Source: a virus | IMG/VR virus record: IMGVR_UViG_3300035670_000714 | Span: 1 to 35,906 of that record | Strand: one strand, 5' to 3' | Length of the DNA: 35,906 nt | Part shown: positions 1 through 35,906 of the stretch, in pieces | How the letters are laid out: the number at the start of each line of letters is the position of its first letter | Numbering within the stretch: the first letter of the stretch is position 1 | The notes under the pieces: generated by a model | Seen by the model: the letters and a program-made list of their open reading frames with translations, nothing else | Databases searched by the model: none | What the model was told of the DNA's origin: nothing | Made by a program: the position numbers and the translations under genes

Positions 1-881
1 CACATTTCACGGAAATGCCCCTTGTAAATGTAAGTGTTGTTTCTCTGGTACTTGTAATCAACTATATCTGTAATTAATGGGATTCTTACCCATCTTCTAG
101 CTGAATGATTGTTACCAAGCAAAAACCAGGCTGTATCGCTTCCGCCTGCGGCCGCTCCCAGTCTGTTAGAGGTTACAACCTTAATTCCGTATTTGGCTGA
201 TATCCAGTTGATATTGTTATCTGTGGTATTAGCCAATAATTGAGACTCTGTGATTTCGGTTGCTTCCTTAAACTTAGCTGGTGGAACCAATAATGTGGAA
301 GGCATGTTTCCCATAATTACGCCTGCCTGGTCTTTTTGTTCGACTAAAGCGATAATGGCGCTCTCTAATGTGCTGGTTGACAAGTCTCCTGACACTAGGT
401 TGTCAATGGTGTCTCCATTGATATTAACGTGAGAATCTGAAAACCAAGCTACGCCATCAGCTGTCAAAGTGGTTGTAAAAGCGTTTCTGTATAGCTCGAT
501 TGCGTTGTCGTCTCTAGTTGCTCTGGCTTTCCTGCCGAAGTCCTTGGCCATTTTTTCGTAGGAACCATGCATGTTATCATCCCAAAATCTTTTTGGAATT
601 TCGATTGATTTAGCGAATTCCAGAGTTGCGAAGGTCTGCTTGTTGGTGATTAAAGGATTTTCCATTCCTACGTTTTCTTCCTCATCCCTTTCATCCCACA
701 AACCAACACCTTTGAAGACTTCTTCTTGAACTGCCGCCATGTCGGTTGTTTCCTGATTGAATATAATCGGGCTTGTGGCATCGACATAACCGGGATGCAA
801 TTCGGCGTTCCATTCTTGCATGAACACGTCATCAAGTTCGGTCTTCACTACATCTGGATTCAGATTGCTTGAATAAGACAT
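1..881 (-). CDS. Major capsid protein (C-terminus cut by window edge)
   Basis: This open frame starts at ATG 879-881 and is still open at base 1, giving about 293 residues. The N-terminus reads MSYSSNLNPDVVKTELDDVF and is followed by a mixed alpha/beta sequence without signal peptide or membrane segment. It follows portal, scaffold and decoration genes, which is where a major capsid gene sits in tailed phages, so it should form the capsid shell. The N-terminal pattern recalls the Mu gpT-like group of HK97-fold capsid proteins, but I cannot align it. There is no Shine-Dalgarno sequence, only an A-rich leader ending AAAAATATG. The role rests mainly on gene order. Confidence 0.78.
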   Translation of the reverse strand, partial: MSYSSNLNPDVVKTELDDVFMQEWNAELHPGYVDATSPIIFNQETTDMAAVQEEVFKGVGLWDERDEEENVGMENPLITNKQTFATLEFAKSIEIPKRFWDDNMHGSYEKMAKDFGRKARATRDDNAIELYRNAFTTTLTADGVAWFSDSHVNINGDTIDNLVSGDLSTSTLESAIIALVEQKDQAGVIMGNMPSTLLVPPAKFKEATEITESQLLANTTDNNINWISAKYGIKVVTSNRLGAAAGGSDTAWFLLGNNHSARRWVRIPLITDIVDYKYQRNNTYIYKGHFREM

Positions 882-911
882 ATTTTTAAATTATTAAAAT
901 TATTAAAATAA

Positions 912-1409
912 CTAGATAGCGTCTCCGTATCTGGTCACGTTTGTTTTGATTTCAAAATCTACGGTTCCATTGGTTGTATCGTAGCCTACGATTCTAAGGC
1001 CATGGACATCTTCGTCTGTGCCTTCGTCCTCATCGACTGTGTAATTGGTTCCGTCATAATCAAAGCAAACGGTATCATACAAGATTCCGGCTGCTAAATT
1101 GGCTGGAGTTGTCGCGCTTGCCCTGTATGTAACACCAGGCAAAGGCAAATAAACTTCCACTTCGCCATCAGCTGAGCTGGTGGCTGTATCGTTGGAGGCT
1201 GCAATTCCAAACACCACATCTGTTCCAATTTCCGGATCTCCGGTAGCAAGCTTAACAACATAATTTCCGCCTGCTGCCGATAATTTTACCGGCTCGCCTG
1301 CCAAAATTTGTGTGCTGCTAGATGTTGTGTAATCATCAACTTTGAACTTTTTGGTTGGAACTGTGTTGTATCCTCCATTATCGACTATAAATACATCATT
1401 CTTAGCCAT
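912..1409 (-). CDS. Capsid decoration / head-stabilising protein
   Basis: This 165-residue protein begins MAKNDVFIVDNGG and is rich in Thr, Ser, Gly, Val and Asp with almost no predicted helix. That is the beta-rich composition of small capsid decoration proteins of the lambda gpD or DUF2190 kind. It lies between the scaffold and the major capsid genes, 12 bases after the scaffold stop, and its leader is AAAAATATGG with no Shine-Dalgarno match. Composition and position fit a protein that trimerises on the expanded capsid, but no diagnostic motif is visible. Confidence 0.6.
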   Translation of the reverse strand: MAKNDVFIVDNGGYNTVPTKKFKVDDYTTSSSTQILAGEPVKLSAAGGNYVVKLATGDPEIGTDVVFGIAASNDTATSSADGEVEVYLPLPGVTYRASATTPANLAAGILYDTVCFDYDGTNYTVDEDEGTDEDVHGLRIVGYDTTNGTVDFEIKTNVTRYGDAI

Positions 1410-1421
1410 ATTTTTCTTAAT

Positions 1422-2147
1422 TTACTTTTTAATAATTTCTTCAGGAGTTAAGGGTTTTAATCCTCTCTTAACTCTTGAAGCGTTAACTCTTTGTATTGCT
1501 TGTATATCGTCACTACTAAAGCCATAATCAGAAAAAGACTTTTTAGATTCCTGCCTTTTTTCACTGCTGAAATGCGGCGCGGTCGTTATTAAGCTTTTTC
1601 TCGCCAAAGATTCGGATAATTCAGCATTGTCTCTTAGGATTCTTTTTTCGTTTGCTAATAATTTAGCCCTTTTAATGTCTTCCAAGATCAATGATTGAGT
1701 GTATCCGCTCTTGTTTATCGTTTTGTCATAATGATGCTTGATTAATTCAGCTTCATCACTGTTGCTCGATATGGCGTTAATGGCTTCATTAATGAAATCT
1801 CTGCGGAACTCTATTTCTCTTTGCTCTTCTCGCTGCCTCATTCTCTCATCAAGTTTATCTAAAAGCTCCTCCTCTTCGTTTTCTTCTTCCTCCTCGTTAT
1901 TCTCGCCTTTAAACTCTTTGATTTTTTGTTTGGCTTTGATTAAGCCTTTTTTGTAATTTTCGTTGTCTCTGGCAAGCTTTTCGTTTTGAGCTTTAAGAGC
2001 TTCCAATTCCGCTTTATAATCATTATCTTCGGCTTGCGTTTCAAAGGTGTCTCCCTCGGTGCCTGGATTTTGATTATCGCTTTTTAAGTCTGTGCTGACC
2101 GCTTCGCCTGTTTTTAATTCCTGGCTAGGAACTGCATTGTTATTCAT
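1422..2147 (-). CDS. Capsid scaffolding protein
   Basis: The 241-residue product is highly charged. A Glu/Lys-rich coiled coil occupies about residues 40-110, including an acidic run near residue 90, followed by further helices and a basic C-terminus ending LTPEEIIKK. Long helical, charged proteins directly before the decoration and capsid genes are scaffolding (GP20-like) proteins that direct prohead assembly and are then released. The basic tail could bind the capsid protein. No protease gene is seen nearby, so release without cleavage is likely. The assignment comes from composition and position. Confidence 0.7.
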   Translation of the reverse strand: MNNNAVPSQELKTGEAVSTDLKSDNQNPGTEGDTFETQAEDNDYKAELEALKAQNEKLARDNENYKKGLIKAKQKIKEFKGENNEEEEENEEEELLDKLDERMRQREEQREIEFRRDFINEAINAISSNSDEAELIKHHYDKTINKSGYTQSLILEDIKRAKLLANEKRILRDNAELSESLARKSLITTAPHFSSEKRQESKKSFSDYGFSSDDIQAIQRVNASRVKRGLKPLTPEEIIKK

Positions 2148-2180
2148 ATAGTTAAAACAGTTAAGGCCGTTCTCGCCTGA

Positions 2181-2492
2181 TTAATTTTGTATTTTTTTGA
2201 ATGCATTCAATGTTTGGTCTATTAGGTCTAAGTTGTACAACATAGCCTTGCCAAACATCATGTCGTCAAAATTATTTGATTTAATGAACATTTTTTCATG
2301 TGCTCTTTGCTTTATGTCGGATGATATTGCGTGATATAGCTTGGTGTTGGTTATCAGCCTTGCCTCTTCGGCATAAAAGCGTTTTTCTTCGCTACTCAGC
2401 TTGTCAAAGCGCAATGCCTCATTAAGCGTTATCGCCTTTAACAGATTTTTTAGTAGCAGGTTCGCTATCCTTGTTTTTATTGCTTTTAGCAT
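2181..2492 (-). CDS. Small helical protein of the head cluster, unknown function
   Basis: This 103-residue, mostly helical protein begins MLKAIKTRIANLLLKN with an amphipathic helix and contains a middle segment around DKLSSEEKRFYAEEA. It lies between portal and scaffold and overlaps the preceding gene (2422-2763) by 71 bases in another frame, so the two are probably translationally coupled. I do not recognise the family. A minor head or connector-assembly role is suggested only by location. Confidence 0.6.
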   Translation of the reverse strand: MLKAIKTRIANLLLKNLLKAITLNEALRFDKLSSEEKRFYAEEARLITNTKLYHAISSDIKQRAHEKMFIKSNNFDDMMFGKAMLYNLDLIDQTLNAFKKIQN

Positions 2493-2763
2493 TTTTTTTG
2501 CCTTTTAATTCCGCTTCTTTTTTAGCGGTTTTAATCTCTTTGATGTCGTAAGCGGCCTTTTTTTCGTTCAGGCCTAATTCCGCTTTCAACTGCTCCGTTG
2601 TGATTCGGCCTTGCAAATCTCCTTCTCTCACTCCGTCTCTGACTACGGTGTTGTTTTCAACTTCCACCGTGCCGGAACGCTTTATTCCGTATTGCTTCTT
2701 TAATTCCTCTCTTCGCTGCCAAGGAATTAAAGACCATAATTGTTCTAGATTTAGTGTCATCAT
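2422..2763 (-). CDS. Small basic protein after portal, unknown function
   Basis: The 113-residue product begins MMTLNLEQLWSLIPWQRREE; either of two adjacent ATGs could be used. It has a helical middle and a Lys-rich low-complexity C-terminus from about residue 75 that looks disordered and could bind nucleic acid or the capsid. Its start is 8 bases after the portal stop and its 3' end overlaps the next gene. The family is not recognised. Confidence 0.6.
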   Translation of the reverse strand: MMTLNLEQLWSLIPWQRREELKKQYGIKRSGTVEVENNTVVRDGVREGDLQGRITTEQLKAELGLNEKKAAYDIKEIKTAKKEAELKGKKNAKSNKNKDSEPATKKSVKGDNA

Positions 2764-2771
2764 AGTTTTGG

Positions 2772-4727
2772 TTATATGGCTGCCTTTGTTAGAGGCTGCT
2801 GTCCCTTATTTAATATTTGGCTTATTACCTCATTTCCGGGCTTTTCCGGCTCTTCGTTCTGTTGCGGTATTGGCTGATCTACATCTATGTATTTGTCTTC
2901 TTCACCCGGCTTATAATTTGCCAGCAAGAAATCTCTTGTTATCATCGCCATCTTTTGCGGGTCTTGGCTGATTAATGGATTTTGAATCAGTCTGTCATAG
3001 GCCTCTAAGTTCAAAGCTTTCTTTACCGCCTCTGAAGATGAAGATATAAAATCAGGATTGATTTTGACTTTGTATTTTAGTTTTCTAAACAATATCGGAT
3101 TAACCTTGGCTATCCTCATATTTTTCTTTTCTTCTTCTTCCATAATCTTAAAGCTTTCCTTAAGCTTATCCTCTTCTTTCTCGGGTATATCCATGTCAAA
3201 GTCTATCCTGCGCGACATCTTCTTACCGTCTACGTCTCTATCGCTTACTAATACGCTGTTAAACTTAACTGTCGTAATATCTCCAAGAGTTTCAACCGCT
3301 TCTCCGATTGTCATATTTTGAAGTATTGTGTTAAGCCTTAATCTGCCGAAATCTTCTATTAGATTAACAAGCATTTTTCCGAATAATCCCAAGACAGTCT
3401 TGGCGTTAGCTTCAAGTCTTCCAATCTCAAAAGCGGTGCTGCTTCCCTTTGATTGTTGGCCTGACTGCAAAGGGTCTTGAGAGCTTTCGTTGATACTATT
3501 CTCAACCAATTGCAAGGTGTTCATGCCAGCGTTGAAATCTCCGGTTATCTGTAAAGGCTCTACTTTCTGGGTAGGGTCTTCAAAAGATGTTGATGAACCT
3601 GGTATCATCACGTTAGATGTTATGATCTGCGGGCCGGTGTTGATTATCGGGGGAAAAGCCTTCATGAAAGAGCCGTCAATTATAATGTCGTAGAGCTTAT
3701 TGACTATCTTCTCATCAGGAAGCATTTTGTCGGCGGCCGGTTTCATATAGAAGAATCTGCCCTCATCAAACGGTTCATATCCTGATTTAGCGAATGGGTA
3801 CATCTTATCCATTCGGCGCATTGGCTTGTCGGGATCATCTAGTAATACGCCGTTGACTACGGCAAGCTCCAAGTCTGCAAAACGGTTATAATATATTATT
3901 TCTTCGACCAGCCTGTCTTCCAATTCATCATCATATTGCTCGTAAAAATTATCACCTTTCTCGTCGTAATATATCCTTAAGCCTGGCCTTACATATTTTT
4001 TAAAATTCTCATTGTTTCCGTATTTAATTTTAGCGTTGCTGTAATCAATTATCCTGCGCCAGATAAGAAATGGTTGCTCTTGTATGTTATAAGTATAAGC
4101 GTTGCCGATATAAAGCTCGTCTACCGGAATCAAAATGTTTTTAAATCCGCTGAATACTTCGTCTATCGCTTCTTTTTCTTTCCAACTTCCGTCTTTCTTA
4201 ATCTCTTTTATCTTTCTCTTTATCTCGGCGTAATCTTCATGAATTATAATGGCGGGATTAACCAATCCGGCTATTACAGACAAAACAAAATGTCTGGCAT
4301 AATCTGATTTCTCCCAACTGTACTCCATTAAATCACGCATGACTTGAGCCGCGTCCGCGTCCTCACTGTCATTATCATTCTGCGCTATTACATCAGGGTA
4401 AAGGATTGTACTTGTTACATGGGCGGCTATGCTGATTATCTTGTTTCTAATTATCGGTTTCCTGGTCTGCGCTTTCCATTTTTCATCCGGATTTTCCGAT
4501 CTGGGAGGGATATATGTGTTAAAAGCCTGCTGACATTCATTTTGGAATTGAATTAATGTCCTGTCTCCGAATTCCTTATAGGTGTTATTGCGGACTATAT
4601 CGGCTGTTTCATAATCACGCCTAATATCTGCTAATCTGGCCTTTTCTTTTTCGCTTGGCTTGTAGATTGAAACATTATCTAATATTTCGTTTTTTTTGCC
4701 TATTCTCGGCTCTACTATTAATGACAT
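2772..4727 (-). CDS. Portal protein
   Basis: At 651 residues this has the size of a podoviral portal (typically 530-730). It directly follows the large terminase with only two bases between them. The sequence is alpha/beta with long helical stretches towards the C-terminus, including a Glu/Lys-rich helix near residue 525 (KEEEDKLKESFKIMEEEEKK), consistent with the clip, stem and crown arrangement of portals. It would form the dodecameric vertex channel that docks the terminase and the tail. The C-terminal 30 residues are Gln/Pro-rich and probably disordered. No other gene here can be the portal. Confidence 0.85.
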   Translation of the reverse strand: MSLIVEPRIGKKNEILDNVSIYKPSEKEKARLADIRRDYETADIVRNNTYKEFGDRTLIQFQNECQQAFNTYIPPRSENPDEKWKAQTRKPIIRNKIISIAAHVTSTILYPDVIAQNDNDSEDADAAQVMRDLMEYSWEKSDYARHFVLSVIAGLVNPAIIIHEDYAEIKRKIKEIKKDGSWKEKEAIDEVFSGFKNILIPVDELYIGNAYTYNIQEQPFLIWRRIIDYSNAKIKYGNNENFKKYVRPGLRIYYDEKGDNFYEQYDDELEDRLVEEIIYYNRFADLELAVVNGVLLDDPDKPMRRMDKMYPFAKSGYEPFDEGRFFYMKPAADKMLPDEKIVNKLYDIIIDGSFMKAFPPIINTGPQIITSNVMIPGSSTSFEDPTQKVEPLQITGDFNAGMNTLQLVENSINESSQDPLQSGQQSKGSSTAFEIGRLEANAKTVLGLFGKMLVNLIEDFGRLRLNTILQNMTIGEAVETLGDITTVKFNSVLVSDRDVDGKKMSRRIDFDMDIPEKEEDKLKESFKIMEEEEKKNMRIAKVNPILFRKLKYKVKINPDFISSSSEAVKKALNLEAYDRLIQNPLISQDPQKMAMITRDFLLANYKPGEEDKYIDVDQPIPQQNEEPEKPGNEVISQILNKGQQPLTKAAI

Positions 4728-4729
4728 AT

Positions 4730-6076
4730 TTAGGGTATATGAGTATAAGCGGTTCTCCTTTTTACCGGCTTCTTAAGGTCAAAATACATTCTCATCATTA
4801 AGGCATCGGCAAAGTCCGGGCTTCTTCCAAGTTTCTCCTTGATTTCTTCTTTGGGAATAATTTGCAGTTTTTGAACCTTTTCCCAATCCTTGCCTTTTAC
4901 GTGCTCTAACTCATCTATAATTATATCTTTATAAGCTTCTTTTGGGCTTTCTATTCTTATCTGCCTGTTATTAACCTTATCAGCCAGCATGTAATAGCAT
5001 TGGCTTCTTAGGTTCTTGTAATTTTCCATTTCATGCTTTGTCGGATGCTCTATCGGAGCGGAGTTATTGATAAACCCGTTCACTCCTCTCAAATTGTCTA
5101 CCACTCCGCCGCCTACTCCATCATCGTCAATAACTACGTTAGCCCTTGGTATGTTGTTCTCCGCCATAATGGCGCTTATCTTTTGCTGAATGATATCAAG
5201 ACCCGTCTTTTCATAAACTTGGATATCTGATACTTTCCAGTCTTCCCATAGCATTATTACTGTTTTGTCGTGTCCATATCTGGCTATGTCTGCGGTGATA
5301 TATTTCTTAAGATAATGCGTATCTAAGTTGTTGGTGAACAAATCCAACAAAGCGTCATAAGAAAAAAGGGTATGCGGATCATCGTCATACTCCCAATTGC
5401 CATGCATTAATCTTTCTTTCGTTGCCTTATCGGTAATACCTGCCAAGTTAATGCCGTATTCCTTGGCTGTATGCGGATTATCCTTATACAATGATTGAAT
5501 AAATACCGTATCTTCCGGCAATGTTTTCTCTTTACATCTCTTGTATGCCGTTCGGTATATCCATCCCTTGCTCGGATTGCATGTTAAGAGCATTTTTGAC
5601 ATTACTACATCGTTCATGTGGCGGCCGATTCTGGATTTAAGAACATCAAAGGCCAAATATTCAATTTCTGCCGCTTCTTCTATCCAACCGCTTGTATATT
5701 CAAGGCTTCCTAGTCTTTCAAACAAAGGGTCTGACGGTATGTATTTCAAGTCTAACAAGTCTATCCTGCTTCCATTCTTAAATTCTATGTAATTATATTG
5801 GCCGTTTAGCTTCCAATCTGACAATGGAATACGGTGATGCTTGCATACCTTGGTCCAAGTTATAAAGCTTGAACTCATTAATCTTTTTAATTCTTCTCTT
5901 CCGATAAACCATTTGCTTCCTGGATATACATAACAGTTGTATAATAACCATTCGCAACCTAACCAGCTCTTGCCTCCTCCTGCGCCCCCTCCGAAGTATA
6001 TGAATTTAGTCTTATTATCGAGCAAATACTGCCAAGCGATATGTTGTTTAATTGTCGGCTTTATCGTCGGCGTCAT
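4730..6076 (-). CDS. Terminase large subunit (ATPase-nuclease)
   Basis: This 448-residue protein drives ATP-dependent DNA packaging. The N-terminal ATPase shows a Walker A motif GGGAGGGKS at residues 29-37, a Walker B IEEAAE at 132-137 and a coupling motif TCNPS at 165-169. The C-terminal RNase H-like nuclease keeps acidic residues at D263 (ITADIARYG), D317-319 (VVIDDDGVGGG) and D421/D424 (SPDFADA). Motor and nuclease both look intact. It overlaps the small-subunit gene by 29 bases and is followed at once by the portal, the classical packaging order. Confidence 0.96.
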   Translation of the reverse strand: MTPTIKPTIKQHIAWQYLLDNKTKFIYFGGGAGGGKSWLGCEWLLYNCYVYPGSKWFIGREELKRLMSSSFITWTKVCKHHRIPLSDWKLNGQYNYIEFKNGSRIDLLDLKYIPSDPLFERLGSLEYTSGWIEEAAEIEYLAFDVLKSRIGRHMNDVVMSKMLLTCNPSKGWIYRTAYKRCKEKTLPEDTVFIQSLYKDNPHTAKEYGINLAGITDKATKERLMHGNWEYDDDPHTLFSYDALLDLFTNNLDTHYLKKYITADIARYGHDKTVIMLWEDWKVSDIQVYEKTGLDIIQQKISAIMAENNIPRANVVIDDDGVGGGVVDNLRGVNGFINNSAPIEHPTKHEMENYKNLRSQCYYMLADKVNNRQIRIESPKEAYKDIIIDELEHVKGKDWEKVQKLQIIPKEEIKEKLGRSPDFADALMMRMYFDLKKPVKRRTAYTHIP

Positions 6077-6443
6077 TTGGGACTATATAATTAAAACCTT
6101 TTATTGCTTCGCCCTTTGTTGTGTGGTCATGTTGTTTCGCGTCTTTCCATCCATAATTATTCTTAAGATTAAATATAACCATTGTTGGATTTAGCCTGCC
6201 TTGCATACCCTCGGATACCGTTCTTGATTCCAATATTTCCTTAATCTTTTTTATTGTTTGCGGAATCTTTGAATCTTTTTGAAATTTCTTGCGCCATTCG
6301 CTAAACCTTTCTCTCGTGTAAGGCTTGTCCTCAAATACTTGTCCGATGAATATTATATTCTTATTTTCTTTAACCTTAGCCAACATCTCTTCAAGCTCTT
6401 TGGCAACAAACTTTTTTGTATATATTTCGGGTTTTGTTATCAT
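6048..6443 (-). CDS. Terminase small subunit (probable)
   Basis: I choose the ATG at 6441-6443, giving MITKPEIYTKKFVAKELEEM, 131 residues. The frame extends to 6479, but that would overlap the upstream gene by 32 bases, while the chosen ATG lies five bases after its stop. The protein has an N-terminal helical region, a central helix around YTRERFSEWRKKFQ and a C-terminal segment with NNYGWKDAKQHDHTTKG, a pattern I associate with phage DNA-packaging small subunits. It would recognise the packaging start site and regulate the large subunit. Its position immediately before the large subunit supports this. Confidence 0.72.
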   Translation of the reverse strand: MITKPEIYTKKFVAKELEEMLAKVKENKNIIFIGQVFEDKPYTRERFSEWRKKFQKDSKIPQTIKKIKEILESRTVSEGMQGRLNPTMVIFNLKNNYGWKDAKQHDHTTKGEAIKGFNYIVPNDADDKADN

Positions 6444-6447
6444 GTTA

Positions 6448-6642
6448 TTATTTTTTCCTGAAAACCTCATCATAATCAAAATAAGGCGTGTCGGTTATCA
6501 TAACGTTATACTTTCTTTTAACTTTATCATTATATTGATGTTCGTTGTTCCAATATTCCTTAGCTGATATTCCCAGTATGTTCTCTTTTTTCCCGTCTAT
6601 TTTTCTGTTAAATTCTTTCATCTGTTTTGTCTGATTCGGCAT
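6448..6642 (-). CDS. Small protein before terminase, unknown function
   Basis: This 64-residue, Lys- and Asn-rich protein begins MPNQTKQMKEFNRKI and contains aromatic patches (AKEYWNNEHQYND, TPYFDYDEVF). It starts inside the preceding zinc-ribbon gene (35-base overlap) and ends just before the small terminase, so it is part of a tightly packed chain. The family is not recognised. The true start could be a later Met. Confidence 0.5.
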   Translation of the reverse strand: MPNQTKQMKEFNRKIDGKKENILGISAKEYWNNEHQYNDKVKRKYNVMITDTPYFDYDEVFRKK

Positions 6643-6724
6643 ACAAGCAGTTGTCGCAAATAAAATAACCTTTTGTTGTTGAAGTGCTTGGTTTATTTTG
6701 CTTTTTGCATTTCGGGCAAATCAT
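6608..6724 (-). CDS. Mini zinc-ribbon protein, 38 residues
   Basis: The reading frame from ATG 6722-6724 encodes MICPKCKKQNKPSTSTTKGY followed by a second CDNC knuckle and a short acidic tail. Two CxxC knuckles about 16 residues apart form a single treble-clef or rubredoxin-like zinc ribbon. The start codon lies only two bases from the U-tract of an intrinsic terminator (6727-6756), so expression needs read-through of that terminator. It could be a small nucleic-acid-binding or transcription-modifying factor, but the partner is unknown. Confidence 0.65.
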   Translation of the reverse strand: MICPKCKKQNKPSTSTTKGYFICDNCLYAESDKTDERI

Positions 6725-6726
6725 AT

Positions 6727-6756
6727 AAAAAAAGACGATGGACAATGCCACCGTCT
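6727..6756 (-). terminator. Intrinsic terminator 2 of the late leader
   Basis: On the minus strand AGACGGTGG pairs with CCATCGTCT (nine pairs, one G-U) around a six-base loop and is followed by a run of Ts. It sits between the two mini zinc-ribbon genes, with its U-tract almost touching the next start codon. Confidence 0.8.
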
Positions 6757-6773
6757 GAAATAGTGAAAGTAAA

Positions 6774-6825
6774 CACCTCTGCAAACTTTCAATATCTCGC
6801 GCGAAACGACATTGAACTTGAGGTG
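6774..6825. repeat. Imperfect 52-bp palindrome upstream of terminator 2
   Basis: Nested inverted repeats CACCTC/GAGGTG (6774-6779 and 6820-6825) and TTCAAT/ATTGAA (6788-6793 and 6811-6816) surround a CG-rich centre. The element lies in the untranslated gap between the first zinc-ribbon gene and terminator 2. It could be an RNA hairpin or a protein-binding dyad. Confidence 0.55.
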
Positions 6826-6841
6826 CTTTCTCTATTTATAA

Positions 6842-6988
6842 TTACTTGCTATACAATTTATCTTCAAACTCTTGCTCTATCTTCTTGTTCTGAACAGGCT
6901 CTATGTATTCAAAACAATCACCGCATTTCCATTCTTTGTTTTTTGTTTCTTGGTATATTTTTTGACTTCCGCAAATTGGGCAATACAT
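6842..6988 (-). CDS. Mini zinc-ribbon protein, 48 residues
   Basis: ATG 6986-6988 opens a frame encoding MYCPICGSQKIYQETKNKEW then KCGDCFEYIEP and a charged helical tail. The CxxC pair plus CxxC pair makes one zinc ribbon, with the C-terminal helix free for contacts. It starts five bases after the U-tract of terminator 1 (6994-7026) and is followed by the palindrome and terminator 2. The combination of promoter, leader ORF, terminator and zinc ribbon suggests a role in control of late transcription, but this is inference from position. Confidence 0.68.
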   Translation of the reverse strand: MYCPICGSQKIYQETKNKEWKCGDCFEYIEPVQNKKIEQEFEDKLYSK

Positions 6989-6993
6989 ATTTT

Positions 6994-7026
6994 AAAAAAA
7001 AGCAGCCACGTCTAAGACTGGCTGCT
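6994..7026 (-). terminator. Intrinsic terminator 1 (attenuator)
   Basis: On the minus strand AGCAGCCA pairs perfectly with TGGCTGCT around a ten-base loop and is followed by a T-run. The stop codon of the upstream 16-codon leader ORF lies in the loop, so a translating ribosome would cover the 5' arm. Confidence 0.85.
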
Positions 7027-7062
7027 TGTATGAGAATAGCTGTTGTTAGCTTGATATGTCAT
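7012..7062 (-). CDS. Putative 16-residue leader peptide of an attenuator
   Basis: ATG 7060-7062 follows AAGGAG by two bases and opens MTYQANNSYSHTSSQS, ending in TAG in the loop of terminator 1. The start is about 15 bases after the predicted transcription start of the 7084-7112 promoter. The peptide is rich in Ser, with Asn, Gln, Tyr and Thr, and has no run of one amino acid. A short ORF ending inside a terminator is the layout of a ribosome-dependent attenuator. It may never be a stable protein. Confidence 0.5.
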   Translation of the reverse strand: MTYQANNSYSHTSSQS

Positions 7063-7083
7063 AACTCCTTGTTATTTAATACT

Positions 7084-7112
7084 ATTATAACAAATCGTTA
7101 ATTCGCCGTCAA
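7084..7112 (-). promoter_or_regulatory. Strong sigma70-type promoter for the late operon
   Basis: On the minus strand TTGACG (7107-7112) and TATAAT (7084-7089) are separated by exactly 17 bases, with a TGT just before the -10 that makes it an extended -10. Transcription would start near 7077 and enter the leader ORF and terminator 1. The -35 lies just before the stop codon of the primase-like gene. Confidence 0.85.
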
Positions 7113-7115
7113 GCT

Positions 7116-7919
7116 TTAGAACAGATTCTTGATAGTTTCCTTATCCATATCAGCGATTGCCTTGTCAAGCTTCGGGGCTTTGACAAATACCTTGCCAAAA
7201 AGCCTGTGGACAATGTTCTGCGGATCCTTGTGAAGAATTAGCAGTCGCTTGAATCGAGCGCTAATAAGCTCTATCTGGTGGTCTGTGGCGGCTTCGGCTC
7301 CCAATGCCACTGTGTAGGGATAACCGATGTTGATTAAGCGCAGGCAATCAAGAGGGCAGGCAGTCAATATGGCGTATTGTTTGTCTTGCCGGTGCAGATT
7401 ATAAAGCCAATTGCGCTTGCTTCCCTTTGGAAAAAACCATTTGTCTTCTTTGGCGTCATATCCGATATATCCCTCTTTGTCGCCGTTCTCATGGCGGATC
7501 ATTAAGGCTATCTTTTTGGCCATTATGCTTTTCTGCTTAACCAATCCTATTTCATAGTTTTTGCAAAATTCTTCAGTAAATCCGAACTTCTTAAGCGTAT
7601 CGCAATAATGAAGTTCAAGATCAGGAGTTGGCCTTTTTTGCTCGGCCGGCTTATCGAGAAACATCTTCTTAAGCTCTTCAGCGGCTTCTCTTAAGCCTAT
7701 GCCCTTAAGAATCGAATAGAAGTTAATCACTCCGCCTTTGGCCTCCTTGTCATGAGGGGAGAGAAAAAGGTTTTTTTGCGTGTTGACGACAAAGTGAAAC
7801 TTACCGGCACTGCCCTTAAGTCCTTCGTTGGTATCGGAATAGGGGATGTTTAATGAATTTAAAAGTGCGGGGAAGGGGATTTTAGCCGATATATCGGCAA
7901 AATCATAATAAGCTCCCAT
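7116..7919 (-). CDS. Primase-like protein with degenerate TOPRIM domain
   Basis: The 267-residue protein begins MGAYYDFADISAKIPFPALL. Residues about 10-90 resemble the fold around CHC2 primase zinc fingers (a KGSAGKFHF strand, later GGVINFYSIL), but the zinc-binding Cys/His are missing. Residues about 180-240 look like TOPRIM (a strand, then CPLDCLRLINIGYPYTVALG, then LLIL), but the usual Glu and DxD residues are replaced (ILTACP, HKDPQN). It may bind DNA without catalysing primer synthesis, or act as a replication accessory. The start has a strong GGAGG site (AAAGGAGGCC) and its own promoter upstream at 7949. Confidence 0.62.
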   Translation of the reverse strand: MGAYYDFADISAKIPFPALLNSLNIPYSDTNEGLKGSAGKFHFVVNTQKNLFLSPHDKEAKGGVINFYSILKGIGLREAAEELKKMFLDKPAEQKRPTPDLELHYCDTLKKFGFTEEFCKNYEIGLVKQKSIMAKKIALMIRHENGDKEGYIGYDAKEDKWFFPKGSKRNWLYNLHRQDKQYAILTACPLDCLRLINIGYPYTVALGAEAATDHQIELISARFKRLLILHKDPQNIVHRLFGKVFVKAPKLDKAIADMDKETIKNLF

Positions 7920-7948
7920 GTTTGGCCTCCTTTGTTTGTGTTTACTTA

Positions 7949-7977
7949 ATTATATCAAATAAACAATATGTTAATAA
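7949..7977 (-). promoter_or_regulatory. Extended -10 promoter for the primase-like gene
   Basis: On the minus strand TGATATAAT (7949-7957) is a perfect extended -10 element. The -35 position (7972-7977) reads TTATTA, a weak match that an extended -10 can tolerate. The start of transcription would be about 25 bases before the ribosome site. A perfect DnaA box lies just upstream at 7985-7993. Confidence 0.6.
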
Positions 7978-7984
7978 AGGAGGT

Positions 7985-7993
7985 TGTGGATAA
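7985..7993. promoter_or_regulatory. DnaA box
   Basis: TGTGGATAA is the exact complement of the consensus TTATCCACA. It sits in the intergenic space between the primase-like gene and the plus-strand operon, directly upstream of the minus-strand promoter. Confidence 0.6.
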
Positions 7994-8073
7994 CTATGTT
8001 ATTTTTAATTTATTTTTTGCAATTCAAATTTTAGCTTTATTTATCTATGCTAAGATTAGCGGAATATCCAATG

Positions 8074-8112
8074 ATAGCAAGTGCTTGACATATAACAAGC
8101 GTATGCTATACT
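8074..8112 (+). promoter_or_regulatory. Promoter with overlapping dyad operator
   Basis: TTGACA (8085-8090) and TATACT (8107-8112) are spaced by 16 bases and drive the two plus-strand genes at 8186 and 8364. An imperfect inverted repeat overlays it: ATAGCA-N3-GCTTG at 8074-8087 and CAAGC-N3-TGCTAT at 8096-8109, 11 of 14 positions symmetric around an eight-base centre. Such a dyad across the -35 and -10 is the expected form of a repressor operator. Confidence 0.78.
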
Positions 8113-8185
8113 TATTATATAAGAAATAAACACCTCCTCCCGCTACTGGCACTTAGTCAACTATCGGGGGAAGAACAAAAAAACT

Positions 8186-8353
8186 ATGAAAACCACAAAA
8201 GAAATGTTAATTGAAATCTGCGAAAACGAAGCCGCTAAGAACGAAGATATAGCAAGCGCAGCAGAGCTATACGACTATACACTGGCCTACGATTGCGGCT
8301 TCAAAGCAACAGAGGAAGAATGTGACGAAGCCTTCGAAGAATATTTAAAATAA
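8186..8353 (+). CDS. Small acidic protein, 55 residues, unknown function
   Basis: The frame from ATG 8186 encodes MKTTKEMLIEICENEAAKNE and continues as an acidic helical protein ending ECDEAFEEYLK. It is the first gene of the plus-strand operon driven by the 8085-8112 promoter. A possible ribosome site GGGGGAAG lies 12-15 bases upstream and could be masked by the CCTCCTCCC tract earlier in the leader. The strong negative charge is typical of phage early proteins that mimic DNA or inhibit host factors, but no family is recognised. Confidence 0.6.
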   Translation: MKTTKEMLIEICENEAAKNEDIASAAELYDYTLAYDCGFKATEEECDEAFEEYLK

Positions 8354-8363
8354 AAAAAACTAA

Positions 8364-8498
8364 ATGGAAGACAAAGACTTAATGCGCCAAGCGGCAGCAA
8401 TCATGGGAAGTAAGGGAGGCAACAAAACAGCTAAGAGGGGTAAAGAATACTATAGGACAATAGGCAAGCAAGGCGCAAAAAAAAGATGGGGCAAATAG
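8364..8498 (+). CDS. Small KGG-type basic protein, 44 residues
   Basis: The frame starts at ATG 8364, ten bases after the previous stop, and encodes MEDKDLMRQAAAIMGSKGGN, then a Lys/Gly-rich part with EYYRTIGKQG and the ending KKRWGK. The KGG...YY..IG..G..KRWGK pattern resembles short KGG-repeat (GsiB-like) proteins that are common as small genes in bacteria and mobile elements. Its biochemical function is unknown. The stop codon lies in the loop of the operon terminator. Confidence 0.65.
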   Translation: MEDKDLMRQAAAIMGSKGGNKTAKRGKEYYRTIGKQGAKKRWGK

Positions 8499-8512
8499 CC
8501 TCATCTTTTTTT
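8483..8512 (+). terminator. Terminator of the two-gene plus-strand operon
   Basis: AAGATGGGGC pairs with GCCTCATCTT around a five-base loop, followed by a T-run; A-runs on the other side make it potentially bidirectional. The stop codon of the 8364 gene is in the loop. Confidence 0.88.
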
Positions 8513-8565
8513 GTGTCGGGAAGGAAATAAACACCGACATACAACATCATTTTTAATTATATCAT

Positions 8566-8601
8566 AAAAAAGCAAAGCCGCCAAACTTGGTGTTGACGGC
8601 T
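8566..8601 (-). terminator. Terminator of the ATPase operon
   Basis: On the minus strand AGCCGTCAA pairs with TTGGCGGCT (one G-U) and is followed by TTGC and six Ts. It lies about 220 bases beyond the stop of the ATPase gene. Confidence 0.65.
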
Positions 8602-8817
8602 CGCTATTCTGTGCAACTATAAGTCTCTCGCTATGCGGAGAACGCGGGATAACTTCTTAATATAACTTCAAGCCAATCCCGCTCCGCTTCACGCTCCTTT
8701 TTTTTGGACAAACCGGCATAAGCCGGTCAAGCTCCAAATTAACAGAGCTTGCGCTTATCAAGATAGAACATGAAGCCATATCAGCCGGTATCTACGGACA
8801 CCGGCCGGATGCCTGAC
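8602..8817 (-). other. Structured 3' region after the ATPase gene
   Basis: No convincing gene is seen here. The stretch carries several short hairpins, including CCGGC/GCCGG around an ATAA loop near 8712-8725, and CCGGT/ACCGG near 8784-8804. It could be a structured 3' untranslated region, a small RNA, or the remnant of a gene. Together with 8499-8565, where TGTCGG/CCGACA forms another hairpin, it fills the gap between the convergent operons. Confidence 0.4.
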
Positions 8818-9996
8818 TTAATTATACATCATCCAAGCGTTTCTTAGAAAATCATACCTGTCGGCCAACTCCTTATCCTTGGGTCTTGGATCGTATGGCT
8901 CGATGTCGACAGGCGGGAATGATAAGACCTTGTAACCCTTTCCGCCTAGGCCGATCCACGCTTCATAATCCTTTAGGGATTTAATTTGCTTAGCGGTAAC
9001 ATCAAATTCCCTGCCAACCAATTCAGCGTCCGCATATCCGCAACGGAATACCACCTTGGAATAGGTGCATGACAGGACAAGCTCTCTTAATCTTCTATCC
9101 ACCTGCTCCAGAGATTGCCCGACAAGATTAAACGAAACGTTATAATGCCGGACTTGGCTTAACATCTTATCCATGAGATCCGTGATGAATAAGCTCCACT
9201 CGTCAATATACACATAGAGGGAAGGGGATTGCCTGTCTGCTTGGTGCTGTCCGTAAGACTGTATCTGATGAGTAACCAGATTCCCGATAAAGGCGGTTAC
9301 CTCTTTATCAAAGCCGGAGAGGTCAAAAATATAAACAAGCTTTTCCTCGGCTATCCGCTTAACATTGAATTGATTATCACCTAGGAAGAACTTAGCCAAA
9401 ACCTCATCCCAATAAAGCAAGGCCATGCGGTCGGTTATTCGCGAGGCTGTTTCCCTGGTTCTGGCGTGGTCGGTTCCGCCTTTGTCAAATTCATTCCAAA
9501 AGTCAGGCTTAACATGTTTGCGGAAGTGTTCATCTCGTCTGGCCTCAAGGTCGAGAAACTCGGAAATATATTTGATATCTATCTCTTCGTCCTTGGTCAT
9601 GACGGCTATGGCTTCATTAAGGATCCTCGTCATCTTGACTGTTATCGCCACCTGGTCGGGAGTAACAGCTTTTACAGACGAATTAACAACATTGATAAGC
9701 TCTCGAACTTTCTCGGTTTTTGACAAATACTTTCTGGTTAAAGGATTAAGGCTTATCGGATTGTATCGGCTGATGTATGTTAGGCGCTTCTTGTCAACTA
9801 AGGCGGCGGCTTGCTCGGCCATTTCTCCGTGAGGGTCAAGGACTATGACGGCATTATCTCTTTCCCAGTTGATGAGATTTAAAAGAAAGGTGCTTTTGCC
9901 GCTTCCGGTAGAGCCGATAACAAACATGTGTTCATAGCGCTTTTTTGCATCTATCAAACAAAGCTCGTTAGTTAAGCTTATGCCTAGCTCTATCAT
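8818..9996 (-). CDS. HerA/VirD4-like DNA-translocating ATPase
   Basis: The 392-residue protein has a Walker A GSTGSGKS at residues 28-35 preceded by a hydrophobic strand, a DPHGE loop near residue 55, and a Walker B-like LYVYIDEW near residue 250 followed by a QSLEQVD sensor region. This is the arrangement of FtsK/HerA/TraG-VirD4 ATPases that move DNA or couple DNA to a secretion channel. No transmembrane segment is present, so it is a soluble form like HerA or TrwB-derived proteins. It ends a four-gene overlapping operon with a coiled-coil protein, a membrane zinc-ribbon protein and a Replic_Relax-like protein. The packaging motor is encoded separately, so this is an additional DNA pump. Confidence 0.85.
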   Translation of the reverse strand: MIELGISLTNELCLIDAKKRYEHMFVIGSTGSGKSTFLLNLINWERDNAVIVLDPHGEMAEQAAALVDKKRLTYISRYNPISLNPLTRKYLSKTEKVRELINVVNSSVKAVTPDQVAITVKMTRILNEAIAVMTKDEEIDIKYISEFLDLEARRDEHFRKHVKPDFWNEFDKGGTDHARTRETASRITDRMALLYWDEVLAKFFLGDNQFNVKRIAEEKLVYIFDLSGFDKEVTAFIGNLVTHQIQSYGQHQADRQSPSLYVYIDEWSLFITDLMDKMLSQVRHYNVSFNLVGQSLEQVDRRLRELVLSCTYSKVVFRCGYADAELVGREFDVTAKQIKSLKDYEAWIGLGGKGYKVLSFPPVDIEPYDPRPKDKELADRYDFLRNAWMMYN

Positions 9997-9998
9997 GT

Positions 9999-11135
9999 TT
10001 AATTATCGATTTTTTTGTATCGTTCGATTGTGTGATCATTTGCGGCTTCGGTGCGCTTCGCCTCTGAAGCTTCTTTCCTGGCGCTTGACTTCGCTATATC
10101 CGCCTGGGCTATTATCATCTCCATTTCTGCTTTGGCTTTGTCCACAATAAACTCTTTAATGTCTTCGAATATGCTGGCATTTTGATCTATTGTCTGGCTC
10201 GGTGCAAACATTCCTCCGACTATCAGGCTTTGAATATAGGGAGGAAGCTCACTGACATTAAAAGCGTCTTTGACTTTATCCATCATTTTAGCCCTTATCT
10301 CTTTTTCCAAAGTTTGGGCGTTTATCATCCTTATTTCGGCGTTGGCCTTGGCTTTCATTATCGCCGTTAAAACCTCTTCGCGCTTATTGGAGGCATAGGC
10401 GCTTTGCAATTTGGCTTCTTCATGCTTTAAGTTCATTTCGGCAAGCTTGGCTTCTTGTCTAGCCTTATCGTGCATGATTTTAATTTCTATGACTTCTTTG
10501 TATCGATATAGGCGCATGTCTCGAATTTTCTCCCTTTCTTGCGCCGTCAAAACCCTTTCTCTCTCATGCCTTGTTTCGGCGTCCTTTTTCATTATTTCTA
10601 TTTCGGCGGCTGATCTATTCTTCTCGATTATCAATCTTTCCCATTCTCTATCTCTGGCCGCAATCATATCAAGCGTTTTTTGCTTTTCCTGCTCTAAAAG
10701 CTCGGCCTCCCTGCTTACTGATGTTTGGAGGTTCAAGATATAAGCCCAATGCTCATATCTCTCCCGCTCTAACGCTAATTTATTTCGCTGGATTACTAAT
10801 TGAAATTCAACCCTTCGATTTTCTATCAAAAACATGATTGCTTCTTGGCTGAATAATATGGCGGCTTTGGTCTTCGCCATTTCATCAGCCGTCAAGCCTA
10901 ACTGGATTATCTGCTCCTTGATCCAATGGACGCGCTCGGCGTCAAGCTGAAGCCTTTGGTTTTGTATAGTCTTAAATATCGGCCACCTTCGGCTATTAAG
11001 GCTCGCCGTTAAATCATTCATCATCTGATATAGGCTGATATTCGGAATATCGATAACATGCTCCACTATATCGTTATCATTCTTAAGCCAGGGAGCAACA
11101 ATGTATTTGAAAGACGAAGGATTCTTAATAAGCAT
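9999..11135 (-). CDS. Long coiled-coil protein, partner of the ATPase
   Basis: This 378-residue protein is almost entirely helical, with heptad-like Arg/Glu-rich coiled coil from about residue 60 to 290 and again from 320 to 378. A short non-helical segment, SELPPYIQSLIVGG, lies around residue 295. No membrane segment is seen. Its stop is two bases from the ATPase start and its start overlaps the gene before it by 11 bases, so the products are probably made together. It could be a structural tether for the ATPase. The family is not recognised. Confidence 0.72.
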   Translation of the reverse strand: MLIKNPSSFKYIVAPWLKNDNDIVEHVIDIPNISLYQMMNDLTASLNSRRWPIFKTIQNQRLQLDAERVHWIKEQIIQLGLTADEMAKTKAAILFSQEAIMFLIENRRVEFQLVIQRNKLALERERYEHWAYILNLQTSVSREAELLEQEKQKTLDMIAARDREWERLIIEKNRSAAEIEIMKKDAETRHERERVLTAQEREKIRDMRLYRYKEVIEIKIMHDKARQEAKLAEMNLKHEEAKLQSAYASNKREEVLTAIMKAKANAEIRMINAQTLEKEIRAKMMDKVKDAFNVSELPPYIQSLIVGGMFAPSQTIDQNASIFEDIKEFIVDKAKAEMEMIIAQADIAKSSARKEASEAKRTEAANDHTIERYKKIDN

Positions 11136-11673
11136 TTCTTTTCTTCCTTATATCATCCTCATTGTAATCTGCAAAAAAATCAGCCGGATACTGCTTGTCT
11201 GTTGCTTTCATTAATTTGTTCGGGTAATACACGCAATCATCATAAGGACATTTTAACGATCTTACTTTTTCTTTGCATTTGGAGCACCTAAAAGCCCACG
11301 ACCATAAAGCTTTCAATGGCTCTTTTGTTGAATTGTGCAGAGCATAGCAATGTGGGCAATGGAATTGCAAATCGTTTAATATTATTGCCTTAGTGCAATT
11401 AGGGCAAAGATATATATATCTCCGCAACCTCATCCAACCGTTCAGATGCATAAGACTGCTACATACAATTACCACCGCCACTGCGAAAAATACTATCGAA
11501 AAAAATAGCACAACATTAAAATTGCTGTTATTTTTCACATAAACAAGATAATAAATTCCGTAAATTATTGGAGACAGAATTGACAAATGCAAAAAGTAAA
11601 ACCAAAACATTTGGCTTATTATTTCTCCTTGTAACTTATCTCTTATGCTCCTTTTCACTCCCAGCCCTCCCAA
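11125..11673 (-). CDS. Two-helix membrane protein with double zinc ribbon
   Basis: The 182-residue protein has two hydrophobic segments at about residues 20-45 (MFWFYFLHLSILSPIIYG) and 52-75 (VVLFFSIVFFAVAVVIV). A cytoplasmic part carries CPNC...CPHC and CSKC...CPYDDC knuckles, that is two zinc ribbons. It is anchored in the membrane and could hold DNA or the ATPase at the envelope. It overlaps its neighbours on both sides (19 and 11 bases). The arrangement resembles the membrane partner of a DNA-transfer ATPase, but I cannot name the family. Confidence 0.72.
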   Translation of the reverse strand: MGGLGVKRSIRDKLQGEIISQMFWFYFLHLSILSPIIYGIYYLVYVKNNSNFNVVLFFSIVFFAVAVVIVCSSLMHLNGWMRLRRYIYLCPNCTKAIILNDLQFHCPHCYALHNSTKEPLKALWSWAFRCSKCKEKVRSLKCPYDDCVYYPNKLMKATDKQYPADFFADYNEDDIRKKRNAY

Positions 11674-12344
11674 TCAGCGTTAAAATCTCCATGACATTTA
11701 ACCGAAAAACAAAAGTCCTCTATCCTGCCTGCTTCAAGCTTTAACTTCTTACTCCACCGCTCCCACCACTCGAAGGCTCTCTTGCTCTTGGCCAGCTCTT
11801 CATAATTTTCCCTCTTCTTCAAAAGGTGCTGGTGCCAGTCCGGTTTAGCGTTCTCAACCTCAATAAAGGTCAATTTGATATATTCGGCCTTGTCCGATTC
11901 GTGCCTGTGGATAACTAAAGCGTCAGGGTCGAACCAAGGGGAGTTATCCGGATTAACAAAGCTCGGATAGCAGGTGGCGAAATAATCCGGTCCGAAATAG
12001 TAATCCAAGATAACATCCGTCAAGGTCTGCTGGTGCTTCTCAAACTCTCCCCGCTTTGGCCTTTTCATCATGTATTCGGTGTTAACGCCTTGCGCCTTAA
12101 GCCATTCGAGGCTGTTAAGCGTGGCGTAATAACCGCCGTTTTCTGTTAATCCTAAGTGCTCATTCTTAACAAGCCAAGCAAGCCAAGTCTTGGTGCCAAT
12201 CTGCTTGATATACCTTTCCTTATTATATCGGTTAAGCTGCTCCTGGCTGATATATCGGACTTCGGCTATTAGCTTCATAAGCTTGACAAGCCCTGCGTGG
12301 GTTCGGTTCTTCCTATCGATTACATTTTCAATCGGTTCCGGCAT
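11655..12344 (-). CDS. Replic_Relax-like DNA-binding protein 1
   Basis: The 229-residue protein begins with a winged-helix segment (LMKLIAEVRYISQEQLNRY, about residues 20-40) like the replication-relaxation family of plasmid and phage proteins. The second half contains DPDALV followed by FIEVENA, spaced like the D...ExE acids of a PD-(D/E)XK nuclease fold. It is first in the ATPase operon and has a diverged relative at 18307-19083. It probably recognises a DNA site for replication or transfer; nuclease activity is only suggested. A perfect DnaA-box sequence at 11906-11914 is inside the gene. Confidence 0.68.
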   Translation of the reverse strand: MPEPIENVIDRKNRTHAGLVKLMKLIAEVRYISQEQLNRYNKERYIKQIGTKTWLAWLVKNEHLGLTENGGYYATLNSLEWLKAQGVNTEYMMKRPKRGEFEKHQQTLTDVILDYYFGPDYFATCYPSFVNPDNSPWFDPDALVIHRHESDKAEYIKLTFIEVENAKPDWHQHLLKKRENYEELAKSKRAFEWWERWSKKLKLEAGRIEDFCFSVKCHGDFNADWEGWE

Positions 12345-12398
12345 TCTGTTAACGACTTCAAGTTTTTTGTTAGCTTATTTTACGGGCTATTAACAGAA
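12344..12398. promoter_or_regulatory. Inverted repeat upstream of the ATPase operon
   Basis: TTCTGTTAA at 12344-12352 is matched by TTAACAGAA at 12390-12398, a perfect nine-base inverted repeat with arms 46 bases apart. One arm overlaps the start codon of the Replic_Relax-like gene. This could be an operator bound by that DNA-binding protein. A weak promoter-like pair (TTGAAT, 17 bases, TAATAG) lies nearby on the minus strand. Confidence 0.5.
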
Positions 12399-12656
12399 TT
12401 AAAAACCTAATTCAAGAGTTTTATTGACATAATTAAATTTTTAACAGCCTGATCAAAGAGGCTTTGGCGCAAGCCGTAGAGGGAAGGTCAAAACATCCAA
12501 AACCAAAGTCAAGGTTTTGGCCTTACATCGAGGCTGCGATTTGTTGGGCGTGTGGGTCGGGCTTTCAAATAACAAAAATACCCTTTCGGGTATTCCTGCT
12601 AACATGGGCAAATGCTCAAATAAGCCATGCTGTCGAGTTCCGCGACTCTGTGGTTC
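12399..12656. other. Intergenic region with hairpins
   Basis: No supported gene lies here. It holds a GGCTT/AAGCC hairpin (12461-12476), a perfect CCAAAACC/GGTTTTGG hairpin (12497-12520), a G-rich tract near 12540-12560 and the terminator at 12573-12594. TTGACA at 12424 has no matching -10 on the plus strand. Confidence 0.5.
12573..12594 (-). terminator. Terminator of the 12681-16245 operon
   Basis: On the minus strand AATACCC-GAAA-GGGTATT forms a seven-pair stem with a GNRA tetraloop, followed by TTTTTG. It lies about 90 bases after the stop of the 12681 gene. Confidence 0.82.
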
Positions 12657-12688
12657 AACTTATGTTAATGGGTGAACGGTTTATTTTG
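12657..12688 (+). repeat. 32-bp direct repeat, copy 1
   Basis: This sequence is identical at all 32 positions to 13078-13109. It includes the stop codon of the 12681-13040 gene. The two copies flank that gene, as left by a duplication or cassette insertion. Confidence 0.9.
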
Positions 12689-13040
12689 CGAATCTTATCA
12701 TTGGCATTTTTTTCACTTCTATTTCAGCTCCGTCAATTTCAATTTTCCCGTCTCTTAAATCTTTTTCAAATTCTTTGTTTAGCTCTCTATGTTCTGGCAC
12801 TACTTCATAATACTTTGGCAAGTCCTTTACTTTCTCTAATGCTTTGTCCTTGTCATACTTTACGGTCCTTTTTTCCACATACGAAACCGTCGCTATATCG
12901 CTTTTATACTGCGACATCTGTTCTTTTTCCAATACTTCGAAGACTTCTCCCCTTATTTTGTTTTTAAGTTCTTCCAGCGCACTTATTTCGCTCTCTAAAT
13001 TTTTCAATTGTTTTAAATTTTTCTCTAATTGCTCATTCAT
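12681..13040 (-). CDS. Coiled-coil phage protein (Gp157-like possible)
   Basis: The 119-residue protein begins MNEQLEKNLKQLKNLESEIS with a coiled coil over about residues 1-45. A compact second half follows (VSYVEKRTVKYDKDKALEK, ending IRFAK). Phage proteins of this build, near recombination genes, are often called siphovirus Gp157-like, but I cannot confirm the family. The gene lies between the two 32-bp direct repeats and has the leader AAAAAATATG without Shine-Dalgarno. Confidence 0.6.
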   Translation of the reverse strand: MNEQLEKNLKQLKNLESEISALEELKNKIRGEVFEVLEKEQMSQYKSDIATVSYVEKRTVKYDKDKALEKVKDLPKYYEVVPEHRELNKEFEKDLRDGKIEIDGAEIEVKKMPMIRFAK

Positions 13041-13077
13041 ATTTTTTATATTTAATTAATTAAGCCATTTTTTTTTA

Positions 13078-13109
13078 AACTTATGTTAATGGGTGAACGG
13101 TTTATTTTG
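13078..13109 (+). repeat. 32-bp direct repeat, copy 2
   Basis: Identical to 12657-12688. It covers the last few codons and stop of the 13086-13232 gene. Confidence 0.9.
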
Positions 13110-13232
13110 TAATTTTACAATATAGTCTACGTTATTTTTTCTTTGTTGGCACAACTGATTGTACCTGCTATTATAATATTTCACTGCAAATTTATCTTTT
13201 ATATCTAGAACGGATTTTCTTCTGTTTGACAT
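13086..13232 (-). CDS. Small basic protein, 48 residues
   Basis: ATG 13230-13232 overlaps the end of the preceding gene and opens MSNRRKSVLDIKDKFAVKYY, ending KLQNKPFTH. The protein is basic, with Arg/Lys-rich ends and several Tyr, and could bind nucleic acid. Its last codons lie in copy 2 of the 32-bp direct repeat, so its original C-terminus may have been replaced. The family is not recognised. Confidence 0.5.
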   Translation of the reverse strand: MSNRRKSVLDIKDKFAVKYYNSRYNQLCQQRKNNVDYIVKLQNKPFTH

Positions 13233-13768
13233 TTTTTTTCATTTAACATCTTGTTTACCATTACAGTAATTGCATAGTTTATTGATTTCTCCATTACATT
13301 ACTGTTGTGTTTAATCATGAACGCCTCAACTAATTCTTTGTCAATCTTTCCTTCCACCAGCTTATCGATTAATTCTATAAATGATTTCTTGTAATTATTT
13401 ATTGTTTCTCGCAAAACACTATTATTAGCTTGCGCAACACTCAAAGCTGTTTCAAGCTCTGCTATCCTCATTTCATATTTAGCTTTTAACTGTATTCCTC
13501 TTGTAATATTATCCACAAGCTTTATGTTCTCATTAATTGTGCAATTCTTCTTAATATTATATACATTTAACATTAATTCTTTTAATTTCAAAATAGGTTT
13601 GAAAATATCTTCTATTTTTTCTTCCGGTTTGCTGTTCCAACTACAGCGTAAATTATTATCAAATGCTTCTAGGCTAGATTTTAAATTTGTTATGCCCTCA
13701 AGCATTTTGGCAACTTGTAAATTTGCCTCTGCTTCTATTACTTTTTGACTGTTTGTTGTTTTAGCCAT
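13205..13768 (-). CDS. Helical protein with SSB-like C-terminal tip
   Basis: The 187-residue protein is helical throughout, with coiled-coil segments around residues 15-40 and 95-150. Its C-terminus is QTEENPF, an acidic stretch ending in Pro-Phe, like the tip by which single-strand DNA-binding proteins recruit replication partners. It is in the recombination cluster. I do not recognise a DNA-binding domain, so it may be a partner or mimic of SSB rather than SSB itself. The leader is AAAAAATATGG. Confidence 0.6.
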   Translation of the reverse strand: MAKTTNSQKVIEAEANLQVAKMLEGITNLKSSLEAFDNNLRCSWNSKPEEKIEDIFKPILKLKELMLNVYNIKKNCTINENIKLVDNITRGIQLKAKYEMRIAELETALSVAQANNSVLRETINNYKKSFIELIDKLVEGKIDKELVEAFMIKHNSNVMEKSINYAITVMVNKMLNEKKCQTEENPF

Positions 13769-13773
13769 ATTTT

Positions 13774-13875
13774 TTATATTTTATTAATTAAGCCCATCGC
13801 GGGAGGCGACTTAATAATCTGATAATGCCCCCATGCGTAGAGTTCCGCATTATCAAACCATGCTTGTCGAATCAC
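13774..13875 (-). CDS. Possible 33-residue protein or gene remnant
   Basis: From GTG 13873-13875 the frame encodes VIRQAWFDNAELYAWGHYQI and ends GLINKI. The amino-acid mix looks protein-like, but the start is weak: GGAGG lies 13 bases upstream and another GGGAG abuts the GTG. A related stretch (GCGGAACTC followed by GCATGG) recurs on the minus strand near 12625-12645, so this may be the surviving end of a duplicated, decayed gene. Confidence 0.28.
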   Translation of the reverse strand: MIRQAWFDNAELYAWGHYQIIKSPPAMGLINKI

Positions 13876-13963
13876 CTCCCACGACCGGCCTCCGTGTCCG
13901 GCCTGTCAATCTTAACACTTGCGTGTTGTTGAAGACTCTAGCCGGAGAACGGAAGCAAGGATT
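13876..13963 (-). other. Intergenic sequence with hairpins
   Basis: CCGGCCTCCGTGTCCGG at 13885-13901 can fold on itself, and GATAATGC/GCATTATC (13819-13850) makes a perfect eight-pair hairpin just downstream. GGGAGGCGA near 13800 is also complementary to part of the 13865-13880 sequence. No promoter stands out. The stretch looks like a structured leader for the 13768 gene. Confidence 0.35.
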
Positions 13964-14323
13964 TTATCTCAATTTACTTTTATAACTTTCAATTATTCTT
14001 TCCATTTGCGTCTGTCGCCAACTTTCAAAATTGCTTGTGTCCGAATAATTTTGATTATAATAGACAAATAAAACATTATACAATCTTTCGCTTAACGATT
14101 TCCTGTTGCCCTCAATCTTGGCCTGCTCTTTCGGGACATCGTTCGGCTGTATCTTGTTTGAACTGAATAATAGCCAGCCTTCCATGTTTTCAAGGTCAAA
14201 TAATTTGGCCTTTTCTTCGCCTTTCATCTCTCTAGACGCGTAAGCAGTTATCTTGATGGTGCGGTCTTTTAGGGTTTGAATCCCGCTTATTGTTGCGGGA
14301 ATTTGAAACAAGTCTTTTTCCAT
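13964..14323 (-). CDS. Phage protein of the ERF cluster, unknown function
   Basis: This 119-residue protein begins MEKDLFQIPATISGIQTLKD. The first half is beta-rich and recalls an OB-like or ligand-binding fold (TIKITAYASREMKGEEKAKL, WLLFSS). The second half is helical and basic (WRQTQMERIIESYKSKLR). Proteins of this kind lie next to ERF or RecT annealing genes in many phages, but the function is unknown. It is seven bases after the preceding gene. Confidence 0.62.
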   Translation of the reverse strand: MEKDLFQIPATISGIQTLKDRTIKITAYASREMKGEEKAKLFDLENMEGWLLFSSNKIQPNDVPKEQAKIEGNRKSLSERLYNVLFVYYNQNYSDTSNFESWRQTQMERIIESYKSKLR

Positions 14324-14330
14324 ATCTTAA

Positions 14331-14597
14331 TTAAAATGGTAAATTTTCTACCTTTATCTCCTCTGTTGGCATAGGCGGTTGTTCTCCCATTGCCTCAATC
14401 ATTTGCGCTTCGGTGTTAACCTGCGGTCTTCTCTCGGCCTCAATCGGGAAAATGTTATAAACTTCTTCTCTGTCATTAAGCTCCATAATCATATTGCCAT
14501 TGTCGAATTTGGTTATAATACCTACCTCAAGCCATCTTGATTTTTCCTGATTTTGTGATTGATAAGTTTTTTTTCTCGTGACTCTAAATCGTTGCAT
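14331..14597 (-). CDS. Small beta-rich protein with SSB-like tail
   Basis: The 88-residue protein has a beta-rich N-terminal part (MQRFRVTRKKTYQS, WLEVGIITKF, NMIMELNDREEV) and an acidic disordered tail ending EIKVENLPF. The final acidic-x-Leu-Pro-Phe closely resembles the DDDIPF tip of SSB. At about 55 residues the folded part is too short for a full OB fold, so it may be a minimal ssDNA-binding protein or an SSB-tail mimic. It sits five bases after the ERF stop, which supports a role in recombination. Confidence 0.6.
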   Translation of the reverse strand: MQRFRVTRKKTYQSQNQEKSRWLEVGIITKFDNGNMIMELNDREEVYNIFPIEAERRPQVNTEAQMIEAMGEQPPMPTEEIKVENLPF

Positions 14598-14601
14598 AAA
14601 A

Positions 14602-15144
14602 TTATAAAGTTATGTTATTAGCTGGCCTTTGCTGCGGCCTTTGATAAGTTTGTGGTCTTTGCGCTGGCTGTTGCGGTCTATTATCCTTGGTATCAGCGTC
14701 TCTCTCATCGTCTATGGCGAATAATCCGTTAAGGGCATACTTCCTTGCGTAGCTGGAAGCGGCTCCCGTTACTTGTGATTCATCCATACCTTTCTTGGTT
14801 TCCGCCTCTCTGGCAAACGCCGACACCTCAATTTTGTCCTTTCCGTCTGTTAGCGTAGCTGTTGCTTTAACATAGTATCTTGCTCCGCCTGCTATCCTGA
14901 TTTGTTCATGCCATTCTTTTGCTTTATCATTATACTCTTTTGTCTTGACCTCGAATCCGCTATTTTCAACACCCAAAACTATAATATCATCAGTCAATGT
15001 CAATATAAGCTCGTCGAGTAATGGCTTAACCGCCTCTAGGATATCTTCGCAACTTCTGTAATAATATCCGCCGAAAGCGTTCTTATTGTTTTTTGGCGCT
15101 TTAAGCTCTCTTTGTATTCTGTTTAGTTGTTTTATAAGTTCCAT
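14602..15144 (-). CDS. ERF-family single-strand annealing protein
   Basis: The 180-residue protein begins MELIKQLNRIQRELKAPKNN and shows ERF hallmarks: an aromatic GGYYYRSCEDI segment, a beta-rich centre ending KDKIEVSAFARE, and the conserved QVTGAASSYARKYALNGLFAID segment followed by DDERDAD. The C-terminal 25 residues are Gln/Pro/Arg-rich and disordered. ERF proteins anneal complementary single strands during phage recombination and genome circularisation. The neighbours with SSB-like tails fit that pathway. The leader is AAAAAATATGG. Confidence 0.9.
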   Translation of the reverse strand: MELIKQLNRIQRELKAPKNNKNAFGGYYYRSCEDILEAVKPLLDELILTLTDDIIVLGVENSGFEVKTKEYNDKAKEWHEQIRIAGGARYYVKATATLTDGKDKIEVSAFAREAETKKGMDESQVTGAASSYARKYALNGLFAIDDERDADTKDNRPQQPAQRPQTYQRPQQRPANNITL

Positions 15145-15149
15145 ATTTT

Positions 15150-15320
15150 TTAAATAAATTTACATTTAGCGCTCTTATTTACTGGCTCTTTCATTGCCTC
15201 GCTTCCTCCCATAAGCCATTCATAAATTGCGCTTTTGTCCTTGAATACCGGCTTGTATTCTTCGGTGCTGTATTCGATTCCTTTGCCGTCAATGAATTTT
15301 GCATTTGTTATTATGTCCAT
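15150..15320 (-). CDS. Small protein, 56 residues, unknown function
   Basis: ATG 15318-15320 opens MDIITNAKFIDGKGIEYSTE, followed by SAIYEWLMGG and a basic end. The gene ends five bases before the ERF start and begins three bases after the previous gene, so it is a normal member of the early operon. No family or metal site is recognised. Confidence 0.6.
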   Translation of the reverse strand: MDIITNAKFIDGKGIEYSTEEYKPVFKDKSAIYEWLMGGSEAMKEPVNKSAKCKFI

Positions 15321-15323
15321 ATC

Positions 15324-15452
15324 TTATTCAATTATTTGTTTGCATTTGTGGCAGAACTTGACGCCAATAATGTCGTCATTCGCTTGGTCGATTATATCGA
15401 CAAGCTCAATTTCATGTTCGCATGTTTGCAATTCTAATATGTTTTGTTGCAT
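15324..15452 (-). CDS. Mini zinc-binding protein, 42 residues
   Basis: ATG 15450-15452 opens MQQNILELQTCEHEIELVDI and ends VKFCHKCKQIIE. Cys-x-His near residue 11 and CHKC near residue 34 provide four zinc ligands, so the protein is a minimal zinc ribbon. It uses the AACCCTATGC start context shared by four neighbouring genes and has no Shine-Dalgarno. Confidence 0.65.
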   Translation of the reverse strand: MQQNILELQTCEHEIELVDIIDQANDDIIGVKFCHKCKQIIE

Positions 15453-15459
15453 AGGGTTT

Positions 15460-15822
15460 TTAATTAGTTTTTCTTATGAATAATATGCCTTCGTCCAGAT
15501 AGAATATGTATTTCCATACTCTGAACAGGTCTTGCCTTGACCTGAAGCTTCGCCATGAGAGGGCAAAGCGTTTATCCGTTGCTTTCTTATCTTGTCCGCT
15601 AAGCAGGCTAACAAGCTTATCCGCAAAGTATTCCGATATATCCAATTCCTCCTCGATATTATCCGACTTACTTAAGCTTGAGATTGCGGCCTTTATTAGA
15701 TTTACAATATTCTTCTCTATATTCAAGCCGTAAGGCTTGATGATGTCTCGGACTTCATCGGCTCCCCAAATAGGAGAGCGGAGCAATGCCCAAGTTAATT
15801 GTTCTTTTAGATTGGTTCGCAT
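15460..15822 (-). CDS. Early protein, 120 residues, unknown function
   Basis: The protein begins MRTNLKEQLTWALLRSPIWG and is helical, with an acidic centre and a basic, aromatic C-terminus (WRSFRSRQDLFRVWKYIFYL). The start has the AACCCTATGC context. It resembles nothing I recognise. Its position among replication genes is the only hint to function. Confidence 0.62.
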   Translation of the reverse strand: MRTNLKEQLTWALLRSPIWGADEVRDIIKPYGLNIEKNIVNLIKAAISSLSKSDNIEEELDISEYFADKLVSLLSGQDKKATDKRFALSWRSFRSRQDLFRVWKYIFYLDEGILFIRKTN

Positions 15823-15832
15823 AGGGTTTTTT

Positions 15833-16039
15833 TTAAGTTTTTAAAAGATTATCAAGTGCTTTAGTGTAAGATTTTAAAAAATATTTTTTAGGCTCTTTCA
15901 AGTTTTTTGCTAACTGGGTGAGGAGATAATCTATTACTTCGGCATTACATCTTAATTCTTTCTTTGCCTTTGCCTTGCTTATCTCCTTGTCCATATATCT
16001 ACGCAAGATATTGGCAATTTGCTTTTTTGTTTTTAGCAT
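15833..16039 (-). CDS. Small Lys-rich helical protein, 68 residues
   Basis: The protein begins MLKTKKQIANILRRYMDKEI and is strongly basic and helical, including KAKAKKELRCNAEV and a C-terminal KYFLKSYTKALDNLLKT. The pattern of two or three short helices could form a small DNA-binding domain. The AACCCTATGC start is shared with its neighbours. Confidence 0.58.
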   Translation of the reverse strand: MLKTKKQIANILRRYMDKEISKAKAKKELRCNAEVIDYLLTQLAKNLKEPKKYFLKSYTKALDNLLKT

Positions 16040-16053
16040 AGGGTTGTTTTATT

Positions 16054-16245
16054 TTATAAATTTATTTCGCAAAATCGGCAAAATTCATCACTTGTTATTT
16101 TTTCTTCAAGAATTTTTAGACATTCTTCGAAGACAATATCCGCTCCGTCTCTGAAGTCGTTTTTTATTTCTATCAGTATGTCTTTAATTTTTTCTGCCGA
16201 TAAATTCTCAAGCTTGTTTCTTAATAATTGATGTTTGGTTTGCAT
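16054..16245 (-). CDS. First gene of the early operon, 63 residues
   Basis: The protein begins MQTKHQLLRNKLENLSAEKI and is helical and charged, with CLKILEEK near the middle and a Cys-rich end (FCRFCEINL). It is the first gene after the 16276-16303 promoter, with a leader of about 24 bases ending AACCCTATGC. No family is recognised. Confidence 0.6.
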   Translation of the reverse strand: MQTKHQLLRNKLENLSAEKIKDILIEIKNDFRDGADIVFEECLKILEEKITSDEFCRFCEINL

Positions 16246-16275
16246 AGGGTTTTGTTTTTTAATTCTTATATTACT

Positions 16276-16303
16276 ATTCTAGCATATAGAATATATTTGT
16301 CAA
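16276..16303 (-). promoter_or_regulatory. Early promoter with palindromic -10 region
   Basis: On the minus strand TTGACA (16298-16303) and TAGAAT (16276-16281) are 16 bases apart, giving a strong sigma70-type promoter for genes 16245 down to 12681. The -10 is part of the inverted repeat ATTCTA-GCATA-TAGAAT (16276-16292), a possible operator. Confidence 0.82.
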
Positions 16304-16363
16304 TACACGTATAATATCAAAAACATTGGGCTTTTTCGCTGTTTTAGCTGAAAAAATAAAGGC

Positions 16364-16407
16364 TGTGTATAACTGTATTCTTATTACAGGAATGCGCTTG
16401 TGGATAA
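16364..16407. promoter_or_regulatory. Pair of DnaA boxes, origin candidate
   Basis: TGTGTATAA (16364-16372) and the perfect TGTGGATAA (16399-16407) lie in the same orientation upstream of the early promoter. The surrounding DNA is AT-rich on the promoter side and carries GGAAGCGGAAG repeats on the other, a layout compatible with a replication origin. Confidence 0.55.
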
Positions 16408-16690
16408 CTTTTTGCCGAATTAATTCAGACCGAAAACCTAAACAGAAAAAAGGGAGGCTGGAGCGGAAGCGAAAGCCTAAATGAGATTTTAGAAAGATTA
16501 ATCGCCCCCTGTAGCGGAAGCGGAAGGGGGCGGAAGTGCAACCGCGGCTTCAATTTCCGGCGTGGTGTTTTCTTCCGGTGCGGCTCTAGATATAGGCGGA
16601 AAGTTTGCGCCTAAATTTGGGGCTCTGGGAGCGCTACAGCAAGGCTATTGCACCCTGTTTCCGATTTCATTCAAGAATCATTCCTAATTA
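16408..16690. other. Large intergenic region with GCGGAAG repeats
   Basis: This stretch has recurring GCGGAAG units near 16462-16540 and several hairpins, including CGCCCCCT/AGGGGGCG (16503-16532) and a perfect TAGGCG/CGCCTA pair (16595-16615). It is upstream of the early promoter and next to the DnaA boxes. It could hold origin iterons, a structured RNA or a decayed gene. No intact gene is supported. Confidence 0.4.
16498..16644 (-). pseudogene. Possible gene remnant lacking a start codon
   Basis: A 48-codon minus-strand frame with no ATG, GTG or TTG start reads, in part, ISRAAPEENTTPEIEAAVAL and ends in a Pro/Ser-rich tail before TAA. Purine-first codon use in the middle looks coding-like. 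It may be the C-terminus of a gene whose start was lost, or chance within repeats. Confidence 0.2.
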
Positions 16691-16726
16691 AAGCCGCCAT
16701 ATCGTGTTGATATGACGGCGTTTTTT
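16691..16726 (-). terminator. Terminator after the DUF932 operon
   Basis: GCCGCCATATC pairs with GATATGACGGC (one mismatch) around a five-base loop. The long T-run is on the plus strand and only TTT follows on the minus strand, so it could act in both directions. It lies ten bases after the stop of the 16736 gene. Confidence 0.65.
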
Positions 16727-16735
16727 ATTTCCTCC

Positions 16736-17041
16736 TCACTTATAGATTATCTCGCAAGCGTCCAGATTGACGGCCGTGCCTTTGAGATTGCGGTCAATCT
16801 TAAATCCTTTGTCCATCCATAATCCTCCGGTCATCATGTTCGGGCTATTCCTGCGGTCAAACATTATGAACTTGTGGCAGATATATTGCCATAACTCCAT
16901 AGAGCAAGTCGGATGGTCTTTAACCTCTTCAACTTCACTCATCGGCATGGCAAGGTTGTAGATTTGATATATGATTTCGCTCTGCTTCGTGCAGACCTTA
17001 AATATCATGTCCACATCTTCAATCTTGATACGCTTAATCAC
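16736..17041 (-). CDS. Partner of the DUF932 protein, unknown function
   Basis: The 101-residue protein begins MIKRIKIEDVDMIFKVCTKQ. It is mixed alpha/beta with three Cys, Met-rich stretches and WMDKGFKIDRNLKG near the end. It overlaps the DUF932 gene by four bases (ATGA), so the two are translationally coupled. The family is not recognised. Dependence on the DUF932 product is suggested only by the coupling. Confidence 0.6.
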   Translation of the reverse strand: MIKRIKIEDVDMIFKVCTKQSEIIYQIYNLAMPMSEVEEVKDHPTCSMELWQYICHKFIMFDRRNSPNMMTGGLWMDKGFKIDRNLKGTAVNLDACEIIYK

Positions 17042-17805
17042 GCTAAGCCCTCCCCTTTGTATTCAATTAATGTGTTGGCCGTGGCAAGGTTGGAAAATAA
17101 ATCATAGGCTTGCCGGTGGCGTTCCATTATGGCAATAGGCGGGCTGTTTTTCAAGGCCTCGGTCGTGGCGTTGAACAGGCTCCAGGCATTTCTCGGCTGA
17201 AACTCGGCATGGGCAGGCTTAAGCCATTCATCGCGAACAACCGCAAGCTGACGGGGGCTCACTATTTCATGGCCGAACATCATGCCCATTAAGGCGAAGG
17301 CTCGGTCATTGGTCATTGGGAGCCGACGCATATGCTTGGCGTTATCCTCGACAACTCCGAAATGGTTTTGTGCTCGGTATAAGGTAGTGATTGCCGTTTC
17401 TTCCAGGCTGTCCCAGACGTTCTTGGTGTGGCGCTTCATGACGACAATATCGCCGTTCAAAGCCAGATTATCGCATACAAAAACAGTTGCTCCGATTGCG
17501 ATCCCGATACTCATTGACTGATCATAGGAATTGCGGAAAGCGATTGACAGGTTGAGGCAGTCACCGGCCGGATTCTTCTCTCGGCTGAAATTCAGAACAG
17601 CGAACATCTGATTGCCGTCTCTGGCTATGGCATATTTCTCTCCGATAAGGATGTAGTCTCTTAAAATATCTCGTCCCATCATTGACAACTTGTCCGCAAG
17701 GTGGTAATGACTGACAGGTTTATAGCTTTCTGTTTCTCGGGGCAAGGGGATTAAGTCAAGGTCGCGCTTGGCTATCTCCTTGCCGCCTCTATGCAATGTC
17801 ATCAT
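17038..17805 (-). CDS. DUF932 (phage/plasmid-like) protein
   Basis: The 255-residue protein has DUF932 features: a central strand-rich IAFRNSYDQSMSIGIAIGAT, then VFVCDNLALNGD and MKRHT, followed by a helical region and PRNAWSLFNATTEALK near residue 200. DUF932 proteins are widespread in phages and conjugative plasmids and are of unknown biochemical function, often near replication or anti-restriction genes. The start has a strong GAGGAGG site. The upstream zinc-ribbon gene ends just before this site. Confidence 0.85.
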   Translation of the reverse strand: MMTLHRGGKEIAKRDLDLIPLPRETESYKPVSHYHLADKLSMMGRDILRDYILIGEKYAIARDGNQMFAVLNFSREKNPAGDCLNLSIAFRNSYDQSMSIGIAIGATVFVCDNLALNGDIVVMKRHTKNVWDSLEETAITTLYRAQNHFGVVEDNAKHMRRLPMTNDRAFALMGMMFGHEIVSPRQLAVVRDEWLKPAHAEFQPRNAWSLFNATTEALKNSPPIAIMERHRQAYDLFSNLATANTLIEYKGEGLA

Positions 17806-17818
17806 GTCGTGCCTCCTC

Positions 17819-17986
17819 TCATTGGTAGCAGTTAGAACATACCGCTCTGCCGTCCGGCGTGATTACCATTGGATTTGAGAAATTGTGCTGCTGGTGCCTG
17901 TGTCCGCAGGAAAGAACTACCTTTTTGTTTCTTAAAAACCTTCGCAGCTCCTTGACGGTGATTTCTTTTTTCGGCTTCTTCTTCAT
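17819..17986 (-). CDS. Small zinc-ribbon protein, 55 residues
   Basis: ATG 17984-17986 opens MKKKPKKEITVKELRRFLRN, followed by CGH, a loop and CSNCY. Cys-x-His plus CxxC make a compact zinc ribbon with a basic N-terminal helix, a typical nucleic-acid-binding build. It overlaps the downstream part of the ribbon-helix-helix frame (17832-18101) over most of its length, in the +1 frame. The conserved metal site makes this frame the more convincing one over the shared bases. It ends just before the ribosome site of DUF932. Confidence 0.62.
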   Translation of the reverse strand: MKKKPKKEITVKELRRFLRNKKVVLSCGHRHQQHNFSNPMVITPDGRAVCSNCYQ

Positions 17987-18101
17987 CCTTTAATCCTTTC
18001 TCGATAAGTTGGTTAACTAGTCTGGTCATTGGCAGACCCTTCTTTCTGGCCATGTGGTACAAAAGCGGGATTAATCTGTCTTGAATTTTCGGGCTATACA
18101 C
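17832..18101 (-). CDS. Ribbon-helix-helix protein (C-terminal half doubtful)
   Basis: GTG 18099-18101 follows AAGGAGGA and opens YSPKIQDRLIPLLYHMARKK, then GLPMTRLVNQLIEKGLKDEE. That is a strand and two helices like an Arc/CopG ribbon-helix-helix DNA-binding domain, in the first 42 residues. From about residue 43 the frame overlaps the zinc-ribbon gene and becomes low-complexity, so only the N-terminal domain looks conserved. Either the genes overlap, or a +1 shift joins the two into one RHH-zinc ribbon protein. It may regulate this operon. Confidence 0.6.
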   Translation of the reverse strand: MYSPKIQDRLIPLLYHMARKKGLPMTRLVNQLIEKGLKDEEEAEKRNHRQGAAKVFKKQKGSSFLRTQAPAAQFLKSNGNHAGRQSGMF

Positions 18102-18116
18102 TTAATCCTCCTTATT

Positions 18117-18302
18117 TTAAGGTGCTATATTAACTTCTCTTTTTAGTGCGTAAACATAAGAGCTACAGACATATCCGTCTCTATCTGTGTATGTGTTAGT
18201 CGCTACATTTACCAGCTCCCAACCAGAAGCTCCAAGCTCATTTAATTTTTCTTCGCTTAAATATTTCGTGTCATCGCAAACCCAATATTCCCATTTTTTC
18301 AT
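18117..18302 (-). CDS. DUF4177-like small protein
   Basis: The 61-residue protein begins MKKWEYWVCDDTKYLSEEKL, followed by LNELGASGWELV and a beta hairpin (SYVYALKREV). The Lx.LG..GWELV segment with a flanking hairpin is characteristic of DUF4177, a short alpha/beta domain of unknown function. It is four bases from the Replic_Relax gene and has an AT-rich leader without Shine-Dalgarno. Confidence 0.72.
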   Translation of the reverse strand: MKKWEYWVCDDTKYLSEEKLNELGASGWELVNVATNTYTDRDGYVCSSYVYALKREVNIAP

Positions 18303-18306
18303 ATAT

Positions 18307-19083
18307 TTATATTAACTTAACTTTTCTCTTTCCTGGGGAGTCTACAATGTTTTTAAATCCTATCATATCATTAAGGGTAACAAAGCGGTATTTGTGCGGA
18401 TTAAATTTTTCCGCCCTCTTAAGTAGTGTCCAGTATGACTCCGGATTATAGTTATTCTCCTTGGGATTGAGAGTTTCGTAAAGCCTTACTGTATTAATTC
18501 CTTTTGAACACCACACATACAATATCTTGGCGTGTTCGTTGCAATTAAGCTTAGTGAGGTCAAAATCGTCACTGCCGTTAATCTTGCTTATTGTCTGGCC
18601 TATTTCTTTTCTGTGCTCAAACTCCACGATTATTTGGCTCTGCTTATCGGTCATTGGATCAGTCAACCTGACTATGCCGTCCGGAGTATATAGCCCTAGC
18701 CGTCTTGCCGGTGTTTCAAGCTCGATATAGAATCTATCTCTGAACGCGAAATAAAGACCTGCAAGGCAGGTATTAAGGCCGTATTGATGAAGATAATTCG
18801 GGTCAAGGGTAGTGACGGGAGTGTGGTTATACTTATAGCCCATACCCTTTGCGCCCTCTCTCGTGAGCTTATAATATACATGCTTCATCTTGGCCGAATA
18901 GACTCCTCTCTCATCATAATCCAAAGCTTCAACCTTGCCTTCGGCTATCAGGCGCTTAATCTTCTTGTTCATGGACTTGCTGATTGAATGGTTAAGAACG
19001 TCAAACCTGTTGATAAGGTGATATTGCGTTGCCCTGCCCAACACTCCAAGAGCGTGTAATGTTTTGTTTTCAGTTTCTCTCAT
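18307..19083 (-). CDS. Replic_Relax-like DNA-binding protein 2
   Basis: I choose ATG 19081-19083, giving MRETENKTLHALGVLGRATQ, 258 residues. The frame extends to a TTG at 19152, but GGGGGA lies eight to ten bases before the ATG. The N-terminus is a winged helix (LGRATQYHLINRFDVLNHS). The middle has TPDGIVRL followed by IIVEFEHRKE, the same D...ExE spacing seen in the relative at 11655-12344. Replication-relaxation proteins act at plasmid or phage replication and transfer sites. Having two in one phage suggests separate sites or a heteromer. Confidence 0.72.
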   Translation of the reverse strand: MRETENKTLHALGVLGRATQYHLINRFDVLNHSISKSMNKKIKRLIAEGKVEALDYDERGVYSAKMKHVYYKLTREGAKGMGYKYNHTPVTTLDPNYLHQYGLNTCLAGLYFAFRDRFYIELETPARRLGLYTPDGIVRLTDPMTDKQSQIIVEFEHRKEIGQTISKINGSDDFDLTKLNCNEHAKILYVWCSKGINTVRLYETLNPKENNYNPESYWTLLKRAEKFNPHKYRFVTLNDMIGFKNIVDSPGKRKVKLI

Positions 19084-19175
19084 TTGCTTATCCCCCACTC
19101 CCCCAAGCTCAATTAAGAGATCGGGGGTTATTATGAGTATCCCACGCTTCAAGCGTGAGGGGGTGGGGATTATTT
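19084..19175 (-). promoter_or_regulatory. Leader with two C-tracts facing one G-rich ribosome site
   Basis: The ribosome site region (GGGGGAGTGGGGGAT, 19090-19104) can pair with CCCCC at 19114-19118 through a hairpin or with the more distal ATCCCCACCCCC at 19158-19169. A perfect CACGCTT/AAGCGTG-type hairpin (19143-19156) lies between them. The competing pairings suggest control of translation initiation. Confidence 0.45.
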
Positions 19176-19178
19176 TAT

Positions 19179-19688
19179 TTATTTATTTAAGCTATTTCTC
19201 CAATCTTTCGCCCACATAAAAGGTATCCTTGCGTTTTCTGCGCACTGCCTGTCTTCCTCTCTATCTCCGACAAACAAACTTAGATGTGGCGGATAGTATT
19301 CACCCGGATATAACCTGCCTAAATCATTAGCTGCTGTTATTATATTTCCGATATTTGGTTTTCTGCACCAGCATATAGCGTTCTCTTTATCCTGGGCTTC
19401 AGGATGATGAGTGCAGGCGTATATTTTATCAAACATATAATTACATAAAACATTTGTCATGCTAATATTGTCCGATAGATCATTCATGCTCAAATGCCCT
19501 AGGGCAATTCCGCCTTGGTTTGTTATGCCAACTATTCTGTAACCATCATCTTTGTATTTTTTTATTAATTCGGGAACGCCGTCAAAAATTTCCACATCCT
19601 CTTTTTTGTTGACGAATTTACCTATTTCATCGTAACCCTTGCGGACTGTGCCGTCTAAATCCAAATACAATACTCTTGTTGCTTTCAT
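19179..19688 (-). CDS. HAD-superfamily phosphatase (GmhB/HisB-N-like)
   Basis: The 169-residue protein has all HAD motifs: DLDGT with nucleophile D10 and acid D12, TNQGG at 56-60, Lys at 110 and GDREEDR from 141. Ligands C92, H94, C106 and C108 form the structural zinc site of the D-glycero-D-manno-heptose bisphosphate and histidinol phosphatase group. It should remove phosphate from a small phosphorylated substrate or from a 3'-phosphate end. The phage context makes nucleotide or DNA-end processing conceivable, but the sequence alone does not choose the substrate. All catalytic residues are present. Confidence 0.85.
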   Translation of the reverse strand: MKATRVLYLDLDGTVRKGYDEIGKFVNKKEDVEIFDGVPELIKKYKDDGYRIVGITNQGGIALGHLSMNDLSDNISMTNVLCNYMFDKIYACTHHPEAQDKENAICWCRKPNIGNIITAANDLGRLYPGEYYPPHLSLFVGDREEDRQCAENARIPFMWAKDWRNSLNK

Positions 19689-19701
19689 ATTATTTTATTT
19701 A

Positions 19702-19917
19702 TTAGTCCGACAAAGACGTATATAGATACGGATACGGTTGATAAGACGGAGGCAGATACGGAGGAATATTATAATTATTAATTATGTTAGTTTCGAGCGT
19801 AAATTCTTTCCATGAATCTTTGGGAAAAAATTTATTCAAGTAATGAAACAACTCTTTCAAACTGGTCGGTTCTTCTATCCTTACAATTTTATCGTGTGTA
19901 TTTATTTGAATTTTCAT
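19702..19917 (-). CDS. Small protein, 71 residues, unknown function
   Basis: The protein begins MKIQINTHDKIVRIEEPTSL with an alpha/beta domain, including ELFHYLNKFFPKDSWKEF. It ends in a Pro/Tyr-rich tail (YNIPPYLPPSYQPYPYLYTS), likely disordered. It starts 14 bases before the HAD gene is reached and may share a transcript with it. I do not recognise the family. Confidence 0.6.
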   Translation of the reverse strand: MKIQINTHDKIVRIEEPTSLKELFHYLNKFFPKDSWKEFTLETNIINNYNIPPYLPPSYQPYPYLYTSLSD

Positions 19918-19947
19918 ATTATTTATTGCTATTTATTAAAACTATTC

Positions 19948-20094
19948 GCGCCGTTTTGCGTCGTAAGCGCAGCCCAATCGTTCATGCCACTTGACGGGTC
20001 TTTTATGTTAAGGGGGTGAATGATTGGGCTGCGCTTTTTGGCGTAGCCAAAAGCGCATAAACGGCGCACTATTATTGCCCGTATTTTCGGGCAA
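19948..20094. repeat. Nested inverted repeats in the attP region
   Basis: A 19-base arm (19966-19984) pairs with 20017-20035 at 18 of 19 positions. An outer pair GCGCCGTTTTGCG (19948-19960) and CGCATAAACGGCGC (20054-20067) encloses it. Two more perfect hairpins follow, TTTTGGC/GCCAAAA (20036-20052) and TTGCCCG/CGGGCAA (20075-20094). The combined structure could be a transcribed structured RNA or a cruciform used in replication or integration. Confidence 0.7.
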
Positions 20095-20097
20095 ATT

Positions 20098-20146
20098 ATC
20101 AGAGGGGTGCTCTTGGCTGATGAAGTTCGGAAATAATCAGAGGGGT
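20098..20146 (+). repeat. Direct repeat ATCAGAGGGGT, two copies
   Basis: The 11-base sequence occurs at 20098-20108 and 20136-20146, 38 bases apart, between the inverted repeats and the left arm-type site. It may be a protein-binding site. Confidence 0.45.
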
Positions 20147-20200
20147 ATATCTGTTATTCTTATTTTTCTATTATATAGGATGTTAGGGAATGGGTCAAAT

Positions 20201-20222
20201 CGGGCAGAAAATGGGCAGAAAA
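20201..20222 (+). repeat. Left arm-type site, tandem GGGCAGAAAA
   Basis: Two tandem copies of GGGCAGAAAA make a 22-base element identical to 20447-20468. It lies 118 bases to the left of the tRNA-derived core. Matching repeats on both sides of attP are expected for integrase arm-binding sites. Confidence 0.65.
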
Positions 20223-20300
20223 AGCAGGCCAAAACAGGGTTTTCGGGGGTATAACAGGGTAGTGGAAATATGGCAATTTTATATTATCAATCCAATAAGT

Positions 20301-20309
20301 TGTGGATAA
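20301..20309. promoter_or_regulatory. DnaA box near attP
   Basis: TGTGGATAA is a perfect DnaA-box sequence, 31 bases left of the tRNA-derived core. Confidence 0.5.
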
Positions 20310-20339
20310 GTTTATGCCTTATGATTTTCGCCCTGATAT

Positions 20340-20395
20340 GACTTAAAATCCCTTGGGCCTTTGTGCCCGTGCCGGTTCGATTCCGGCCCTAGGCA
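20340..20395 (+). other. attP core: 3' part of a tRNA-Leu(UAA) gene
   Basis: The sequence runs from an anticodon loop CTTAAAA (anticodon TAA at 20344-20346) through a type II variable arm (GGGC/GCCC), a perfect T arm GCCGG-TTCGATT-CCGGC (20371-20387), and the acceptor strand CCTAGGC plus A73. The matching 5' half is missing: upstream only GCCT agrees with the acceptor. This is how an attP looks when integration into a host tRNA-Leu rebuilds the gene. The integrase is next door. No functional tRNA is encoded here. Confidence 0.88.
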
Positions 20396-20407
20396 TTAAT
20401 AAAAACA

Positions 20408-20446
20408 AGGGGTTAGGCTGATTAAGCTTAACCCCTCTTGATTTTT
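20408..20446. terminator. Bidirectional terminator after the integrase
   Basis: AGGGGTTAGGCT pairs with AGCTTAACCCCT (12 pairs, one G-U) around a five-base loop, with a T-run on the plus side and TTGTTTTT on the minus side. It lies beyond the integrase stop, between attP core and the right arm site. Confidence 0.88.
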
Positions 20447-20468
20447 CGGGCAGAAAATGGGCAGAAAA
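20447..20468 (+). repeat. Right arm-type site, tandem GGGCAGAAAA
   Basis: This 22-base element is identical to 20201-20222 and in the same orientation. It sits between the attP core and the integrase stop codon. Confidence 0.65.
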
Positions 20469-20473
20469 CATTT

Positions 20474-21427
20474 TTACATGTTCCTAAAACCCAATAATTG
20501 GCAATACTTTTGCGTCACGGATAAATTGGAGTGTCCAAGACGATACTGGATTTCCACTATAATCATTCCGGAATTAGCCCACTTAGAAGCTCTGCGGTGG
20601 CGCAAGCTGTGCCAAGCCCATCTTCTTTGGTTAAGTTTTAAAACCTTATCTTCAAGAAAGCGGGGATAAGCGTTCCATTCGGTGAATACCTTGCCTTTAC
20701 CGGCTAAACCCTTTAAGCATTCCGGCATAGGGATTCGCCTAGGCACTCTATTGGAGTTTTTGCTTTTGCGCGTATAGAGAGTTAAGAGATTGCCGTCAAC
20801 ATCTTCCCATGTCAAGCTTACCGCTTCATTAATTCTGGCGGCCGTCTCATCGACAAAATCTATTAAGAGCCTTTGGTTGTCGGTGCATTCCTTTTTAACC
20901 GCTTCCACATCCTTGTCAGGGGGAATATACTTAAGCCTGATATCAATAGGAAGAAACTGGATATTAAGTTTAGGAATTTCCAAATCATAAATACTGTTTC
21001 CCCAATTAAGAAGACTTTTGACCGATCTCAAGAGTGAATTAGCCTTATAATTGCTCTTTCCTCTCGTCTTCAACCTTTTAGCTTCCTTAATAATTAAGCC
21101 GTGAATCATTTCCTTACTGACTTCTGTTGCGTCTATCTCGCCCCATTCACTTAACATTAATTTGAAATATCGCCTATTTTCCTTATAATAATGGCCTGAC
21201 TGATAGGTCTGGATATAATCAAGCCGTTTATTCATCAACTCTTTTAATCCCATTTTGCGGGTCGGCCTTATCTGTTCTTTTTCAATCCTTTCGATTTCCG
21301 CCCTTTCCGCTTTTTCAGCTTCTTTTTTTGTCGGATATATGGCCTTAGAGCAATACTTCTCTCCATAATGCGAACCTGCGAACCTCCACTTTAAGCCTCT
21401 TTTGAGCTTCCTTGAATAGCATCCCAT
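20474..21427 (-). CDS. int: Tyrosine site-specific integrase
   Basis: The 317-residue recombinase has an N-terminal arm-binding beta domain (about residues 1-45), a core-binding helical domain (about 58-150) and a catalytic domain. The catalytic residues are in place: R198 in ARINE, a Lys near 221, H273-R276 in HSLRH, H299 in LGHS and nucleophile Y308 in QKYCQ. It should recombine attP with a host tRNA-Leu gene. The tRNA-derived core at 20340-20395 and the duplicated arm-type repeats are where this enzyme would act. Its start overlaps the preceding small gene by 37 bases. Confidence 0.96.
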   Translation of the reverse strand: MGCYSRKLKRGLKWRFAGSHYGEKYCSKAIYPTKKEAEKAERAEIERIEKEQIRPTRKMGLKELMNKRLDYIQTYQSGHYYKENRRYFKLMLSEWGEIDATEVSKEMIHGLIIKEAKRLKTRGKSNYKANSLLRSVKSLLNWGNSIYDLEIPKLNIQFLPIDIRLKYIPPDKDVEAVKKECTDNQRLLIDFVDETAARINEAVSLTWEDVDGNLLTLYTRKSKNSNRVPRRIPMPECLKGLAGKGKVFTEWNAYPRFLEDKVLKLNQRRWAWHSLRHRRASKWANSGMIIVEIQYRLGHSNLSVTQKYCQLLGFRNM

Positions 21428-21714
21428 TCTGCCTCCTGTGCCTCCACGTCTTCATGATAATTGTCAAAAAGCCATTCCTCGAATACCTTAAGCTCTGCTT
21501 CAAGCTTCTCGTCTTCCTTGGTTTTATTAATCTCATCCATGCGCTTAGAGATTGCGGAAGCGAGCTTCTGCAATGCCTCGATTAACTCTTCCAATAACAA
21601 AACATCTTTTCTCTGCTTCTCGATTGCCGCTTTCAGCCTCTCATCAAGCTTGTCTTGCTCCGCGAAATATTCCCTCATCATCTTTTCTATTTCATACTCT
21701 CTGATTGTCGGCAT
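21391..21714 (-). CDS. Coiled-coil protein co-expressed with integrase
   Basis: The 107-residue protein begins MPTIREYEIEKMMREYFAEQ and is one long acidic coiled coil to about residue 95. A good ribosome site (AAAAAAAGGAG) precedes the start. Its 3' end overlaps the integrase start, so the two are coupled. It could modulate integrase assembly or simply be a small early protein; the family is not recognised. Confidence 0.65.
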   Translation of the reverse strand: MPTIREYEIEKMMREYFAEQDKLDERLKAAIEKQRKDVLLLEELIEALQKLASAISKRMDEINKTKEDEKLEAELKVFEEWLFDNYHEDVEAQEAEWDAIQGSSKEA

Positions 21715-21887
21715 GACTGGTCTCCTTTTTTTATTGATTTTTTAAATTAACTATTTTAAATTTAAACTCTCACAAATAGACGGATAAAAGGCTGCCGCTT
21801 TTTCTGTTCTTTAAAAATTCGGGCTGGAAAGGATAAAAGACTTGTTCATGTAGGAGGGATATAGAATTTAAGCATTAAGGAGTATCT

Positions 21888-22106
21888 ATGACTAAATTCC
21901 TTTCCCCCTGTGAACTGGCGCAAGAACTCGGCGTTTCCGCGAAGTTTATTTACAAGCTTCTATGGAAAAACCAAATTCCAGGTGCCTCTCAACTCGGCCG
22001 GCGCTGGTTCATTGACAAGCAAATCTTTTTTGCCAGTCTCTACAAACAGCCTACCCGTCCCAAGCCTTCCTCGGATGGCGGTTCAACCGATCATCTCGGG
22101 GATTAA
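21888..22106 (+). CDS. xis: Excisionase-like helix-turn-helix protein
   Basis: The 72-residue protein has a MerR/excisionase-type winged helix: LSPCELAQELGVSAKFIYKLL, then IPGASQLGRRWFIDKQIF. The C-terminal 20 residues are disordered. This is the form of recombination directionality factors, which bend attP DNA and turn the integrase toward excision. It is on the plus strand, divergent from the integrase, with AAGGAG before ATG. It could also serve as the lysogeny regulator, because no separate CI-like repressor is visible in the window. Confidence 0.78.
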   Translation: MTKFLSPCELAQELGVSAKFIYKLLWKNQIPGASQLGRRWFIDKQIFFASLYKQPTRPKPSSDGGSTDHLGD

Positions 22107-22115
22107 GATTCAAGG

Positions 22116-22147
22116 TCTTGCCCCCTTGCTTAGCCTTGGGGGCAAGA
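22116..22147. terminator. Strong hairpin between convergent genes
   Basis: TCTTGCCCCC pairs perfectly with GGGGGCAAGA around a 12-base loop, just beyond the excisionase stop and before the 22153 gene. There is no long T-run, so termination may depend on the stem alone. Confidence 0.6.
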
Positions 22148-22152
22148 TTCAT

Positions 22153-22374
22153 TCAATACCACTTCTTTTTTTTGTTCTTGTTCTTATGCTTTCCGTATTC
22201 ATTGCTTAAATGATTGTGGACATGGTAATGGACATGTTCGTGATAATGGTCGTTTTTTCCTTTCTTGCCTTTCTTATTCTTTTTTTTCGGTTTGATTCCC
22301 AAAAGAGCGCCTACCATATCATCTATTACCTCGATCCCCATGCTTCCTAGAATCAATCCTGTTATCGGGTCCAT
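22153..22374 (-). CDS. His-rich small protein with hydrophobic N-terminus
   Basis: The 73-residue protein has a glycine-rich hydrophobic N-terminal helix (MDPITGLILGSMGIEVIDDM), then a Lys-rich segment, a His cluster HYHEHVHYHVHNH at about residues 44-56 and a Lys-rich tail. The alternating His residues could bind Zn, Ni or Cu, or carry protonatable charge. It has the strongest ribosome site in the window. The N-terminal part is amphipathic rather than a full membrane span. No family is recognised. Confidence 0.62.
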   Translation of the reverse strand: MDPITGLILGSMGIEVIDDMVGALLGIKPKKKNKKGKKGKNDHYHEHVHYHVHNHLSNEYGKHKNKNKKKKWY

Positions 22375-22381
22375 TCTTCAT

Positions 22382-22395
22382 CACCTCCTTTCTGA
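22382..22395 (-). promoter_or_regulatory. Full-length Shine-Dalgarno sequence
   Basis: On the minus strand AGAAAGGAGGTGAT is complementary over 14 bases to the usual 16S rRNA 3' end, ending eight bases before the ATG of the His-rich gene. This pairing is longer than any other ribosome site here. Confidence 0.85.
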
Positions 22396-22439
22396 TTATG
22401 ACATTAATCAGTTAATGGGAGGCTTGTCATTAGCTTAGA

Positions 22440-22841
22440 TTATACCGAATTGGCTTGCTTTGCCTTTCTAAGTTTTGGCCTTTTATGCTTTCCCTGGAAA
22501 ACGACCGTAAGCTTAACGTCAGGCTTCTCGGAATACAGGGCTTCAAATAGTTTCCATTTAAACTTCCATACATCGGTTGGAACCCCTTTTGTTTCTACAT
22601 ATTCGATTGCGCCGTCATTATGATAAACTATGAAGTCAATTCGATAATCGCAAACAATATATCCATTGACTATTAAGGGAATGTTAACTTGCTCTTGGTA
22701 GGATTTTATGTCTTTAGCCTTAAGACTTAAGTCTAACTCTTGAGCGTATCCGGCTTCAAATTTCGAATCAAAGCGCCGTCCTTTATACATCGACTTTTTG
22801 GCGTTTGTGTAATAGTTGTTCCTCTGAAGATACATAGGCAA
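22440..22841 (-). CDS. DUF1064 endonuclease-like protein
   Basis: The 133-residue protein has the DUF1064 build of a small PD-(D/E)XK nuclease: FDSKFEA with E29, YRIDF with D69, and EYVETKG with E83 and K85. It probably cuts branched or double-stranded DNA during recombination or replication. It begins MPMYLQRNNYYTNAKKSMYK and has a basic C-terminus. The catalytic residues are all present. The upstream small gene at 22733-22909 overlaps its start. Confidence 0.85.
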   Translation of the reverse strand: MPMYLQRNNYYTNAKKSMYKGRRFDSKFEAGYAQELDLSLKAKDIKSYQEQVNIPLIVNGYIVCDYRIDFIVYHNDGAIEYVETKGVPTDVWKFKWKLFEALYSEKPDVKLTVVFQGKHKRPKLRKAKQANSV

Positions 22842-22909
22842 TTAACGGCATGCCTAATTGCTGTTTCAGGCCAACCGTATTTGATTAATTCTTTACAAGT
22901 GCATTTCAT
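22733..22909 (-). CDS. Possible Cys-rich 58-residue protein overlapping DUF1064
   Basis: ATG 22907-22909 overlaps the stop of the preceding membrane peptide as ATGA and opens MKCTCKELIKYGWPETAIRH, then NCLC. The ATGA coupling and the four Cys in the first 26 residues argue for translation. The last 36 residues overlap the start of the DUF1064 gene in another frame and look like a shadow. The real product may be only partly conserved. No family is recognised. Confidence 0.38.
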   Translation of the reverse strand: MKCTCKELIKYGWPETAIRHAVNCLCIFRGTTITQTPKSRCIKDGALIRNLKPDTLKS

Positions 22910-22998
22910 AAAAAATTGGCCAAAATTAAGAGGCCGATTACAAATAATAAGAACAGGATATTGGCAAGCTTAATCAGCCATTCGACTATGCCCCACAT
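22906..22998 (-). CDS. 30-residue single-span membrane peptide
   Basis: ATG 22996-22998 opens MWGIVEWLIKLANILFLLFV and ends ILANFL. Almost the whole peptide is one hydrophobic helix, with two Trp at the interface and a single Lys. It overlaps its upstream neighbour by 29 bases and its stop overlaps the next ATG (ATGA). The size and build fit a holin-like, antiholin or toxin-type peptide; it is in the same transcript direction as the lysozyme gene. It could also be a small regulator of a membrane protein. Confidence 0.5.
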   Translation of the reverse strand: MWGIVEWLIKLANILFLLFVIGLLILANFL

Positions 22999-23200
22999 TC
23001 TTTTTCGCCGCCTCTTGGAGTCTTTCCCATTTCTTGACTTCTCGGTATTGTCTCCAAGCTTTCCGGCATTCTTTATCTTTTCTTAGCCACAAGGATAAAA
23101 ATACACGCCTGTCCTGCCTGTATTCATTGTTGTATTTATTAACCTTGTCCTTGTTTTTTTGTTTCCAATCTCGCAAGTATTCTTTAGTTGTTTTTTCCAT
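22970..23200 (-). CDS. Small basic, Trp-rich protein, 76 residues
   Basis: The protein begins MEKTTKEYLRDWKQKNKDKV and is helical, very basic and contains six Trp (SLWLRKD, KAWRQYREVKKW). The spacing resembles small DNA- or RNA-binding phage proteins. It follows the hexamer repeat region and is the first of four overlapping small genes. The family is not recognised. Confidence 0.55.
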   Translation of the reverse strand: MEKTTKEYLRDWKQKNKDKVNKYNNEYRQDRRVFLSLWLRKDKECRKAWRQYREVKKWERLQEAAKKNVGHSRMAD

Positions 23201-23210
23201 TTGTTTTTAA

Positions 23211-23339
23211 TTAATTAAATTTCGACCAAGACCTAGTCCACGACCACGACCCCGACCTCGACCCCGACCAAGACCTCAACCACGACCTCGACCACGACCA
23301 ACTAAGCAATGTGGCTTTATTTATCATTAATATTTTCAT
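23211..23339 (-). CDS. Possible Ser/Trp repeat peptide over the hexamer repeat
   Basis: ATG 23337-23339 opens MKILMINKATLLSWSWSRSW and continues with Ser-Trp, Ser-Arg and Ser-Gly dipeptides to FN before the TAA, 42 residues in all. The repetitive protein is a direct consequence of the six-base repeat. The frame being open throughout is notable because a second frame has a TGA. Expression is doubtful. Confidence 0.22.
   Translation of the reverse strand: MKILMINKATLLSWSWSRSWLRSWSGSRSGSWSWTRSWSKFN
23224..23301. repeat. Thirteen-unit GACCNN hexanucleotide repeat
   Basis: The plus strand carries 13 consecutive six-base units that mostly follow GACCNN (GACCAC, GACCTC, GACCCC, GACCAA). Each begins GACC except GTCCAC and AACCAC. 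The other strand is GGTC-rich, with GG every six bases, so it could form a two-layer G-quadruplex. The repeat lies between 23200 and 23342. Confidence 0.88.
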
Positions 23340-23341
23340 AA

Positions 23342-23620
23342 TTATCTTACTTCTCTTGGAAGTTCGTGTTTCCAAGAAAAGAAATCTATTATTGATTCAA
23401 TATTAACTCCCATTTCGACGTTGACAGGTTCTACTTCGTTAAGATGTCCGTCATTAATCGCCGTGTTGAATCTTCCGCTATCCGCTATCCACGCGGCGTC
23501 CTCAAGGATTAAGAATTGTCCAACAATCTTTGCAACCCTTCCGGTGCAATGATAGGTTGCAGTTCTGATAAAGTAACTTTTTCCGATTTCAAACGGCACT
23601 AATTTTGTTATGTTTTCCAT
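23342..23620 (-). CDS. Small conserved-looking protein, unknown function
   Basis: I choose ATG 23618-23620, giving MENITKLVPFEIGKSYFIRT, 92 residues. The open frame begins at 23665, but the extra 15 residues include a hydrophobic run encoded by the hairpin at 23640-23659 and look spurious. The protein is beta-rich and ends in a helical WKHELPREVR. Its pattern (TYHCTGRVAKIVGQFLILED) resembles a small barrel of unknown function. Confidence 0.62.
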   Translation of the reverse strand: MENITKLVPFEIGKSYFIRTATYHCTGRVAKIVGQFLILEDAAWIADSGRFNTAINDGHLNEVEPVNVEMGVNIESIIDFFSWKHELPREVR

Positions 23621-23639
23621 AATTTTTAGCGGCTTAATA

Positions 23640-23659
23640 TTTCTGCTGATTAGCAGAAA
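23640..23659. other. Perfect eight-pair hairpin
   Basis: TTTCTGCT-GATT-AGCAGAAA lies just upstream of the chosen start of the 23342 gene. With its A-run on the plus-strand 3' side it could be a weak terminator or leader hairpin. Confidence 0.5.
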
Positions 23660-23800
23660 AAACAAGCCAATTTAATCTTAATAAACTATCGGCATAGCTA
23701 CTGCCGGACATGGCGTTTTAGCCGGATGTCTACCGCTTAACAATAACCTCTGGCGGTTCAGAAGTTATGTCGATAATTTGTTAATGAGTTAGATTGTCTA

Positions 23801-23830
23801 AAGGCTTTTAAAGGCTTTTAAAGGCTTTTT
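23801..23830. repeat. Three tandem ten-base repeats AAGGCTTTTA
   Basis: The unit occurs three times without gaps, the last ending TTTTT. A related unit, TTTTAGAGGC, is repeated at 24055-24074. The ten-base period matches one helical turn. Confidence 0.75.
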
Positions 23831-23847
23831 TGTTAATGAATTTCTGA

Positions 23848-24039
23848 TTATTGAATATTGTCAATATAATTCTTGTAGGCAAGAAAAGCGTCAATGGCAA
23901 TCTTAAGCTCGTTTATATTTACTTCAATTTCTTTATCTTGATGTATAATGCTTATAAAGTTAAGATTGTCATAGCCTCTATTTGTCAATATTATTGCTTC
24001 GTCTTCATCGCCCAAGGCTCCTTCTATTTTTATTTGCAT
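23848..24039 (-). CDS. Small acidic protein, 63 residues
   Basis: The protein begins MQIKIEGALGDEDEAIILTN and is alpha/beta with an acidic N-terminus and a helical end (IAIDAFLAYKNYIDNIQ). It lies between two tandem-repeat elements and follows the lysozyme gene. The leader is AT-rich without Shine-Dalgarno. The family is not recognised. Confidence 0.55.
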   Translation of the reverse strand: MQIKIEGALGDEDEAIILTNRGYDNLNFISIIHQDKEIEVNINELKIAIDAFLAYKNYIDNIQ

Positions 24040-24054
24040 ATTGTTTTTTATTAT

Positions 24055-24074
24055 TTTTAGAGGCTTTTAGAGGC
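24055..24074. repeat. Two tandem ten-base repeats TTTTAGAGGC
   Basis: Two copies lie at the 3' end of the lysozyme gene and carry its stop codon. They are related to the AAGGCTTTTA repeats at 23801-23830. Confidence 0.65.
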
Positions 24075-24630
24075 TCAATATCTTTCCACAAGTCCATTCT
24101 TTGAATCCTCTTTGCTTCAATATTCTGAAAGCTTCATTTGTGTTGCATTTCCAGTCGTAAGCGCATTGGTCGCTTACTTCTCTATGCCAATAACTATTTA
24201 TTTGGAAAATTCCCCTGTCTACTGATTTAATAGAATCTGAATTGTAGTATTTGGCCTTCGGATTAAGCTGTTTATTTTCGCAATCTAGCAATTCGAAAAC
24301 TTTATTGCTGTCTATCCCATGCTTAGGCGCTTCCTCGGCTATGTAAGCTTTAATCTCTTCTTCTAATGTCAATTGTGAGGCTCTAGGAGTCACGGAGACG
24401 GTGATTTCGTCATAATACAGGTCTGCGGTCATTTCTTGGCTTTCTGCCGTCCTAGGGGCTTCTACGGGCTTAATTTCGGTTTTAAAGCTTGCCAAAGCGT
24501 TATTCAGGCCGAAAAAGTAGCAGATAAAGGCCATAACTGTAATAATCATGGCTAATTCGTGCTTTTGTCTTTTTAATGTGTAATGTTTTCTCAATGATTT
24601 TGAAATCTTGATTTTAGTTTGTTTTTTCAT
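24067..24630 (-). CDS. Membrane-anchored lysozyme / transglycosylase-like endolysin
   Basis: The 187-residue protein starts with a basic segment and a transmembrane or signal-anchor helix at about residues 27-47, followed by a Pro/Ala-rich linker. The C-terminal domain (about 95-187) has a lysozyme-like core: LLDCENKQLNPKA with candidate catalytic E118, then DRGIFQINSYWH and four Cys that could form disulfides. It should cut peptidoglycan from the outer face of the membrane. With its own signal anchor it may be held inactive until release, as SAR endolysins are. It is first after the tRNA-like RNA and promoter. Confidence 0.78.
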   Translation of the reverse strand: MKKQTKIKISKSLRKHYTLKRQKHELAMIITVMAFICYFFGLNNALASFKTEIKPVEAPRTAESQEMTADLYYDEITVSVTPRASQLTLEEEIKAYIAEEAPKHGIDSNKVFELLDCENKQLNPKAKYYNSDSIKSVDRGIFQINSYWHREVSDQCAYDWKCNTNEAFRILKQRGFKEWTCGKILSL

Positions 24631-24682
24631 ACTTTTTTGTTTTTAATGTTTATTTTTTTTGTTTTATTTGCGAATAACTTAA

Positions 24683-24830
24683 TGGCGGTGGCAAGGATTT
24701 TCACCTTACATGATACGGTCTTAATGAGTTTTAGCATGCTGTTATTCCACGATCCCTCATCCTAGTTGCGCCGCTTGTGGCTGCGGTTCAGTATCTAACT
24801 AATAGCGTCTACATATTCCGCCACCCCGCC
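24683..24830 (-). ncRNA. tRNA-Leu-like structured RNA with an expanded centre
   Basis: On the minus strand an acceptor pair GGCGGGG/CACCGCC (six of seven) plus A73 encloses U8-G9, a D stem GCG/CGC with the AATATGTAGA loop typical of tRNA-Leu, and a T-arm-like hairpin GTAAGG-TGAAAAT-CCTTGC. The central part is about 60 bases longer than in a tRNA and contains CCGC/GCGG and ATGAG/CTCAT stems. The T loop is not canonical. It could be a tRNA mimic, an intron-bearing tRNA or an unrelated RNA. Confidence 0.45.
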
Positions 24831-24836
24831 ATTGAG

Positions 24837-24845
24837 TTATCCACA
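24837..24845. promoter_or_regulatory. DnaA box in the divergent control region
   Basis: TTATCCACA is a perfect DnaA box, between the minus-strand promoter and the tRNA-like RNA. Confidence 0.55.
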
Positions 24846-24867
24846 AGTGATTCACTCCCTTATATAC

Positions 24868-24896
24868 ATTCTATCACATAGGATGGAAATATTCAA
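24868..24896 (-). promoter_or_regulatory. Promoter for the tRNA-like RNA and lysozyme genes
   Basis: On the minus strand TTGAAT (24891-24896) and TAGAAT (24868-24873) are exactly 17 bases apart. Transcription would start near 24861 and enter the tRNA-like RNA about 30 bases later. Confidence 0.78.
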
Positions 24897-24922
24897 GTGG
24901 ATAAGTCAATGAATACAAGGAC

Positions 24923-24951
24923 TTGCCAAATTTATTTTTGTTTGTTATCAT
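24923..24951 (+). promoter_or_regulatory. Promoter for the structured leader and small-gene operon
   Basis: TTGCCA (24923-24928) and TATCAT (24946-24951) are 17 bases apart. Transcription would start near 24958 and continue through the pseudoknot-rich leader into the genes from 25263. Confidence 0.75.
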
Positions 24952-24956
24952 ATAAA

Positions 24957-25215
24957 TACAACTAGCCAAAGCATGGTGAGACAAAAAGCTTCGGCAATCA
25001 ATAGGTCTTGCTCACCATGCACCTGTTGAAAGTCGGAGCTTTTTGTTTAAAGCGAGATATAATCGGCTACCTCGCAAAACGCCGATTACGCAAGTCAATT
25101 AATAACTGGCTTAGACCGGGAGCAGTAAATCCCGTCCCTCATTGAAGGGCTTAACAAGACTGCAGGCTCATACTTCCTTAACTGGAAGTTTAAAACTATG
25201 AGTGCCGGGGATACT
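24957..25215 (+). ncRNA. Structured leader RNA with interleaved helices (putative pseudoknots)
   Basis: Helix A (GCATGGTGAG 24971-24980 with CTCACCATGC 25011-25020, ten perfect pairs) interleaves with helix B (24981-24993 with 25034-25046, 13 pairs with one G-U). Next, GCGAG/CTCGC (25052-25056, 25071-25075) interleaves with TAATCGGC/GCCGATTA (25060-25067, 25081-25088), with loops of three, three and five bases, a textbook H-type pseudoknot with an A-rich third loop. CGGGA/TCCCG encloses GCAGT, which can pair with ACTGC at 25159. Further hairpins are CCCT/AGGG and ACTTCC/GGAAGT. I match it to no known RNA family. Confidence 0.62.
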
Positions 25216-25220
25216 TATTT

Positions 25221-25262
25221 AATAAGTTAAATAAGTTAAATAAGTTTAATAAGTTAAATAAG
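25221..25262 (+). repeat. Tandem nine-base repeat AATAAGTTA ending at a start codon
   Basis: Four full copies (one ends TTT) and a final AATAAG lead without a gap into the ATG at 25263. The repeat is A/U-rich and unstructured and could serve as a ribosome-loading site after the structured leader. Confidence 0.85.
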
Positions 25263-25424
25263 ATGAACTATGGCGGGAAAGATTACAAAAGAGTCTATGT
25301 GAAGGTTATAGGCATAAGAAAAGAGCATTTTGATTTAATTGAAAAGATAAGAGGAAAGAAAAGTAAGGCCGGAAAATTAGATGAAATAATTGAATTTTAT
25401 AAAAAAAATAAAAAAATGAAATGA
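25263..25424 (+). CDS. Small basic protein, ribbon-helix-helix-like, 53 residues
   Basis: ATG 25263 opens MNYGGKDYKRVYVKVIGIRK, then a helix and the pattern KAGKLDEIIEFYKK. One strand and two helices could form a ribbon-helix-helix or similar small DNA-binding unit. It is the first gene of the operon behind the structured leader and could be its regulator. Its stop overlaps the next ATG (ATGA). Confidence 0.6.
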   Translation: MNYGGKDYKRVYVKVIGIRKEHFDLIEKIRGKKSKAGKLDEIIEFYKKNKKMK

Positions 25425-25675
25425 AACCAGACAGAGATTTCAAAATATTAGCCTGTGAGATTTCCGAGATGATAACGGCTGAATTGGGCGATAGTTTCGA
25501 TATAGACGGGGAGAGATTATGCGGCGATATTTACAAGATATGCCATTGTCTGTCATCTGAATGCTGCTATAATCCCAAAGAGATTTGGGACGAATATAAA
25601 GAGGGATATAAAGAGGTTTATGGTGAAGAAGTATTTAATTATTGGGATAATAAGATAAAACAATATGAATCTTAA
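25421..25675 (+). CDS. Acidic Cys-containing protein, 84 residues
   Basis: The protein begins MKPDRDFKILACEISEMITA, then a Cys-rich stretch CGDIYKICHCLSSECCYNP, and an acidic C-terminus rich in Tyr and Glu. Seven Cys and one His could bind metal. Start and stop overlap its neighbours by four and eleven bases, so the operon is tightly coupled. The family is not recognised. Confidence 0.65.
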   Translation: MKPDRDFKILACEISEMITAELGDSFDIDGERLCGDIYKICHCLSSECCYNPKEIWDEYKEGYKEVYGEEVFNYWDNKIKQYES

Positions 25676-25862
25676 AGCCAGAACAGTGATTGAAACAAAG
25701 AAAAAATATCAAGCCATTAAAGGCATATTCTTTTGGCATAAAACAACTTTAGCGGAAAAAATGATAAATAAATGGACTGAATGGAAAATTGAAGCCGAAA
25801 GCTTGCCGGATAAGCTAACTATTAATGGCAAAGAATATGAATTGCTTGAGAAATCTAAATAA
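25665..25862 (+). CDS. Small basic protein, 65 residues
   Basis: The protein begins MNLKARTVIETKKKYQAIKG, followed by FFWHKTTLAEKMINKWTEWK and an alpha/beta end (LTINGKEYELLEKSK). It overlaps the previous gene by 11 bases. The protein is helical and basic in its first half. The family is not recognised. Confidence 0.6.
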   Translation: MNLKARTVIETKKKYQAIKGIFFWHKTTLAEKMINKWTEWKIEAESLPDKLTINGKEYELLEKSK

Positions 25863-25884
25863 TATGATAATTAAATAGAACAAT

Positions 25885-26046
25885 ATGAACGAAAATAAAT
25901 TAATCAAACAAATCATCAAATCGATTAACGAGAAAGTGATTGAAATTGAAAAGGAATTGAAATTCTTGCGTCAAGATGATGGACTGCTTAAGGATGGTCT
26001 GGCAAGGTGCGAGTATGAGATTAAGAATTTAAAAAATAACAAATAA
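25885..26046 (+). CDS. Small coiled-coil protein, 53 residues
   Basis: ATG 25885 opens MNENKLIKQIIKSINEKVIE and the protein is one charged coiled coil ending IKNLKNNK. It starts 23 bases after the previous stop with an AT-rich leader and belongs to the plus-strand operon. No family is recognised. Confidence 0.55.
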   Translation: MNENKLIKQIIKSINEKVIEIEKELKFLRQDDGLLKDGLARCEYEIKNLKNNK

Positions 26047-26050
26047 ATGT

Positions 26051-26248
26051 ATGAAAAAAAAACATGGATTGATTAATCCGAGCATGATAGCTAACTTATT
26101 GCAAAAAGAGGTGAGAAATTTTCTTGACAAGCAAGACAAAGAAATAGAAAGAATAATTGAAAAAGTTGCCGAATATAATTATGATTTTGATTGGTCAAAT
26201 TACGTTATTGAAGTAGACGCTATAGTAAAGTTAACTAAAAAAGATTAA
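26051..26248 (+). CDS. Small protein, 65 residues, unknown function
   Basis: The protein begins MKKKHGLINPSMIANLLQKE, helical in the first half and with YNYDFDWSNYVIEVD later. It is four bases after the previous stop. Its end is followed at once by the operon terminator. The family is not recognised. Confidence 0.58.
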   Translation: MKKKHGLINPSMIANLLQKEVRNFLDKQDKEIERIIEKVAEYNYDFDWSNYVIEVDAIVKLTKKD

Positions 26249-26250
26249 AA

Positions 26251-26273
26251 AAAGCCGCGATTAAGCGGCCTTT
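26251..26273 (+). terminator. Terminator of the plus-strand small-gene operon
   Basis: GCCGC/GCGGC with A-run before and CCTTT after the stem directly follows the 26051 gene. The T-run is short. Confidence 0.55.
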
Positions 26274-26284
26274 AAGATGAATAT

Positions 26285-26371
26285 ATGTTTATAGTAGCTT
26301 TAACATGCTTTCTTATCGGTTTTTTCTGGGGGATAGCGAACGAAAGAGGCAAGAGCAGAACAAATCTATAA
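26285..26371 (+). CDS. 28-residue membrane peptide
   Basis: ATG 26285 opens MFIVALTCFLIGFFWGIANE and ends with a basic tail (RGKSRTNL). One hydrophobic helix with a C-terminal positive tail is the usual form of tiny phage membrane peptides. It lies beyond the terminator and overlaps the end of the convergent minus-strand gene by six bases. Expression would require read-through. Confidence 0.38.
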   Translation: MFIVALTCFLIGFFWGIANERGKSRTNL

Positions 26372-28342
26372 GCCTTTTGCCATCATTTCTTGGATTTTCT
26401 GCGGACTCATCGGAAGTATTGCCGTTCCCAGGGAATTTACATTGAATCCCTTAGTCGAAAATAAAGCCCTTAGGTTTTTTAGTTTTTCCGGCACTACGCC
26501 TTGGCCTAAAGATTTTAGCATAGCGGCCTGCTCCGGCTTGGGTGTGTACTTAAGAAGCGCCAAATCTTTTGTGATTGCTTGGCTTAAAGCTCTATTAGTT
26601 ATCATCCCTGTTGGGTTACTGGCTCCTAGGGTTCCGGCTGAAACTCCCATTAACTTCTTAAAATCTATGCCAAGGTCGATATCTTCATCGGCCTTATTTA
26701 TTTTTCCTTCGGTGTTCTCTCCCTCTCTAACTCCGGATGCTGCTAAGCCTTTAATTATATTTTGCAAAAGTATTTTTTCAGCTGTGTTTAATTGAATTGA
26801 ATCTTTAGCGCCTTTTACCATGCTTCCGATTGTTTTTTTGCCTGCTATAATTTCAATTAGATTCCTGTATGCCTGCGGGCTGGACATGACATTAGCCATT
26901 AAAGCCGGTATGGCCAAGGCCGGATTAAGAGAGCCTACACCCAAAGCCGTAGCGGTTCCTCTTACTATGGCGCTAACTCTTGATTTAGTGGTGTTAGGGA
27001 TAAGTTCCATTAATGACATAGCATCTTTAATGGTTCTGGCTTCGTCCAGAATGTCTATGCCAAGCTTTCTTGCGGCGTTCATCATGTCCGCTCTTTCTTT
27101 TCCTTTATTTAAGTTATAAACATTTGACAAGAAGCTTTCAGCTCCTTTTTTGACTTCATCGTATTTGTCGATTATCGGAGAAAGAGCTTTTTTTGTTTCA
27201 TAATAATCCCTATACATTTCATTTGCGTCATTGACTTCCGGCAAAGCTTCATCAATAAAGTCTCTTGATTTACCAACCAAATCATAGCCTATCGCTTGCA
27301 AGGTTTTGTTTCTTTCAACTACGGCTGTATCGAAAAATTTATTAAATGCTTTATCAACATCCATAAGCTCGTCAACACTCATGTCTCTAATATTCATCTT
27401 ATCAACAAGCTCTTGCAATGCCTCAATTTCTTGCTCTTTAAATGGAGACGTTCTTGTTGTTGGTCTAACTGCATAATCGACTACATTACCGGCCTTATCT
27501 TTAACGGCTTCAATAGCAAGATTGTATTTACTAACTGTTTCGCTTACTTTAGGAATTTTATTATACAAGTTGTATTTTTTATTTGGATTTGCAATTTTGC
27601 TCTTTTCTACGGCCTCATCAAAAGCGGTTCTAGCCTTGGTCTTCATGTCAACCAAATTCTTAGATATGTCTTCGGCCAGAGGCCTAAATGGCTGTTGCGG
27701 ATTATTGGTTATCATCTGTTTAACCTTTTCAGCTTTTTCCGGGTTCGCTTTCATAAGATTATACCAGCGGCTTATTCTTCCGCGTTCCACGCCCGTCATG
27801 GTTTCTCCTACATTACTCAAGGTCTTTTCAATCATTTCTTCTGACGGTTTTAGAGATTTAAAGCCGCTCTTAACTTTTGAAGCCATTTCTTTAACCGGTT
27901 CAAAAACAGGCTTTAAAGCTCTGGCAAATTCGTCAAACGGAATTAAGGACGTGCCGACATCTATGGTTTCCCAAACAGATTCAGATGTTGTGGGGAAAGC
28001 GTTCATCGTTCCAAACGGCGTCTTTACATCCTCAAATCCTGTTTTACCTCCCGGCACTAATGACTGAACTCCTTTGGTTAGGCCTACAACCGGCCTCATT
28101 AAACCTCTGGCTACTGGATTCACAAAGTTTTCCGCTCCAAATTTCAAGGCTGATCCGCTGGCATCAGCGAATTTATTAAAGAATCCTTTGCTTTCTTTGG
28201 GTTTGCCTCCTGTTATGGCGGATTGCCTCAAGTTTCTAATTCTATCCTCCGGTGACGATAAGTTGCCTCCGGTGCTTTGAGGCTGTCCGCCAATGTTGTA
28301 TTTCGCTTTTAGCTCGTTAATTTGTTGTGGTGTTAGTGCCAT
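26366..28342 (-). CDS. Internal virion (ejection) protein, 658 residues
   Basis: The protein begins MALTPQQINELKAKYNIGGQ and is largely helical, with long amphipathic helices over about residues 150-480 and small hydrophobic patches. It is the last gene of the minus-strand tail block, after another large helical protein. Podoviruses encode large helical internal proteins here that are ejected into the cell envelope with the DNA. No enzymatic domain is visible. It ends beside the convergent plus-strand operon. Confidence 0.62.
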   Translation of the reverse strand: MALTPQQINELKAKYNIGGQPQSTGGNLSSPEDRIRNLRQSAITGGKPKESKGFFNKFADASGSALKFGAENFVNPVARGLMRPVVGLTKGVQSLVPGGKTGFEDVKTPFGTMNAFPTTSESVWETIDVGTSLIPFDEFARALKPVFEPVKEMASKVKSGFKSLKPSEEMIEKTLSNVGETMTGVERGRISRWYNLMKANPEKAEKVKQMITNNPQQPFRPLAEDISKNLVDMKTKARTAFDEAVEKSKIANPNKKYNLYNKIPKVSETVSKYNLAIEAVKDKAGNVVDYAVRPTTRTSPFKEQEIEALQELVDKMNIRDMSVDELMDVDKAFNKFFDTAVVERNKTLQAIGYDLVGKSRDFIDEALPEVNDANEMYRDYYETKKALSPIIDKYDEVKKGAESFLSNVYNLNKGKERADMMNAARKLGIDILDEARTIKDAMSLMELIPNTTKSRVSAIVRGTATALGVGSLNPALAIPALMANVMSSPQAYRNLIEIIAGKKTIGSMVKGAKDSIQLNTAEKILLQNIIKGLAASGVREGENTEGKINKADEDIDLGIDFKKLMGVSAGTLGASNPTGMITNRALSQAITKDLALLKYTPKPEQAAMLKSLGQGVVPEKLKNLRALFSTKGFNVNSLGTAILPMSPQKIQEMMAKGL

Positions 28343-28346
28343 ATAG

Positions 28347-31163
28347 TTAGGCTTTTATGTTATATCGAGCCAATGCTAAGGCTCGTTCGTTTTTAAACCT
28401 GTTTTTAACTGAATTTTTAACGCTATCAGTCGAGCTTCTGAACCTTTCTCCGTTAGCCCATCTTTCATTGTATATTTGAACAATTAGTTCCGGCTCGCTC
28501 GGTTCTCTTTTGAGAATTTTCCTTGCGTCTTGATATGCTTTTTCGACTACGTTAGTATTTGCTCCATGCTGGACTGCCGTAGACCATATAACGTCTTTTA
28601 ATGTCTCGCTAAACTTGTCTACCGGTATATTGGCCTTTGCCAGCTTGTTAATTTGCGGCTGGAAATGCGTTGAATTTATGAAATTCTTTTGTTCAGCTTT
28701 AAATTTATCAGGATTCTTTTCAGCTACGTCCTTCCATTTTTTATCAAATTCCTTAGTTCCTGGGGTTAGCCCTTCGAAATCCTTAGAAAACGATGATTTA
28801 CTTATAAACCTTGACGCGTTTCCGCCTATAAGCTGATAAGCGCCATAAGAATATCCGCCAACTTTGTCATAGCCTATGGCTCCCGGATCGCCCGCGCTTT
28901 CGAATTTCTCGCTTAGGCTTCCAAGGCCGTTTAAAGACTTGCCCAGGTCTTGCTTAAAATTTGGCTGTATTCCTAGACTTGATTCAATCTTGGCTCTGTT
29001 TTCATCATTCAGCTTAGTCATTGGATAATCATTAGATGATTCTTCCGAAACGCTTTTATTATTAGAATTTGATGGTCTTTTTATGCCCAAAGTATAATCC
29101 ATTAAAGATGAATCAAGAATTTGCAATATGTCTTCATCTGAGAAGTTCGGATTATCCGTGATAAGTGCTTCTATTGCTTTTCTATTGTTTGGATATTGCG
29201 CGTAATATTCGTCTACTGTTTTAGGAAACTTGAAAGAGCTTTTAAATATTTCATCAACCGTTTTTAAAGTTCCAATCTGATCCGGATTATATTCTCCATA
29301 TTGGTTTAGCAGGTAAGAAGTATTTAATTTAATATAATCATTCACCATTTTTCTTTGAGTTTCTATTGCGGCTTTTATCTCTTTTCGCTTAAGCAAGGGT
29401 TGTATTCCCAATGAGCCAACAGCCATTGTGTTAGCCCAAAATCCATCTCTTGTTGGATTAGGCAGCATTGATTCAAGTATCTGCATATCCGGGCCGGTTA
29501 TCGCTCCCAACTCATAAAAAGTTTTTAGATTCATTTTTAGATTCTCGTAAGCATTATTAATCTCTCCCCTGTCTTCGCCGGAAAAATACGACAAACCATT
29601 ATCGTCAAATAACTTTTCGTAATTATCCAAAGCCGCTAATACTTCTTTGGTGCTTATTTGAGCCTTATATACTTTATTATTTGCTATTTCATTGTCTATG
29701 CTTCTAGCCTGCTTATCGTCTATGTAAGTATATTCGCCATTGTTTGCGTTTTGCTGATTTCCCATAGATAATTGTTTTTCCAGCAATTCCATTTGCCTCA
29801 TTTGGTCTTCGCTTATAAACTTCTGATAATCCAGATTATATTTGGCTTCGGCTATGCCTCTTTGAAATTCATTGTCCTTTAGAAGTTCCTCGAATTTCAT
29901 CTTGTCCAAACTCATGCCAAATTCCCTAAAGGCCTGATCCGCCACTCTCTTCTTTTCATCAAGCGTTGCCGCTCCCATAAACTCGCCTGTTAGCCCTGCG
30001 ACATCTATCATATTCTTTAATTGGTCTTGTTCTGCTTTGTATGTCGGCTGGCCTCTAAATGTGCCAGTAATGTCTGACAAAAGTTTCTCTGTGTCCAAGT
30101 TAAATTGCTTTTCCTTAATCTCAAGCAATCTGTCTTCCCTGTCCATTTCGGTAAACGCTTGCAATTTATCCAATTCGAACTTCTCTTGCTCTCTGGCTGA
30201 TTCAAGCAAGGCAAGCTGTCTTTCTTGTTCGGCTTCGGCCATCTTATTAAGTTCTACCAACTGGTTAGCTTTTGCGTCTTGGACTTCAAGCAAGGCGTTA
30301 AACTTTTCATTTAGCAAAGAAAATTGTTTGTCTGTGGCTGCCGCCTCTGCCTGGGATATAAGATCCATTTCTTGAGCGTCTAAGGCCGCCATCCTTGATA
30401 TTCCTGCGCTTTCTTCCTCGGTCAACAATTGAGCCTGATAATCAGAGGCATATCTTGCCCTACCGGATAAAAATCCTCTTACTCTCATGCCTGAAAGCAT
30501 GGCATTATTAATTTGGTCTTGCTGGTTCTTTCTTACGGCGTAGCTTTGTTTTATGCTCTCTATCATTGATTTATTTCTGGCATCTAGATTTTTTCCGTAC
30601 TCATCCAAGGCTCTGGACTTCTCTTCCAGAATTGCAATTTTAGCGTCGGATATATCTTTGACTTGCTGCTGTGCAGAAGAAAACAAATTGTTCTCAATAT
30701 TGGCGTCAATCTCAGTTGACATTTTAAAGCCTTGCTCTCTTAATTTGCTTATACTGTCCTTGTCGTTCATGTCCACGGCAACATCTTGACCGTCTTTTTG
30801 GAACACTAAATTAACCGCTTCTTTTTTTTCCGTAGCGTTGGTTTCGGCTTTGGGTTGCTCTCCGATTACAGGGCTTTCGGCTGTTTTACTTCCCTCGTAT
30901 ATCTTAACTTCGGGCGTGGCTCCGGACGCCATCATATTTTGAGCTGCTTGGCTTCCTTGAACAGCTTCAACTCTTTGGCCTGCTCCTGTTTGGAATGTAG
31001 CCTTGCCGGTGGTCGGAGAACTGGTTTCAAGCTGATAACCTTTAGAAAAAAGCTCTTTTTCTCCGCTGCTTCCGGTTATAACGGCCTGCCTATCGCCTGT
31101 TTCCTGATTAATAAGCGTTGCTTTAGTCTCCTCTGCCGGTGTTATGTTATTGGTTGTAGCCAT
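28347..31163 (-). CDS. Internal virion protein with C-terminal lysozyme-like domain
   Basis: The 938-residue protein has a Thr/Ser-rich N-terminus, a very long coiled coil over about residues 135-480, a helical middle and a C-terminal domain at 749-938. That domain begins SLSEKFESAGDPGAIGYDKV, followed by GGYSYGAYQL and later WSTAVQHGA and YNERW, a pattern I associate with phage-linked peptidoglycan hydrolases; E755 is the candidate acid. It would open a path through the wall during DNA entry, as gp16 does in T7. The leader is AAAAATATGG. Confidence 0.72.
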   Translation of the reverse strand: MATTNNITPAEETKATLINQETGDRQAVITGSSGEKELFSKGYQLETSSPTTGKATFQTGAGQRVEAVQGSQAAQNMMASGATPEVKIYEGSKTAESPVIGEQPKAETNATEKKEAVNLVFQKDGQDVAVDMNDKDSISKLREQGFKMSTEIDANIENNLFSSAQQQVKDISDAKIAILEEKSRALDEYGKNLDARNKSMIESIKQSYAVRKNQQDQINNAMLSGMRVRGFLSGRARYASDYQAQLLTEEESAGISRMAALDAQEMDLISQAEAAATDKQFSLLNEKFNALLEVQDAKANQLVELNKMAEAEQERQLALLESAREQEKFELDKLQAFTEMDREDRLLEIKEKQFNLDTEKLLSDITGTFRGQPTYKAEQDQLKNMIDVAGLTGEFMGAATLDEKKRVADQAFREFGMSLDKMKFEELLKDNEFQRGIAEAKYNLDYQKFISEDQMRQMELLEKQLSMGNQQNANNGEYTYIDDKQARSIDNEIANNKVYKAQISTKEVLAALDNYEKLFDDNGLSYFSGEDRGEINNAYENLKMNLKTFYELGAITGPDMQILESMLPNPTRDGFWANTMAVGSLGIQPLLKRKEIKAAIETQRKMVNDYIKLNTSYLLNQYGEYNPDQIGTLKTVDEIFKSSFKFPKTVDEYYAQYPNNRKAIEALITDNPNFSDEDILQILDSSLMDYTLGIKRPSNSNNKSVSEESSNDYPMTKLNDENRAKIESSLGIQPNFKQDLGKSLNGLGSLSEKFESAGDPGAIGYDKVGGYSYGAYQLIGGNASRFISKSSFSKDFEGLTPGTKEFDKKWKDVAEKNPDKFKAEQKNFINSTHFQPQINKLAKANIPVDKFSETLKDVIWSTAVQHGANTNVVEKAYQDARKILKREPSEPELIVQIYNERWANGERFRSSTDSVKNSVKNRFKNERALALARYNIKA

Positions 31164-31172
31164 ATTTTTATG

Positions 31173-31364
31173 TTAAATTTTAAACGGTTTTCCGGTCAAT
31201 TGGCTTAATTTGGTTAGGTTTTCCTTTGTCTTTTCCCTTGCCATCTTTGAGCTTATCATCACATCATTTCCGCTTAACATCGGATTAACATCGGTTAAAG
31301 ATTTTGATTCTAGGGATGGAAAACTAAATTGATTATGCAAATTTAAGTCTTTGGCTTTTGTCAT
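31173..31364 (-). CDS. Small virion-cluster protein, 63 residues
   Basis: The protein begins MTKAKDLNLHNQFSFPSLES and has two halves: a polar first part and a basic helical second part (MAREKTKENLTKLSQLTGKP). It sits between fibre and internal protein with seven to nine bases on either side. No family is recognised. It may be an assembly or peptide linker. Confidence 0.58.
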   Translation of the reverse strand: MTKAKDLNLHNQFSFPSLESKSLTDVNPMLSGNDVMISSKMAREKTKENLTKLSQLTGKPFKI

Positions 31365-31370
31365 ATATTT

Positions 31371-33329
31371 TTAAATAAAATACAAATTTTCGGCCACTAA
31401 ATAATGATTTGTGTCTGTGCTTCCGGCCGTTCCGCCAGTTCCTCCGGTTCCTAGATTGTCGCCTCCGCCTCCGGCTCCGCCCGCTCCCTCTGATTTGGTT
31501 CCGTTGGTTCCGTTTGAGCCGTTACCCAAAGCGTTTCCACCATTTCCTCCTGCTTTTCCGCTATAAGAATAAGAGCCGCCACCTTGTCCGCCTCCGCCTC
31601 CGGCATCGCTTGATGATACTGTACCGCCTCTTCCGCCGTTACCTCCGGCTCCGCCGATAGCAGTCATGGCTCCGGAATTAGTCGTTAAAGTGTTATATAA
31701 GATCAAAGCCATTCCAGCGGCTCCACCGCCGCCTCCACCGCCGCCTCCACCTTCTCCGGAGGCTTGAGTCGCGCCAGTCGATCCGGTATTGCCGTTAAGA
31801 TTAATCGATCCGGTGGCTCCGAAATTGAAAGCTCCGGCGCATTCTATAATCAAAGCGCCTCCTCCTGCTCCTCCTGCTCCTCCCGCAGCTCCGCCAGTCT
31901 CTCCGGCTCCTCCAGTTCCTCCTCCGGAACCGCAACCAACAACTAAGTACCGTGCATAAAGTCTTTTTTGATCCGGCGTCACATATTTTTCAGTATAGGT
32001 TAATATGTTTGTGGATGATCCGCCAGTTCCGCCAGTTCCTCCGGAACCGGCTGCTCCAACCGTTCCGTAATTATTCGTGGCCGATCCGAATATGCCAAAT
32101 CCGCTAACTCCCGCGTTAGCTCCACATCCCGATAGATTAATAGTTCCGTCTATAGTAACATTTCCAGAACATCTCAAAATTAGAAGCGTGCCGCTGCTTG
32201 CCTTGTTTGTGAGCCCTAAAGTAGCTCCTGCCGCTATATTGATTGATGTATAGTTTTTTACCAAAATGTTGGCTGTGGCAGCGTCTAGATTTGTCGTTCC
32301 GCTTGGCACGCTTAAAGCTCCGTCCGCTCCGCTTCCGCCAAATTTAAGCTTGCTCGCTCTTATTATATTTCCGGTCCCTGTCGTGTCATTATTCGTAACG
32401 AATTTATTTGAATTGCTTGGAGTGCCTGAAGTTCCGGTCAAAGCGTCTTGCTGGTCTTCTGTTAACTGCTGGTCGAATCCAGGGCAAAAATATAGCTCTG
32501 TCGCCGATTTGGCTATGCCTATTGATACTTCAACAGTTCCGGCTGATGTGGATATGGCTCCGGCTGTATCAGACAAGAATTGTTTATCTCCGATTGTTAG
32601 ACCGCTTTGGTTCGAATCAAGGCCTTCGACTAAAACACCGCCACTTATAGCATTGCCATCCGTTCCGGCTCCCTGAGCTATGCCTAGTTTCACATTCTCA
32701 CATGTGGCCGCTGTTGAAGCGTCCGCAAGCTTCCATTCATTATCCGTTAAATCAAAATATACGATATTACCGGCCGCCACGGTTTCGCCTGCGTTACCGG
32801 CTACTGTTACCCTGTCGATGTTCGCGGTTCCGCCTAAAGCCAAATCATCAACATATTTCTTTGTGGCAAATTGAGTGTCATCGGTAGGTGATGAATATGC
32901 GGACATTTTGGGAATATTCGGGTCCGTAAATGTCCATACTCCGCTTATGGTTTCGTCGTTATCTTTGCCTGATATTTTGTTATAAAAAGGCGCTGAATTA
33001 GAAACTACGGCGATGGTTCCGCCCGCATGAGCCTGTCTTAGCCCAGTATCTTGATCATAAGGAGAATATGGTTTTAATCCTCTGGTTACGCCTGTTATCG
33101 TAGCCGTTCCGCTTCCGTTTTGGGTAATGCCGGTAAAGCTGATATTTTCCTCGCGACTAGTTCCCGGCTCCAAAGTCATATAGCCGATTGTGCCAAAATT
33201 TGACATTGTTACATTCGTTCCATCGACAAATTGCATCGAAGTAAACGTAATTGAGGTATCAGTTGCCGTTACGCCGCTTCCTGATAGTTTAAGTTTTTGG
33301 ATTTGAACATATTGAAATGTATCCGCCAT
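31371..33329 (-). CDS. Tail fibre with glycine-rich receptor-binding region
   Basis: The 652-residue protein begins MADTFQYVQIQKLKLSGSGV. The first 130 residues look like a virion-attachment domain, with SPTDDTQFATKKYVDDLA (about 145-165) typical of fibre repeats. Residues about 190-370 are beta-rich. The region from about 400 to 640 is dominated by GGxGG runs, including a stretch of ten Gly near residue 525. Such glycine sandwiches form polyglycine II helices in adhesins like phage S16 gp38. It would bind the host surface. The gene follows the nozzle gene with the leader AAAAATATGG. Confidence 0.8.
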   Translation of the reverse strand: MADTFQYVQIQKLKLSGSGVTATDTSITFTSMQFVDGTNVTMSNFGTIGYMTLEPGTSREENISFTGITQNGSGTATITGVTRGLKPYSPYDQDTGLRQAHAGGTIAVVSNSAPFYNKISGKDNDETISGVWTFTDPNIPKMSAYSSPTDDTQFATKKYVDDLALGGTANIDRVTVAGNAGETVAAGNIVYFDLTDNEWKLADASTAATCENVKLGIAQGAGTDGNAISGGVLVEGLDSNQSGLTIGDKQFLSDTAGAISTSAGTVEVSIGIAKSATELYFCPGFDQQLTEDQQDALTGTSGTPSNSNKFVTNNDTTGTGNIIRASKLKFGGSGADGALSVPSGTTNLDAATANILVKNYTSINIAAGATLGLTNKASSGTLLILRCSGNVTIDGTINLSGCGANAGVSGFGIFGSATNNYGTVGAAGSGGTGGTGGSSTNILTYTEKYVTPDQKRLYARYLVVGCGSGGGTGGAGETGGAAGGAGGAGGGALIIECAGAFNFGATGSINLNGNTGSTGATQASGEGGGGGGGGGGAAGMALILYNTLTTNSGAMTAIGGAGGNGGRGGTVSSSDAGGGGGQGGGSYSYSGKAGGNGGNALGNGSNGTNGTKSEGAGGAGGGGDNLGTGGTGGTAGSTDTNHYLVAENLYFI

Positions 33330-33340
33330 ATTTTTGTATA

Positions 33341-35137
33341 TTATTTTTTAATGCTTATTGGCTCCGCGCTGCTCTTTGTCACCGGTGCGCCAAAGGCCAA
33401 TATTTCCCATTGGCCGTCTATCTGATTGCTTTCATACACTACCTGAATTTCATGAAAATCAGTCTTAATCATAGTATCTATCTGCCTGAATTTGGACAAG
33501 CTATTTGGCGCTTCGGTATTGCTTCCTATCGGTTCGCTTCCAAGCTTATTTTTTCCTAGGCTGTTATCGGCCTTAGTCTGGAATAATATGCTGCTGTCGC
33601 TTCCGTCTATTTCTTTTTCTATCGCAGTTAATGAGCCGTCTAGCTCGTAATTAATTGTTAGAGTTAATATGGTATTGGATGATATTTTGCCCTCGCTATA
33701 GAACTCATTAAACTGCTTTAAATTAACTCTGTCTCCAAAATTTTGATAACTGAATTTGACAACAGCATCTATCGCCTTGCCGTTGTCATTAGTGCCGTTA
33801 AATAGCCTGTATGTTTCTGGGACTGCGCTGCTATGGCCGTATAATTCGCCATCTATTATGGCAAATTTGCTTATAGGCAAAAGTAAAGGTGCTTCCCAAA
33901 ATCCTTTTTCAATATTGTAGACATAGACAAGGCTTTCATTCGGAAAAGAGATATATAAATTATTTCTATGATATTTAATGTCTACATTCGTCAAGTCTAG
34001 GCTGTTGAAATCTGGTTTTATGGAATCCGATATCGGCCTAGACTGAGGAGTGTCAAAGTTTTCAAGCCTTCCAAGTATGTCTAAAGTCGGCTCTTTGGAT
34101 ATGTAAACTATGTTATTCTTCATCTTTGTTATGGCTCCCTGGCTGTAAGCTGCTTCCTGTGCCGTGGTTTTAAGCCTGATAACTGATAATAATTCGTTTA
34201 GATTATCACTGCTTAAAGCAAAGTTACTTATATACCACTGGTCGTTTCCGGCCGATATATACATATTTTCTTCTTGCTCTATGAAGCCTGTCGGTGAGCC
34301 ATCCAAGGTCAAAAGCATTCCCTCTCCCGGCACTCTGGGAGAACTATAAGTGAAATCGGTAAAGTCCGTATTCTTACTGACAAATATTTCATTGTTAATG
34401 GTTGAGCCTATCCAAACTTGATTTTTAAGCACTCTTATTAAGTCGTTCGAAAATAAGGTAGCGTCACTTCCTGGCTTGTTTGCAAAGGTAGTTACTGACT
34501 GAACAGCCAACGATCCGCTGGCTTCCGCGCTAGGGTTCGGTGTTACGCCTGTTAATGTATTGGTTGTCTCGCCTCCGGTATATGTATATTCAGTGCCGTT
34601 AATCATTATTTTTTTATCGTAAGTCATTGCGGATCCGCCAGGATTCAATAAGAACCTTTTTTCCGCCCATGTGGATGATGTATCTAAGAGCTGAATAGTG
34701 TTTGCTGTGGTCGTGCCTATTTTGGCGATACCTCCACCCCAAGCGTAAATGTTAGAATCTCCGTTTACAAATAAAAGAATGTCTTTATTTTCGTTTGTAT
34801 CCCACCAATAAGCATAGTTGAAATTAACGTCTGTCCAGCCGCTTTTAACCCTAACCCAAGCCGATGTAAGCTCATCATAAACCTCTAATTCGTCATCATA
34901 ACTTCTTAAATGCCTTGATTCTCCGGTGTTAGTCTGCCAGTCGAAAGCGCTCTCTATCGGCGTTAAAGCCGCGTTTGCCACCCCAAAAATAGTATAGCCT
35001 TCTCTTATTTTTATGTTCTCCCCATCAGTAGATAGGACGTTTTGGCTTCCGGAAATCAAATATCCGTCTCCTAGCTTGCTTTCATCCGTCTTGGTTCTAT
35101 ATCCTTTGAATTGTTGTGTTATCGCAAAGTTTTTCAT
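33341..35137 (-). CDS. Tail nozzle / beta-propeller tail protein
   Basis: The 598-residue protein begins MKNFAITQQFKGYRTKTDES and is beta-rich throughout, with recurring aromatic blocks (AYWWDTNENKDILLFVNGD, IYAWGGGIAK, NLYISFPNESLVYVYN). This repeat-like pattern recalls the propeller of podoviral nozzle proteins (T7 gp12, P22 gp10). It lies after the connector-like gene (four-base overlap) and before the fibre. It should form the tail tube tip through which DNA leaves. Fold assignment is inferred. Confidence 0.7.
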   Translation of the reverse strand: MKNFAITQQFKGYRTKTDESKLGDGYLISGSQNVLSTDGENIKIREGYTIFGVANAALTPIESAFDWQTNTGESRHLRSYDDELEVYDELTSAWVRVKSGWTDVNFNYAYWWDTNENKDILLFVNGDSNIYAWGGGIAKIGTTTANTIQLLDTSSTWAEKRFLLNPGGSAMTYDKKIMINGTEYTYTGGETTNTLTGVTPNPSAEASGSLAVQSVTTFANKPGSDATLFSNDLIRVLKNQVWIGSTINNEIFVSKNTDFTDFTYSSPRVPGEGMLLTLDGSPTGFIEQEENMYISAGNDQWYISNFALSSDNLNELLSVIRLKTTAQEAAYSQGAITKMKNNIVYISKEPTLDILGRLENFDTPQSRPISDSIKPDFNSLDLTNVDIKYHRNNLYISFPNESLVYVYNIEKGFWEAPLLLPISKFAIIDGELYGHSSAVPETYRLFNGTNDNGKAIDAVVKFSYQNFGDRVNLKQFNEFYSEGKISSNTILTLTINYELDGSLTAIEKEIDGSDSSILFQTKADNSLGKNKLGSEPIGSNTEAPNSLSKFRQIDTMIKTDFHEIQVVYESNQIDGQWEILAFGAPVTKSSAEPISIKK

Positions 35138-35906
35138 AAGGAATAATACATGCTTTGAGCCGGTATCGATTGCTTCTTGTTAGCTGCTTGGTGCTTTAAA
35201 AGTCCGGCATTATATTCAGACTTGAAATAATTAACGTCGAAACCGCTGTTTTCGGCGGCTTGTTGATGAGCAGCGAATTCAGCGCATTTGTTTAACAATA
35301 GATTATAGCTTTCTGTGTCCAGATTAACGGTATCAGTATCAGCACTTACGGTTTCCTGCCACGTTCCGGCTGATGAGCTGAACAAATATTTGGAATAATA
35401 TTCAATTTCCCAAACCTCGCCCAATCTCGCCACTAACTTATCAATTCTTATATTATTCATAGCGTTTCCGTCATAAGTTATCGTTATTCTGGCGTAATCC
35501 ACACTTGAGCTGTCTGGCGTTCCTGTTTCCGTAGCTGTATCCCAGTCAAAACGCAATAAATTCCAACCTGTTTGAAAGGCTAAAGATTCGTGAGTGCTGG
35601 TAACGGTTTTATTCCAATAATTAGAGCTGTCGCTTCCCCATCTTAAGTCAACCGATGTAATGGATGAGGGCAAATAAACCCATAAAAATAAAGCTCCTAC
35701 ATCTTCCTCGTCGCTTAAATCAACTGCGGTAAATGTGGAGTTTTCGATATATCCTGATGTTGTCGCTCCGGACAAATTAAATCTAAGGCTCGCGCTTCCG
35801 CTTACATAATTAATGTCATCAGCTATTAAACCGGTAGCGTCTCCTCCTGCCGCCCATGTGCCGTTGGCGGTTATGCTGTTAAAGTCATTCAGCACTATGC
35901 CGCTAG
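35134..35906 (-). CDS. Connector-like tail protein (5' end cut by window edge)
   Basis: The frame is open to the right edge; a GTG at 35893-35895 exists but the codons before it (SGI) continue the frame, so the true start is outside. The visible 250-odd residues have a beta-sandwich part (about 1-150, LNDFNSITANGTW and WVYLPSS) and a helical C-terminus (LLLNKCAEFAAHQQAAENSG). Such build and position fit a head-tail adaptor or connector. It is translationally coupled to the nozzle gene. Confidence 0.6.
   Translation of the reverse strand, partial: SGIVLNDFNSITANGTWAAGGDATGLIADDINYVSGSASLRFNLSGATTSGYIENSTFTAVDLSDEEDVGALFLWVYLPSSITSVDLRWGSDSSNYWNKTVTSTHESLAFQTGWNLLRFDWDTATETGTPDSSSVDYARITITYDGNAMNNIRIDKLVARLGEVWEIEYYSKYLFSSSAGTWQETVSADTDTVNLDTESYNLLLNKCAEFAAHQQAAENSGFDVNYFKSEYNAGLLKHQAANKKQSIPAQSMYYSL

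Follow-up and report, generated by a model that had tools for sequence, protein, structure and literature searches.

A Phage Leader RNA with a 5' Tail Complementary to Its Predicted Terminator Loop Suggests a Class of Promoter-Proximal Transcription Attenuators

We propose, with confidence only somewhat above even, that the first ~90 nucleotides (nt) of a phage leader form a promoter-proximal transcription attenuator and that this attenuator is one of a sequence-divergent class of phage elements. The leader lies in a 35.9-kb virus record, IMGVR_UViG_3300035670_000714, which we analyzed over its whole length (the window). The analysis supports the architecture of the element, its recurrence in other phages, a higher frequency than expected from shuffled tails, and, in calculated folds, the succession in which its two structures come to be favored.

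Results

Genomic setting of the leader

The window carries genes for terminase, ERF, integrase, a Holliday junction resolvase-like protein, and a VirD4-like protein. The leader is flanked by a leftward lysozyme-like gene (24067-24630) and a rightward short operon whose first gene encodes a 53-amino-acid (aa) protein (Table 1). A preliminary description of this sequence had proposed a plus-strand leader with a small-gene operon behind it, and both are supported here. Terminase relatives at 39-59% identity were retrieved, and among bacterial genomes relatives were in Bacteroidota and several Patescibacteria bins, with a Paceibacterota bin (51%) among the closest. A likely attP at 20353-20396 corresponds to the 3' half of a tRNA-Leu and adjoins the integrase gene (20474-21427). 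Its 86% match to the 3' end of tRNA-Leu(TAA) in a patescibacterial genome (L245) suggests a temperate phage of Patescibacteria.

Other features were seen in the intergenic regions of the window. The DnaA-box-like sequence TTATCCACA occurs on either strand in four of them (24836, about 8000, 16405, and 20300), the site at 24836 being upstream of the studied leader. Intergenic stretches at 19951-20100, 8401-8800, 23626-23775, and 16501-16650 fold far better than shuffled sequences, with the best z score, -7.4, at 19951. Three tandem copies of AAAGGCTTTT are present at 23800-23835.

Table 1. Features of the leader and its surroundings (positions in the window)
Feature	Coordinates	Strand	Basis or remark
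Putative sigma-70-type promoter, TTGCCA-17-TATCAT, extended -10 TG	24923-24951	+	Consensus match
A5', 5'-terminal tail, GCATGGTGAG	24971-24980	+	Unique in the window except for its partner A3'
B5', 5' arm of the terminator-like hairpin, contains the A-tract AAAAA	24979-24995	+	Folding
S2 5' strand, inner helix, TCAATAGGT	24998-25006	+	Folding; comparison with G435
A3', loop segment, CTCACCATGC, complement of A5'	25011-25020	+	Folding; eight-element comparison
S2 3' strand, ACCTGTTGA	25021-25029	+	TCAA..GTTGA common to G435
B3', 3' arm of the terminator-like hairpin	25032-25048	+	Includes the U-tract UUUUUGUUU (25040-25048)
H-type pseudoknot	25052-25088	+	First stem, 25052-25056/25071-25075; second stem, 25060-25067/25081-25088
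10-nt motif, GCTTAACAAG	25149-25158	+	Identical in the homologous G435 leader
AT-rich 9-nt tandem repeats (ATAAGTTAA), directly 5' of the 53-aa gene	25213-25262	+	Comparable stretch in the corresponding position of G435
First gene of the small operon, 53-aa protein	25263-25424	+	49% identical to the first gene behind the G435 element

Two alternative structures in the first 90 nt

Compared with shuffled sequences, the whole 259-nt leader folded with a z score of -5.05. The strong signal is confined to the first ~90 nt after the putative promoter (24958-25048; z of -6.17, 0 of 200 shuffles as good), which is more than chance. The remainder, 25049-25215, exceeded chance only weakly (z of -2.15, 6 of 200 shuffles as good), and the signal in the stretch of ~260 bases described earlier is concentrated in its first 90 nt.

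All of the helices named in the preliminary description were found in place by folding and a pairing check. Helix A joins the tail A5' to A3' with 10 Watson-Crick pairs, and helix B joins its two arms with 17 pairs, of which 3 are G-U. The inner helix, S2, which was absent from that description, has 9 pairs. The hairpin at 24979-25048 is built from helix B, a two-by-two internal loop, S2, and a 14-nt loop, with the U-tract at its end, and 10 of the 14 bases in the loop can pair perfectly with the tail at the 5' end of the predicted transcript. A3' is separated from the 5' strand of S2 by 4 nt and from its 3' strand by 0 nt, and the same spacing is found in the homologous G435 element described below. 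On geometric grounds, helix A and full-length helix B cannot coexist because of zero-length linkers and would be alternatives rather than parts of one fold. The initial picture of a single intricate RNA of ~260 nt is therefore not supported, and what had been an aside, that helix B may be a terminator and helix A its competitor, is the best-supported reading.

The hairpin has a predicted stability of -28.5 kcal/mol in the window and is directly followed by the U-tract UUUUUGUUU. This is the arrangement of an intrinsic terminator, it recurs in the other elements (weakest in G435b), and we infer that the hairpin would act as one. When successive prefixes of the leader were folded, tail pairing was best from the emergence of the loop until about 25034, and the hairpin won afterwards. 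Tail pairing first and a terminator later is the layout of a leader attenuator. The terminator also sits between the predicted promoter and the first gene, and the earlier helix is incompatible with it in the window, although 3 of the 8 elements have longer linkers. An 18-codon open reading frame (ORF) starts at 24973 without a Shine-Dalgarno sequence. Attenuation by a leader peptide was considered and rejected: this ORF has no counterpart, and the tails of the other seven elements contain no ATG.

The predicted transcription start site is near 24958. As a consensus match, the promoter claimed ahead of the leader is of a kind as common in shuffled sequence (7 promoter-like matches found in the region versus 6.9 expected), but the better promoters in front of the related elements make it more credible. 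It is placed relative to the tail as are the near-consensus promoters of the seven other elements.

The leader beyond the core

The H-type pseudoknot downstream of the hairpin has loops of 3, 3, and 5 nt (AAAAC), and a third interleaving sets CGGGA/TCCCG (25117-25121/25130-25134) against GCAGT/ACTGC (25122-25126/25159-25163) as two 5-pair helices. No other G+C-rich pseudoknot of this type is present in the window, but about 22 comparable motifs occur in 4.28 Mb of strand from relatives and other loci, with overlapping registers counted. Both features exist with the helices and loops first described for them, but neither has a recognized counterpart in the homologous G435 leader. The pseudoknot is probably incidental, and the third interleaving may be incidental as well.

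Searches with Rfam covariance models at gathering and permissive thresholds gave no plausible family for the leader, and a search for tRNA or tmRNA found none in it, in agreement with the preliminary description. None of the elements searched matched Rfam. By blastn against phages and plasmids we obtained chance matches and no homologue. Exact-pattern searches returned unrelated matches only for the pseudoknot 16-mer in viral contigs, nothing for a loop-region 20-mer in viral contigs, and nothing for a 22-mer in genome contigs. A single-sequence covariance model identified no homologue either in ~1 Mb of sequence from relatives or in 380 Patescibacteria genomes, its single match in these genomes being a generic terminator. 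No relatives were reached through the 658-aa neighbor or the integrase, and the 53-aa protein led to G435 only.

A large ornate RNA of ~260 nt, such as a ribozyme or riboswitch, would account for the interleaved helices and the pseudoknot, all of which exist. However, the leader has no Rfam match, folds weakly past 25048, and contains a pseudoknot that the G435 leader does not recognizably share, and the elements lack the core of conserved sequence that would be required for a ligand pocket or an active site. We regard this explanation as extremely unlikely.

A homologous element with a different tail

A descriptor modeled on the window, with the tail, its complement in the loop, S2, B, and the U-tract as components, was run over the retrieved sequence. 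The four best matches of the calibrated descriptor came from four different phages with scores of 72 to 81, versus control maxima of 54.5 in reversed and 49 in shuffled sequence. Matches in G435, G436, and G021 have the same architecture and scores in this range. Four further matches were set aside: L151 (integron attC-like) and L163 and L164 (inverted repeats, not phage leaders) were judged unrelated, and L062, which has no gene downstream in that direction, was judged spurious.

The G435 match (L184/L191/L202) precedes the 53-aa gene related to that of the window, with similar AT repeats and an identical GCTTAACAAG between element and gene. By this context the G435 element is homologous to that of the window, and it is the only one of the other elements for which this can be demonstrated. 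Its tail is CCCCGCCAA, compared to GCATGGTGAG in the window, yet it is still perfectly complementary to its own loop: every tail/loop pair differs, pairing is kept, and the linkers are unchanged. A check for compensatory changes between homologues thus favors helix A. The AT-rich repeats in front of the 53-aa gene are a possible operator for the small protein. The two ends of the G435 record (IMGVR_UViG_3300028864_000011) carry the same 127-nt repeat without a difference (L191 1-127 and L192 16024-16150), so the record is probably a complete genome.

The same design in eight elements of five phages

The same design in unrelated letters was found in eight elements of five related phages (window, G435a, G435b, G436a, G436b, G436c, G021, and G026), which are not alignable by sequence. 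Relative to the predicted start site, the tail begins at -1 to +25 nt in all eight, and most of the other elements have promoters nearer the consensus than that of the window, such as the TTGACA-17-TATAAT of G021. Matches to DnaD-like or replication-initiation families were obtained for the genes that follow G021, G436a, and G436b. The G021 promoter is immediately preceded by a box similar to TTATCCACA (L066, about 4760, minus strand). Two of the G436 elements (L194, 12284-12323 and 12887-12926) share a near-identical promoter stretch, TTGACAAAAyAAGGTGAAArGGTAAGATGAAA, which looks duplicated, while the two attenuators differ completely.

Prefix folding of the seven elements other than G435b favored tail pairing first, and the hairpin took over before the U-tract. 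At full length, most elements have a terminator more stable by roughly 5 to 20 kcal/mol than their tail-paired state, so that in the absence of a trigger the majority of transcripts might just end there. G435b has a short U-tract. In the window, G435a, G436a, G436b, and G021, the tail and the hairpin are joined by too short a linker for both structures to form, but the linker is long enough for coexistence in G435b, G436c, and G026, and mutual exclusion is therefore not universal. What the elements keep would thus be complementarity and not one pseudoknot fold.

A gene begins 9 to 14 nt past the U-tract in G436a, G436b, G436c, G021, and G026 and farther away in the window, G435a, and G435b. 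The short distance in 5 of the 8 elements, where the stretch up to the ATG is A-rich with no evident Shine-Dalgarno sequence, speaks for a 5' untranslated structure acting on translation or mRNA stability. Its hairpin would protect the 5' end or the start region, and its U-tract would not terminate transcription but pair with the A-rich sequence ahead of the ATG. We think that this is unlikely, as the gene start is ~215 nt downstream in the window and G435a, and a long hairpin running straight into a U-tract is the hallmark of an intrinsic terminator.

Enrichment of tail/loop matches behind phage promoters

In an independent search, promoters with at least 10 of 12 consensus bases were followed to a hairpin of -12 kcal/mol or lower with a U-tract and then to a tail/loop match of at least 8 nt. 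Eight of the 20 promoter-proximal hairpins of the window, G435, G436, G021, and G026 had a match, versus 0.40 expected from shuffled tails (Poisson P [≥8 given 0.40] = 1.1e-8), in five phages that were grouped for having matches. For this reason, the figure for all virus records is fairer: 9 of 59 versus 0.70 expected (P = 5.9e-8), with L062 among the nine. Bacterial prophage loci gave 1 of 71 (1.15 expected), the chromosomes of Patescibacteria, the host phylum, gave 0 of 60 (1.0 expected), and the isolated phages lambda, P4, 11b, Versailles, and P12002L gave 0 of 7 hairpins.

These counts bear on the simplest explanation, an ordinary and perhaps bidirectional terminator with a chance match to the tail. 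Helix B does have both an A-tract and a U-tract, the covariance model gives a score on the minus strand too, and the only match of that model in 380 genomes is a generic terminator. Nevertheless, five phages have far more tail/loop matches than expected, and terminators placed directly after promoters and before early genes would still need explaining, which makes this reading very unlikely.

Discussion

In the attenuator that we propose, RNA polymerase would first make the 10-nt tail and then the long hairpin with its U-tract, the loop of which is the exact complement of the tail. The emerging loop would pair at once with the tail, giving an antiterminator state in which S2 and B are open. 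This early helix would delay the terminator. Synthesis of the 3' arm would then allow the hairpin to displace the tail pairing, and transcription would stop after ~90 nt; across the elements, polymerase would either escape into the genes or stop after about 60 to 120 nt. A lasting tail-loop state would let polymerase pass, and the balance, which elongation speed, a protein, or another RNA might tip, would set readthrough into the downstream genes. Promoter use, termination, and an increase of readthrough through tail pairing are inferred. The class would keep a design and not a sequence, in double-stranded DNA phages with some relatives in Patescibacteria, and often before replication-initiation genes.

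The design probably represents a type of phage gene switch not described before, with partial likenesses to known systems. In the leaders of pT181, amino-acid operons, and T-box genes, an early helix and a terminator hairpin exclude each other, as is proposed here. The usual antiterminators sequester an arm of the terminator, whereas the early helix here uses the loop of the terminator together with the extreme 5' end. In most copies A3' abuts the 3' strand of S2 (0 nt), and there are several different copies per phage. The HK022 put RNA is likewise structured and located close to the 5' ends of early phage transcripts. It brings about processive antitermination by acting on RNA polymerase through conserved stem-loops, and the present elements share no such stem-loop sequence. 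In the CI RNA immunity of satellite phage P4 and in C4-type antisense RNAs, self-complementary segments also lie in one phage leader and control is by premature termination. P4 immunity uses a processed RNA acting in trans, whereas the elements here have an intrinsic terminator that carries one pairing segment in its loop, and they have no Rfam match.

The main alternative is that the released RNA of ~90 nt may itself be the product, as a candidate self-recognizing RNA for each promoter, similar to the P4 immunity RNA or IsrK. It would display both the loop A3' and the tail A5' and would pair in trans with these same segments in nascent leaders, forcing or preventing termination. A promoter, a structured RNA of ~60 to 120 nt, and a terminator are the layout of a small-RNA gene. 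In their own genomes, the tail and loop 8- to 10-mers have no exact partners, or almost none, besides each other, which is consistent with such a role without proving it, and sequences that vary between elements while complementarity stays are what self-specific pairing predicts. There is a prophage precedent in IsrK of Gifsy-1, where one leader yields a short terminated RNA and the readthrough mRNA on which it acts (PMC4825925). The isrK-orf45-anrP leader resembles these elements in its prophage promoter, short terminated RNA, downstream readthrough, and alternative structures; however, IsrK acts on orf45 translation, pairs with orf45 and not through a 5' tail and terminator loop, and is a single enterobacterial locus (PMC4825925). 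Since pairing of the same segments in cis is kinetically favored, we consider action in trans possible but rather unlikely. It is also doubtful, though conceivable, that these phages have an RNA control layer of wider reach, in which private-sequence attenuators at several early promoters release ~90-nt RNAs acting back in trans on the nascent leaders of the same promoter. Such a layer would provide promoter-specific, RNA-only control of copy number or superinfection at the replication genes with no protein repressor.

If the attenuator mechanism that we propose is true, a group of uncultivated phages would control early and replication genes by a sequence-independent RNA rule, a 5' tail complementary to the terminator loop, which is invisible to sequence-based family searches. 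The rule is easily searched for elsewhere and easily tested and, if true, would offer a compact design for orthogonal transcription switches.
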